Shown: positions 1 through 47,451 of the stretch, piece after piece | Numbering within the stretch: the first letter of the stretch is position 1 | Layout of the letters: each line of letters opens with the position of its first letter | Virus record (IMG/VR): IMGVR_UViG_3300018048_002465 | Span: 1-47,451 of that record | Strand: one strand, 5' to 3' | Length of the DNA stretch: 47,451 bases | Source: a virus | Program-made: the position numbers and the translations under genes | Notes under the pieces: generated by a model | What the model saw: the letters and a program-made list of their open reading frames with translations, nothing else | What the model was told of the DNA's origin: nothing | Database searches by the model: none

Positions 1-84
1 AAAAAAAGAGAAAAGAAAAATTACTTACTTAACCATAATGGTAAAAGGTATAAATCAAATACATTTATAGGATTACTTTGGAGC

Positions 85-161
85 TTTTTGCTGTCTAAGA
101 CAAGCTGAAACTTCTTATAGAAAAATCATATAATAAGCGTCTAACTATGTTAGGCGCTTTT
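85..161 (+). ncRNA. Candidate structured RNA ending in a terminator
   Basis: This non-coding stretch lies upstream of the first gene. It contains TAAGACAAGC at 96-105, followed by an A-rich spacer and the terminator hairpin at 135-161. The same ten bases recur at 11177-11186, again just upstream of a terminator hairpin and with a similar flank (AAACTTCT here, AAACTCT there). Bases 1-84 hold a short palindrome (ACCAT-A-ATGGT near 35-45) but no open frame that I trust. It could be the 3' end of an upstream transcript or a small RNA; the call rests only on the repeat and the terminator. Confidence 0.2.
135..161 (+). terminator. Intrinsic terminator
   Basis: An 11-bp stem (135-145 with 149-159, one G-T pair) closes a 3-base loop and is followed by a short T run. 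It sits 15 bases before the exonuclease start, so it ends the transcript entering from the left. Confidence 0.6.
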
Positions 162-175
162 AAGTTTATAAAGAT

Positions 176-919
176 ATGTACGAAGTTAGTGAATTAAAAC
201 AAATGGTTTTCATTGATATTGAAACCACCACCGGCAAAAAAAATTATCAAGAAGTAATTGATGATAATCCAGCACTTGATCAATATTGGGAATTAAAATC
301 AAAACAATTAAGGACTGCAGAGCCAGAAGAGCTTAAAGATCTTTCAAAGGATCAAATGTATCCAAAAATGGCCGGGTTATATCCTGAGTGGGGTAAAATT
401 GTTTGCATTTCAATTGGTCAAATTAAGTTTGACGAAATAGGAAACGTTATTTCATTTAATGCTAAGTCTTTTTATGATGACGATGAAAAGGTTTTACTTG
501 AAGAATTTAATGATACTGCTCGTAAAATCATGTCTAAATATCCTCAGATGATATGGGCTGGTCATAACGTCAAAGGATTTGATTTACCATACATTGTTAA
601 AAGGTCGCTTGTTCACGGACTTTTAGTACCAAAAGCATTTCATCTTCATAAGCAAAAACCTTGGGAAAATTGCCTGCTAGACACACAAGATGTTTGGAAA
701 TTTGGAGGATGGAACAGCGCTAAGCTTGGTTTAATTTCAGAAATTTTAGGAGTACCAAGTCCAAAACAAGATCTAGAGGGAAGTATGGTATCTCAAGTCT
801 ATTGGGAAGGAGGAAACCTTGAGCGTATTAAAGATTATTGCGAGATGGATATTGAAGCTACCGCAAATATCATGCTAAAGATTTCAAATCTACCTCTTAT
901 TCCCAATGCTTCATTTTAG
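176..919 (+). CDS. DnaQ-like 3'-5' exonuclease (PolB exonuclease-domain family)
   Basis: This is a predicted stand-alone 3'-5' DNA exonuclease of the RNase H-like fold, resembling the exonuclease domain of family B polymerases. The metal-binding motifs are visible: Exo I as D14-I-E16, Exo II as H130-N..F-D136, and Exo III as Y221-C-E-M-D225. There is no polymerase domain in the 247 residues, so it should act in trans, in proofreading or in trimming ends during replication, recombination or repair. The ATG has no Shine-Dalgarno sequence and follows a terminator closely. The next gene is 150 bases away behind a regulatory inverted repeat. The family assignment is solid; the pathway is inferred. 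Confidence 0.8.
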   Translation: MYEVSELKQMVFIDIETTTGKKNYQEVIDDNPALDQYWELKSKQLRTAEPEELKDLSKDQMYPKMAGLYPEWGKIVCISIGQIKFDEIGNVISFNAKSFYDDDEKVLLEEFNDTARKIMSKYPQMIWAGHNVKGFDLPYIVKRSLVHGLLVPKAFHLHKQKPWENCLLDTQDVWKFGGWNSAKLGLISEILGVPSPKQDLEGSMVSQVYWEGGNLERIKDYCEMDIEATANIMLKISNLPLIPNASF

Positions 920-1003
920 TGACAAAAAGTCATTAAGCGCTTGCGTTAAATGACACATCGTCATAACCTTAATTACATATATGTAAATGTGTCATTTTAG
1001 TGA
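911..1003 (+). promoter_or_regulatory. Inverted and direct repeats upstream of hsp20
   Basis: The gap between the exonuclease and hsp20 holds an 11-bp perfect inverted repeat (948-958 with 987-997, AAATGACACAT). It also holds a 12-base direct repeat (TCATTTTAGTGA at 911-922 and 992-1003) and a small TGAC-A5-GTCA hairpin near 920-933. There is no T run after the long stem, so it looks more like an operator or mRNA leader structure than a terminator. A possible promoter core (AGATATAGTATA) lies near 1020-1031. Confidence 0.4.
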
Positions 1004-1069
1004 AACTGGTATAGTTTTTTAGATATAGTATATGTCCAATAACGGACCAATAACCAAAAACTAAATAAT

Positions 1070-1402
1070 ATGTACTACAAAAACATTTTTGACTTATTTG
1101 ATGAATCGTTCTTTGGAACAACTAGAACGAGAACAACTACGACAGTAGATGGTAAAACTTATGAAATGGCTCTTCCAGGATTTTCAAAAGAAGATGTCAA
1201 AGTAGAGGTTGAGGGTACTATCTTATCAATTTTTGCTGAAATTGAAGAAAGCAAAGAAACTAAATGGAGACATTCGTTTCATAAAAGATTTGAGCTTCCT
1301 AACAATGTAGATCCTGAGCAAGTAGAAGCTAAAATGGAAAATGGAATTCTTAGTCTTTCTTTTGGGAAAAGCAAAGAATCAAAAAAAATTACAATTTTGT
1401 AA
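1070..1402 (+). CDS. hsp20: Small heat shock protein (Hsp20/alpha-crystallin)
   Basis: This is an ATP-independent holdase that binds unfolding proteins. The 110 residues are nearly all alpha-crystallin domain. The family's LPGFxKEDVxVxVE strand (about 35-48) is visible, as is the C-terminal VEAKMENGILSLSF block with the conserved ENGxLxL signature. The final IxI motif (K-I-T-I-L) used for oligomer contacts is present at the very end. Hsp20 genes are common in marine T4-like phages. It stands alone between a 150-base leader with strong repeats and its own terminator, so it is probably regulated separately. A DnaJ gene lies 1.1 kb downstream. Confidence 0.9.
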   Translation: MYYKNIFDLFDESFFGTTRTRTTTTVDGKTYEMALPGFSKEDVKVEVEGTILSIFAEIEESKETKWRHSFHKRFELPNNVDPEQVEAKMENGILSLSFGKSKESKKITIL

Positions 1403-1411
1403 AAATAATTT

Positions 1412-1441
1412 AGCCGGCATTTTTTTATGTCGGCTTTTTTT
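1412..1441 (+). terminator. Intrinsic terminator after hsp20
   Basis: A 9-bp stem (1412-1420 with 1427-1435, one G-T pair) and a T loop are followed by seven or more T residues. The hairpin overlaps the first block of the promoter element at 1419-1451, so the end of one unit and the start of the next share sequence. Confidence 0.8.
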
Positions 1442-1451
1442 ATTATATTAG
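1419..1451 (+). promoter_or_regulatory. Bipartite promoter element, copy 1
   Basis: Block ATTTTTTTATGTC (1419-1431), 11 bases, then TTATATTAG (1443-1451). The same blocks and spacing occur at 6511, 7430 (variant) and 11848. TATATTAG is one base from the Bacteroidota -7 consensus TAnnTTTG. The first ATG downstream is at 1482. Confidence 0.5.
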
Positions 1452-1481
1452 CTATATAACGTTAAGACAAATAGATATAGT

Positions 1482-1655
1482 ATGGAGATTGGAGATTGGG
1501 TAATTCCAAAAAATCAAAAAGTAATCACACAGATTGAAGAGATTGAAGTATATCCACAGAATACTGTTGTATACACATCAGATAGAAAAGCTTATTCTAT
1601 AAGTGACCTGATGACACTAGAGAAGGTATATAAACTTGAAACTAATAAGAAATAA
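1482..1655 (+). CDS. Small protein of unknown function (57 aa)
   Basis: This frame runs from ATG at 1482 to TAA at 1655. It starts MEIGDWVIPKNQKVITQIEE and ends in a lysine-rich tail. The composition (short alternating hydrophobic strands, VYPQNTVVYT) suggests a small beta-rich domain, reminiscent of KOW or SH3-like barrels in phage peptides, but I recognise no family. It lies 30 bases after promoter copy 1 and 3 bases before the next start, so it is probably the first gene of this operon. Confidence 0.5.
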   Translation: MEIGDWVIPKNQKVITQIEEIEVYPQNTVVYTSDRKAYSISDLMTLEKVYKLETNKK

Positions 1656-1658
1656 ATT

Positions 1659-1955
1659 ATGGACGATAATTTTGATTTTGATCAGTACATGGAAAACTCT
1701 GAAAATGAGTTTAATTCAAAGCTTGAAGAGTGGCAAGAACGCCTGATGAAAGAGGCTATTGAAACAAATTATAAAAAGATTTCTGAAAATGGAATCGCAG
1801 ATTGGCATTTGCGAAACATGGATGATGACGATCTAGCAAACTTACATAATACTCTTCAAATCATGCTAGACTATTTTGAAGAATCGGAAGAATATGAAAA
1901 GTGTAAAGTAGTATACGATAGCATGATAAAGGTACAAGATCTTTTAGTTGCTTGA
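1659..1955 (+). CDS. Unknown protein with C-terminal EEYEKC motif (copy A)
   Basis: This is an acidic 98-residue protein that I cannot assign to a function. Its C-terminus, near residues 71-83, reads DYFEESEEYEKC followed by a hydrophobic helix. The same block closes two neighbouring small proteins at 3289-3546 and 3840-4124, so this is one of three local paralogues or proteins with a shared module. The rest of the three proteins is not obviously alike. It ends 50 bases before a strong terminator. Confidence 0.7.
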   Translation: MDDNFDFDQYMENSENEFNSKLEEWQERLMKEAIETNYKKISENGIADWHLRNMDDDDLANLHNTLQIMLDYFEESEEYEKCKVVYDSMIKVQDLLVA

Positions 1956-2005
1956 TAAATATAATGCAATAAGGGTGCTATCTAGCCCTTATATGGCCCC
2001 CGTCG

Positions 2006-2034
2006 AAGAGGACCCTAATGGGTCCTCTTTTTTT
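2006..2034 (+). terminator. Strong intrinsic terminator
   Basis: A 9-10 bp GC-rich stem (AGAGGACCC at 2007-2015 with GGGTCCTCT at 2020-2028) closes a TAAT loop and is followed by a run of T. A second, weaker hairpin (about 1966-1990) precedes it. It ends the operon that begins at 1482. Confidence 0.85.
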
Positions 2035-2042
2035 GATATATA
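2035..2042 (+). promoter_or_regulatory. GATATATA late-promoter-like element
   Basis: GATATATAGAATATG runs directly into the start codon at 2047. The same ATATATAGAATATG string precedes the gene at 13953. It resembles the T4 late promoter core TATAAATA. If it is a -10 box, the mRNA would be nearly leaderless. Confidence 0.4.
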
Positions 2043-2046
2043 GAAT

Positions 2047-2313
2047 ATGAAGCATGTAAAACTATTTGAAGAATTCAGAGCTGATCTAAAAGACGAGGAT
2101 GAAAGAATGATAAAAATCAGACACTTTCATGGTTCAGTTAGAGATTTAGACGATTGGCTAAAAGATAAAGTAGGAGAAACAAATCCATATAAGGATACTA
2201 TAATGGTAAATGGTCCACATAGAGGTGAAAAGGATCATTCATTACCTTATCAGGATTTTCAAAATGGAAAATCAATGTTAGTAAAAAATCGTTATGGAAG
2301 AGAAAACAGCTAA
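2047..2313 (+). CDS. Putative head-packaged protein with capsid-targeting leader
   Basis: This is an 88-residue protein whose N-terminus, MKHVKLFEEFRADLKDE, matches the leader shared by eight other proteins here (11277 and 13953-18299). Such MKx-x-x-F/E-x-F leaders are the capsid-targeting sequences of T4-like internal head proteins, which the prohead protease usually removes after an (I/L/V)-x-E motif. In this member the usual E cleavage residue is not obvious. The remainder is charged, with no known domain. It has its own late-type element and follows a terminator. Its last 20 bases overlap the next gene. Packaging is inferred from the leader. Confidence 0.65.
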   Translation: MKHVKLFEEFRADLKDEDERMIKIRHFHGSVRDLDDWLKDKVGETNPYKDTIMVNGPHRGEKDHSLPYQDFQNGKSMLVKNRYGRENS

Positions 2314-2485
2314 AGAATTAATAAAACAGCTTACAAGGATCGCAGATGCTCTTGAAAGATCTAATACTGTAGAAGAATCTAGAAATAAGAGAAGAATTAA
2401 ACTAGAGAGGCTACAAGAAAAAAGGTTAAAAACGGGATTAAAAGAAAAATCTAATCCTAAGAGGATCACGCCAAAATTAGATTAA
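2294..2485 (+). CDS. Small basic helical protein, unknown
   Basis: This 63-residue, lysine/arginine-rich protein is predicted to be almost wholly helical, with a heptad-like start (residues 3-25). The C-terminal half is strongly basic and may bind nucleic acid. It overlaps the end of the preceding gene by 20 bases and ends one base before dnaJ, which argues that it is a real member of that operon. No family is recognised. Confidence 0.5.
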   Translation: MEEKTAKELIKQLTRIADALERSNTVEESRNKRRIKLERLQEKRLKTGLKEKSNPKRITPKLD

Positions 2486-2486
2486 C

Positions 2487-3296
2487 ATGTCTCACTACGA
2501 TATATTAGGCGTTGAAAAGACTGCAACTCAGGATGAAATTAAAAAGGCTTATAGAAAATTAAGTAAGCAATATCATCCAGATATAAATGGAGGAGATGAT
2601 TCGAGATTTAAAGAGATTGCAGCAGCATACGATATTTTAGGTGACTCTGAAAAAAGAACCAAGTATGATTCTCAGCAGAGTGGTCATGACTTTTTTAGTC
2701 AGTTTGCAAAGGGCAAAGGCCAAAATCATTCAATGTCAGATATATTCGATCAATTTTTTGGAGGACAATTTAGACAGCAAGATCCGCAAAAAGGCCCTGA
2801 TTACAGGGTAGATATGCACGTCTCTTTTGAAGAAGCGTTTAGCGGAACAAAAAAAGAATTTACTATTAATGGTCAAAATCTATCAATCAATTTTGGACCT
2901 GGTTTAAAAACTGGACAAAAATTTAAACTTAAAGGTAAAGGAGGACCACATCCATATAATAGTAATCTGCCAAATGGTGATGTTATAGTTCATATTCAAG
3001 TAATGATCGACGCTAGATTTATTTTACAAGGAAATGATATTTGGATCGAACATACTCTTCCATGGTGGGACATCATGTCAGGTTGTAAAATCATAGGATG
3101 GACTCCAGAAGGTCAGATATCGATTAATGTTCCCAAAGGAAGTAAGCCAGGAGGAACTCTTAGAATAAAAGGCAAAGGATTTCCGATATATAATACAGAT
3201 GGTCGAGGTGATCTTTTATGTAAGGTAAATGGGTTTTATCCTGAGCTAAATGACGATCAAATTGACTTGATAGAAAAAATAAAAGAACATGGATAG
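2487..3296 (+). CDS. dnaJ: DnaJ/Hsp40 co-chaperone (type II, CbpA-like)
   Basis: This J-domain co-chaperone should stimulate host DnaK. The J domain fills residues 1-62, with the HPD tripeptide at 30-32. A short G/F- and Q-rich linker (about 65-105) follows, then the two C-terminal substrate-binding beta domains (about 108-260). The CxxCxGxG zinc-finger repeats of full DnaJ are absent, so it is the shorter CbpA type. T4 uses host DnaK/DnaJ little, so a phage-encoded J protein is notable. It could retarget host DnaK to capsid or tail proteins or to replication complexes. It overlaps the next gene by 8 bases. Confidence 0.92.
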   Translation: MSHYDILGVEKTATQDEIKKAYRKLSKQYHPDINGGDDSRFKEIAAAYDILGDSEKRTKYDSQQSGHDFFSQFAKGKGQNHSMSDIFDQFFGGQFRQQDPQKGPDYRVDMHVSFEEAFSGTKKEFTINGQNLSINFGPGLKTGQKFKLKGKGGPHPYNSNLPNGDVIVHIQVMIDARFILQGNDIWIEHTLPWWDIMSGCKIIGWTPEGQISINVPKGSKPGGTLRIKGKGFPIYNTDGRGDLLCKVNGFYPELNDDQIDLIEKIKEHG

Positions 3297-3546
3297 TTTA
3301 TTTTATAGTTTTGCGGGATCTAATAGTTGGGCGTTCAGTGCAATTATTAATGGCCTAATAGATAAAGATGGATCATATAATATAATTTATGACGCTATCA
3401 TTAAACATCCATCATATGTGATTTTATCAGACGGTGAAGCATCTCATAAAATTAAAGTGATTGATAAAATCATTAACCACTATGAGCAAAAGGAAGAATA
3501 CGAAAAATGCGCAGCGTTACTAAACATTAAAAATAGTATCTTATAA
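3289..3546 (+). CDS. Unknown protein with C-terminal EEYEKC motif (copy B)
   Basis: This 85-residue protein ends in a helix reading INHYEQKEEYEKC (about residues 62-74) followed by a short LLNIKNSIL tail, as in copies A (1659) and C (3840). The N-terminal two thirds share nothing obvious with the other copies. It sits between dnaJ and the bS21 gene, overlapping the first by 8 bases and leaving 2 bases before the second, so all three are probably co-translated. Function unknown. Confidence 0.65.
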   Translation: MDSLFYSFAGSNSWAFSAIINGLIDKDGSYNIIYDAIIKHPSYVILSDGEASHKIKVIDKIINHYEQKEEYEKCAALLNIKNSIL

Positions 3547-3548
3547 AC

Positions 3549-3734
3549 ATGCTCATAGTAAAGGTAGATAAAAAGGGAGGTATTGAAAAGGCTCTTAAAC
3601 GATATAAATCAAAGGTCATTAAGACTAAACAATTAAAAGAACTTAGAGACCAGCAACAGTTTGAAAAGAATTCTCAGAAAAAGCGCAAAAAGATGGCTAA
3701 AGCCAAATATGTCCAAAAGAAATTTGGAAGCTGA
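3549..3734 (+). CDS. rpsU: Ribosomal protein bS21 homologue
   Basis: This 61-residue basic protein has the bS21 pattern. A short strand MLIVKVDKKG is followed by IEKALKRYKSKV, a KELRxxQQFEK helix, a second lysine-rich helix (KKRKKMAKAKYVQKK) and Y54. It is close to full length for the family. Bacterial bS21 sits on the 30S platform near the 3' end of 16S rRNA. In flavobacterial ribosomes, as I recall, bS21 helps to sequester the anti-Shine-Dalgarno sequence, with a contacting tyrosine at about this position. Phages, including marine T4-like ones, are known to carry bS21. There is no Shine-Dalgarno sequence upstream. A second translation factor, the S1-like protein, is encoded at 30566. Confidence 0.85.
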   Translation: MLIVKVDKKGGIEKALKRYKSKVIKTKQLKELRDQQQFEKNSQKKRKKMAKAKYVQKKFGS

Positions 3735-3771
3735 TAATCAGATAATATTAAAATATTTTGCATCCGTAGTA

Positions 3772-3811
3772 ACCTATATTATATCCATTTGGAATATATA
3801 ACTCAATAGGT
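3772..3811 (+). promoter_or_regulatory. Hairpin in the leader between rpsU and the next gene
   Basis: The 105-base gap after rpsU contains an outer stem ACCTAT (3772-3777) with ATAGGT (3806-3811). Inside it is a stem TATATCC-attt-GGAATATA with one bulged A. There is no T run. A degenerate relative of the bipartite promoter (TATTTTGCATC, about 10 bases, TATATTATA) overlaps its left arm. It may be a structured 5' leader of the gene at 3840. Confidence 0.3.
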
Positions 3812-3839
3812 AAATAAATGCTAATCCAAAGATTGCATT

Positions 3840-4124
3840 ATGAAAAACACGGAAACCATCACAATGAGCGAATACGTTTCAAACTCAGACAGGGATAGCC
3901 TGATGAGAGCATCCTACTATCAAATCACAAGAAATTTTACTAAAACTGTAAATCGCTTCATCGTGTTTAAAGATAACGATCGACTTATAGAAATACCACA
4001 TGGTATTGGACAGCGATCTAAATTTATAGACCTAATGATAGAGTACTTTGAAAAATTAGAAGAATATGAAAAGTGCAATAAACTGATGAAGTTAAAGGAG
4101 CTTGTTATTATGGCAGGCAACTAA
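3840..4124 (+). CDS. Unknown protein with C-terminal EEYEKC motif (copy C)
   Basis: This 94-residue protein carries a C-terminal block IEYFEKLEEYEKC (about residues 65-77) followed by a lysine/leucine helix, the third copy of the module. Its first 40 residues are polar and unlike copies A and B. It follows a structured 105-base leader and is 23 bases before phoH. The chance of three such ends arising within 2.5 kb is small, so a shared binding role is likely, but no partner can be named. Confidence 0.65.
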   Translation: MKNTETITMSEYVSNSDRDSLMRASYYQITRNFTKTVNRFIVFKDNDRLIEIPHGIGQRSKFIDLMIEYFEKLEEYEKCNKLMKLKELVIMAGN

Positions 4125-4147
4125 ATTTAAATCTTAAACTACAATAC

Positions 4148-4834
4148 ATGCCAAGAGGACAAAGAAGTTCAAATACGAACCAGCAAGATAAACTTAAAAA
4201 TGTACAATTAAGACAATCTCAAAGAAAATATTTAAATACTATAGAATCTAATGAAATAACTTTTTGTTATGGTCCAGCTGGAACATCAAAGACATTTACA
4301 GCATGTTATGCTGGATTAAAATTACTACAAGAACGAAAGATTAAAGAAATAGTACTTTGTAAACCTATTCAAGAAGCTGGCGAAAAGTTAGGATTTCTAC
4401 CTGGAGATAAAGAAGATAAGGTAGATCCATATATGAAATCATATAAATCTAACATCGAAAAAATAATTGGAATCGAAGAAACAAAGGTTTTATTTGACAA
4501 AAAAATTATTCGTTTTGAACCTCTTGCATATATGAGAGGAGACACATTTGATGATGCTCTTATGATACTAGACGAAGCACAAAATGCTACATTTAAACAA
4601 CTAATGTTATTTGTAACTAGAATGGGAAGAGATTCTAAAGTAATTGTGACTGGAGATGTAAGTCAACATGATATTGCAGCATCTAGAGTTTCTCTTCCTG
4701 ATTTTATCTCATTGATTGAAAGTATTAGAGGAATAGGTAAACATATATTTACCGAAGCAGATATAGTTCGCGCTAAAATTTTACAAGATATAGTAAAGCG
4801 ATACGACAAATGGAGAACAGAAAACGAGAAATAA
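4148..4834 (+). CDS. phoH: PhoH-family P-loop ATPase
   Basis: PhoH-like proteins are P-loop NTPases related to superfamily 1 helicases and are often linked to RNA metabolism or phosphate stress. They are very frequent in marine phages. Walker A is GPAGTSKT (42-49), Walker B is MILDEAQN (about 139-146), and a sensor-like VTGDVSQHD follows near 166. At 228 residues it is one compact domain without the PIN or KH additions of longer homologues. The basic N-terminal tail may bind nucleic acid. The last 25 bases overlap the acetyltransferase start. RNase HII lies two genes on, giving an RNA-related neighbourhood. The cellular role of PhoH in phages is not settled. Confidence 0.9.
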   Translation: MPRGQRSSNTNQQDKLKNVQLRQSQRKYLNTIESNEITFCYGPAGTSKTFTACYAGLKLLQERKIKEIVLCKPIQEAGEKLGFLPGDKEDKVDPYMKSYKSNIEKIIGIEETKVLFDKKIIRFEPLAYMRGDTFDDALMILDEAQNATFKQLMLFVTRMGRDSKVIVTGDVSQHDIAASRVSLPDFISLIESIRGIGKHIFTEADIVRAKILQDIVKRYDKWRTENEK

Positions 4835-5247
4835 TTATTAGAGAGGCAATTGGTGAAGATCTAAATAGGATTTCAGAAATTTATAGCCAACATTTTGGGC
4901 ATACAGAGCCAGCAATAAGCCAATGGTGGAAAATCCAATCAGATAATAATATTCAATATATTGTTGCGACAATTGATGATAACGTAGTTGGAGTTTCTAG
5001 CTTAATAACAATTAATAAGTTAATTAGGTCTGGAAACAGAGTGGCTCTTATAGAAGATGTTGCAGTAGACGAAAAATATATTGGATATGGTGTCGGTAAA
5101 GAAATGATAGAATATCTTAAAGAGCTAGCATTAACAAAGAAGTGTTATAAAACTATCCTTAATTGCTCTGATGAAAATATTGGATTTTATGAAAAATGCG
5201 GATTTTACCGTTCAGAAAATCAAATGAGGTGGGATAGACCAAAGTAG
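4810..5247 (+). CDS. GNAT-family N-acetyltransferase
   Basis: This predicted acetyl-CoA-dependent acetyltransferase has 145 residues covering one GNAT domain. The V-A-V-D-E-K-Y strand (about 84-90) is followed by IGYGVGKEM (91-99), which matches the R/Q-x-x-G-x-G/A acetyl-CoA loop with Y in place of the usual arginine or glutamine. A late NxxxxxFYEKCGF segment (about 124-134) is the typical C-terminal signature. The substrate cannot be read from sequence. Phage GNATs can modify host proteins or small molecules. It overlaps phoH by 25 bases. Confidence 0.8.
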   Translation: MENRKREIIIREAIGEDLNRISEIYSQHFGHTEPAISQWWKIQSDNNIQYIVATIDDNVVGVSSLITINKLIRSGNRVALIEDVAVDEKYIGYGVGKEMIEYLKELALTKKCYKTILNCSDENIGFYEKCGFYRSENQMRWDRPK

Positions 5248-5296
5248 ATTAATAAACTTTTCATAATGCGATCATATAAAATTAAAGATCGCTTAA

Positions 5297-5923
5297 ATGA
5301 AAAAAATACTTCTTAAATCAAGTTTACACGGAGATTTAAATACTGTCGAAATTGGAGTCGATGAAGCTGGAAGAGGAGCACTTGCTGGGCCAGTAACAGT
5401 AGCAGCATGTATCATGCCCTTTGGGTTTCAGCATGAGCTTATTAAAGATAGCAAACTTTTAAATGAAAGTCAACGCGCAGAAGCTCGACAGCTGGTGTTA
5501 GATAATGCAATTGCGTACCATATAGAGCACATTCCAGTAGAACAGATTGAATCAACAAATATTCTAAAGGCAACTTTGACCGGAATGGAAAAATGCCTTC
5601 GCGAAGTATATAAAGACCGGGAATTTGATTTTGTTTTAGTAGATGGCGATCAATTTCATGGGTTTGAAGGAGTACCATATAAAACTGTAATTGGAGGAGA
5701 TAATCTATATGTTCCTATTGCAGCTGCTTCTATTTTGGCAAAAACAGAAAGAGACATGCTTATGAAAGTTTTAAGTAAAGATTTTATGGAATATGGATGG
5801 GGAAGTAATAAAGGATATGGCACAGCTCAACATCGGAAAGCAATTGAAAATTCTGGAGCAACTGAACACCATAGACCCTCATTTATTAGCCATATGTTAA
5901 CAAAAACCTCAACCCTATTTTGA
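5297..5923 (+). CDS. rnhB: Ribonuclease HII
   Basis: It cleaves the RNA strand of RNA-DNA hybrids and can remove single ribonucleotides. Motif I is GVDEAGRG (20-27, catalytic D22 and E23). The third acid is D116 in LVDGD, a late LAKTERD segment holds the fourth, and the family's GYGT..H...........HRPSF end is present. At 208 residues it is full length. T4 itself uses a different nuclease (Rnh, of the FEN type) for primer removal, so this is a non-homologous replacement or addition. A small GCGATC/GATCGC hairpin (5268-5273, 5287-5292) lies against the start codon. The TGA overlaps the next TTG start. Confidence 0.93.
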   Translation: MKKILLKSSLHGDLNTVEIGVDEAGRGALAGPVTVAACIMPFGFQHELIKDSKLLNESQRAEARQLVLDNAIAYHIEHIPVEQIESTNILKATLTGMEKCLREVYKDREFDFVLVDGDQFHGFEGVPYKTVIGGDNLYVPIAAASILAKTERDMLMKVLSKDFMEYGWGSNKGYGTAQHRKAIENSGATEHHRPSFISHMLTKTSTLF

Positions 5924-6261
5924 AGCTTTTCTACGGTTTTTTACTATTTTTTCTAGGACAAGGTCTTATTTGGATTCAAACTAATGGTCAATTTATTTGG
6001 CCATGGTTTAAGAAGAATCCCTGGTTAATTTCTTTTGGGTTTGGTGGTATTATCAGTTATATTTTAATACATGCAACTAGAATGGTAGTTACTCATTTTG
6101 ACGGACTATTGTGGCCCGGTAGGTTTATTGGGTTTGCTAGCGGAATGCTGGTATTTGCTACAATGACATACTATTTAATGGGAGAATCTATTACTTTAAA
6201 GACGGGAGTTTCTTTATTACTAGCAAGTGCGCTAATAGCAATACAATTATTTTGGAAATGA
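5920..6261 (+). CDS. Four-helix membrane protein, unknown
   Basis: This 113-residue hydrophobic protein has about four transmembrane segments (roughly 2-18, 34-50, 64-84, 92-111). It appears to start at TTG at 5920, overlapping the stop of rnhB. No ATG is available until after the second helix, so the TTG start or read-through coupling is preferred. No family is recognised. Small inner-membrane proteins are usual in T4-like early regions and may act in host takeover or lysis control. Confidence 0.6.
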   Translation: MKLFYGFLLFFLGQGLIWIQTNGQFIWPWFKKNPWLISFGFGGIISYILIHATRMVVTHFDGLLWPGRFIGFASGMLVFATMTYYLMGESITLKTGVSLLLASALIAIQLFWK

Positions 6262-6494
6262 ATATGAATTTACCTGAAACAGATAAACCACTAACTGTAG
6301 TAGTGTATCAAAAACGGACAAATGGAAAGACGTATATGGCCGTTTCTGAAAAACACGTTGACATTATTAATAATGCAGCAGCAAGAAAACCGGTAATCCC
6401 ACATAACTATCAAATAATTGAATTAGGGATGGGTTCAAGCTTTATTAAAACCTGGATGGATAAGTACGGAATCAAAAAGTTTGAAATAGTTTAA
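6258..6494 (+). CDS. Unknown small protein (78 aa)
   Basis: I take ATG 6258, which overlaps the preceding stop as ATGA; a further in-frame ATG follows at 6264. The product has an alternating strand pattern (LTVVVYQKRTNGKTYMAVSE) and a helical end. No domain is recognised. It is the last gene before promoter copy 2. Confidence 0.5.
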   Translation: MNMNLPETDKPLTVVVYQKRTNGKTYMAVSEKHVDIINNAAARKPVIPHNYQIIELGMGSSFIKTWMDKYGIKKFEIV

Positions 6495-6500
6495 AAATAT

Positions 6501-6520
6501 TTCACTCCAGATTTTTTTAT
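6501..6520 (+). repeat. 20-base dispersed repeat, copy 1
   Basis: TTCACTCCAGATTTTTTTAT occurs here and again at 7420-7439, each just after a stop codon and running into the bipartite promoter. Similarity continues, with gaps, to the shared TACTGTAATTAA beyond the second promoter block. Confidence 0.8.
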
Positions 6521-6543
6521 GTCATGAAAAATGATTATATTAG
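6511..6543 (+). promoter_or_regulatory. Bipartite promoter element, copy 2
   Basis: ATTTTTTTATGTC (6511-6523), 11 bases, TTATATTAG (6535-6543). ATG follows 24 bases later at 6568. Spacing is identical to the copies at 1419 and 11848. Confidence 0.55.
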
Positions 6544-6567
6544 TACTGTAATTAATACTCAATCAAT

Positions 6568-6795
6568 ATGAAATCATCATTTACTGAAGCGATCGGACTT
6601 TTTATCGCCTCTATTCTTTTAGTCGCAGTAATTGCGGTAATCATGGCCTTTCCAGTGCAATGGCTATGGAATTCATGCCTTGTTCCAGCAGTAGAACAAG
6701 TAAATCCAATTAGTTTTACACAGGCATTGGGTCTTAACATTCTGTGTTCTATTCTATTCAAGTCATCTAATACTTCAAAATCTAATAATGGATAA
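6568..6795 (+). CDS. Small membrane protein, unknown
   Basis: This 75-residue protein has one long hydrophobic segment (about 8-36, IGLFIASILLVAVIAVIMAF) and a weaker second one near 52-64. The polar S/N-rich tail would lie outside the bilayer. It is the first gene after promoter copy 2 and overlaps the nucleotidase by 8 bases. No family is recognised. Confidence 0.6.
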   Translation: MKSSFTEAIGLFIASILLVAVIAVIMAFPVQWLWNSCLVPAVEQVNPISFTQALGLNILCSILFKSSNTSKSNNG

Positions 6796-7255
6796 AAAAA
6801 TTGTTTATGTAGATATGGATGGCGTCCTAGTAGATTTAGTAGGATGGGTAAATAAAAATTATCTACCAGAATATATTGAATCTACAGGAATAGGTAACAT
6901 TGTAGATATGAACGCAATGGCGTTCTATGATCCTGAGCCAATTAAAGATGCTATTGAATCTTTTAATAACCTTTGTAAGAATCCTAATTTTGACGTTTGG
7001 ATTTTATCAACTGCGCCATGGGCAAATCCAGAGGCATGGAAGGCTAAGCGAATTTGGGTAGAAAATAACCTAGGTCCTGGAGCATACAAAAGACTCATCC
7101 TTACCCATAATAAATCTCTAATGAAAGGCGATTATTTAATTGATGATAGAGATTCTAACGGGGCTTCAGATTTTGAAGGAGAACATATTAAATTCGGAAA
7201 AGAAGGTTTTGAAACATGGAAAGAAGTAATCACATATCTTACGACGAATTCATAG
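6788..7255 (+). CDS. 5'(3')-deoxyribonucleotidase (NT5C-like, HAD fold)
   Basis: This HAD-superfamily phosphatase probably dephosphorylates (deoxy)nucleoside monophosphates. Motif I is YVDMDGVLVDL with D9 and D11. Motif II is the STAPWANPEAW segment (about 74-84). A lysine-bearing THNKS follows, and motif IV is LIDDRDSNGASDF (D119, D120). The 155-residue length fits phage and bacterial NT5C proteins. Together with the dCMP deaminase at 18367 it suggests that the phage adjusts nucleotide pools. Forty bases at the 3' end overlap the next gene in another frame. Confidence 0.85.
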   Translation: MDKKIVYVDMDGVLVDLVGWVNKNYLPEYIESTGIGNIVDMNAMAFYDPEPIKDAIESFNNLCKNPNFDVWILSTAPWANPEAWKAKRIWVENNLGPGAYKRLILTHNKSLMKGDYLIDDRDSNGASDFEGEHIKFGKEGFETWKEVITYLTTNS

Positions 7256-7419
7256 ATCAGTTTTTATTCGTTAAAAAAGTAGTTTTAAGTTGCAAAACTT
7301 CAGTCCAATTAGAAAATGCTAAAAAATGGGCGGATGGTTGGTCTAAAAGAATGAAAGTTAATGCTCCTAATTTTGTAGATAGTCAAGTCGATTTATATTT
7401 GTCAGTAATTGAAAAATAA
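7216..7419 (+). CDS. Unknown small protein (67 aa)
   Basis: This mainly helical protein contains a VKKVVLSCKTSVQLENAKKW segment around residues 20-39. The 40-base overlap with the nucleotidase gene is long, but the downstream part is clear of it and codon use looks like that of its neighbours. Function unknown. It ends directly at the second 20-base repeat. Confidence 0.5.
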   Translation: MERSNHISYDEFIDQFLFVKKVVLSCKTSVQLENAKKWADGWSKRMKVNAPNFVDSQVDLYLSVIEK

Positions 7420-7439
7420 TTCACTCCAGATTTTTTTAT
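7420..7439 (+). repeat. 20-base dispersed repeat, copy 2
   Basis: Identical to 6501-6520 and again placed between a stop codon and a bipartite promoter. Confidence 0.8.
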
Positions 7440-7462
7440 TTGAGAAAAAAGGTTTATATTTA
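7430..7462 (+). promoter_or_regulatory. Bipartite promoter element, copy 3 (variant)
   Basis: ATTTTTTTATTTG (7430-7442), 11 bases, TTATATTTA (7454-7462). Both blocks differ slightly from the other copies, but the spacing and the distance to ATG (23 bases) are kept. TATATTTA is also one base from TAnnTTTG. Confidence 0.5.
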
Positions 7463-7485
7463 TACTGTAATTAAAGCTACTAGTT

Positions 7486-7701
7486 ATGAAAAAGACAATT
7501 AGGGTTAATGAGATCAAAGAGATGGTTAACAACCAACTTAGCCGCACTGATGATTATGCAACTGCAGAATTTAAAGCTGGCATGTGTACAGTATTAGAAA
7601 GAATTCTAATGGATACTGGAAATTATGAAGGTTATCAATACCTTGATTCTCAAAATACTGAAATTAAAACAGTAGGTTTTTATTCTCGTAAATATAATTA
7701 A
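7486..7701 (+). CDS. Unknown small protein (71 aa)
   Basis: The N-terminal half (MKKTIRVNEIKEMVNNQLSR) looks like a helix-rich, possibly DNA-contacting segment. The middle is helical and the end is tyrosine-rich (NYEGYQYLD). It is the first gene after promoter copy 3, with one base between its stop and the next ATG. No known domain is recognised. Confidence 0.55.
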   Translation: MKKTIRVNEIKEMVNNQLSRTDDYATAEFKAGMCTVLERILMDTGNYEGYQYLDSQNTEIKTVGFYSRKYN

Positions 7702-7702
7702 G

Positions 7703-8170
7703 ATGAAAAATAAAATTGTAATTTTTGACCTTGATGGCACGCTTGCCCTCATTGACAAACGAAGAGCTATCTCACAAAATCCAGATACTGGTAAAATGGA
7801 CTGGGATAAATTCTTTGATCCAGCGCTCATTGATCTAGATGAGCCTAATCATGCAGTTATTCAAATAGCCAAGATGTTTAAAGATGCTGGCAATATGATT
7901 GTTATCTTTAGCGGACGGAGTAAGGCAACTAAGGATGCTACCAAAACATGGCTTAATAAGCATGGAGTACCGTTTGATGTACTTAAAATGAGGCCAACAA
8001 GTAGTGGCTTTAAGTTTATGCCAGACGATAAACTTAAACAAACATGGTTGGATGATCTGATCACTGATAAGAATGACGTATTATGCGTCTTTGACGACAG
8101 ACAAAAAGTTGTTGACATGTGGAGAAATAATGGATTGACTTGTATGCAGGTTGCTCCTGGAAACTTTTAA
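7703..8170 (+). CDS. HAD phosphatase resembling the PNKP 3'-phosphatase domain
   Basis: Residues 6-14 (VIFDLDGTL) give the HAD nucleophile D9 and acid D11. SGRS near 70-73 is motif II, and CVFDDRQKVVDMW (D131, D132) is motif IV. The SGRS and DDRxxVVDMWR combination resembles the C-terminal phosphatase half of T4 polynucleotide kinase. No kinase domain is attached here, so the likely role is removal of 3'-phosphates or cyclic phosphates from nucleic acid ends, for example in RNA or DNA repair. A free nucleotide phosphatase remains possible. Confidence 0.75.
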   Translation: MKNKIVIFDLDGTLALIDKRRAISQNPDTGKMDWDKFFDPALIDLDEPNHAVIQIAKMFKDAGNMIVIFSGRSKATKDATKTWLNKHGVPFDVLKMRPTSSGFKFMPDDKLKQTWLDDLITDKNDVLCVFDDRQKVVDMWRNNGLTCMQVAPGNF

Positions 8171-8181
8171 AACCAAAAGAT

Positions 8182-8484
8182 ATGACATTTAAAGATATTA
8201 AATTTGAGAAGAATCGGTTTGGTGATGGCTTTGGCTCTCACACTGAAATAGGTAACTTTATCTTGAGTGTACAGTGCGGTGAGCGAAACTACTGCTCGCC
8301 TCGAGAAAATTTAGATTCTGTCAAAGAATACGCTTCTTTTGAGATTGCTATTTGGCCAAAAGACTTTAGTAAGGATTGGTGTACTCAAGACTTTGTTGAG
8401 GGTATCAATGATGACGTTGCAGGTTGGCAATCGAGAGAAGAAATTAACTCTGTAATCAAAAAACTCGAAAGTCAAGATGACTAG
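8182..8484 (+). CDS. Unknown protein (100 aa)
   Basis: I place the start at ATG 8182, 11 bases after the preceding stop; an earlier in-frame ATG at 8140 would overlap it by 31 bases. The product is aromatic-rich (FGDGFGSHTEIGNFILSVQC, then a W-rich end) and probably a small mixed alpha/beta fold. No family is recognised. Its last 8 bases overlap denV. Confidence 0.6.
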   Translation: MTFKDIKFEKNRFGDGFGSHTEIGNFILSVQCGERNYCSPRENLDSVKEYASFEIAIWPKDFSKDWCTQDFVEGINDDVAGWQSREEINSVIKKLESQDD

Positions 8485-8848
8485 GATTAATACGGGAGTA
8501 GCGCCCTTCGAATTACCAGATAAAATTCTGTTGGCCGAGCTTCGAGAAATCAAAAGGATTCCGAACGCTATTCGAAACGGGCGCTACTCTCTTAAAAATA
8601 TGCCGGATGAGTTTACTCTAGGAACAGGACATGTTAAATTCTTTTATGACAAGCTCGAATATTTATATGATCGATATATTTCTCTAAGAGAAGAAGCTCT
8701 AGATAGAGGTTTTAATGTTAGTGATTTTAGTGAGGCATGGGACGGAGTTCCTGAAGAACTTATGAATAACTACATTGAAAAAATCCGTGATCGAGAAATT
8801 ATAATAAATAGAATCAATGAAAGAGGCTTTGAGCTTCGAGATACTTAG
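8477..8848 (+). CDS. denV: Pyrimidine-dimer DNA glycosylase/lyase (T4 endonuclease V)
   Basis: It removes UV-induced cyclobutane pyrimidine dimers and cuts the abasic strand. The catalytic N-terminal MTRIN with T2, whose alpha-amino group is the nucleophile, is present. The acidic catalytic residue of T4 (E23) aligns with E24 in AELREI. LGxGHVKFFYDKLEYL (about 48-63) closely matches the T4 enzyme, as does RGFNVSD. It is about 15 residues shorter than the T4 protein (138), lacking the aromatic WYKYYGKAIYA tail that helps in dimer binding. A second UV repair enzyme, UvsE, is encoded at 12512. Confidence 0.93.
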   Translation: MTRINTGVAPFELPDKILLAELREIKRIPNAIRNGRYSLKNMPDEFTLGTGHVKFFYDKLEYLYDRYISLREEALDRGFNVSDFSEAWDGVPEELMNNYIEKIRDREIIINRINERGFELRDT

Positions 8849-8850
8849 TC

Positions 8851-9444
8851 ATGAATTTAATTGATTTAGCAACCGCAACTCTAACGCTTTTTGCAGTTAT
8901 TGATATGTTAGGAAATATTCCTCTCATAATCAAATTACGAAAAACGCATGGTGAAATAGATTCTCTACAAGGAACTATTATCTCGGCGGTACTTATGGTT
9001 GCTACTCTTTTTGTTGGTGAAACCGTCTTTAATTTACTAGGAATAGAAACATTTCACTTTGGTCTTGCAGGTTCTTTTCTTTTAATCTATTTTGGTGTAA
9101 AAATGGTTTTAGGAATAGATGATAGCGATAAGCAGAAAAAGAATGCGATGAAGGCAACAATCTTTCCAATAGCATTTCCTCTTATTTCTGGGCCAGGAAC
9201 TTTAACTACAATAATGTCGCTTGGTAGTGAATATGGATCTAATGTGGTAGTTCCTGCAATTCTTTTAAATTCCGTAGTTATTTTTATTGTTTTAAAAATG
9301 GCAGGTTGGATTCAAGCAAAAATTGGAGTGGTTGGAATTACTATTCTTGAGAGAGTTTTTGGAATTATTCTAATAGCAATTGGAATGAAAATTATGATTC
9401 AAAATCTTATACTGAGTATTAATTTTGCGCTTAATCACATTTAA
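8851..9444 (+). CDS. marC: MarC-family integral membrane protein
   Basis: This 197-residue polytopic membrane protein has about six hydrophobic segments. Family signatures include the early FAVIDMLGNIPLI (about 14-26) and PIAFPLISGPGTLTTIMSL (about 109-127), typical of MarC/UPF0056 proteins such as YchE and YhgN. MarC proteins are bacterial inner-membrane proteins of uncertain transport function; the old link to antibiotic resistance was not upheld. A phage copy is unusual and may change host membrane physiology. It starts two bases after denV. Confidence 0.85.
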   Translation: MNLIDLATATLTLFAVIDMLGNIPLIIKLRKTHGEIDSLQGTIISAVLMVATLFVGETVFNLLGIETFHFGLAGSFLLIYFGVKMVLGIDDSDKQKKNAMKATIFPIAFPLISGPGTLTTIMSLGSEYGSNVVVPAILLNSVVIFIVLKMAGWIQAKIGVVGITILERVFGIILIAIGMKIMIQNLILSINFALNHI

Positions 9445-9497
9445 GGTGAAACTATTCTAGAATTCTTCATATATTATTGAACTTAAATTTATTGGAT

Positions 9498-10943
9498 ATG
9501 AAATTAATGGACGCACTTCGTCAAGAGGACCGTTTAACTGAAAACGGTATGGCTACTAACTCAACTTCTTTGAGCGCAGTAGTTGATCTATTTTATAATA
9601 TTGGAGCAATGCGAGGTCAAGATAAAGATCGCTTGCTTTCAGACTTTTCAAAAGCATTTTATCAAGATCCTGAGAGAGCAATGAAAATTTTGTTTTGGGT
9701 TCGTGATGTTCGTGGAGGCGCTGGAGAGCGACAAATCTTTAAAGACATTCTTGTTTACTTAGCCGATAATCATTATGAGGTCGTGGCTAAAAACTTGTGG
9801 TTAGTACCACAATTCGGCAGATGGGATGATTTGCTTGCACTTGAAGGCACTAAGTGCGAAGCATATGGATTTGGTATGATTCGTGAGGCACTACTTGGTC
9901 CGACCCGTAACTCATTATGTGCTAAATGGATGCCACGTCAAGGTAAAACTGCAGCTAAGTTGCGTAACTTTATGGGTCTAAGCCCAAAAAGATATCGTCA
10001 GCTTCTAGTTAATTTGACTCGAGTGGTTGAACAGCAAATGTGTGCTAAAGAATGGGATGCTATTGAGTTCTCTCAAGTGCCATCTGTTGCTGCAGCTCGT
10101 TACCAACGTGCATTTATGAAAAATGCTAATGAAAGCTACACTAACTACTTGGAATCTCTTAAGAAAGGCGAGACTAAGATTAATGCTAGCTCAGTTTACC
10201 CATACGATGTGATTAAATCATTGCAATTTGGAAATGAAGAAGTAGCGACTGAACAGTGGAAGGCATTGCCTAATTACTTAGAAGGTGCGAATGACATGAT
10301 TTTGCCAATGGTCGACGTTTCTGGTTCAATGAGTTGTGCTGCAGGTAATAATGCAAACGTAACCTGTTTGAATGTTGCTATCTCGTTGGGTATGTACATT
10401 GCTGAGAGAAATGAGGGTCCTTTTAAAGATGCTTTCTTGACATTTAGCGGCGAACCTGAACTTGAAGTTTTGAGTGGAGATCTTAAAGATCGTTACCGTC
10501 AAATGTCAAGCTCTGATTGGGGCATGAACACTAATCTTGAAGCGGCTTTTGATTTAGTATTAGATCAAGCAAAGAAGCACAACATATCACAGGATCAAAT
10601 GCCTGACAAGATCTTGATCCTATCAGATATGCAATTTGATGAGGCGACTGCTTCTCGTCGATGGATGGGCGAATCGGCAGTGACTGAATGGAATCCAACT
10701 GCTCAGCAAATGATTGAGACCAAGTACCGTGATGCTGGTTACAAGATGCCAAAGATTGTCTACTGGAATATTCAGTCTCGTAGAGGTGATGTGCCAGTTG
10801 CATTTGACAAAACTGGAACTGCATTGATCAGCGGCTTCTCACCTGCGATTATGACTTCAGTCTTAACTGCAAAAGAGTTTAATCCAGTATCAATTATGGA
10901 TGAGACCATTTTAAGCGACAGATATGCTGATGTAAAGATATGA
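9498..10943 (+). CDS. Ro60/DUF2828-like protein with vWA domain
   Basis: This 481-residue protein has two parts. Residues 1-260 are helical, like the HEAT-type ring of TROVE/Ro proteins (RDVRGGAGER.IF and a W..PQFGRWDDLL block). Residues about 268-440 form a vWA domain with an intact MIDAS, D273-x-S275-x-S277 in MVDVSGSMS. Ro proteins bind Y RNAs and misfolded RNAs. DUF2828 proteins share this layout, though RNA binding is not shown for phage members. I prefer ATG 9498 to the upstream TTG 9477. Codon use differs from its neighbours, with many CGT arginine and TTG leucine codons. A structured non-coding region follows the gene. Confidence 0.7.
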   Translation: MKLMDALRQEDRLTENGMATNSTSLSAVVDLFYNIGAMRGQDKDRLLSDFSKAFYQDPERAMKILFWVRDVRGGAGERQIFKDILVYLADNHYEVVAKNLWLVPQFGRWDDLLALEGTKCEAYGFGMIREALLGPTRNSLCAKWMPRQGKTAAKLRNFMGLSPKRYRQLLVNLTRVVEQQMCAKEWDAIEFSQVPSVAAARYQRAFMKNANESYTNYLESLKKGETKINASSVYPYDVIKSLQFGNEEVATEQWKALPNYLEGANDMILPMVDVSGSMSCAAGNNANVTCLNVAISLGMYIAERNEGPFKDAFLTFSGEPELEVLSGDLKDRYRQMSSSDWGMNTNLEAAFDLVLDQAKKHNISQDQMPDKILILSDMQFDEATASRRWMGESAVTEWNPTAQQMIETKYRDAGYKMPKIVYWNIQSRRGDVPVAFDKTGTALISGFSPAIMTSVLTAKEFNPVSIMDETILSDRYADVKI

Positions 10944-10949
10944 TATATA
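10942..10949 (+). promoter_or_regulatory. GATATATA element
   Basis: GATATATAA overlaps the end of the Ro-like gene and abuts ATG 10951. It matches the late-type element listed at 2035; if active, the transcript would begin within the small frame or serve the RNA region downstream. Confidence 0.3.
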
Positions 10950-10950
10950 A

Positions 10951-11091
10951 ATGACTATGGCAAGATGGGAACGTTATCATTTTTATCCAAAGGAAGGTGT
11001 ACAGTGGATGAAACCAGCTCACAATCCTACTGGCCTACTAGTGCGCGAAATAATTCTCTTGTTTAAAACCAAAAGATATAAAAACTTTTAA
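10951..11091 (+). CDS. Possible small basic protein (46 aa)
   Basis: The frame runs from ATG 10951 to TAA 11091, starting MTMARWERYHFYPKEG and ending in a basic hydrophobic tail (LLFKTKRYKNF). Its composition is protein-like, but it is short and lies next to a candidate RNA gene, so it could be fortuitous. A second ATG is at 10957. Confidence 0.35.
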   Translation: MTMARWERYHFYPKEGVQWMKPAHNPTGLLVREIILLFKTKRYKNF

Positions 11092-11241
11092 GATTTCTTA
11101 CAGCAAACTTTATTTTATATTCAATTAATTAAGTTCAAATAGAAATCTGATAATAAGGATCGATCCAGCAACTCTTTAAGACAAGCAAACTCTAAATACG
11201 ATCCTGTGATTAAAGGGCCTGTTAATTCAGGCCCTTTCTAT
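11091..11241 (+). ncRNA. Candidate structured RNA downstream of the Ro-like gene
   Basis: A stretch of about 150 bases without a gene folds on paper into three elements. The first is AGATTTCT (11091-11098) with AGAAATCT (11141-11148), enclosing an inner AACTT/AAGTT stem. The second is AGGATC (11156-11161) with GATCCT (11200-11205). The third is a terminator hairpin (11212-11237). TAAGACAAGC (11177-11186) lies in the second loop and recurs at 96-105. Bacterial Ro (Rsr) genes often have Y RNA genes beside them, so a Y-RNA-like partner is conceivable. The pairing is by eye only. Confidence 0.3.
11212..11241 (+). terminator. Hairpin terminator
   Basis: A 10-bp perfect stem (AAAGGGCCTG at 11212-11221 with CAGGCCCTTT at 11228-11237) closes a TTAATT loop. 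The T run after it is broken (CTATT), so termination may be partial. Confidence 0.65.
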
Positions 11242-11243
11242 TA

Positions 11244-11251
11244 GATATATA
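11244..11251 (+). promoter_or_regulatory. GATATATA late-promoter-like element
   Basis: It lies directly after the hairpin terminator and 33 bases upstream of the capsid-targeted gene at 11277. Confidence 0.45.
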
Positions 11252-11276
11252 CATTAATGAAATCATATACAAAAAA

Positions 11277-11795
11277 ATGAAACATATTAAATTATTTGAA
11301 CAATTTGTTACCGAAGGTTTTTGGAGCGGCTTTGAATACGGTAAATGGGTTAAGGCTAATGGAAAAATAAAATGGCCTAAATGGATCAAAGATCAAATGA
11401 AAGAAATTATTGAAGGTGGTTTCATGGATCCTGTTTATGATGCTGAGCATAACTACATTTACTTATGGTGGAATACGCTTAGTGACGAGCAAAAGTTTAG
11501 TACCGATAAAAGAGAAAAAGCTCTTGGAAAGTTAGCTGCTAAACTAATTAATGACCATTACAACGATATCACCGGATATACTGCATTCTTTTTTGAAGGT
11601 GCAGCAATTGCCTTAGATCTTTCTAAGCAAATTAAAGATAAGATTGCTAATAACGAGGATGTGGAACCTGCATATTATTTGGCTAAAGAATACTTTAAGA
11701 ATATTGGCAAAGATTACAATAGATCTAGAGTCTTTAATGCAGCACATGAAAAACTAGCTGAATGGATGAAAAAGAATAATATCAAAACACTGTAG
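11277..11795 (+). CDS. Putative head-packaged protein with capsid-targeting leader
   Basis: This 172-residue protein begins MKHIKLFEQFVTEGFWSG. The leader matches the shared family, with a predicted prohead-protease site V-T-E14|G15, like the (I/L/V)-x-E sites of T4 internal proteins. The mature part is aromatic-rich and helical (WPKWIKDQMKEII near 35-47 and a long C-terminal helix). No known domain is recognised. It has its own late-type element and lies between two terminators, so it is a single-gene late unit. Packaging and delivery with the DNA are inferred from the leader only. Confidence 0.7.
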   Translation: MKHIKLFEQFVTEGFWSGFEYGKWVKANGKIKWPKWIKDQMKEIIEGGFMDPVYDAEHNYIYLWWNTLSDEQKFSTDKREKALGKLAAKLINDHYNDITGYTAFFFEGAAIALDLSKQIKDKIANNEDVEPAYYLAKEYFKNIGKDYNRSRVFNAAHEKLAEWMKKNNIKTL

Positions 11796-11821
11796 ATATT
11801 TACACTTCTAAAAAAATATTG

Positions 11822-11855
11822 AATCCGGTGAATTTTTTTATCACCGGATTTTTTT
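11822..11855 (+). terminator. Intrinsic terminator
   Basis: A 10-bp perfect stem (AATCCGGTGA 11822-11831 with TCACCGGATT 11841-11850) is followed by T residues to 11855. The tract doubles as the first block of promoter copy 4. Confidence 0.85.
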
Positions 11856-11880
11856 ATGTCGTAAAAAAGGTTTATATTAG
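11848..11880 (+). promoter_or_regulatory. Bipartite promoter element, copy 4
   Basis: ATTTTTTTATGTC (11848-11860), 11 bases, TTATATTAG (11872-11880). ATG follows 24 bases later. The 15-base TATATTAGCTATATA (11873-11887) is identical to 1444-1458. Confidence 0.55.
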
Positions 11881-11904
11881 CTATATAGTTAAAAGATAAG
11901 CAAT

Positions 11905-12321
11905 ATGAATTACACATTTGTCGCAGAAGAAATTAAATGTAATGGAATTGGAGGAGGCGGTTATCAAGCCGCTCTTAAATCTAAATCTCAAATTAGATCA
12001 ATTGTCGATCGAGTTCAATCTGAGATAGGAATTGATGAACTTAAAAGACTAGTCATTGAACTAAATGACAATCAAAAATACCCAGATGATCTATATTGGG
12101 GCACCAGGTTTAATAGTCCTGAAGATATTACAAGTCGTTTAATCAGTGGTTTAGGTAGTTGGTCTCATTCCAAATTGAAAAACGAACATTTAGTAGAAAT
12201 GAATGTCCGATTTATTACTGAAACAATTTCTCTTGAAGACTCTATAACTATAGTAACTGAAGCCGCCCGCGATTGTGCATCTGCTGATCACTGGTATACA
12301 TTTGAAAAAGAATGGGATTAA
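11905..12321 (+). CDS. Unknown protein (138 aa)
   Basis: This soluble, mixed alpha/beta protein has a glycine-rich stretch near residues 14-19 (GIGGGGYQ) and an acidic, tryptophan-containing end (HWYTFEKEW). No family is recognised. It is first in the operon of promoter copy 4, overlaps the next small membrane protein by 10 bases, and leads into uvsE, so it is probably an early or middle gene. Confidence 0.6.
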   Translation: MNYTFVAEEIKCNGIGGGGYQAALKSKSQIRSIVDRVQSEIGIDELKRLVIELNDNQKYPDDLYWGTRFNSPEDITSRLISGLGSWSHSKLKNEHLVEMNVRFITETISLEDSITIVTEAARDCASADHWYTFEKEWD

Positions 12322-12518
12322 TTAGTCAAGAGTTAGTATATTATTTATTATGTGGCGTTATTTTTAACTTCATATATGATTCTCTGATTAATTTTTTAGG
12401 TAAAGAGTTCGAAAAATTACGGTTTTCTCTTCTAGAAAGAATTATCGTAGGTTTATTTTGGCCAATTGCGTTAATTAGGATGATTATTGGTTTTATTTCA
12501 ACTTTTATAAAATGGTAA
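12312..12518 (+). CDS. Small membrane protein, unknown
   Basis: This 68-residue protein has two hydrophobic segments (about 8-25 and 43-65) separated by a charged loop. The RIIVGLFWPIALIRMI pattern recurs in small membrane proteins of T4-like phages as far as I remember, but no function is known. It overlaps both neighbours (10 and 7 bases). Confidence 0.6.
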   Translation: MGLISQELVYYLLCGVIFNFIYDSLINFLGKEFEKLRFSLLERIIVGLFWPIALIRMIIGFISTFIKW

Positions 12519-13426
12519 ATTACGGATATTGTTGCATTAACCTTACTCTTGATAAACAAGGTGTAAAAATTGGTCGCGGTATGATTAAGCGAACGTTTCA
12601 AGCAAAAGGTATCGAGTATGCTGGAGAATTGGCAGAGAACAACGTTCGCGACATGGTTGAAATCATTAAATGGAATAATCAACATGGTATTAAGATGTAC
12701 CGGATGAGTTCTAACTTATTTCCATGGATGTCTGAATATGAACTTGAAGACCTTCCAAACTGGACAAAGATTAAGAATCTATTGAAGGGTGCAGGTACTC
12801 TTGCAATAAAATATGGTCAACGTATCACATTCCATCCGGGTCAGTTTAATATCCTAACTTCAGAACGGGAAGATGTTGTCCTAAAAACACTCAAAGAATT
12901 ACGACAGCATGGTGAAATTATGGATGCAATGGGTCTACCAAGAACCCATGAAGCTCCAATCAATATCCATGCTGGAGGTACATATGGCGATAAGCCCGCT
13001 GCAATTAAAAGGTTTATTACAAACTTCCATCGACTAGACGAAACAGTTAAGTCACGCCTGGTTCTAGAAAACGACGACAAACCAGCACAATATGGAGTCG
13101 AAGACCTATACGAAATCTGGCAATCTTGCGGTACTCCAATTACATTTGATTACCACCATCATCGTTGCTACAATGACCCAATGCCAGAAAGGGAAGCACT
13201 TGAATTGGCAGCTCAAACCTGGCCAAAAGGCATTCGACAACTATGTCATTATTCATCAGCAAAGAAACTTCACGAGGACGCTTCTGTTATTATGAGAGCG
13301 CATGCTGATTATGTGTATGAGCCAATTGAAGATTACGGCATGAATCTTGACATAGAGATCGAAGCAAAGGCAAAAGAATTAGCAATACAACAATATGTGA
13401 AACAATTTACTGGTGTTCTTATATAA
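12512..13426 (+). CDS. uvsE: UV damage endonuclease (UVDE)
   Basis: This metal-dependent TIM-barrel enzyme nicks DNA 5' of UV photoproducts and some other lesions. The 304 residues cover the full family. The N-terminal GYCCINLT, ITFHPGQFN (H108), NIHAGGTYGDK (about 151-161), LVLENDDK (E186 and following) and ITFDYHHHRC (D213 with H215-H217) are the expected metal-ligand segments. It overlaps the membrane peptide before it by 7 bases and the next frame slightly. Carrying both UvsE and DenV gives two independent first steps for repair of UV damage, which suits a phage exposed to sunlight. Confidence 0.92.
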   Translation: MVNYGYCCINLTLDKQGVKIGRGMIKRTFQAKGIEYAGELAENNVRDMVEIIKWNNQHGIKMYRMSSNLFPWMSEYELEDLPNWTKIKNLLKGAGTLAIKYGQRITFHPGQFNILTSEREDVVLKTLKELRQHGEIMDAMGLPRTHEAPINIHAGGTYGDKPAAIKRFITNFHRLDETVKSRLVLENDDKPAQYGVEDLYEIWQSCGTPITFDYHHHRCYNDPMPEREALELAAQTWPKGIRQLCHYSSAKKLHEDASVIMRAHADYVYEPIEDYGMNLDIEIEAKAKELAIQQYVKQFTGVLI

Positions 13427-13445
13427 GATACAAATTATAAGTAAT

Positions 13446-13646
13446 ATGCTACAGAAAATAGGTAACTTTTTTACAGGAGCTTTTAAGACTCTTGGTAACA
13501 ATCAACTAGGATTCCAATCTTTAATTTTTTGGATTGTTGCATTTTTTAAAATTACAACCCCAGAGTTTTGGATGTTTGCCGGAGCTGCAATCACTTTTGG
13601 AGGACTTCAAGAAATTATTAATCAACTAAAAGAAAGAAATAATTAA
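13446..13646 (+). CDS. Small membrane protein, unknown (66 aa)
   Basis: I use ATG 13446, 19 bases after the uvsE stop; an earlier in-frame ATG at 13413 would overlap uvsE. Two hydrophobic stretches (about 20-34 and 40-54) with short charged ends could suit a holin, but size and topology alone do not show this. Confidence 0.5.
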   Translation: MLQKIGNFFTGAFKTLGNNQLGFQSLIFWIVAFFKITTPEFWMFAGAAITFGGLQEIINQLKERNN

Positions 13647-13886
13647 ATGGCAAATCTTAAGGTAGAGGCGTTAAAGGCAAGATATAGCGCTAGACGATTA
13701 GAGGCGATAGCAGCACTAGAGGTTTACATCTCAAATTCTGTGGGTATTGGAGAACACCCTCAGATTATTGAAGAGATGGATAAATTGATTCAGCAAATTG
13801 CAGATGCTGAAGGCTGTCTAGAATCTCTAAATAAAACTTTCACTGAGAAAGTTGATGAAAAAAGTAATGAAAGCATAAATAGCTAA
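13647..13886 (+). CDS. Unknown helical protein (79 aa)
   Basis: This predicted all-helical, coiled-coil-like protein has two heptad-rich helices broken near residue 36. It starts immediately after the preceding stop and is last before a strong terminator. No family is recognised. Confidence 0.55.
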   Translation: MANLKVEALKARYSARRLEAIAALEVYISNSVGIGEHPQIIEEMDKLIQQIADAEGCLESLNKTFTEKVDEKSNESINS

Positions 13887-13909
13887 AAGTTACTTTATTT
13901 TTAGGTTGA

Positions 13910-13938
13910 AGGGGATCGGAAACGATCCCCTTTTTTTT
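13910..13938 (+). terminator. Intrinsic terminator with GAAA loop
   Basis: A 9-bp stem (AGGGGATCG 13910-13918 with CGATCCCCT 13923-13931) is capped by a GAAA tetraloop and followed by eight T residues. It separates the early/middle operon from the capsid-targeted island. Confidence 0.9.
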
Positions 13939-13941
13939 ATA

Positions 13942-13948
13942 ATATATA
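13942..13948 (+). promoter_or_regulatory. ATATATA late-promoter-like element
   Basis: ATATATAGAATATG leads straight into ATG 13953, matching the arrangement at 2035-2049. It opens the capsid-targeted island. Confidence 0.4.
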
Positions 13949-13952
13949 GAAT

Positions 13953-14657
13953 ATGAAGCACATTAAATCAATAGACCTTTTTTTAAATGAGGGTAGAAAG
14001 AGTTGGGATACTCTTTCAGGATCCTTAGTGCGAAAAGTATTTACAAAATGGGTTAACGATTTTAATTCTGGTAAAAAAGAATCAACATATATCGATCAGA
14101 TTGAGGATACTGACAGGGGAATAGAATTTGACTTAGAAGCAAGTATATACTTTAAAGGAAATGGATTTGAAATACTTAATAGTACTGGTGCTGATGGTAG
14201 AGACGAAGTCTATGATGAAAAAGAAGATGAGTGGGAAGATCAGACTCCTTATATTATAATTGATTTTGCAATTAACCCAAAATGGCTTCCAGGAGAATGG
14301 TCAAATACATACATGCATCTTGCAGATGTTATGAGACATGAAATAGAACATATAACCCAAGATGGCGTTAGTGTTGGTAATTACCGAAAGGGAAAGCCAC
14401 AGGAAGATGATACAGAATTAAGAAAGTTAATTGAACTAGATTTTTTACCAAAATATCACTACTTAATCTTACCAAAAGAAGTAGACGCAAATCTACAAGG
14501 TCTTAGATATGAGGCAAAAAAGAGAAAAATCGAAATGATCGACGCTGTTAACAATTATTTAGACACCCAAAAATATTTAACTCCTAAAACAAGAAAGGAA
14601 GTAATGGACGTTTGGAGAAGAAGGGCGACAAAAATAGGAGGTATACCTAAATTTTAA
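13953..14657 (+). CDS. Predicted capsid-targeted zinc metalloprotease (zincin)
   Basis: This 234-residue protein begins MKHIKSIDLFLNEGRKSW. The leader ends in L11-N-E13|G14, a likely prohead-protease site. The core has an HExxH zinc motif, H129-E-I-E-H133, in VMRHEIEHITQD. A downstream PKEVDAN (E176) may supply the third ligand, as in gluzincin-type folds. The strand IIIDFAINP before it is typical of such phage zincins. If it is packaged in the head, it would enter the host with the DNA and could cut a host protein. A structural or self-processing role is possible. The enzyme call rests on motif and context. Confidence 0.65.
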   Translation: MKHIKSIDLFLNEGRKSWDTLSGSLVRKVFTKWVNDFNSGKKESTYIDQIEDTDRGIEFDLEASIYFKGNGFEILNSTGADGRDEVYDEKEDEWEDQTPYIIIDFAINPKWLPGEWSNTYMHLADVMRHEIEHITQDGVSVGNYRKGKPQEDDTELRKLIELDFLPKYHYLILPKEVDANLQGLRYEAKKRKIEMIDAVNNYLDTQKYLTPKTRKEVMDVWRRRATKIGGIPKF

Positions 14658-14658
14658 A

Positions 14659-14672
14659 GATATAAATATATC
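14659..14672 (+). promoter_or_regulatory. TATAAATA late-promoter-like element
   Basis: GATATAAATATATC contains the exact T4 late core TATAAATA (14661-14668). It abuts ATG 14673, so a transcript from it would be essentially leaderless. Confidence 0.4.
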
Positions 14673-15314
14673 ATGAATAAACATGTAAAATTATTTGAAG
14701 AATGGGATTCGATGCAGAATGTAAGCGAGGCTGCAGATCCTATTTCAACACAAGAAAAAGTTAGAAAGTTTTTAGAAGGAGAAGGCTATGAAGTTAGCGG
14801 ATCAGGTACTACGTTAAGTATAGATTTACCTAATCAAACTAAGGTTATACCTCCAAAGATGCAAAAGGCAATCAATTCAATTAAAAAGATTGCTAAAGAT
14901 GGAGATATGATGGCAGTGAAGACGAGCGTAGGGTATTATATGGGGAACGGCATTAGTTTTATATTTACAGTATATCCTTCTAAATTAAGAAAGGCGTATC
15001 ATGTTGCAGCATCGGCAAATGTTGAATCTATTTTAACTAATGGACTAGAGCCTAGAAATGCATCTGCTCATTCAGATCAATTTGGTTCTTCGGTCGGAGA
15101 CTCAAACACTGAACAAACATACAACGCTGCATTTGTTGTAGGATCTAAAAAAGGAGTTAAGATGGTTCAAGATTTATTTGATATACAGGATCCTGTTGTT
15201 TTAGAGATTGACACGAAGGGTTTAAATTTATGGGAAGATCCTTTGATGCCAAAAGAAGCCAGATCAGCAGTTTCATATGAAACAATTCCGGCAGAAAATA
15301 TTAAAAGAGCATAA
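14673..15314 (+). CDS. Predicted capsid-targeted ADP-ribosyltransferase-fold protein
   Basis: This 213-residue protein starts MNKHVKLFEEWDSMQNVSEA, with a possible cleavage at V-S-E19|A20. Residues 107-213 have an ART or KptA-like layout: AYHVAASANVESILTNGLEP (109-127, H110), a serine-rich stretch, AAFVVGSKKG (152-161), a VVLEID strand and YETIPAENI (202-210, E203). T4 packages an ADP-ribosyltransferase (Alt) in its head and injects it, so the function would be parallel though the sequence is not similar. RNA 2'-phosphotransferase-like or inactive ART folds are alternatives. The last base overlaps the next ATG. Confidence 0.55.
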   Translation: MNKHVKLFEEWDSMQNVSEAADPISTQEKVRKFLEGEGYEVSGSGTTLSIDLPNQTKVIPPKMQKAINSIKKIAKDGDMMAVKTSVGYYMGNGISFIFTVYPSKLRKAYHVAASANVESILTNGLEPRNASAHSDQFGSSVGDSNTEQTYNAAFVVGSKKGVKMVQDLFDIQDPVVLEIDTKGLNLWEDPLMPKEARSAVSYETIPAENIKRA

Positions 15315-15625
15315 TGAAACACATAAAACTGTTCGAAAAATTCGTCAACGAAAAGAAACATAAACCGAGCGGGTCGGCATATTTACCCGATTATTATGGT
15401 TCTATTGAAAAGCATTTTACTGATGAAAGAAGAGAAGAGCTTGAGAAGGCTGGAATTAAGGTAATTCTAGATCCGGATCGTGAGACAAGAATTAAAGCAG
15501 AATGGTCAACTGAAGATCAAGCTAAATTATTAAGAAAAGAGGTACAGTATCTTCTTAACAAGGTTTTCAATGGAGGAAGGGCTAAGAATCTACTTAGAGA
15601 CTGGGATCGACACTTTTTTAATTAA
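15314..15625 (+). CDS. Putative head-packaged protein with capsid-targeting leader
   Basis: This 103-residue protein begins MKHIKLFEKFVNEKKHKP, with a predicted V-N-E13|K14 site. The mature part, about 90 residues, is very charged with two long helices (ERREELEKAG and DQAKLLRKEVQYLLNKVF). No domain is recognised. Its start codon overlaps the stop of the ART-like gene. Confidence 0.65.
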   Translation: MKHIKLFEKFVNEKKHKPSGSAYLPDYYGSIEKHFTDERREELEKAGIKVILDPDRETRIKAEWSTEDQAKLLRKEVQYLLNKVFNGGRAKNLLRDWDRHFFN

Positions 15626-15644
15626 ACAATAAAGATATTTAACT

Positions 15645-16589
15645 ATGAAATATATTAAGCTATTTGAAGACTTTGTAAAGAAATACGGAGAAAAAATAAG
15701 CAAGGACGATTTTAAAGCGATTAAGCTTGATACTAAAGTACTATACTATGGTCAAGAATACACAGTAGTTGATGTAGATGAATATGTTATAAAACTACAA
15801 GATGATTCTGGGGTCATAACTGTAAATAGATCTATGTTTAATCAGAAAGGAGCTATATCAGAGTCTGAAATTAATGAAGGCGTAAATGATCCAGGAATAC
15901 TTAAAGCTTTTTTTATGGCAGGAGGCCCTGGCTCTGGAAAATCTTACGTTGCTACAGAATTATTTGATTTTCCTAAAAAAGCACTCTCTTCAGTTTCTTA
16001 TGCAACTGGTTTAAAATTAGTTAATAACGACAATGCTTTTGAAAAGAAACTTAAAGATGCTGGATATGATGCTGGTAAACTAGCGCAATACGCTAAAGAT
16101 ACTGAAGTATGGGCAGAGGTCATGAAGGTTAGGAATAAAGCTAAGGAGGTTACTAGAAAGATGCAATCTAATTACATAAGTGGTAGATTAGGCCAAGTTA
16201 TCGACGGTACTGGTAAAGATTTTGAAAAAATTGAGTCTAAAAGAAAATTGTATCAAGACTTAGGATACGATACGTACATGATATTCGTAAATACATCGCT
16301 TGAAGTTGCTCTTGAAAGAAATAGAAATAGAGCACGCAAACTACCTGATGCCATTGTTGAAAAAATGTGGAATGATGTTCAATATAACTTAGGTAAATTT
16401 CAAAAACTTTTTGGTGCAGATAGGTTGCTAATTGTTGATAACTCATCATATGACAATCAAGATCTTTTTAATGAAATTGAAAAACAAATCAATAGACATT
16501 TAAGAACACCCGTTCAAAATCCGCTAGGCAAGAGATGGATACAAGATAATTCTCAGCCTTATGCTAAAGATAAAAACAGACCGTCATGA
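15645..16589 (+). CDS. Capsid-targeted P-loop kinase (zeta-toxin/PNK-like)
   Basis: This 314-residue protein starts MKYIKLFEDFVKKYGEK. Residues 20-70 form a small beta-rich domain (YYGQEYTVVDVDE.YVIKLQ). A second candidate cleavage site, I76-N-E78|G79, lies just before the P-loop domain. Walker A is GGPGSGKS (93-100). A GQVIDGTGKD strand and NTSLEVALERNRNR (about 218-231) resemble kinases of the zeta-toxin and polynucleotide kinase group. Proteins like this are widespread in marine T4-like phages. Processing at E78 would release a bare kinase. The substrate is unknown; toxin-like phosphorylation of host metabolites or nucleic acid is possible. Confidence 0.7.
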   Translation: MKYIKLFEDFVKKYGEKISKDDFKAIKLDTKVLYYGQEYTVVDVDEYVIKLQDDSGVITVNRSMFNQKGAISESEINEGVNDPGILKAFFMAGGPGSGKSYVATELFDFPKKALSSVSYATGLKLVNNDNAFEKKLKDAGYDAGKLAQYAKDTEVWAEVMKVRNKAKEVTRKMQSNYISGRLGQVIDGTGKDFEKIESKRKLYQDLGYDTYMIFVNTSLEVALERNRNRARKLPDAIVEKMWNDVQYNLGKFQKLFGADRLLIVDNSSYDNQDLFNEIEKQINRHLRTPVQNPLGKRWIQDNSQPYAKDKNRPS

Positions 16590-16873
16590 TGAAATTTATT
16601 GGATACTTTGAACAATTCGTGTCTGAAAATTCTCCAAAATGGCAAGATTCAGATTTTCCAGATGCTGAAGGAAGATTTAGAGACCTTTCACCTAAAGATT
16701 TGGCAGCATGGTTAATTAAAACCCGTAAAAAAGATTTAAAAGCAATCAGTGGTTCATTAACACAACAGGTTGTATTTAACAGGAACGAAGATCCAGAATA
16801 TGCTGAAAAGATGGAAAAAACACGTAAAGAGGTTTATAAACAACTAGATCGAAAAGACCTTTTAGAAAAGTAA
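16589..16873 (+). CDS. Putative head-packaged protein with capsid-targeting leader
   Basis: This 94-residue protein begins MKFIGYFEQFVSENSPKW (an ATG one codon earlier is possible), with predicted cleavage after V-S-E13. The remainder is highly charged and helical (DLSPKDLAAWLIKTRKKDL, then KTRKEVYKQLDRKDLLEK). The start overlaps the stop of the kinase gene. Function unknown. Confidence 0.65.
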   Translation: MKFIGYFEQFVSENSPKWQDSDFPDAEGRFRDLSPKDLAAWLIKTRKKDLKAISGSLTQQVVFNRNEDPEYAEKMEKTRKEVYKQLDRKDLLEK

Positions 16874-16876
16874 GAT

Positions 16877-17416
16877 ATGAAGTTTATAAAGACATTTGAA
16901 GATTGGGAAAACGTTTCACCAGAACTAAAAGCGCATATTGATGAAGGTTTAGATTTAACTAATTCATTTTTTAGACTTGGTAGTGAAAAGTATGCCGAGC
17001 TTTTTGAAGAAGTTAAAGAATATTGGGATAAGGGTAATGTAATTCTTAAAGGTCCTTCAGGCTGGATGGCAAAAAACTTAGAGGTTGGAAAGCCTGCTAT
17101 CTATAAACCTAGAGGAGGAAATACAATTAAAGTAAAACTTGATTCCCCTGAAAAAGGAGGTAGTAAAAAATTTATAGTATACCATAACAGCGGTAGGACT
17201 GATAAAGAGGGTAATATACTTGCGACTAAAATTGAATGGGGAGATCCTAACTTAACAATTAAGAACGATGATCCTGGTAGGGCAGCAAGCTTTTGGGCCC
17301 GCCATCAATGCGATCTACAAAAGAAAATGGATCCTTCTAAAACAGGATTTTGGGCATGTTATGGTCCAACTCTATTTGGAAAACAACTAGGTTTAAAATC
17401 AGATCAACCATGGTAA
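16877..17416 (+). CDS. Putative head-packaged protein, unknown function
   Basis: This 179-residue protein begins MKFIKTFEDWENVSPELK, the family leader. A cleavage-like I-D-E23|G24 follows in AHIDEGLDL. The mature domain has several beta stretches (VGKPAIYKPRGGNTIKVKLD, KKFIVYHNSGR), a conserved-looking W/H/C cluster (FWARHQCDLQ) and a GFWACYGP segment. No family is recognised; the mix suggests an enzyme, but I cannot say which. It is three bases after the previous stop. Confidence 0.65.
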   Translation: MKFIKTFEDWENVSPELKAHIDEGLDLTNSFFRLGSEKYAELFEEVKEYWDKGNVILKGPSGWMAKNLEVGKPAIYKPRGGNTIKVKLDSPEKGGSKKFIVYHNSGRTDKEGNILATKIEWGDPNLTIKNDDPGRAASFWARHQCDLQKKMDPSKTGFWACYGPTLFGKQLGLKSDQPW

Positions 17417-17715
17417 CATATGAAGAAATGATTGATATGATAAATGACCAACGCAAACCTTTCACCGAAGAGCGTTACGATGGTTATATTATTAGACATT
17501 TTGATCCTAGCTATCCAGAGCATTTATATAAATGGCATTGGGATAATGAAGATAGGACTGTAATAGCTCTTAATGAAAGTGATTGGAAGTTTCAATTTGA
17601 TAACGAGTTTCCAGTTAAACTAGAAAAAAACTGCAGTATTTTTATTCCTGAAGGAGTTATCCATAGAATTATAAAAGGAACTACGGAACTAACACTAAAA
17701 ATATTATTAGATTAA
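17410..17715 (+). CDS. Small cupin-fold-like protein
   Basis: I start at ATG 17410, which overlaps the previous stop by 7 bases; a longer start at 17350 would lie inside the preceding gene. The 101 residues end in SIFIPEGVIHRIIKGTTELTLKI, the pattern of the second cupin motif, and HWDNEDRTVIAL could form the first. It is the only member of the island without the capsid-targeting leader. Substrate unknown. Confidence 0.5.
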   Translation: MVTYEEMIDMINDQRKPFTEERYDGYIIRHFDPSYPEHLYKWHWDNEDRTVIALNESDWKFQFDNEFPVKLEKNCSIFIPEGVIHRIIKGTTELTLKILLD

Positions 17716-17718
17716 GTA

Positions 17719-17730
17719 GATATATAATAC
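17719..17730 (+). promoter_or_regulatory. GATATATA late-promoter-like element
   Basis: GATATATAATAC lies 38 bases before the acidic capsid-targeted gene, leaving room for a normal leader. Confidence 0.5.
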
Positions 17731-17756
17731 GTAAGAAAAAAACAAAACTAAATAAA

Positions 17757-18299
17757 ATGGCAAAGAAAATCTTATCATTTGAACAATACGTCCAAGAAGC
17801 GGACCGTTCTGAAGAAATCGAACAAGACATCGTAGATAGAGGCGAGGTTGAAGATCTTGAGGATGAAGTTGAAGAAACTCCTGAAGACATTGAAGTAGCT
17901 GAAGAATCTGACGAAGAAACTGAAGAAACTGAAGAAGTTGAAGAATCTGACGAAGAAGTTGAAGAAACTGAAGAAGTTGAAGAAACTAAAACTGTTTCAG
18001 AAATGCTTTCTGAAATTTATGGAGAAAGCTGTAAAACCGAAGCAGTTGGATACCACAATGACGACTATGAAGATCACACTTTAGAATCATACATGAAAGA
18101 AAATGCAGCTCTAGTTGCTGCTCTAGCTACTAAGGCTAATGAAGATGCTCATTCTGAAGTCAAAGGAGAAGAAATGACTCTAGAAGCATTTGAAGCTGCT
18201 TGTGAAAGTCTTAAAGAGGCTTACTGCAAGAAGATTGATGAGGCTAAAGAAGCATGGGCAGCTGGAAGAAGTCCAGAAGATACAGTAGGAGAAGAGTAA
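17757..18299 (+). CDS. Acidic capsid-targeted protein, probable prohead core protein
   Basis: This 180-residue protein begins MAKKILSFEQYVQEADRS, a variant of the leader with V-Q-E14|A15. Residues 18-77 are extremely rich in Glu, including a tandem 13-residue repeat (49-61 and 62-74). The C-terminal half is helical (LEAFEAACESLKEAYCKKIDEAKEAW). Glu-rich, protease-cleaved proteins are typical of the T4 prohead core (gp67, gp68, gp22), so a scaffold or internal role is likely. It has its own late-type element and terminator, which suggests high expression. Which core protein it matches is not decided. Confidence 0.65.
   Translation: MAKKILSFEQYVQEADRSEEIEQDIVDRGEVEDLEDEVEETPEDIEVAEESDEETEETEEVEESDEEVEETEEVEETKTVSEMLSEIYGESCKTEAVGYHNDDYEDHTLESYMKENAALVAALATKANEDAHSEVKGEEMTLEAFEAACESLKEAYCKKIDEAKEAWAAGRSPEDTVGEE
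17901..17978 (+). repeat. Tandem 39-base repeat coding for Glu-rich 13-mers
   Basis: Two 39-base units code for EESDEETEETEEV and EESDEEVEETEEV. The first 18 bases (GAAGAATCTGACGAAGAA) are identical at 17901-17918 and 17940-17957. Such repeats can expand or contract by slippage. Confidence 0.8.
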
Positions 18300-18322
18300 T
18301 TAATTACTTAATATAAACTTTT

Positions 18323-18360
18323 AATAAGGTCTGCATATAATATTTGCAGACCTTATTTTT
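18323..18360 (+). terminator. Intrinsic terminator
   Basis: A 13-bp perfect stem (18323-18335 with 18345-18357) closes a 9-base AT-rich loop and is followed by a T run. It ends the capsid-targeted island. Confidence 0.9.
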
Positions 18361-18366
18361 TGAAGC

Positions 18367-18873
18367 ATGCCTAGAATACCTATTGAAAAAATTTACATGC
18401 AAACCGCATATCAATTTGCGAAACTATCTTATGCTAATCGCAGAAAGGTAGGCTGCGTTATTGTTAAGGACGAACAGCTAGTTTCATTTGGTTATAATGG
18501 AACTCCAAGAGGATTTGATAACACATGCGAAGAGGATCAAATCAGGTACTATGATAATCCTGACCATGCAATTACATTGATGGATAAAGGATATGAGTGT
18601 GATAATGGATGCTGTTCAAAAAGAGTTACAAAACAAGAAGTTTTACATGCCGAGTCGAATGCTATTACTAAATTAGCTAAGTCTACTATGACATCCGATG
18701 GCGCTGATTTATATACAACAACTGCACCTTGCTTTGACTGTGCTAAACTGATCATTCAGGCAGGTATTAATCGAGTGTACTACTCTGAAGATTACCGAGA
18801 CATGAGTGGTGTTGAACTTTTACAAAAAGCTAATATTAAAGTAGAGCAAGTGATATGTTGGAACGGCCACTAA
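18367..18873 (+). CDS. cd: dCMP deaminase
   Basis: It converts dCMP to dUMP, feeding dTMP synthesis. Zinc and catalytic residues are in place: H94-A-E96 in VLHAESNAI and P121-C122-x-x-C125 in TTAPCFDCAKLI. Further cysteines (C54, C78, C82, C83) may bind a second zinc, as in the T4 enzyme. The full 168-residue length fits. An allosteric dCTP/dTTP site is likely but cannot be confirmed here. It overlaps the helicase start by 19 bases. Confidence 0.93.
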   Translation: MPRIPIEKIYMQTAYQFAKLSYANRRKVGCVIVKDEQLVSFGYNGTPRGFDNTCEEDQIRYYDNPDHAITLMDKGYECDNGCCSKRVTKQEVLHAESNAITKLAKSTMTSDGADLYTTTAPCFDCAKLIIQAGINRVYYSEDYRDMSGVELLQKANIKVEQVICWNGH

Positions 18874-20600
18874 AAGAAATTATTGACGAAGGTCTAGAGA
18901 AAGAAGTATTTGGCACTGGGTTTACATTTAGAAGGGGTCAGAGGGAAACAATAGAAGCCATTATTGAATCATACATCGAGGATTCGAATCAAACTGTGGT
19001 GATTGATGCACCTACAGGTACTGGTAAATCCATTATCGCTATGTGGTGTTCTTGGATCTTAAAAGAGATGGGAAAGCGAGGATACCTAATTACATCTGAT
19101 CTTTCTCTACAAGATCAATATGAATCTGATATTTATAGATTAAAACTAAGATGGCCTTCAATCAAAGGTATTGATAATTACGATTGTCATGTAAATGGTC
19201 TTAAATTTTCATTAGGCGAATGCCGTATGAAAAATATGGGATACGATCAGGCACTTGCAAAATTAGACTGTTCTAAGACTTGTGATTATATTCAACTTAG
19301 GCTTAGAGCAATTGATTCCCCAGTTACAATATTAAACTATGCATTTTGGCTACTACAGAGAAATTATGTAGCTCCTAAAATGGAAGAAGCTGAGCGGCCG
19401 ATTCCATTTAAGAAGAGAGATTTTACGTTCTTTGATGAGGCCCATAAAATAGATGATATTGTACAGAATCATTTTTCTCCTCGTATAGATAATTTCCTTC
19501 CCGACCTTTTAAATAACCAATCTAAGTTTTTAATTAAGCAGGGCCTTCCTTCTCCAAATATTAGCAAGGCATATGTTAATGATTTAATTGGTGATTTAAT
19601 CCGGGTTCAAGATAGAAATGTTTTGTTTTCTAAACTAAAAGAACTACAAAAAATATTAGTTCAATTTAACGCAGTTAAGGCTCCTGCTGAACAAATGACT
19701 AAGCGTATTTTTGGTCAAACTACTGAAAAGCAATTAACACCTACCTGGAAAACAGCGTTCGGGAGATTTGATAGGATTAAAGATATTCATTGTAAAATTG
19801 ACGATTATACTAAACTAATTTCTGAAGTTGGTGTTGAATCTATGGTGTGGAATCAAGATAGCGAAGAAGTAAAATTTATGTGTACTGAAGAATCTATAAT
19901 GATTCAAAAGTATTTACACGAACAGGCAGGGTTTAAGGTTTTTATGAGTGCTACTATTGGAGGGCCTAGAGAATTTGCAAAGGTTATGGGGATTAAAGGT
20001 GCTAAATTTATTAGACTTGATAATGCCTTTAATTATGATAAATCACCAGTTGTGTTTATTAATAAGCATAAGCTTTCCCGCCGTGAAAAGGAAACAAGTT
20101 TGCCTAAAGTAATAAAATTATTAGATAAAATAATAGAAAAGCATAAAGGACAGCGCGGTATTATTCATACAGGATCTTATGAGTTTACAAGGTATATTAA
20201 ACAAAATAGTAAGCACGCATTTCGTTTAATGGATTATGAAAATTCAAAAGAAAAAAATGATCTTTTGAATCTGTTTAAACAAAAAGAAGATGCAATTTTC
20301 ATGGGACCGTCATTGCTTGAGGGATTAGACCTAAAAGACGATATTAGCCGATTTCAAGTATTTTTTAAAGTACCATATCCTAATATTGGAGATCCATTAA
20401 TTAAAGCAAAAATGAATACAATGCCAAATTGGTATGATTGGAAAACTGGCATAACTATTATGCAAGGTGTTGGGAGAAGTGTTAGAAATGAAGAAGACTG
20501 GGCTATTACTTATATTCTAGATGCTTGCTTTCTTTCTTTGATAAATAAATCGGAGCTTTTTCCACCATCATTTTTAGAACGTATTAAAACTATAAAATAA
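18855..20600 (+). CDS. XPD/DinG-type superfamily 2 helicase with Fe-S cluster
   Basis: This predicted ATP-dependent 5'-3' DNA helicase has 581 residues. Walker A is D-A-P-T-G-T-G-K-S (51-59), the DEAH box is FFDEAH (192-197), and motif VI is QGVGRSVRNEEDW near the end. Between motifs I and II four cysteines, C111, C123, C139 and C143, are spaced like the 4Fe-4S ligands of XPD and DinG. T4 has no XPD-like helicase (it uses gp41, Dda and UvsW), so this is a lineage-specific addition for repair, R-loop removal or replication. It overlaps dCMP deaminase and is followed directly by a small gene. Confidence 0.85.
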   Translation: MLERPLKEIIDEGLEKEVFGTGFTFRRGQRETIEAIIESYIEDSNQTVVIDAPTGTGKSIIAMWCSWILKEMGKRGYLITSDLSLQDQYESDIYRLKLRWPSIKGIDNYDCHVNGLKFSLGECRMKNMGYDQALAKLDCSKTCDYIQLRLRAIDSPVTILNYAFWLLQRNYVAPKMEEAERPIPFKKRDFTFFDEAHKIDDIVQNHFSPRIDNFLPDLLNNQSKFLIKQGLPSPNISKAYVNDLIGDLIRVQDRNVLFSKLKELQKILVQFNAVKAPAEQMTKRIFGQTTEKQLTPTWKTAFGRFDRIKDIHCKIDDYTKLISEVGVESMVWNQDSEEVKFMCTEESIMIQKYLHEQAGFKVFMSATIGGPREFAKVMGIKGAKFIRLDNAFNYDKSPVVFINKHKLSRREKETSLPKVIKLLDKIIEKHKGQRGIIHTGSYEFTRYIKQNSKHAFRLMDYENSKEKNDLLNLFKQKEDAIFMGPSLLEGLDLKDDISRFQVFFKVPYPNIGDPLIKAKMNTMPNWYDWKTGITIMQGVGRSVRNEEDWAITYILDACFLSLINKSELFPPSFLERIKTIK

Positions 20601-20798
20601 ATGGGATTTAACAAAATTATATTACCGGAAATAGACCAACTAAAAAACCATCTTTTAAAAGTTGGTAACGAAGAGTTTATAAAACATTGGGTATCTAGAT
20701 ATTCTAAATCGGATGCTGTAATAGGTTCTACTGAATCTTTTGAGTTTATAAAACAGTTCATGTCTAAAGAGTATGAAAAGGATAACTCAATTAATTGA
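20601..20798 (+). CDS. Unknown small protein (65 aa)
   Basis: This helical, polar protein starts immediately after the helicase stop. Its end (KEYEKDNSIN) overlaps the possible upstream start of the next gene. No domain is recognised. Confidence 0.5.
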   Translation: MGFNKIILPEIDQLKNHLLKVGNEEFIKHWVSRYSKSDAVIGSTESFEFIKQFMSKEYEKDNSIN

Positions 20799-20835
20799 AA
20801 GAACAATTAAATTATTAACAAAATTAAAAAATATT

Positions 20836-21399
20836 ATGAATAGCGATACTGAAATTTCAGAAAAAATTTATGTATGGTCTAAAAGTGAATCTGCTGGTAA
20901 AATTGTAAAGGTTTCACCGGATCAACCAGGTGGAAAATGGCTATATTTTACAGATGGTACTCGAATTAATTCTTCTCTTGTTAATGAATATTTAATTGAA
21001 GCCGTCGATGAAAACGATGCAAAACACCATGCATCTTCTTTTGGAAATTCTATAGGATTAACTTCTCCTAAAACAGGTCCCGTTGAAGATAACACTAATA
21101 CAGCAGTAACTAATACGACAGAACCTGTAAATTTACCAAAAGAAGAGGTTAAAGAAGAGGTTAACGTAATGATGGAAATGTTGTCGAAGATGAGTAGAAA
21201 AAACAAAGCAGAAATGCCAGTTAAAGTCAATATTCCATCTAAAACAGTATATGAAATGTTACAAGATCAGATGGATTTAGAGCCTAAAGATCTTAATGAA
21301 CAAATCGGGATGCTGGTAGAAAATCAGATAAATAACCTACAAGAACAATTAAGAGAACAAATTCAATCTTTTATTTCTAATTATTATACAAATGAGTAA
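20836..21399 (+). CDS. Unknown protein with coiled-coil C-terminus (187 aa)
   Basis: I choose ATG 20836 after an A-rich leader; an in-frame ATG at 20773 would add 21 basic residues and overlap the previous gene. The N-terminal 70 residues are beta-rich (KIYVWSKSESAGKIVKVSPD, WLYFTDGTRINSSLVNEYL), a low-complexity T/N/P linker follows, and the end is a Q/E-rich helix (LVENQINNLQEQLREQIQSF). Lying just before the tail module, it may be structural or an assembly factor, but this is only positional. Confidence 0.55.
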   Translation: MNSDTEISEKIYVWSKSESAGKIVKVSPDQPGGKWLYFTDGTRINSSLVNEYLIEAVDENDAKHHASSFGNSIGLTSPKTGPVEDNTNTAVTNTTEPVNLPKEEVKEEVNVMMEMLSKMSRKNKAEMPVKVNIPSKTVYEMLQDQMDLEPKDLNEQIGMLVENQINNLQEQLREQIQSFISNYYTNE

Positions 21400-21811
21400 A
21401 GAACAAATGAGTAAAGAAGCTACAGAGCAGCAAAATGAAGTAATGCTTTTGACTAGACGTCAAAGACGATACATGCTTAAACAAAGAGGAGTACTTCAAG
21501 TTATTTCGAAACTTCCATTTCTTGGAGAAGTAAGAACAAATTTGCGTAGACAAAACATGGAAAATGGAAGAAAGCTACACGAACAGCACATGGATATTTT
21601 AGAATCTAGAAATGCAGAAATCCTAGAAGCAAAGCTAGAGTCTGTAAAGCAAACCTGGTCTAATATTGGTTATAATGCTGAAGAAATTAAACTTCTTGAA
21701 GAAGCATGGGCTCTCTTGACTGTTAAAGATAAAGAAACATATCGAGAAGATAAGAAAAAAGCTAGATCTTTAATGAGAAACGCTAGTGAATTAAAAAAAT
21801 CTAGAGGATAA
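21392..21811 (+). CDS. Unknown charged helical protein (139 aa)
   Basis: The start region repeats ATGAGTAAAGAA at 21392 and 21407, so initiation could occur at either site, giving MSKEQ or MSKEA. The product is helical and basic (LLTRRQRRYMLKQRG, EDKKKARSLMRNASELKKSRG). It may bind nucleic acid or act as an assembly chaperone; no family is recognised. Confidence 0.55.
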   Translation: MSKEQMSKEATEQQNEVMLLTRRQRRYMLKQRGVLQVISKLPFLGEVRTNLRRQNMENGRKLHEQHMDILESRNAEILEAKLESVKQTWSNIGYNAEEIKLLEEAWALLTVKDKETYREDKKKARSLMRNASELKKSRG

Positions 21812-22138
21812 ATGGTTTCTATCACTATAGAACCGGCAGATAACGGAGTCGTTAAAGTTGTATATGACGACTCCGTTAACGGCGCCGGCGAAGAATTTGT
21901 CGCTAGAAAAGTATATGACTTTGATAGAGATCAAACTTCAAAAGATTCAATTGTTGATTTTTTAACAGATGTTATGTTAGATCTAGGAATTGAGTCAGGT
22001 ACTAAACTTGATAAGTATCGAGTTTCCGTTATTAAGCAATGGGGTGATATATCCCTACATAACGAAGACGACATTAAAAAAAGAATAGAAACCCTTCAAA
22101 AAGAAATTAATTCTTTAGAAGGAGTTATTAAAAAATGA
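21812..22138 (+). CDS. Unknown protein (108 aa)
   Basis: This small protein has an N-terminal beta stretch (VSITIEPADNGVVKVVYDD) and a C-terminal coiled coil (IKKRIETLQKEINSLEGVIKK). The message contains a 12-bp inverted repeat close to the start (21841-21852 with 21867-21878). The start directly follows the preceding stop and the end overlaps the next ATG as ATGA. Confidence 0.55.
   Translation: MVSITIEPADNGVVKVVYDDSVNGAGEEFVARKVYDFDRDQTSKDSIVDFLTDVMLDLGIESGTKLDKYRVSVIKQWGDISLHNEDDIKKRIETLQKEINSLEGVIKK
21841..21878 (+). repeat. 12-bp inverted repeat inside a coding region
   Basis: TAACGGAGTCGT (21841-21852) and ACGACTCCGTTA (21867-21878) would form a 12-bp hairpin with a 14-base loop, 30 bases after a start codon. 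It is more GC-rich than its surroundings. It codes for protein on both arms, so an mRNA structure role is possible. Confidence 0.6.
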
Positions 22139-22533
22139 CATTAAAAGTAGCAGGCATATGGTGTAAAACTAAATCTGAATTTGATAGACATGTCAGATCA
22201 AATTCATATGATTTGGTAATTTCTCATAATGAGATATTTACACGCCTGCTTAAAAGCGATCCAGATGATAACGAACCATCTGATGTTTTAATATCTCTTT
22301 ATATACAAAAACTATTTAAGAATATTGAAACTAAATTTGAAGGTAAACCACGCGTAAATGTTGCCTTTTTATTTAAGAATTTAGATAAGGATACTGTAGA
22401 TAATTTTAGATCTTTTATTGATAATTTATTCGAAAATAATTTTGTAGATCTAGTTATAATCGACAGATGTGACTATCCAAAAAAAGGAGTTCTTAGTAAA
22501 TTTGATGCTGTTAAATTTATAGATAATGATTAA
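22135..22533 (+). CDS. Unknown protein (132 aa)
   Basis: This predicted alpha/beta protein has strands VAGIWC, YDLVISH, VNVAFLFKNL and VDLVIID in a regular order, suggesting a Rossmann-like small fold, but no nucleotide motif is visible. It overlaps both neighbours by 4-8 bases. Confidence 0.55.
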   Translation: MTLKVAGIWCKTKSEFDRHVRSNSYDLVISHNEIFTRLLKSDPDDNEPSDVLISLYIQKLFKNIETKFEGKPRVNVAFLFKNLDKDTVDNFRSFIDNLFENNFVDLVIIDRCDYPKKGVLSKFDAVKFIDND

Positions 22534-23131
22534 GCATAAAATTTTTTCAAAAGGTGAATACGTACAAGCTTTAATTTCAACAACACAACAACCAAATATC
22601 CTCATACCAGTTCGAGGTATGATTTATGACGTTAAGTTTGACGATCTCAATCCACAGTATCAGATTAGAATTAAAAAGTTTTATGATAATATTTACTTTT
22701 TAAAGCAAAATCTTTTTGGGGGTAGATTTATAAGAGATTTTGAAGGTAAAGAAACTCGCATTAATGCAAAGCGTGTAAACTACAAAAATTCTGATGACCT
22801 AATTCAAAATTTATTTGATGGTCCTAATTGGAAAAAATACACTATTATTGTAGATTCTATATTTTGCACAAAGACTTTAGACCAACAGCAAGAATTATTT
22901 AATAATTTACAAACTTTTCTGATAGAACAGAAAATAAAAGATATTTATGAGATGTCTACTCGACAGCCATATCGAGCGTCTAATGGTGAATATTCATTTA
23001 ATTCGAAGGGTGAATTTATAACACATCTTAAAAAGTTTTTAGGGGAAAGAATGCCAGATAGCGAGGAATGGTTAGAAAATATGTTCTATAATCCAACTTC
23101 TAGAGAAATGGATATGGGAGAGTGGAAGTAG
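22526..23131 (+). CDS. Unknown protein (201 aa)
   Basis: The N-terminal part is beta-rich (KGEYVQALISTTQQPNILIP, GMIYDVKFDD) and the C-terminal part helical (DQQQELFNNLQTFLIEQKIKDIYE). No family is recognised. As the last gene before the late-type element at 23147, it closes the small-gene cluster that follows the helicase. Confidence 0.55.
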   Translation: MIKHKIFSKGEYVQALISTTQQPNILIPVRGMIYDVKFDDLNPQYQIRIKKFYDNIYFLKQNLFGGRFIRDFEGKETRINAKRVNYKNSDDLIQNLFDGPNWKKYTIIVDSIFCTKTLDQQQELFNNLQTFLIEQKIKDIYEMSTRQPYRASNGEYSFNSKGEFITHLKKFLGERMPDSEEWLENMFYNPTSREMDMGEWK

Positions 23132-23146
23132 TAACATATTAACTGG

Positions 23147-23158
23147 GATATATAAATA
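23147..23158 (+). promoter_or_regulatory. Late-promoter-like element before the tail module
   Basis: GATATATAAATA (23147-23158) includes TATAAATA (23151-23158), the exact T4 late core. ATG follows at 23174. The first ATATCCC of the transcript pairs with GGGATAT around 23145, giving a small hairpin that overlaps the element. Confidence 0.55.
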
Positions 23159-23173
23159 AAAATATCCCAATAT

Positions 23174-24952
23174 ATGTCAATAATTACTGCTATTACAGAC
23201 GCTATTCCTGGTAGTTCTTCAGCCCTACAATATGTCGGCAAAAATGGAGATCTATACTTATACAGAGAGGTTTTAAGCGGCAGAGAATTTACATCCTCAA
23301 ATATAATCGAAGGGGCTAAAGATAATCCAGTAGAAGAAAACGGAGAGGCAACGCCGTCGGGAAGAACTATTCTGCAGGACATTAATGCTGATTCTAAAGG
23401 ATTTTATGGAGGTCAAACTGAACAACAAGCTAGAAAGTATCAAGTTAATGTCGAGACTTCTGGGTCAGGCAGTACTGGAAAAACAGAAGATGCAGGAGAT
23501 ACGGTCGACCCTGGACAGGCAGTTAATTCAAAATTTAATAGATGGAATTTATTTAAGACTAATAACATTAGAGGAAAAAGCGGGATTGAAACAACCTCTA
23601 ATAAAGAAGAGATGTCAAAATCTCTATATGGTCCACCTACAATAAACGGTGCTGTTAACCCAATTATTAATCCAACTGCTAGGAACATTGTAGAAGAGGT
23701 AAAAAAGTCTTCATCTAGTTTAGGATATGATTATGACTTAACTGATTTTATACAGTGTGAACATTATGGAGCAATTAGTAATAACTATCTGCTAACTTTA
23801 CGAAGGTTTCCATACGCAACCCCAGATGACATAATTAGTCCTAGGACCTTTGATAATACAGGAAAGGCAATTGATGCTCACCAACCTGATTTGGCAAGAG
23901 CAGTAACTTGGCTTTCACCACATCTTGGTAATGAATTAAAATCTATTGTTCAATTTAAAGTTGGATTCAAGTGGAAAGATGTAGAATCACAACTACAAGA
24001 AATACAATCTTCTAAAGGAAATCGAGGGGCTTTAGGTGCTGCAATTGACGGTAGCCCTCTTCTTTCTGCAATTCAAGGTGGTCTATCGGGTAGAAGTGCT
24101 GAAGAATCAGCAATGATTCAAAGCAGGGGAGCTGGATATGACCCTACAAAAGAAACTTACCCGAATAAAGTTTTTGGACCATACAATATTATAAAAAATG
24201 TTCTTTCTCGAGATCAAGGTTTAATCTTTGAACAAGATTTTACCCTAACATTCCATTATGATATTAGAGGCTATGGCAATACATCACCTAAGGCTGCATT
24301 TATGGACACTATGGCTAATATTTTAGCCCTAACATATAATACAGCACCTTTCTGGGGAGGGGCAACCAGATACACTGGAAGTGGATCTACTGGTAAAAAA
24401 GGATTTGGAGATTATCAAAAGCTTAAAAATGGAGATTACGGTGGATTTTTAGGTAGTTTAAAGGACCAATTCATGGGAGCAATGTCTGGTGGATGGGAAG
24501 ATATTAGTAAAGGATTTGGTAATTCTAAAATATTAGATAATGTTATTGGAGGAGGATTGATGAAGTTATTTAATGGACCACAAGGGTCTCAAATTGCTGC
24601 TGCATTTGTTAGTGGAGATCCTACTGGACAATGGCACTTAACTGTCGGAAATCCTCTTGCACCAATGATGGTCATTGGAAATTTGGCACTACAAGATGCA
24701 AAATTTGAATTTGATGGACCTTTAGGGTATGAAGATTTTCCAAGTAAGCTAAAAGTTACAATAACTCTTAAACCTGGAAGACCTAGAGATAAGGGTGAAA
24801 TTGAAAGCATGTTTAACGCTGGTAGAGGAAGAATGTATATTCAACCTGAAAACGGACCACAGGCTCCGGATTCAAAAATTACAGATCCATATGGAAGAAA
24901 GGTTATGTCAGACGCAATGTATCGTAGATCTTCTGATATGAACGCTGGTTAA
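23174..24952 (+). CDS. Virion structural protein, probable tail tube/baseplate component
   Basis: This 592-residue protein opens the tail module. The N-terminal 170 residues are low-complexity and G/S/N-rich. The middle (YDLTDFIQCEHYGAISNNYL, then LRRFPYATPDD) and the C-terminal block (GQWHLTVGNPLAPMMVIGNL, LKVTITLKPGRPRDKGEIESMFNAGRGRMY) look like a conserved structural fold seen in large T4-like phages. A hydrophobic G-rich segment lies near 430-480. By position beside LysM-like, hub and spike genes it may match T4 gp48 or gp54 (tube initiation), but I cannot show homology. Confidence 0.6.
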   Translation: MSIITAITDAIPGSSSALQYVGKNGDLYLYREVLSGREFTSSNIIEGAKDNPVEENGEATPSGRTILQDINADSKGFYGGQTEQQARKYQVNVETSGSGSTGKTEDAGDTVDPGQAVNSKFNRWNLFKTNNIRGKSGIETTSNKEEMSKSLYGPPTINGAVNPIINPTARNIVEEVKKSSSSLGYDYDLTDFIQCEHYGAISNNYLLTLRRFPYATPDDIISPRTFDNTGKAIDAHQPDLARAVTWLSPHLGNELKSIVQFKVGFKWKDVESQLQEIQSSKGNRGALGAAIDGSPLLSAIQGGLSGRSAEESAMIQSRGAGYDPTKETYPNKVFGPYNIIKNVLSRDQGLIFEQDFTLTFHYDIRGYGNTSPKAAFMDTMANILALTYNTAPFWGGATRYTGSGSTGKKGFGDYQKLKNGDYGGFLGSLKDQFMGAMSGGWEDISKGFGNSKILDNVIGGGLMKLFNGPQGSQIAAAFVSGDPTGQWHLTVGNPLAPMMVIGNLALQDAKFEFDGPLGYEDFPSKLKVTITLKPGRPRDKGEIESMFNAGRGRMYIQPENGPQAPDSKITDPYGRKVMSDAMYRRSSDMNAG

Positions 24953-24967
24953 TATAATTTTAGTTAC

Positions 24968-25525
24968 ATGAATTTAAAGACAATACTTGACAAAATTACA
25001 GATGGAACTAAATTAATTCTTTCAGTTCCTACTATATTATTTAGCGATAAAGATAACGCTATTATTGAAGCGGAACATGTTGTTAATGATTACGAACAGG
25101 CAAGGCCAGATCTTATAGCCGCAAAACACTATGGTGATCCAACTGCATTAGATATTATACTTAAGTACAATAATATTTCAGACCCATTTTCAATAAAGGA
25201 AGGCGAGAAAATTATTGTTCCAATTAGAGAAATACCTCTTGCAAAATATGAAAGACCTAAGCAAGTTGAAGAGAACATTGTAAAGCAACAATTTATCGAT
25301 ACTAAAAGATTAAGTAAAAAGGATCAAAATAGGATTAAAACTCTTCAAAAGAAATATAATAAAGAAAACTTATTACCGCCAAACGTCCTTCCAGTTGGAA
25401 AAAAGACTTATAAAATTAATGCTGGAAAAATTACATTTGGTGTACAGGCTCAGAGTGATTCAGTTGTAGATGAAATACTTAAAGAATCTAAGTCAAACAT
25501 AAAGTCAAACATTAATCGATCATAA
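24968..25525 (+). CDS. LysM-like baseplate protein (gp53-like candidate)
   Basis: Residues 47-87 (RPDLIAAKHYGDPTALDIIL followed by KYN.ISDPFSIKEGEKIIVP) form a LysM-like module: a YGDP turn, an ILKYNxI helix end and the closing GExIIVP strand. T4 baseplate wedge protein gp53 carries a LysM-type domain of this kind, so a wedge or hub connector is likely. The rest is lysine-rich and extended. It lies 15 bases after the preceding gene and 7 before the hub gene. Confidence 0.6.
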   Translation: MNLKTILDKITDGTKLILSVPTILFSDKDNAIIEAEHVVNDYEQARPDLIAAKHYGDPTALDIILKYNNISDPFSIKEGEKIIVPIREIPLAKYERPKQVEENIVKQQFIDTKRLSKKDQNRIKTLQKKYNKENLLPPNVLPVGKKTYKINAGKITFGVQAQSDSVVDEILKESKSNIKSNINRS

Positions 25526-25532
25526 GGTTAAA

Positions 25533-27047
25533 ATGGAATTAGATAACAACATATTAGCTCTAATTGAGCCTTCTATTCAACCTAAAAAGATTGAAACTCC
25601 TTCATTTGAAGAAGGTAATGGTGAGACTGATAAAGTTTCAAAGACATTCGGTATTGACCAACCTGTAATATTTATGAATAATTATAAGTTTGAAAAAACC
25701 GATATTCTTCAATTTGAATTATCTAATAGCGGATTTTTACCAACATGTGACGTTACTATAGTAGATACTAAAAATGTATTTGCCGTTGATGCTTTTCCTA
25801 GAGACGGCGATAATTTTACAGTTTTTATAAATTCAAAAAACGAGAGTACTTTTAAATCCATTCACATGGATTTTGAAGTTTTAAATATAGCAGCAGTTCC
25901 TAAAAAAGAAGGAGATCCTAAAAAGATTTCAATAAGTGGAAGGGTAAAAATTCCTAGGATATTTTCTGAAAATTGTCAGTTTTTAGAAGAAAATACATCA
26001 ATAGAACATATTAAAAAAGTTTCTGAAGAATTAGGATTAGGATTAGCTTCAAATATAACCGAGACAACCGATCCTCAAGTTAGAATACAGGCATATATTA
26101 ATTATGTTGATTTTATAGGAAATATTGTAAAGTCATCGTATGTTTCTGATGATTCTTTTCAAACCCACTTCGTAGATCCGTATTATTATTTAAATTTTAT
26201 AGATGTAAACAGAATTTTAAATTCTAAAAATCTTTCATTAGATGAACTTCAAGACAATATGACTTCTTTAAATACTAGCATGGCAGAAGAAAACCATACT
26301 GATGAAAGTATTGATTCAACTGAAACAAAACTTATTTTAACAAATAATGTACAGTTAAAACCAACTAATCAATATATTGCTAAGTATGAAATTGAAAATA
26401 AATCAAACATCGTAGTAGAAGCACATGGTCATTTTAGAGATGTTCAAATTTATGATGACAATGCAGAGTCTCCAGATGAAAGATTAGATGAATTTACAGT
26501 TGAAGCACTTAGTGCTAATGCAGAAAATTTAAAAGATATTGAAGAACCTTTAAAAGGAAATAGAGAATCTGAAGAATATTCTAGCTTAATTAAACATAAA
26601 TATATGGGAAGACAAGACGTTGGCACAGAAGGTTTAGGAAATGTCCACCAGAATCATATATTTTCACAGCTACATAATATTAGAAATATTGATGAAACTC
26701 AAAAATTAAAGCTAAAAATAACTTTAGAATCTTTTAACCCATCTCTTTATAGATTTCAAAAAATACCAGTACTTCTATATCACACGGATTCAAGAGCAAT
26801 TAAAGGTGCCCAAAATCTAGAAGAAGCAAAAAAAGATAAAGGATTTACAGATTCTAGTGTAGATATTCCAAAAAGTGACGAAAAAGAACCAGATCAAATG
26901 CTAGACCAATTTCTTTCTGGTTACTATTTAATAGAATCAATTGATATTGTATATAGAATGAAAAGAAGTAACTTTTATCAAGAAGTTACATTAATTAGAA
27001 GGGAATGGCCGGCAAGAATGTCTGCAGTAAATTCAATAAATACATAA
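25533..27047 (+). CDS. Baseplate hub protein (gp27/gpD-like)
   Basis: This 504-residue protein resembles hub proteins of contractile tails. The first 110 residues (LQFELSNSGFLPTCDVTIVD, then DNFTVFINS) match the first hub beta-barrel pattern. A second domain follows (SGRVKIPRIFSENCQFLEEN...ELGLGL), and the C-terminal GYYLIESIDIVYRMKRSNFYQEVTLIRREWPA is the usual closing strand region. A D/E-rich insertion is visible near 240-330. It lies next to the gp5-like spike two genes on, as expected for a spike-bearing hub trimer. Confidence 0.65.
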   Translation: MELDNNILALIEPSIQPKKIETPSFEEGNGETDKVSKTFGIDQPVIFMNNYKFEKTDILQFELSNSGFLPTCDVTIVDTKNVFAVDAFPRDGDNFTVFINSKNESTFKSIHMDFEVLNIAAVPKKEGDPKKISISGRVKIPRIFSENCQFLEENTSIEHIKKVSEELGLGLASNITETTDPQVRIQAYINYVDFIGNIVKSSYVSDDSFQTHFVDPYYYLNFIDVNRILNSKNLSLDELQDNMTSLNTSMAEENHTDESIDSTETKLILTNNVQLKPTNQYIAKYEIENKSNIVVEAHGHFRDVQIYDDNAESPDERLDEFTVEALSANAENLKDIEEPLKGNRESEEYSSLIKHKYMGRQDVGTEGLGNVHQNHIFSQLHNIRNIDETQKLKLKITLESFNPSLYRFQKIPVLLYHTDSRAIKGAQNLEEAKKDKGFTDSSVDIPKSDEKEPDQMLDQFLSGYYLIESIDIVYRMKRSNFYQEVTLIRREWPARMSAVNSINT

Positions 27048-27055
27048 ATTAGAAT

Positions 27056-28312
27056 ATGCAAGATTTTAAATCCATAAATGATTTTAGAAAAGGGTATCGC
27101 TATAGTAATATGGCGGAAGATCCTACATACTTGTCGTTCTTTTTTATGTTTGATTACTATTCTGAAGAATCTCCTCTTTTTAATGGAGAGGCTCTTAATT
27201 ATCTTAGAAATGTTATACAAGATGAAGAAAGAGCGACATCGCTTGAAAATTTTATCAAAATTTTAAAAAGAGTAAATAGTGAGCTTCCTTGGTTTTGGCA
27301 AAGTGTTTCTGGTTTAGATGCTACCCGAAAATATGGAAAACTTGCAGAACCTTATTGGGGAGCAGGTGATCCAGCACTTGAAATAAGTTGTTTAGAGACT
27401 GTAGAGCTAACTACTTCTGGGATGATAGATTTATATAAAAGAGCAGCCTTTGATTTTGATAGATGGGTTGAAGTTTTACCAAAAAACATTAGGCGTTTTA
27501 GAATGTGGGTTTGGGTTTCTGAAGTAAGAGATTTTGCGGTATCATCTGCTCAAAGATTTTCAAATGGAGCCGCACAATTAACAGGTAATGAAAACTTAGA
27601 CGTTTTTGGAAAAGATAATAGCGTTAAAAATGTTAGACCATTTTTTAAAGTAGAATTAGGATATTGTCAATTTGATCCAGACTCAACTGATAGCATTTTT
27701 GCTGATCTTTCTAGGAGCCCATCTGAGCCAGCTGCTCCAAAAATTAAAATATTTTTTGAAAATGCTTCATATACAGGAGAGTATGCAAATAATGCCATTA
27801 AAGATGACAGAACTTTAGGCCAAATGATAGGTGACGTTGCTAAAGAAAAAGCGGGACAGGTTGTTAGTGGTGCTATTGATAGGACAGTTGATAATGTTAT
27901 AGCGCGAGCTCTTTTAGGAAATGTACATGGATTAAATTTGGCATCTTCAATTCAGGATGCAGTAAGCACGGGGTCTATTAATGGTATTGCTAACCTAGTA
28001 GGAAGTGCTGTTGGAAATGGAAATAATTCTAGTGGACCTTCAATAGGACTCGGAGAAGTATACGACCCAGTACCTCTTAAAAATGAGCAACCGATTAATG
28101 CTAATGCGTATGATTCAGTTCCAGGTCAAAAGCCTCCTCTAAATTATGAAAACGTGTATTCAGGATCTAATATTGTTGATAATGAAACTTTAGAAAGTTC
28201 AAATGTCTATGATACTACGCCAACAGATAATGATTCCCTTGGAAAAATTAGTGTTTATGATAGAACTGCACCGGATAGTGAAGGGCCTCTTAACGAAAAT
28301 GCACATAAATAA
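27056..28312 (+). CDS. Baseplate/tail structural protein with C-terminal 16-residue repeats
   Basis: This 418-residue protein sits between hub and spike genes. Residues 1-160 hold a W-rich conserved-looking block (NSELPWFWQSVSGLDA, MIDLYKRAAFDFDRWVEVLP.NIRRFRMWVWVSEVRD) seen in structural proteins of large T4-like phages. Residues 250-330 are A/G-rich and helical. Residues 334-418 are five tandem repeats of 16-17 residues, each starting (N/S/E)-(V/A)-Y-(D/S). Such a tail may contact several identical subunits or the spike. The T4 equivalent is unclear (gp48 or gp54 are candidates). Confidence 0.6.
   Translation: MQDFKSINDFRKGYRYSNMAEDPTYLSFFFMFDYYSEESPLFNGEALNYLRNVIQDEERATSLENFIKILKRVNSELPWFWQSVSGLDATRKYGKLAEPYWGAGDPALEISCLETVELTTSGMIDLYKRAAFDFDRWVEVLPKNIRRFRMWVWVSEVRDFAVSSAQRFSNGAAQLTGNENLDVFGKDNSVKNVRPFFKVELGYCQFDPDSTDSIFADLSRSPSEPAAPKIKIFFENASYTGEYANNAIKDDRTLGQMIGDVAKEKAGQVVSGAIDRTVDNVIARALLGNVHGLNLASSIQDAVSTGSINGIANLVGSAVGNGNNSSGPSIGLGEVYDPVPLKNEQPINANAYDSVPGQKPPLNYENVYSGSNIVDNETLESSNVYDTTPTDNDSLGKISVYDRTAPDSEGPLNENAHK
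28055..28309 (+). repeat. Tandem 48-base repeats coding for VYD units
   Basis: Four full units of 48 bases and one of 51, followed by a partial unit, code for EVYDPVP..., NAYDSVP..., NVYSGSN..., NVYDTTP... and SVYDRTA.... DNA identity is low while the protein pattern is kept, pointing to an old, functionally held repeat. Confidence 0.7.
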
Positions 28313-29010
28313 TGTCAACAACTACAGAGTTATATAAAGACAATATTAGAGATACTCATTGGATTGGCGAAGTAGTAGACAACGTGGATCCATTACTTAA
28401 CGGAAGGTGTAGAGTAAAAGTGTTTGGTAAATTTGATTTACTTCCAAATGAAGTTATTCCATGGGCAAGTCCTATGAATCGAGATACTTCTGGAAAGCAT
28501 TTTGTTCCAAGAATTGGAGACATTGTTGCTGTTAGATTTGATAATGGAGACGTTTATCACCCTGAATATTGGTTTCAGGTTAATCAAAATGAAGCACTTA
28601 AATCGGAAGTTTTACAAAACAGTGCTAACCCAGAAAACGTAGTGTCACTCGTGTATGACGAAGAAAGAGGGGTTAGATTATATTATTCCCCAGAAGATGG
28701 TTTAGTTATGACCACTGGAGAGTCCCAAACAGATGCCCCTATGATTAGATTTTCTACGGATGGAGAAATATTTATTAACTCTGATAAAATCTATATTGCA
28801 ACGTCTGGGACAGACACGACAGAGCCTGCAGTTAAAGGCCAAACTCTTGCTGATCTTTTATCTGAAATCATATCGCAGTTTAATGGACACACACATCCAA
28901 CTGGAGTTGGACCTTCCGGTCCTCCGCTTCCGCCTCAATTAGGAGCGATGCTTAACCTACAAACACAGATAAATAATAATACAGGACCTGGTTTTATTCA
29001 GCAAAAATAG
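28312..29010 (+). CDS. Baseplate central spike protein (gp5/gpV-like), no lysozyme domain
   Basis: This 232-residue protein has an N-terminal OB-fold (about 14-95: HWIGEVVDNVDPLLNGRCRV, then PWASPM and VGD-type GDIVAVRFDNGD). A beta-strand repeat region follows (about 110-160), and the end contains NGHTHPTGVGPSGPP (about 188-202). Histidine pairs of this HxH type bind iron in some spike tips. T4 gp5 (575 residues) carries a lysozyme domain between these parts; none is present here, so cell wall cutting must lie elsewhere or not be needed. Its start overlaps the preceding stop. Confidence 0.8.
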   Translation: MSTTTELYKDNIRDTHWIGEVVDNVDPLLNGRCRVKVFGKFDLLPNEVIPWASPMNRDTSGKHFVPRIGDIVAVRFDNGDVYHPEYWFQVNQNEALKSEVLQNSANPENVVSLVYDEERGVRLYYSPEDGLVMTTGESQTDAPMIRFSTDGEIFINSDKIYIATSGTDTTEPAVKGQTLADLLSEIISQFNGHTHPTGVGPSGPPLPPQLGAMLNLQTQINNNTGPGFIQQK

Positions 29011-29016
29011 TAAAAA

Positions 29017-29811
29017 ATGACATTTGATAAACTTATTGAAACCTACGAAGAAAGTTATATTGTAACATCGTCACATAGCACTGTTGCCGAAAATATTATT
29101 TTGGCATGTGAGGATTTGATTGCAAGAAGTTTAAAAACATCAAATGATAAAACTTTTAATTTTATTGGAGAGATAGAAAACTCTGGAGCTAAAGAAAACT
29201 TAAAAAATGCTCTATCTAGTGGAAACGTAGTCAGTGCATGTTCAACTATAGATCCTATTTTTACATCTAAAAAATCTGCTAAAAATTTTATATACGAGCA
29301 TATTTCTGAAGAATTTAATAACATAATAGTACTATCTTCAATTGGATTATTTAAAGGCAGCAAAAAATTGTATGATGAGCTAGCAAGTTTTAATAAAGAG
29401 GGTAGTAAAAGACCTATTACTTCTTCAGGGTCTAATATAATAATTAGACCTAAGCTTATTAAAGAAAAGTGTGAAGACTACATAAAATCTTTTAAAATGA
29501 GTGTAAATGGTAAGATTATTGTTGGTGAATATTTTGAAGAAGACGTGCTAATGCATGGAAATCAAGTTATTGGAACTGCTACTGAAGGAAATATTACATA
29601 TAATATTGAAAAGTCCGGTGATTTACCAAGCGATAAACATGCTAGAGATTCTATTTTATTTACTCTTATTGAGGGTCTAGATCAAAGAGTTGATTCAGGA
29701 GAAGTATCTAAATATGAGGTAATTGAAGGATCTGGAAAAACTACAATTAAGACGTATTTTAATGAACTTGATGACTATAATCAAGAATTAACCGTTAACT
29801 CTATTCTATAA
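29017..29811 (+). CDS. Unknown protein of the baseplate module (264 aa)
   Basis: A helical N-terminal half (AENIILACEDLIARSLKTS, NLKNALSSGNVVSACSTIDP) is followed by a beta-rich C-terminal half (VNGKIIVGEYFEEDVLMHGN, YEVIEGSGKTTIKTYFNEL). No family is recognised. Position between spike and S1 genes, 6 bases after one and overlapping the next by a single base, suggests a virion or assembly role. Confidence 0.55.
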   Translation: MTFDKLIETYEESYIVTSSHSTVAENIILACEDLIARSLKTSNDKTFNFIGEIENSGAKENLKNALSSGNVVSACSTIDPIFTSKKSAKNFIYEHISEEFNNIIVLSSIGLFKGSKKLYDELASFNKEGSKRPITSSGSNIIIRPKLIKEKCEDYIKSFKMSVNGKIIVGEYFEEDVLMHGNQVIGTATEGNITYNIEKSGDLPSDKHARDSILFTLIEGLDQRVDSGEVSKYEVIEGSGKTTIKTYFNELDDYNQELTVNSIL

Positions 29812-30524
29812 TGGCATTCGATTCTTTTAAAATTAATATGAATTTGTATTTTCAAGGAACTAACGGAACAGCGTCTGGTGTTATTCCAGCAGAAGATATG
29901 CCGTCTCCATTACTAATTCCGGAACCGGACCCTAATGACCCAACACAAACCGTTGAGGTTTTAGATATTGATTCTGAAATGAAAAAAACAGCTAATAAAA
30001 TAGCTGAAGAATATCATTTAGCAATCTCTACTGCAAGACAAGAACATTTAGGTACAATTAGACCTATTAATCCAGCAGTATACAATGCTGCAATGGAAAC
30101 AGCAAAACAAGGAATAGCAACTGCGATATTAGGGGTTCTTAAGACTATGCATTCTACTGGAATTAAGCCATCAATTCCTTTAATGTTGCCAATTGGTGCA
30201 GCAGTTGTTCTTTATTGGTCAACTACTCTTACTCCTGGATCTTTTTTACCAATTCCAACAATTCCACCAATAACAACTCCGGCCCCAGGAACTCTTGTTC
30301 TTTTCCCAGGAAACCCAGTTCCTGTTGCACGTGGATTTAAAAATGCATTTTCTAAATATGATAATGAACAAGATTTTAACACTGCTCTTTCTAAAATGTT
30401 AAATGATTTAGTAGAAGGTTTTCAAAATCACTTAGAAACAATAAGTGGAATTTATGTAGGTCTTGTGCCTGCTCCACCTGTTTTAATACCAACCGTAATA
30501 CCTTGGAAAGGAATCACGGTTTAA
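29811..30524 (+). CDS. Unknown structural protein (237 aa)
   Basis: It is rich in proline and aliphatic residues. A hydrophobic segment (PSIPLMLPIGAAVVLYWSTT, about 122-141) is followed by a P/T-rich stretch (LPIPTIPPITTPAPGTLVLF) and a helical end. The hydrophobic segment is flanked by prolines and may be buried in an assembly rather than cross a membrane. No family is recognised. Confidence 0.55.
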   Translation: MAFDSFKINMNLYFQGTNGTASGVIPAEDMPSPLLIPEPDPNDPTQTVEVLDIDSEMKKTANKIAEEYHLAISTARQEHLGTIRPINPAVYNAAMETAKQGIATAILGVLKTMHSTGIKPSIPLMLPIGAAVVLYWSTTLTPGSFLPIPTIPPITTPAPGTLVLFPGNPVPVARGFKNAFSKYDNEQDFNTALSKMLNDLVEGFQNHLETISGIYVGLVPAPPVLIPTVIPWKGITV

Positions 30525-30526
30525 TA

Positions 30527-30540
30527 GATATATAATATTG
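30527..30540 (+). promoter_or_regulatory. GATATATA late-promoter-like element before the S1 gene
   Basis: GATATATAATATTG lies 39 bases before ATG 30566, giving the S1-like gene its own late-type start inside the baseplate module. Confidence 0.5.
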
Positions 30541-30565
30541 TATTACACTTTAATCTAAAAAATAA

Positions 30566-31849
30566 ATGTCAGAACAACAACGTAAAAGGATTACTACCTT
30601 AGATAAGGGATCCTTAGTATTAGAAGAAAAGTCTACTTCTAACGTAATCGAACAAAAGACTGAAGAAGAAAATTGGCTAACTCCTGAAGGAGATTTTGAC
30701 TGGGAGGCATATGAAGCAACATGTATTACCAGGACTCGCACGCCAAATCCACACATTAAAACTAACGGAAGAGATAAAGTTTTTTCAAGAGAACCATATG
30801 CTCAACAGCTATATGATACCTATTCAGCGCACGAAGATTCAATTAACCTAAGAACAATTATTAATTTAGGAGACATTGTTGATGGAAAAATATATGGTGT
30901 GAGTGAACATTGGATGACTGTTGATGTCAGTTATCGAGAAATGGTTTACGTAAAGCTTTCAAAAGAACCTGGATCGGTTTTAGAAGATTATAAGCCAGGT
31001 GATGAAGTTGCAGTATTAATCACTGATCCTGGAAATACAGGAGTTAATTCGATGGTTATTGGTTCTATTTCTGGAGGAATGAAGCAAAAAGTATTCATAG
31101 ATCTTCAGGCTGGCATTGATACCGCAGATACTGCATGGGTTGGTAAAGTTTCACATATGATTGAAAATGGAGGTTATATTGTTAATATCCAGGGAGTTGA
31201 ATGTTTTATGCCAGGTTCTCTTGCCGGAATTAATAAATTACATGATTTTGAGTCAATTATCGGCGAAGAATTATATGTTGTTCCTGTTAGTTTTTCAAAT
31301 GAACGTGGAACAATTGTAGTTTCTCATAGAAAATACCTACAGGCGATGATTCCTACAGAAATAGATAATCTTAAAGCTGATATTGAAAATAAGCAAGCTG
31401 GATCTGTTACTGGAACTGCTAAATATGGTGTATTTGTTGAATTTAATAATTGTTTAACTGGAATGATCCATATAAATGATTTAGATGAAGAAACTTTAAA
31501 GAACTTTAAATCTAGACAAATTAAACCAGGAGATTCTGTAGAATTTTGGGTAAAAGATATTATTAGTAATTCTAAGATTACTTTAAGCCAAAAGGCCGAG
31601 ACGATTAACAATCCCTGGAAAGATATAGAAAAAAGATTTAAAATTCCATGTGTTGTAGAAGCCAAAGTAAAAACTAAAAAAGATTATGGTATTTTTATAA
31701 CCGTAGAAGAAGGTTTGGTTGGATTATTACACGTTAGTGAATTGCCAGATGGTATCATAGATCTTTATAACTCGGGAGATTCCATAACTGTACAAATAAG
31801 TAGAGTCGATAAAGATTCTCAAAAGATCTTCTTAAAACTTCCTGAATAA
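30566..31849 (+). CDS. Ribosomal protein S1-like protein with four S1 domains
   Basis: This 427-residue RNA-binding protein has four S1 OB-folds, at about 102-170, 189-254, 278-343 and 361-425. Domains 3 and 4 are canonical (KYGVFVEFNNCLTGMIHIND; KDYGIFITVEEGLVGLLHVS). The N-terminal 95 residues are not S1 fold. They contain DFDWEAYE (43-50) and a later YDTY, which resemble the N-terminal region of Bacteroidota ribosomal S1 as I remember it. This suggests capture from such a host. S1 feeds mRNA lacking a Shine-Dalgarno sequence to the 30S subunit, so the protein could favour phage messages. It is shorter than host S1 (six domains). Confidence 0.85.
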   Translation: MSEQQRKRITTLDKGSLVLEEKSTSNVIEQKTEEENWLTPEGDFDWEAYEATCITRTRTPNPHIKTNGRDKVFSREPYAQQLYDTYSAHEDSINLRTIINLGDIVDGKIYGVSEHWMTVDVSYREMVYVKLSKEPGSVLEDYKPGDEVAVLITDPGNTGVNSMVIGSISGGMKQKVFIDLQAGIDTADTAWVGKVSHMIENGGYIVNIQGVECFMPGSLAGINKLHDFESIIGEELYVVPVSFSNERGTIVVSHRKYLQAMIPTEIDNLKADIENKQAGSVTGTAKYGVFVEFNNCLTGMIHINDLDEETLKNFKSRQIKPGDSVEFWVKDIISNSKITLSQKAETINNPWKDIEKRFKIPCVVEAKVKTKKDYGIFITVEEGLVGLLHVSELPDGIIDLYNSGDSITVQISRVDKDSQKIFLKLPE

Positions 31850-31867
31850 GTTCACTCAACTACTTAT

Positions 31868-31876
31868 GATATATAC
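31868..31876 (+). promoter_or_regulatory. GATATATA late-promoter-like element
   Basis: GATATATAC lies 19 bases after the S1 stop and 35 before ATG 31903. Confidence 0.45.
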
Positions 31877-31902
31877 AATAGAGTATAATATCATATTAGT
31901 TG

Positions 31903-33213
31903 ATGCAAACATTAAATAAAAATTCAGATAGAAATTCAATACTCAATGCTTCTCAAATAGGCGTTGAGTTTGAATTCTACTCAAATCACGATCTAGAAGA
32001 GACCAGAGATATGCTCAAGGTTCTTTTAGGTCGTGATATTCGTATTGAGACCAAGGCTCACTCTGACTTTCAGCCAGACGAAAAAACATTTAAAATAGAG
32101 CCCGACATGAGCGGGGGTAAAGGTCTAATTGAGTTAGTCACTGGAGCAGTACCATATCGAAACGCTAGAATTATAATAATTAAAATGCTAGCATGGATTA
32201 GAGAAAATGGATATACTACAGAAAGATCATCAATCCATTTAAATTTATCATTCCAAAAACACTCATTGGAAGATAAAAATATGATTTCAAGAATGAATAC
32301 TTTAAAATTTATTCTTGATTTTAATGAAGATCAAGTATACAAATTCTTTCCTAATAGAAAAGATTCTATATATGCCAAATCTATTAAGTGGATTATGCCA
32401 AAAAATGAATCATTTTATTTTGATAGCTCTCAAATTTCCCATAATAATTTTAATTTTCCAAATACTAAATATTATGGAATAAACTTTGATAAGAAAGTAA
32501 AAAATTATCTTGAGTTTAGATATATTGGAGGAAAAGACTACGAACATAGACAAGAAGATATTTTATATCTTCTTGAGAGATTTATTGTTCAAATTTGGAA
32601 GTCATGTTCAGACTTTAATTTTACAGAAGAAAATAGATTAGAATTAAAAAAGATTCTAAATAAGAATTTACCATATCGAAGCATATTAGCAAGTCATAAA
32701 AATATTAAGAAGTATTTTCCAGATATTCATATAATGGTTGATCTACAAGAAATAGATGCTATTATTGAAATGCAGTGGGGTAGAATTAAAAATAGAATTG
32801 TCGATATTATATCTTTGGGAGGTTTAACAAAGGGTATTATTAATTATGATTCAGATATATCAAGACTTCAGATTAAAGATGGCGAATTTCCAGTGTGTTA
32901 CGAGCTTAAAGATGTAGATTTAGTAGATTGTATAGTAGATGGTAATGTATTTCAATCTGATTTTCATAATTGTAAGGTAGATAAATCAACATTAGAAAAA
33001 TGTAATTTATACCAAAGTACTGAAATTTCTAATTCTAAAATAAAGTCATCATATTTTCATGGTAGTTGCACTGCAAAAAATTGCTACATATTTGGTACTG
33101 ATGGCGTATTTAAAGGAAGAATGATTGGCGGTATTTTTAGAGAAGGAATGATTGATGATTACGCAAGATTTGAAGATGCGGAAATTGTCGTAAGTAAAAA
33201 AATAAAATCTTAA
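31903..33213 (+). CDS. Amidoligase-like protein with pentapeptide-type C-terminus
   Basis: This 436-residue protein (ATG 31903; a TTG precedes it) carries in residues 18-120 the marks of the COOH-NH2 ligase fold related to glutamine synthetase: GVEFEFY, then IEPDMSGGKGLIELVTGAVP with D and E ligands, and TERSSIHLNLSF. Residues about 340-430 form pentapeptide-like repeats (VDLVDCIVDGNVFQSDF, CNLYQSTEIS), expected to make a right-handed beta-helix. Such ligases may form amide bonds on peptides or proteins. In a virion module it could crosslink or modify structural proteins, or be a structural relic. The fold call is moderate and the substrate unknown. Confidence 0.55.
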   Translation: MQTLNKNSDRNSILNASQIGVEFEFYSNHDLEETRDMLKVLLGRDIRIETKAHSDFQPDEKTFKIEPDMSGGKGLIELVTGAVPYRNARIIIIKMLAWIRENGYTTERSSIHLNLSFQKHSLEDKNMISRMNTLKFILDFNEDQVYKFFPNRKDSIYAKSIKWIMPKNESFYFDSSQISHNNFNFPNTKYYGINFDKKVKNYLEFRYIGGKDYEHRQEDILYLLERFIVQIWKSCSDFNFTEENRLELKKILNKNLPYRSILASHKNIKKYFPDIHIMVDLQEIDAIIEMQWGRIKNRIVDIISLGGLTKGIINYDSDISRLQIKDGEFPVCYELKDVDLVDCIVDGNVFQSDFHNCKVDKSTLEKCNLYQSTEISNSKIKSSYFHGSCTAKNCYIFGTDGVFKGRMIGGIFREGMIDDYARFEDAEIVVSKKIKS

Positions 33214-33214
33214 A

Positions 33215-34057
33215 ATGGGAGAAATTAGAAGTGGTAGTGTTGGTAGTGCTAGTACTCCTAGGGATTTTGGAAATGATTGTTTAAATTCGTTTCTAGATGA
33301 ACTAGGCGATGAAATTACAGGAGCATGTATGGTGCCTGTAAATTTACCAACCCGCGAAATTGTTAACATTATTAATAGGGCTAAAAAGTGGTTCTATAAA
33401 AACTATGAATATTCTGTTCAAGAGAACTTTTATCATGTTCCGCATGAAGTTTTTGAAAGTGAATATTTTAAATCGCACAGGGCTTTACATCTCCCAGGTG
33501 CTGATAGCTCAGGAGCTGGTGAAGTATTTTCTATATTTGGACTTTGGGATTTAAGTAGTGGTTGGCAGAATGCGGGATCTAGTTTAGATTTTAGATTTAG
33601 TGCAGAAGGAGACTTTACTCTAGATAGAATGTTATTTAAAAATGCATATGAAGGTTCAGGACCTGCTGAGTTTGCTGAGCAGCTTCAATACTATGTTGTT
33701 AATAGGTCGCTAATGGATTTATCTAGACAAATTCTAGAGAATCCAATCTCATTTGCATATTCACAATTGAACGGTGAAATTAAATTTATGGGTGACACTC
33801 CTAAGGGTGATGTTGTTCTACAGGTGTATGAGACTATCGAAGATTGTGCATTGTTTAATGATGAAATATTTTTTAGATATGTCAGTGCTCGAGTAAAACA
33901 ATCATTGGGCGCTAAGCTTGGAATATTTAAATTCGCACTACCTGGAAATGTTGACTTTGATTATGATGCTATTAAATCAATGGGAGACGAAGAGCTAGCT
34001 GAAATTAAAGAAGAAATAAAAGGAGATGAAGGCGTTGACTGGATGTTCCACAGCTAA
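33215..34057 (+). CDS. Neck protein (gp13-like)
   Basis: This 280-residue protein has segments that align by eye with T4 gp13 (309 residues), which joins head and tail. [20 protein letters not shown] matches the early helix. [20 protein letters not shown] resembles [40 protein letters not shown] with a following [20 protein letters not shown] mirrors the gp13 C-terminal [22 protein letters not shown]. In T4 this gene lies away from gp25; here it precedes the wedge genes directly. Confidence 0.65.
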   Translation: [280 protein letters not shown]

Positions 34058-34073
34058 TTATAATAAATAGAAT

Positions 34074-34430
34074 ATGGAACTGTATATCAAAACACTCGGC
34101 GATCCTAATTTTAATCCTAGGGAACCTCATATAAAAAATGAGGTTAATCAATTGATTGCTCAAATAGAAACTATCTTATTTACGAATAAGGGAGAGGTTC
34201 TTGGGGATGTTGATTTTGGATGCAGTTTAAATGATATGATATATGAATTAAATGCAAACGAATTTGCTATAAAAAATGAGATTGATAAGCAAATTTCTAC
34301 ATATTGCCCTTTAGCAACTAAATATAAAGTTGATGCTAAAGTTTCTTTTGTTAGAGGGCAGGTTAGAGATGAGGCATATATAGACATAACCATTGATAGT
34401 CAATATATGGTCACTGTTGCAACTACTTAA
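34074..34430 (+). CDS. 25: Baseplate wedge protein (gp25/gpW-like)
   Basis: This 118-residue protein is the lysozyme-like, non-enzymatic wedge component that starts sheath assembly in contractile tails. The family core is visible: KNEVNQLIAQIETILFTNKG, then GEVLGDVDFGCSLNDMIYE (about 40-58) and a late YIDITI strand. It is close in length to T4 gp25 (132). It precedes the gp6-like gene, as in other contractile systems where gp25, gp6 and gp7 form the wedge core. Confidence 0.85.
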   Translation: MELYIKTLGDPNFNPREPHIKNEVNQLIAQIETILFTNKGEVLGDVDFGCSLNDMIYELNANEFAIKNEIDKQISTYCPLATKYKVDAKVSFVRGQVRDEAYIDITIDSQYMVTVATT

Positions 34431-34447
34431 AAAATTAAAAAAATTAA

Positions 34448-36277
34448 ATGGCTGAATTAAAGTTTTTAACAAAGACGAGAGCAGTAGCTGGTCAAATATA
34501 TGATGATACCAGAACATATATTGCTAGAGTGTATAAGAGATCTAATACGCTGTTCTCTAATGCTTCACCATTTGCTCAAATACTAAGAGTATTATCTGAA
34601 CTTTCGGAATTAATAATGTTCTATATTGAAGATTCTACAGTTGAGCAAAACATATATACTGCCCAACAGCCAGAATCTATTTATGGTTTAGCTAGACTTG
34701 CTGGACATGATCCTACTAGAGGGTTTGCAGCAACTGGTGAGATTTCAATTAGATTAAATATGCAATCTGGTGAATTTACTAAAATAGCTGGAGATGGTAT
34801 TACAATTCCAGCAAATGCTGAACTTAAATTTGATGCAAATGGATTGTCTTATATGTTAAGAACTTCTAAAGATTCGTTTAGAATTTCAAAATCTCAAGTA
34901 CAGGCAATTAAGGGTGTTATCGTTCAAGGAAAGGCAGAAACTCAAACACTAACAGGTACTGGAGAATCTTTTCAAACATATAATGTTCAAGTTTCTGGTA
35001 AAACTGATCATAATTTAATTAAAGTTTCAGTAAATGGAGAACAGTGGACAAAATTTAATTCTGTCTATGAAATGAATGCTGGAGATAAAGGATTTATTGT
35101 AAAAACAGGAATATCTGGAGGATTAGATGTTTATTTTGGTACTAACAATTTTGGAATGATTCCTCAACTAGGATCAACTATTGAAATTGAGTATATAATA
35201 CATCAAGGTGCTGAAGGTAATTTAGAAGATGCTGAAGACCTTACTATTAAATGGATAGATGAAGGCAGAGATGGTTCTGGTAACTTCTTTGATTTAAATG
35301 AACTATTAACAGTAGAAATAACTTCTTCTCCTAAAATGGGAGCTGAGCCAGAATCTACAGAATTTACAAAAATAATAGCACCGCTTTCATCTAAATCATT
35401 CGTGTTAGCAACTCCTGATAATTATGAATACTTTTTATCTAGATATGGTTTATTTTCATATATAGACGCATACAATACTAGCGATGATGGCTACATAGAT
35501 GATGACAATGTTATTTACATATTTGCAGTTCCTGATATTAGAAAAAAACTATCAAAAAACCAAGATTATTTTTCTATGCCTGAGCAGGAGATGTTTTTTG
35601 ATCAGTCAGAATATGATAAAATGACCGATGTGTTACAGGAAAGTGGACAAATGATGGTTACTACTGAGGTTAAATTTGTTAAACCTAAAGTTAGAAAATA
35701 TACAATGGATATTTCTGTTAGATATTTTGAAGGTTTTAGCAAAGAAGATATTTTTAATGACATCCGATCTGCAGTTTCTAACTACTTATTAAATGTTACT
35801 CGAAGAGATAAACTTCCTAAGAGTGATATTATCTATATTCTAGAAGAAGTTGATGGCGTAGATTCTGTTAATGTTCAATTTAGATCTGAAACTGAAGAAA
35901 CTGCTAGAAGGATTGGATATTATGAATCGATAACAACTACAATTGCAGCGCAAGAGCCTGTTGTTCTAGAAGATATTGGCAATGGTAAACAAAAGTATAT
36001 CTTCTTTAAGAAAATTAATGAGGTTGAAAAGATTCAAATTGGACCGGGAGACTCTATACCATCGGATATCGCAGGTTTAGATCAATGGGGAGATATTATT
36101 ATGGATAAAGAAGAAGTTGCAGTATTTAGAGGAGGCTGGTTAGATAGAGATGGAGACGAAATTAAAGATGTTCCTTCTATAAATGAAGAAGCAAGTCTTT
36201 CTGTTACATTTGATGATGTACCAGTTCCTAGAACTATTTATACAAGAACTCAAGCTGGAAATAGAAAATCACTATAA
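34448..36277 (+). CDS. 6: Baseplate wedge protein (gp6/baseplate J-like)
   Basis: This 609-residue protein is comparable to T4 gp6 (660). The N-terminal region is helical (FAQILRVLSELSELIMFYIED). A central beta domain follows, with the baseplate-J pattern GFAATGEISIRLNMQSGE, ITIPANAELKFDANGLSYML and IEIEYIIHQGAEGNLEDAED. The C-terminal region has IRSAVSNYLLNVTRRDKLPK and SDIIYILEEVDGVDSVNV, typical of gp6/gpJ ends. Its stop overlaps the next start. The protein links neighbouring wedges into the baseplate ring. Confidence 0.8.
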   Translation: MAELKFLTKTRAVAGQIYDDTRTYIARVYKRSNTLFSNASPFAQILRVLSELSELIMFYIEDSTVEQNIYTAQQPESIYGLARLAGHDPTRGFAATGEISIRLNMQSGEFTKIAGDGITIPANAELKFDANGLSYMLRTSKDSFRISKSQVQAIKGVIVQGKAETQTLTGTGESFQTYNVQVSGKTDHNLIKVSVNGEQWTKFNSVYEMNAGDKGFIVKTGISGGLDVYFGTNNFGMIPQLGSTIEIEYIIHQGAEGNLEDAEDLTIKWIDEGRDGSGNFFDLNELLTVEITSSPKMGAEPESTEFTKIIAPLSSKSFVLATPDNYEYFLSRYGLFSYIDAYNTSDDGYIDDDNVIYIFAVPDIRKKLSKNQDYFSMPEQEMFFDQSEYDKMTDVLQESGQMMVTTEVKFVKPKVRKYTMDISVRYFEGFSKEDIFNDIRSAVSNYLLNVTRRDKLPKSDIIYILEEVDGVDSVNVQFRSETEETARRIGYYESITTTIAAQEPVVLEDIGNGKQKYIFFKKINEVEKIQIGPGDSIPSDIAGLDQWGDIIMDKEEVAVFRGGWLDRDGDEIKDVPSINEEASLSVTFDDVPVPRTIYTRTQAGNRKSL

Positions 36278-36549
36278 TGGAATCGTTATTTAAAGACTTA
36301 TTAAAATACAAACTTTCTAATTTATATGAAGGTGCTAAGACTAGAAAGGATAATCGATTAAATCTTGGTTTTAATTATTCGGATCAACTGATGCAAAGAA
36401 ATCTGTCTTCGCATATACAAAGAAATCAAACAATGCGAGAGTTTATTGGATTTTTAAATGATTATTTAATGAACCTTATAAGGTCGGTTAAACAATTACA
36501 ACAGTGGAAAAACTTTACCGTTAAAAAAGATGACATAAATATTAGATAA
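36277..36549 (+). CDS. Small wedge-module protein (90 aa), unknown
   Basis: This helical, basic protein is wedged by start/stop overlaps between the gp6-like and gp7-like genes, so it is almost surely translated with them. The sequence (RNLSSHIQRNQTMREFIGFL, VKQLQQWKNFTVKK) gives no family. A role in wedge assembly is positional inference. Confidence 0.65.
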   Translation: MESLFKDLLKYKLSNLYEGAKTRKDNRLNLGFNYSDQLMQRNLSSHIQRNQTMREFIGFLNDYLMNLIRSVKQLQQWKNFTVKKDDINIR

Positions 36550-39284
36550 TGTATTCTAACTTAAAAATATTTAATGGAACTTCTAGTATATTAGATACTA
36601 CTATTAATTCTGAGGGAGTATTTGAAACTTCGGTATACTTAGAAGAGGTTTCAACTGGCTTATATGAATCTATTAACCTTTTCTTTTTAGAAGAGGTAGA
36701 ATATAATGGAGGAACATATTTAAATAAACCTGTTTCTGAAACCGGTACATCTAGTATTTCATTTGAGTGGAAAGAAGATAATTATGACTCGAGTGATATA
36801 ATTATTTATGGTGCTAAAATAGAAGGTGGTTTAACTAAAATCGATGTAAAAGATTATTATAGCATAAATGTTTTAGATAATTCTACTATTTCTTCAATAA
36901 ATGGAGGTGTTAAAGTATTAAACAGTCTTGACAACGAAGCAATTCAAGTTAATATAGCGCTAAGTTCTCAGATTGAAGGAAGGCACCAAAGAACACTTCT
37001 AGTATACTCTATCGATGGATCTAATAAAACATTAATCGCTAAGATTTTTGTGTACGGCGAAGTTGTGGGTGAAGATGAAAGACTTAGATTATTACTTCAA
37101 AATTTAGGAGCAACTCTAGATGAGGGAGACTTTATTCTATTTAAAGAACATGACATTACTGAAATGTCTCCCGATTATATTCTCATGAATCAAAAAAGAA
37201 GAGAATTACTTTTAGAACTTTCAAATATTCAACCATTTATAGGAACTTATAAGGCAATTCTCAATGCAATTGATTTCTTTGGATATAACAATATCACGTT
37301 AAAAGAGTATTGGTTAAATATAAATACAGGAAGCAGCTCATTTGGTAAATTACAAGCAATACCTGTTCCTAACTCAAGCAAGTATGGAGAAGCTGTTCGC
37401 AAGAGCCTTCCATTTGAAATACCTTCTAGTAATCTTAAAAAGACTAGCAGGTTTAGTTTAGTATATAAAATAAATGTTCCTAATGGAGGAGTTGATGTTT
37501 GGGATATTCCAACAGTAGATGAAGTATTTGATTTTACGCCCGAAGAAGTTTTAATTAAACTCTACGGCCTAAAGTCTAAACTCCAAAGAGAGTATCTTCC
37601 TCTAAATGCTAAAATAGTAGATATTGTTGGTGAAGGCGATTTCTTTGCGCAGAAAAATTTAAATATCTGGAATAATCAAAACGCAATCGCATTCTTTACA
37701 GAGGGTATCGATATTAAATATAAACAATTTCCACGAAATAGAAAAACTTTTATTGAAGATATTTCACTTATTCTTAAAAAAGTTTTTGATCCTAACGATA
37801 CTACAGGATCTGGGTATCAAGATTATCAAACTTTACTAAATACAGAATTTAAAGATTATGGCAATCTTTCTTCAATTCAATTAGAAAATTTAAGAAACGC
37901 AATAACTTTGTTTTATGAAGATTATCATGATAATAGTCTTGAAACTTTTAATGAAGATATTCCAGTAGGATGTCCTATAATTTTAGACGGTAAAGATACC
38001 TTTGATTATACATGGGATTCTGCTGAATTTAATTGGAATGATGCTGTAGATCCTAATCCTAATCTATTAGTAACTTGGAATGATTGGTGGAAAAGATGGA
38101 TTTATGAAATAGAATGGATTATTAATGGACCTAATTGGTCTCACTCTTTTAGAGGACCAATAGAAGACTTTATTGTTTTTCCAATATTTTTACCATACTC
38201 AGGAAATTATGATATTGAAATGAGAACATACGATCTTTTTGGACATATGTCTAGAGATCTAAAAAGAGAAATGGTTTTTGTTGATCAGAAAGAAGTAGAG
38301 TTTTATGGATTTTATAAAACTTTACGAAAAAACACATGGAGTGATAGACAAAAGATTAATTGGAATAGTGTAGGTGGATATTGGGATTTGCCACTACATA
38401 ATCCTAATAAAATTGATGAATCTATAGGAAGTTGGTATATTGGACTAAATCGAGCAAATTATCCACATGAATCGAGCGAAGAAGTTAATGAAAACTTTTC
38501 TACAGTTGTCAGATACTTAGATCTCTATTCTGATACTGGGTATTCAGAAACAAGCGGTCCGTACTTTTGGAATAATTGTGATTTTTCTTGGAATTGGACA
38601 ACTGATGTTTGGTGGAATTCTACTAGAATTGGTGCTGATTTAGCAGCTTCTTTTATAATTGAAGATATTCAAAATAGTTCAGTACTTACAATAGACCATA
38701 TTAATCCAACAACAAATCAATTAGAATCAGGATCTATAACTATTCAATCACCAACACCAACATCTCTATCTGATATCGCGGGGTGGCAATTAATAGTTGA
38801 CGAATTAAATAACTCATCAGATAATATTATTAATAAATTTATTTATAATTTAGTTGGTCAAGAAAATGGACAACCAGATGGTATAGTTGATTCGGTTGCA
38901 TATATACTAGCAGTTGGTAAACAGGATTCGAGAACCTATGAATATGATTCGGTTTCAATTACAAATGGCAACATAATTGGAGAGGTTCACCAAGTAACAT
39001 ACAATCCTACATTTGACGAGATAGACATATTTACTGATTGGAGATCTATTAATAGATCGACCCACGTTACATTTTGTCCTGAATATTCAAAGATGCCGGG
39101 GATGAAATTAAGAAAATGGACAATAACCAATAATACATATCCAGATAATAGTGATATATATTATGGTGATATGGTGTTAACATATCTCTTTAAGAACCCT
39201 GGAGAATACACAATTTCATTAGAAGTTGAGGATACTAATGGGAATATTAACACCGCTCACAAAAATATACTAAAAGTAAACTAA
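36549..39284 (+). CDS. 7: Baseplate wedge protein (gp7-like)
   Basis: This 911-residue protein is close in size and position to T4 gp7 (1032). Residues about 205-250 (RRELLLELSNIQPFIGTYKA, then ILNAIDFFGYNNITLKEYW) resemble the gpI/gp7 helical region that packs on gp6. Two Ig/PKD-like strands sets occur, near 515-575 (YEIEWIINGPNWSHSFRGPI, YDIEMRTYDLFGH) and at the extreme C-terminus (LTYLFKNPGEYTISLEVEDT). It is rich in W, D and N. The PKD-like modules are probably surface decorations specific to this lineage. Confidence 0.65.
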   Translation: MYSNLKIFNGTSSILDTTINSEGVFETSVYLEEVSTGLYESINLFFLEEVEYNGGTYLNKPVSETGTSSISFEWKEDNYDSSDIIIYGAKIEGGLTKIDVKDYYSINVLDNSTISSINGGVKVLNSLDNEAIQVNIALSSQIEGRHQRTLLVYSIDGSNKTLIAKIFVYGEVVGEDERLRLLLQNLGATLDEGDFILFKEHDITEMSPDYILMNQKRRELLLELSNIQPFIGTYKAILNAIDFFGYNNITLKEYWLNINTGSSSFGKLQAIPVPNSSKYGEAVRKSLPFEIPSSNLKKTSRFSLVYKINVPNGGVDVWDIPTVDEVFDFTPEEVLIKLYGLKSKLQREYLPLNAKIVDIVGEGDFFAQKNLNIWNNQNAIAFFTEGIDIKYKQFPRNRKTFIEDISLILKKVFDPNDTTGSGYQDYQTLLNTEFKDYGNLSSIQLENLRNAITLFYEDYHDNSLETFNEDIPVGCPIILDGKDTFDYTWDSAEFNWNDAVDPNPNLLVTWNDWWKRWIYEIEWIINGPNWSHSFRGPIEDFIVFPIFLPYSGNYDIEMRTYDLFGHMSRDLKREMVFVDQKEVEFYGFYKTLRKNTWSDRQKINWNSVGGYWDLPLHNPNKIDESIGSWYIGLNRANYPHESSEEVNENFSTVVRYLDLYSDTGYSETSGPYFWNNCDFSWNWTTDVWWNSTRIGADLAASFIIEDIQNSSVLTIDHINPTTNQLESGSITIQSPTPTSLSDIAGWQLIVDELNNSSDNIINKFIYNLVGQENGQPDGIVDSVAYILAVGKQDSRTYEYDSVSITNGNIIGEVHQVTYNPTFDEIDIFTDWRSINRSTHVTFCPEYSKMPGMKLRKWTITNNTYPDNSDIYYGDMVLTYLFKNPGEYTISLEVEDTNGNINTAHKNILKVN

Positions 39285-39295
39285 AAAATTAAACG

Positions 39296-39886
39296 ATGGC
39301 AAACATTACAGAAATTCTAGGAACAGATTCATTATCATCTTCTAGGTTAACAATTAACGCTAACTTTACGGCTATTAATGATGAAGTTGCTGATATTACA
39401 TCTCTTATAGATCCAACTACAAGTACGATCTCTGGGGTTGATAGTATTTCGGCGTCTTCTATTAACTTAACTTATTTGAATGGATCTTCAACACTTCCAA
39501 TTTTATCAGTAGATTCTACGTCTGCTGTATTTAGCGTTGCCGCTGATTTTGGAGGAGATGTTGATTTACAGAGCAAAATTCAAAAATCAGGAATGATTGG
39601 AGCACCTGGCTCAGGAAATGGTTCTACATCAACTGCACCTACCGAAATGGCAGGGTCGACTTATTTCAGTGGAGTATCATTTGACTTACCTACTGGAGAA
39701 GAAGGTCAAGAAGTAACTGTTATCAGTACTTCTGGAAGCTCAATTAGTGTGGGAGGACAAAACAATGTTAATATTGGAGCAACTTCAATTAGTTTAGATG
39801 ATTTAAATTCATCTGTAACTTTAAGATTTTTCAGCGCTAATAATACATGGTACGTGATTAGTTCACACAACGCAACAATTGCATAA
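39296..39886 (+). CDS. Small structural/fibre-like protein (196 aa)
   Basis: The N-terminal LGTDSLSSSRLTINANFTAI followed by NDEVADITSLID resembles N-termini of fibre or fibritin-like proteins in marine T4-like phages: a short attachment motif and a helix. The C-terminal half is a G/S/T-rich beta domain (VTVISTSGSSISVGGQNNVN, VTLRFFSANNTWYVISSHN) such as is found in fibre tips or decoration proteins. It is 11 bases after the gp7-like gene. The precise role is open. Confidence 0.6.
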   Translation: MANITEILGTDSLSSSRLTINANFTAINDEVADITSLIDPTTSTISGVDSISASSINLTYLNGSSTLPILSVDSTSAVFSVAADFGGDVDLQSKIQKSGMIGAPGSGNGSTSTAPTEMAGSTYFSGVSFDLPTGEEGQEVTVISTSGSSISVGGQNNVNIGATSISLDDLNSSVTLRFFSANNTWYVISSHNATIA

Positions 39887-39904
39887 ATAAAATAAGTAAA
39901 ATAA

Positions 39905-41851
39905 ATGGCGACTCCATTAGTTAGAATACCACAACCTCAAGGAGGTACAATGTATGCTTTTGCCTCAGCTGCAAGAGATATTACACGTGCTTTTAATAAT
40001 GCAGATCTTAAATTTGAGTTTAGTAGATATGCTTTATTAGATTTGCCAGATTTTACAACATCTAGTTTAGGTTCTAATACTATTGATTATAGTAATTTAT
40101 TAGAATCTTCAGGAAGTAACTATGTTCCTTCTGGAAATGGTGCAAATGTTGATTTTGCGTTAACATTTCAAAATTATGCATTAAACGCTGAGGAAATTAT
40201 TCTACAAGATGATGATTTTGATCCTATTTTATTAAAATCAGATGCTGAAAAGCTGTTTTTTAAAATGATGAGTGAAGTTGGTGCTGTTAGATTTAAATCA
40301 GCAGACTCAACAGAATCAAACAATGGCAATTACACAGAAGATTCTAATTCAACTCAAACCGGTCAGGTATACGACAGAGTAGTTAAATATTTAGGATCTA
40401 TTGATGCTGAAAATGATATAGCATATAAAGGGAACGCTTATCATGAAGTTTATATTAATGTTCCGTCATCTGCAGGAACTACACCGACTGTATTATTTGA
40501 GCCATCGAATTATAATACAACGGCAAACCAATTATATGCTGACCCGGACTGGATTGAAGGTAGAGATAATCAAACACACCCAGATCCTAATCTAAATCTT
40601 TCGCCAATAGTTGATAGTTATGATCAGGCATTAGGGCCTTTTTACGATATAAACACGAATGGTACCAATTCAGTAGGTATCGATTGGAATCCTCAATCAT
40701 ATTATGGAATAACAAGTGATAGTAAAGTTAAGAATTTTAACGACTATAATAAAAAAGGAAGTGATTTTAAATTTAATGCAGTACTTGTTTATTATGACTT
40801 ATATAGTTCTTCGGTTCCTGCAAATAGATCTACCAATTTATACGGTATTTTAATACTTGATGATATTAAGAGCATTGGTGGCGGTGGAGCAAGAATTAAT
40901 GAACAAATTAAGTATAAGCCAAACGAAGTAACTGGTTTAAATGGAAATGCGTTTTCACTAAAATTAAATTTAAAGTTTAACACGTCACTTGATAACGTAG
41001 GGGTAGAAACTAATATTAATGATTTTACTACGTTCTCTATGGATCTATTCATGGACACTACGACATTATTAGAGAATGCCGCAGAGTTGCTTATTAGAGC
41101 AAATGATAGATATGGAGATTTAGAGACAAGGTTAAACCAAATAGAACAACTTGTTTTAGCAACAGAAACTGCAGAGGATTTAGATATTAGAGTTACTGAA
41201 CTGGAACAAGATTTTCAAAATACATCAGCTCAATTAAAAGATTCTGATGCTTTATTAAAGCTAATCACAAAGGCACACGATAAATTAAATTCTTTAATTG
41301 ATGGAACAATTCCAGTTGAGTTACAATATAATACAAATGTTATATTTGATGGAGCTGGGACTTCGGTTGATAAGTCTGTTCCAAATAAAATTAAAGTAAA
41401 CAACACTACTAAAGGATATGAAAATTTAGGATTATTTAAATGGGATATAGCTTCTAAATCTGTTTCTGGTTCTATAACTACAAATCAATTATTTGATATT
41501 CAGATAAATGGTAGTGGCTTAAGTCAGTATGGTATATGGTGTAAACTTAAACCTTTTACAAATAGAATTAGCTTTATTAATAAGTTTTCTACCGGTACTG
41601 CGAATGATGATTTAAATATATACATTGATGATTCAACCACTCAATGGAAAGAGGGCCAGGTTGTTAGAATTACATTTGAAACTATCAATATGGATGGTAA
41701 TAACATTAAGATTAGAACTAGAAAATCTGGAGACTTTGATAAGCTAATAGCCGATATTTCTCCAGCAGATTTAATCACGAATAAACCATATATTGAAGTA
41801 ATTTGTATTGATCCAGTAACGTATCAATTTGAAGTAGATATTATTAGGTAA
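39905..41851 (+). CDS. Conserved structural protein of the baseplate/fibre region (648 aa)
   Basis: The N-terminal region (PQPQGGTMYAFASAARDITR, then AFNNADLKFEFSRYALLDLP) is of a type I recall from structural proteins of marine T4-like phages. A helical coiled coil spans about 393-465 (DRYGDLETRLNQIEQLVLAT, RVTELEQDFQNTSAQLKDSD). A beta-rich C-terminal domain follows. It is likely to be trimeric and attached to the baseplate rim. The T4 counterpart is not evident (gp8 to gp10 region by position). Confidence 0.6.
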   Translation: MATPLVRIPQPQGGTMYAFASAARDITRAFNNADLKFEFSRYALLDLPDFTTSSLGSNTIDYSNLLESSGSNYVPSGNGANVDFALTFQNYALNAEEIILQDDDFDPILLKSDAEKLFFKMMSEVGAVRFKSADSTESNNGNYTEDSNSTQTGQVYDRVVKYLGSIDAENDIAYKGNAYHEVYINVPSSAGTTPTVLFEPSNYNTTANQLYADPDWIEGRDNQTHPDPNLNLSPIVDSYDQALGPFYDINTNGTNSVGIDWNPQSYYGITSDSKVKNFNDYNKKGSDFKFNAVLVYYDLYSSSVPANRSTNLYGILILDDIKSIGGGGARINEQIKYKPNEVTGLNGNAFSLKLNLKFNTSLDNVGVETNINDFTTFSMDLFMDTTTLLENAAELLIRANDRYGDLETRLNQIEQLVLATETAEDLDIRVTELEQDFQNTSAQLKDSDALLKLITKAHDKLNSLIDGTIPVELQYNTNVIFDGAGTSVDKSVPNKIKVNNTTKGYENLGLFKWDIASKSVSGSITTNQLFDIQINGSGLSQYGIWCKLKPFTNRISFINKFSTGTANDDLNIYIDDSTTQWKEGQVVRITFETINMDGNNIKIRTRKSGDFDKLIADISPADLITNKPYIEVICIDPVTYQFEVDIIR

Positions 41852-41853
41852 AC

Positions 41854-44800
41854 ATGAACACAAACAATTCAATCTCAACAGTTATCAAGCAATTGCTTGA
41901 AATTAATGTAAATTCTCTTAAGACATTTGAGAGAATTAATGAGGCAGTAACCACCGATAAGAAAAGTATACCTTTGGAACTTTTGACGGGAGATGGCACG
42001 AAAACTGTTTATGTTCCAGCATTTGGATATATGCAACGTGAGCTTGAAAGATTAGATACTAATCTAAAAGCGTTAACAGACTTAACAGATGGAACTTCAA
42101 AAATTAAATTAGCAGACGGAACATACCAAAGAATATATACTGGGAATTTAAAGAGCCCTGCAAATGATATAACTTCAGTTAATAAGCCTTCAGAGTTTGG
42201 GATAAAATCAAATTATTTTTTCGAAGATTTTTTAACACCTCTCCTTACTACAAAATTTGATGTAAGTTCTCAAGTCGGTTCAGATACTGAAAGAGTTTTA
42301 ATTAAGAGGCTTATCATTGAAACAACGTTTGATTATGCTAAAGAATATTTTGATACTGAATTAAAAGATAAAGAGGGATTAATTTATTCTGAAGTTATTT
42401 CAGGCTTAGCTGCAAATAATATACCATTCTATAATGATGAGGAAGTTAGAGACCTTCCATATAGAAACACTCAATATTATGGAACATTCGATGTAACTTC
42501 TATTGATAATATACAGAAAACGGTAGTTTCTGGAGGTAATTCTATTCAAAGGAATATTAAAGTATACACTCTAGATAAATTAACATATACTGATTCTGAG
42601 AAGGAATTAAAAGATACCGAAGTTTTAAAAGTTGGAGATGAGGTTGCGGTTAATAGTGGAAAAAACAGTACAAAATACAGAGTAAAGAATATTGATAGTT
42701 CAACTAGACAGGTTGAATTAGAATTAATTCAAGGATATGAACCTATAAAAATAGGAGCAGATTCTCTTAGAATTTATAAAGCTAATAATATTGCGGTTGA
42801 AATTGAAATCAATCTTGGATTTAATGAAAGCATGGTTGTTTTCTTTAAAGCAATTGATCCTGATTCAAACATTTTAGCAGAAAATTGGTCTCCTGGAGTA
42901 TCAATATATAGTAATGATTTAACCACAACTTTAGAAAGTGGTCAAGTAAAAAGTCTTGCTGATTATTATAAAGAAGAGGTTGCCGACTTCGGTCAATTTA
43001 TTAAAGCACTTAAAGAAGATGCAATTCCACCGGCTACTCTTGGAAAAACTCCAGATTCTCCAACATTAGAAGCAACTAACTTTCAAGTTGTTCAAATAAA
43101 CAAGCATTTAACTGAAAACGATGCTATTAATAAAGTTAAAAAATTAACTTCTGATAAGATTAATGTTGAAGAGGCTGTTAAAAAATTAGATGACACTATT
43201 GTTAAGAAGAGATCTAAGGTTTCTACTAGAAAATATTCTTCTCTAATCGAAAGAGACAGAGACAGAAATGAATTAAGATCTCTAATTGAAAGTAGAGCTG
43301 CTGAAACAAAACTTTATAGCTCTATAGTAAATCAGATTAAGTCAATTTCAAGTGATGCTAATGTCACTAAGATTGAACCTAAATTTAGAATTAGAGGATT
43401 TTGGTCAATTCCAGAACCTAAATTAGCAGCTGAAACAATACCTCAAAATATTGTTCAGTTTATTGTGCAGTACAGATATTTATCAACTAGTGGTAAGTCT
43501 TCTGAAATTGCTCAAATTCCATTTAAGTCAAATGAAACTGAAAAAACTGGAGTATTTTCTAATTGGAATGAAGTTAAGACTGGTGTTAGACAAAGACTAA
43601 AAGATGAGACTACTGGTAAATTTTATTGGGCTGAAGGATCGGTTGAAGATGGTCAAGAAATTAATTTTAACCAGCTAGATATTCCAATCCAAAAGGGTGA
43701 GGTTGTAGATATTAGAGTTAAGTCGGTCTCAGAGGCTGGTTTTCCATCTAATCCAATAACTAGCGACTGGAGCGATGTTGTTAGAATAGAGTTTCCGGAA
43801 GGAGAATTAGATACTACTAACATATCAACACTTGTTAGTGAAAATGAAACAGAATCTGCTGTTGTTAGGATTAATGATGAATTAGAATCAAAAGGAGTAT
43901 ATAGCCACATAGATGATTCATTTATTGCTAATGAAAAGTATTTTTCACATAATGCAACTTCAATTGCTTCTGGATTTTTATCACCGGAACAAACTCCAAT
44001 TTCTCTTTTTGATAAACTTACAGATTTACAAAATGAAGTTAAATCTCTTCAAGAGACTATTTCCGGAATTAAAGGTGAACTTTCTGTAAAACTAGTAAAT
44101 GAAGAGGGTACTGTTATTAATATAAAAAGAAATACTAATAATAAAGTATTTGCTGGATATTATGCTGATGAAACTGCAGACTTAACTGTTAAAAAAGGGC
44201 ATATTGTTACTAAGACATTTAAACTTTTATTAGAAAATACAAATGCATCTCAGTTAGAGCTAATTGCAAGGATTATAGGAGATAGAAGTCTACCATCTTT
44301 TAGATCTTCAGCGTCAGCATCTAATGCAATTTCATATGGGTTTGGTATAGATCCAGATCCTAATTTTGAAATACCTGAAAAAGTTGTAAATGACACATAT
44401 TATACTACCGAAGCGAAATACGATATGGTTCCAATACAGTATCAAAATATATCAGGTGACGCATTATCGCTCACTTTCGGTACTAATTCTGTAGAATATA
44501 ACTTTAGCGCGCCTTATCAATCTGCACAAAGAAGAGGTCAGTTTATATACTCTAGATTTATGGATATTTCTAATGAAAATAAATTATATTTAGATATTCC
44601 TGCTATTTCTCCAACAACGTCTTCAATTGCCGATTATGAATATTTAATGTCATATGACGTAACTTCTCTTCCTAGTGCTACAGGAAATGGATCAGGATCT
44701 GATTTTATATGGAATGGAACATTTGGAACATATGATTCTAACTCTTTGACATATGATGTTTCCGGAGCATTTTCAGAAAACCTAGTTAATGTTACAAACC

Positions 44801-45495
44801 TAACAAATGTAACATCATCAAATTATGATGGTGGTATATATTTACACAAGGATCACCCTGATTTAGTTAATATTTACAACTCTTATCAATCATCTGCAGT
44901 CGACCCTGCCGGGTTAACTGGCGCTGAAGTACAATCAATCTTACAAAATCAAATTAGTGCTGGGGTGGTAGGTACAATGCCAGTAACCGCTACTTTAGAA
45001 TCTGATGCAAATAACGGATTAATTCAGCTAGGATATAAACATACTAATGGACTAATAGGCACTGTTGGCGGAGTTAACTATGATAGAACATTAAAAATGT
45101 CATTTGACGCGAACGATCAATATTTATTAGGAGGTAAATCATGTGGTTCGTATTTATTTATTGCACCAATTAATCCAGAATCTTTATTAGTTGACGGTGA
45201 TAATAAGTTTGGTAAAAAATATATTGAAACTGGAGAAACAAATTCGGTCTCAATAGATATTGTTTTTCAATATAGAATGACTGATTATGCTGGTAATAAT
45301 GCAACTACAGATACTGGTAAAGTTGGTGGTATAATGAGCACTAATATATCAAATCTAACATATGCTAAAAAATTAGGTTTAGATATATTTGATTCAGATG
45401 GAGAACAATTTTCTTTTGATGTTGAAGTGTTCGCAAAATACAAAGCTAGTGGCACTAACAAAAACTCTATTAAGGCTGCCCAGCTCTCGATTTAA
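41854..45495 (+). CDS. Large structural protein, fibre/wedge-like (1213 aa)
   Basis: This is the largest complete gene here. The N-terminal region is helical (VIKQLLEINVNSLKTFERIN, AFGYMQRELERLDTNLKALT). The middle holds a coiled coil (about 440-500) and a fibronectin-III-like segment (about 515-650: IVQFIVQYRYLSTSGKSSEI, SNPITSDWSDVVRIEFPE). Another coiled coil lies near 712-740 (LFDKLTDLQNEVKSLQETIS), and the C-terminus is beta-rich and glycine-containing. This layout suits a trimeric proximal fibre or baseplate rim protein. It starts 2 bases after the previous stop; its stop codon lies inside the left arm of an 11-bp inverted repeat. Confidence 0.65.
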   Translation: MNTNNSISTVIKQLLEINVNSLKTFERINEAVTTDKKSIPLELLTGDGTKTVYVPAFGYMQRELERLDTNLKALTDLTDGTSKIKLADGTYQRIYTGNLKSPANDITSVNKPSEFGIKSNYFFEDFLTPLLTTKFDVSSQVGSDTERVLIKRLIIETTFDYAKEYFDTELKDKEGLIYSEVISGLAANNIPFYNDEEVRDLPYRNTQYYGTFDVTSIDNIQKTVVSGGNSIQRNIKVYTLDKLTYTDSEKELKDTEVLKVGDEVAVNSGKNSTKYRVKNIDSSTRQVELELIQGYEPIKIGADSLRIYKANNIAVEIEINLGFNESMVVFFKAIDPDSNILAENWSPGVSIYSNDLTTTLESGQVKSLADYYKEEVADFGQFIKALKEDAIPPATLGKTPDSPTLEATNFQVVQINKHLTENDAINKVKKLTSDKINVEEAVKKLDDTIVKKRSKVSTRKYSSLIERDRDRNELRSLIESRAAETKLYSSIVNQIKSISSDANVTKIEPKFRIRGFWSIPEPKLAAETIPQNIVQFIVQYRYLSTSGKSSEIAQIPFKSNETEKTGVFSNWNEVKTGVRQRLKDETTGKFYWAEGSVEDGQEINFNQLDIPIQKGEVVDIRVKSVSEAGFPSNPITSDWSDVVRIEFPEGELDTTNISTLVSENETESAVVRINDELESKGVYSHIDDSFIANEKYFSHNATSIASGFLSPEQTPISLFDKLTDLQNEVKSLQETISGIKGELSVKLVNEEGTVINIKRNTNNKVFAGYYADETADLTVKKGHIVTKTFKLLLENTNASQLELIARIIGDRSLPSFRSSASASNAISYGFGIDPDPNFEIPEKVVNDTYYTTEAKYDMVPIQYQNISGDALSLTFGTNSVEYNFSAPYQSAQRRGQFIYSRFMDISNENKLYLDIPAISPTTSSIADYEYLMSYDVTSLPSATGNGSGSDFIWNGTFGTYDSNSLTYDVSGAFSENLVNVTNLTNVTSSNYDGGIYLHKDHPDLVNIYNSYQSSAVDPAGLTGAEVQSILQNQISAGVVGTMPVTATLESDANNGLIQLGYKHTNGLIGTVGGVNYDRTLKMSFDANDQYLLGGKSCGSYLFIAPINPESLLVDGDNKFGKKYIETGETNSVSIDIVFQYRMTDYAGNNATTDTGKVGGIMSTNISNLTYAKKLGLDIFDSDGEQFSFDVEVFAKYKASGTNKNSIKAAQLSI

Positions 45496-45560
45496 TACTA
45501 GCTTTAATTGATATATAGAGTATAGGATTATATTCTATAAAAAGATAGACTAGTATTAAA
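45491..45560 (+). repeat. 11-bp inverted repeat spanning the intergenic region
   Basis: TTTAATACTAG (45491-45501) and CTAGTATTAAA (45550-45560) are perfect inverse complements. The left arm contains the stop codon of the large structural gene and the right arm runs into the start codon of the fibre gene. The late-type element lies between them. Confidence 0.7.
45510..45520 (+). promoter_or_regulatory. GATATATA late-promoter-like element before the fibre gene
   Basis: GATATATAGAG lies 50 bases upstream of ATG 45560, inside the loop of the inverted repeat at 45491-45560. Confidence 0.5.
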
Positions 45561-47451
45561 TGTTTCAAACTCAAGTATATTATAAGTCAGGGCTGACAGC
45601 AGACCCAAATATTTGCACGTCACAGCATGACACTTTATTTGCGGTCAATGGAATTCCTGCAGACCCTGGAACTTTACCAGATACCTATATCGTATGGTAT
45701 GATCAGATTGATATTAATGGAAATCCTCATGGACTTTCAGATAATGCATCTATTTCAGATCTAAGCCTATTTAAAGTACGTATTTATATTAATCAGTTAC
45801 AGGGGTTATTAGGAAATTCAGGTTATGAATGTTCACCTGGTGTATATTCATCTATATCATTTGATGGTAGTTTATCCAGTGGAAGCGCCTTTATTGCTGA
45901 TTATGATCCTAATAGTCAACTAAAATGGGAGAACACGACAACATGTACATATGGTTCCAGTGGAACTTCTGGGACTAGTGGAACTTCTGGAACTAGTGGT
46001 GGTGGCCCAGTTGTAGGACTTCCAGATTCTGTTAAAAAATTCCAAGTATATTTTACTGGGGATTTAAATGAAGGATCGTATTGTAGCGGAATTCAAACTG
46101 CTTGGTTGTATTATGATGGAACAGAAACGTATACATTAATCGAACAAATAATATATGCGCATACTCAAGGTTCTATTAATTTATTAATTTTCCCAAATCC
46201 AGTTGGAGAACCACCCGCTGCAAATGTACCTAATTTAACTGATCCTGCTGTATATTCTACATTTGGATTAGAACCTTTATACCCTGGATCTTACGGAGAC
46301 TCTATATCTGAATTTTACATTAATGGTAATGGAACTAGTAGTGTTTGGTTAATGGCAGGAGGTAGTCAAACAGACTACAGCCAAAATAATTTAGTTTTAG
46401 TTCCTTCAATAGATCCTGGAACTCAACCTGATGCTGCAGGATGGACACCACTATTATGTCCAGGTTCTTCAGGTATTCAAATTAATCTTTTATATGCAAC
46501 GACTTCTAGTACTTTTTGTTCTAGTCCTTTAAATAATCCATACTACTATTACACTGGCCCTGGAGGCCCTTCCTATAATACCATAGATGAGTTAGTTAAT
46601 AATAGTATAAGCATCTTTAGCACTCCAGAAGACGCCGTTCAAAATTTCTATGATAATAACCATACGACGAACGTTGCTACTTCAGGGATGTATTCGACTT
46701 CAGTCGATTATGGTTACTTTTGGGATCAATTTCAACAAAATTGGCTACCTACTACTATTTCATGTGCAACTGCAGGAGATCCAGTATTACAGCAAAAAAC
46801 AATACAAGTATCTCAATGTAATAGCGCTTCTGAGTTTGTTGGTTTTTGTCATTATCCTAAGATCGATGTTGAAGTATTCTATATGTCTAGTTCTCCATTG
46901 GACCTACTCACCATAGTAAAAAATAACATCTATTTATATACAGATCCTTCTGGTGCTGAAAATTCAAATTACAACAAGCTTATTGATTATGATGTAATAG
47001 GAGCTGCAGATGGCAGCATTTCTCCTAATCAATATTTTATTTGGACAGGATCTCATTACATAGGGAATGACATTAACGGAGGTTCAGTTCCTAGTTATTC
47101 AGGTTCTATTTGGGAAGGTAAAGAATGCCCAAGCGTGACAAGAGATCCTAAATATAGTACAGTAGACCTAAACACTGGAGGATATAAAGTATATTATGCT
47201 TTTTATAAGTGTGGACCCAATACAATTGGACAGAGTGCAAATTCATATCCATTGTATCTAATAGATGGTAAGCATGGAATTAATGAGACTAATTACATAT
47301 CTGATTTCATTGATTATATAAATGGTCAATCTAGGACTGTTTTTTCTAAAAACATATGTGGGTGTGTTGAATATGTTCATAGAATTATAGCTAACACTGA
47401 ATATGAAGCAAAGGTTCTTTTAGAAAATTATTACGACTTAGTAGAATTTTC
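45560..47451 (+). CDS. Tail fibre-like protein, cut by the window end
   Basis: The frame opens at ATG 45560 (MFQTQVYYKSGLTADPNICT) and runs without a stop for 630 codons to the window edge. Residues 1-130 form one beta-rich domain with several cysteines. A GSSGTSGTSGTSGTSGGG linker follows (about 132-149), and then a long Y/G/N/S-rich receptor-binding-like region with many scattered cysteines (for example FCSSPLNNPYYYY, KCGPNTIG, NICGCVEYV). GTS-type linkers are common in fibres of marine T4-like phages, where they join exchangeable modules. Most probably it is a host-recognition fibre or adhesin; the C-terminus is unseen. Confidence 0.65.
   Translation, partial: MFQTQVYYKSGLTADPNICTSQHDTLFAVNGIPADPGTLPDTYIVWYDQIDINGNPHGLSDNASISDLSLFKVRIYINQLQGLLGNSGYECSPGVYSSISFDGSLSSGSAFIADYDPNSQLKWENTTTCTYGSSGTSGTSGTSGTSGGGPVVGLPDSVKKFQVYFTGDLNEGSYCSGIQTAWLYYDGTETYTLIEQIIYAHTQGSINLLIFPNPVGEPPAANVPNLTDPAVYSTFGLEPLYPGSYGDSISEFYINGNGTSSVWLMAGGSQTDYSQNNLVLVPSIDPGTQPDAAGWTPLLCPGSSGIQINLLYATTSSTFCSSPLNNPYYYYTGPGGPSYNTIDELVNNSISIFSTPEDAVQNFYDNNHTTNVATSGMYSTSVDYGYFWDQFQQNWLPTTISCATAGDPVLQQKTIQVSQCNSASEFVGFCHYPKIDVEVFYMSSSPLDLLTIVKNNIYLYTDPSGAENSNYNKLIDYDVIGAADGSISPNQYFIWTGSHYIGNDINGGSVPSYSGSIWEGKECPSVTRDPKYSTVDLNTGGYKVYYAFYKCGPNTIGQSANSYPLYLIDGKHGINETNYISDFIDYINGQSRTVFSKNICGCVEYVHRIIANTEYEAKVLLENYYDLVEF
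45953..46006 (+). repeat. GTS-coding tandem repeat in the fibre gene
   Basis: Nine-base units (GGAACTTCT, GGGACTAGT, GGAACTTCT, GGAACTAGT) alternate, giving an 18-base period and a Gly-Thr-Ser chain bordered by GSS and GGG. Near-identical units make it a likely site of slippage or recombination. Confidence 0.8.

Follow-up and report, generated by a model that had tools for sequence, protein, structure and literature searches.

A phage bS21 of the Bacteroidia type without the host feedback signal, linked to a bS1-like gene

Ribosomal protein bS21 of the Bacteroidia type is encoded by a 47-kb virus record, as comparison of its sequence confirms (IMG/VR record IMGVR_UViG_3300018048_002465; the whole stretch of 47,451 nt is called the window here). 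The leader of this phage rpsU gene does not carry the strong autoregulatory Shine-Dalgarno (SD) sequence that most of its host counterparts have, and a gene for a bS1-like protein is linked to it. Chen et al. (2022, PMC9723584) have already put forward the core idea, a phage bS21 with Tyr54 that substitutes in the ribosome. New here are the absence of the feedback signal and the linkage to a bS1-like gene, both beyond the earlier accessible papers; in the literature outside subscription journals we found no account of the rpsU leader contrast or of a conserved bS21/bS1 pair. Our preferred explanation, with a probability of about 0.55, is that the phage protein is exchanged into the host 30S subunit. 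It would keep the ribosome blind to SD sequences, escape the feedback and perhaps have the bS1-like protein as a helper.

An earlier note on this DNA had described the 61-residue product as clearly bS21-like, with the contact tyrosine of flavobacteria at position 54. Both statements held. The ORF matches PF01165 (4.3e-12; 46 bits, cut-off 27) and TIGR00030 (33.6 bits, cut-off 28.95) above the curated cut-offs, and also PHROG 21469, 'ribosomal protein S21'. The top two solved structures are likewise bS21 chains, from 9i5v (2.7e-10) and 7jil (5.1e-7). Residues 1-57 align with chains 9i5v_9 and 7jil_z without gaps. Entry 7JIL is the Flavobacterium johnsoniae ribosome (PMC9723584), and Tyr54 of the window protein falls in the same column as F. 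johnsoniae Tyr54. The latter stacks on A1534 of 16S rRNA (PMC9976891). Because the alignment is ungapped, Tyr54 of the phage protein is the equivalent of this stacking tyrosine. The note had named a best match outside bS21, or a non-equivalent residue 54, as grounds for giving up its reading; the alignments gave neither. Like Bacteroidia-type bS21 that sequesters the anti-SD, the window protein is thus aromatic at the site of F. johnsoniae residue 54. The features discussed are collected in Table 1.

Table 1. Position of bS21, its neighbours and the bS1-like gene in the window
Feature	Position	Strand	Remarks
Hsp20-type small heat-shock protein	1070..1402	+	conserved neighbour, also in L002
DnaJ-like protein	2487..3296	+	J domain and DnaJ_C, without zinc-finger match; conserved neighbour
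85-aa protein, EEYEKC motif at C-terminus	3289..3546	+	directly upstream of bS21
bS21 gene leader	3529..3548	+	without SD, dG +0.7 kcal/mol with ACCUCCUUUCU
Phage bS21 (rpsU-like), 61 aa, Tyr54	3549..3734	+	ATG-to-stop ORF; PF01165, TIGR00030, solved structures
94-aa protein, similar C-terminal EEYEKC motif	3840..4124	+	directly downstream of bS21
PhoH-like ATPase	4148..4834	+	conserved neighbour
GNAT acetyltransferase	4810..5247	+	weak RimI resemblance far under cut-off; missing at same place in L002
Ribonuclease HII	5297..5923	+	conserved neighbour
bS1-like protein, 427 aa, four S1/OB domains	30566..31849	+	co-linear with bS1 domains 1-4

Among the ribosomal proteins that viruses encode, bS21 is the most frequent. 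Two viral scans returned 155 bS21 loci, which form 38 clusters at 90% identity. Residue 54 is tyrosine in 34 clusters and histidine in 4; the second scan used an N-terminal pattern that leaves residue 54 out, although Tyr54 remains favoured because matches are ranked by their similarity to the query. Some groups in the Bacteroidota sample have Arg54 (72 sequences); the relevant host set is the group with an aromatic residue 54 (37 sequences: 35 Tyr, 1 Phe and 1 His). All 148 Bacteroidota genomes searched have a bS21 of their own, so the phage copy would replace a host protein rather than fill an absence. In the tree, the phage bS21 clade that includes the window (support 99/92) nests with flavobacterial-type hosts (97/96), which places the window protein within the Bacteroidia type, on an alignment of only 64 columns.

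The window comes probably from a tailed phage with a flavobacterial host, and it is likely that the host belongs to the Bacteroidota. No more than 32 phage records match its baseplate wedge protein, 25 of them with a named bacterial host genus. The phages infect Prevotella, Tenacibaculum, Chryseobacterium or Flavobacterium in 23 of these 25 cases and Sphingomonas in the other two. One contig with a Tyr54 bS21 (L082, with L181 and L182) is filed under a Prochlorococcus single-cell genome. It also bears a 962-aa ORF whose C-terminal region presumably resembles secreted proteins of Bacteroidota. From this resemblance we read the contig as a contaminating Bacteroidota phage and do not count it as a Tyr54 case outside that phylum.

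The statement that phage genes here have no SD holds for the window. A pairing energy with the 16S tail of -8 kcal/mol or lower was found for 1 of 55 genes. The mean over the 55 genes (-0.99 kcal/mol) is no better than in shuffled leaders (-1.06 kcal/mol). Adenine is enriched at -3 and at -11 to -14, and no other phage-specific element was found in the window leaders. Neither were tRNA genes found in the window. Bacteroidota-type promoters (TTTG-N18-22-TAnnTTTG) occur four times in it against 2.5 expected, and 30 of 100 shuffles reach this count, which gives no evidence for them.

In F. johnsoniae, an extended SD allows ribosomes free of bS21 to translate rpsU, and bS21 thereby represses its own synthesis (PMC9976891). 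Leaders with dG of -12 or lower precede 24 of the 37 aromatic-54 host genes, against 1 of the 38 viral clusters; the value for the window gene is +0.7. The size of this contrast is more trustworthy than its P values (Fisher, 2.7e-9; Mann-Whitney, 1.2e-8), which overstate independence since the sequences are related. The sole viral exception is a His54 bS21 (L003, 6001-6192). Its SD of -13.5 stands out from the other genes of that record, and this rpsU may still be under host-type autoregulation.

Three flavobacterial-type chromosomal rpsU copies with a weaker SD (L162, L180 and L196) branch beside the phage clade. Two of them, L162 and L196, are second copies in genomes where the first has a strong SD. 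These three genes are possibly phage-derived paralogues. A Flavobacteriaceae MAG (G002) has three bS21 genes (L087, L089 and L090); only one has a strong SD, and the tree puts the remaining two close to the phage clade.

Without a strong autoregulatory SD, the phage bS21 should be made whatever the bS21 saturation of the ribosomes, while host rpsU stays repressed. We infer that the phage protein escapes the feedback and at the same time feeds it against the host gene. However, SD sequences are absent from almost every gene of these phages, so the missing signal may reflect a general leader style rather than selection.

The second gene is far downstream and has no SD either (dG +1.6). Residues 101-423 of its product match the tandem domains 1-4 of Escherichia coli bS1, in the same order (phmmer, 1.8e-34; profile, 1.8e-47). 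Foldseek ranks E. coli bS1 from the complex that delivers mRNA to the 30S first (9gut_B, 2e-25), from a predicted model of modest quality (pTM 0.36). The score against the rpsA equivalog TIGR00717 is far below the cut-off (139.8 against 577 bits), and for this reason we call the protein bS1-like, although that cut-off is likewise missed by 9 of 11 Bacteroidota bS1 (rpsA) genes whose match is almost full-length. An N-terminal F-x-W motif is invariant in the bS1-like proteins. It is present in 9 of 9 bS1 sequences from Bacteroidia and absent from two other Bacteroidota bS1 and from the Prochlorococcus protein.

The bS1-like protein is conserved in 33 viral loci. All seven other records of the window's TKQ type that continue for at least 32 kb beyond bS21 have the gene, 24-30 kb away (27 kb in the window). 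The TRQ-type records of the same extent have it in none of eight cases. Pairing of bS21 with bS1 is thus not universal, as the TRQ lineage is without any S1 domain. Counted from the other side, bS21 appears in only 1 of 23 records with the bS1-like gene. We do not take this as weak linkage, as most of the others appear to stop short of the expected bS21 site 24-30 kb upstream. A 212-kb record with the bS1-like gene has bS21 too. In that record the bS1-like gene is split into three reading frames (L306 / L315-L317, contig 75475-76682), by an assembly error or a real lesion.

In F. johnsoniae assays, SD-less initiation reached twice the amplitude when bS1 was added (PMC9976891). A joint role of bS21 and the bS1-like protein in translation is plausible. 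The gene sits among tail genes, and its product could instead be a virion protein or another RNA-binding protein.

The earlier note had proposed that phage bS21 could lock ribosomes into the SD-blind mode. This proposal loses its force, as 35 of the 37 host proteins in the aromatic-54 set already have Tyr54 and the Y54A mutation has a modest effect in F. johnsoniae (a strong-SD reporter gave 70% more output, and the colonies were normal; PMC9976891). Since the host bS21 carries the same tyrosine, the phage copy would maintain the host's own SD-blind state. In the explanation that we prefer, a functional phage bS21 most likely enters the host 30S, where it takes over the site of the loosely bound host protein. 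Its C-terminus with Tyr54 would keep the 16S 3' tail in the pocket of bS21, bS18 and bS6. The ribosomes would then remain SD-blind and initiate on SD-less messages, as the SD-less phage mRNAs require. The phage gene, without the strong autoregulatory SD, would be translated even when ribosomes are replete with bS21. The surplus would keep host rpsU repressed through the known host circuit, which would favour phage over host bS21. Finally, the four-domain bS1-like protein may help to bring SD-less phage mRNAs to such ribosomes. Within this explanation we infer the incorporation into ribosomes, the exploitation of the host circuit and the cooperation with bS1.

A bolder form, in which both proteins take over the ribosome, is only tentative. 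Here a feedback-free bS21 would keep SD-blindness and silence host rpsU by way of the feedback loop of the host itself, and a shortened phage bS1 would recruit the SD-less phage mRNAs. If it is true, both of the ribosomal proteins that select mRNA would be viral in Bacteroidota ribosomes.

The N-terminal half of the protein bears on a different reading. At residues 21/23/24/28 the window has S/V/I/Q, the phage-type set (mostly S/V-I/I/Q in phages), where hosts have R or K, F, D or E, and T or V. According to the proposal of a specialised ribosome by Chen et al. (2022), this divergent half (residues 21-28) would make ribosomes select phage over host mRNAs. The window and its viral relatives, with this set or close variants, diverge near the published positions (PMC9723584). 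However, the leaders have no phage-specific element besides their richness in A, and the divergence may be no more than the sign of a distinct phage lineage whose specificity is unchanged. We consider this reading unlikely.

The neighbourhood of the gene can be read in terms of simple supply. The closest relative (L002, bS21 79% identical) keeps the order Hsp20, DnaJ, 85-aa protein, bS21, 94-aa protein, PhoH and RNase HII. The C-terminal EEYEKC is common to both proteins that flank bS21 in the window and to L002 4095-4382; by this motif, these small proteins are perhaps paralogues. The GNAT neighbour was a candidate for RimI, the enzyme that acetylates bS18 and would make contact with the pocket of bS21, bS18 and bS6. 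We rejected this, as the neighbour scores 27 bits against TIGR01575 (cut-off 86.4) and is not conserved in L002. Further downstream, the window encodes a 488-aa protein (9477-10943) that matches the RNA-binding PHROG 850 and Pfam DUF2828/DUF7788.

Chaperones and RNA enzymes as neighbours would suit a phage that needs many new or repaired 30S subunits as host rpsU expression falls. bS21 would then be the limiting part, with unchanged specificity. In F. johnsoniae, bS21 is essential and promotes SD-less initiation (PMC9976891), and the phage gene has no autoregulatory SD. The earlier note had also suggested that the phage protein replaces a host bS21 that limits 30S numbers. This fits better than locking, and the missing autoregulatory SD sharpens it. 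Nevertheless, the conserved phage-type residues 21-28 and the linked bS1-like gene stay unexplained, and as a full account we find supply alone improbable. A blocking of host ribosomes, or an RNA-binding role elsewhere, is very improbable: E. coli ribosomes are nearly inactive with the bS21 of pelagiphage HTVC008M (PMC6375957), but that test used a mismatched host, and the conserved C-terminal contact residues of the window protein point to the native site.

Compared with known systems, the window protein is closest to the Tyr54-bearing bS21 of Bacteroidetes jumbo phages, for which substitution in the ribosome was proposed (Chen et al. 2022, PMC9723584). It shares with them the aromatic residue 54 (Tyr in 54 of 61 there), flavobacterial bS21 as nearest relative, and the divergence around residues 21-28. 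However, their bS21 lies on the reverse strand within a module of terminase (TerL), capsid and protease, whereas that of the window is co-directional between DnaJ/orf85 and orf94/PhoH. The inference of late expression made for those phages is not transferable to the window because of this different context. Furthermore, they have no other ribosomal proteins, in contrast to the linked bS1-like gene here. It seems that the TRQ sequences represent their clades; the window is of the TKQ type.

In huge phages, a possible rpS1 was described, linked to rare use of SD, and also rpS21, and a takeover of translation was proposed (Al-Shayeb et al. 2020, PMC7162821). Megaphage records with bS21 also match the bS1-like protein of the window. 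In contrast to those phages, synteny of the two genes is conserved here within one lineage, both products show features of the Bacteroidia type, and the window bS21 has no N-terminal extension.

The bS21 of HTVC008M, the one phage bS21 assayed in ribosomes, enters those of E. coli, and about 5% of translation in vitro is then left (Mizuno et al. 2019, PMC6375957). From this result, incorporation could poison rather than redirect the ribosome. It is also a phage bS21, but of alphaproteobacterial origin and not of the Bacteroidia type.

Finally, the host protein of F. johnsoniae has the same Tyr54 and C-terminal contact region (McNutt et al. 2023, PMC9976891). However, its rpsU has the extended autoregulatory SD, which the window gene lacks. 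The circuit of bS21, the 16S 3' tail, the rpsU SD and bS1 has been worked out in this species, which makes it a direct testbed for such phage proteins. Specific predictions, open to falsification and absent from the published substitution model, follow from the linked bS1-like gene and from the SD contrast.
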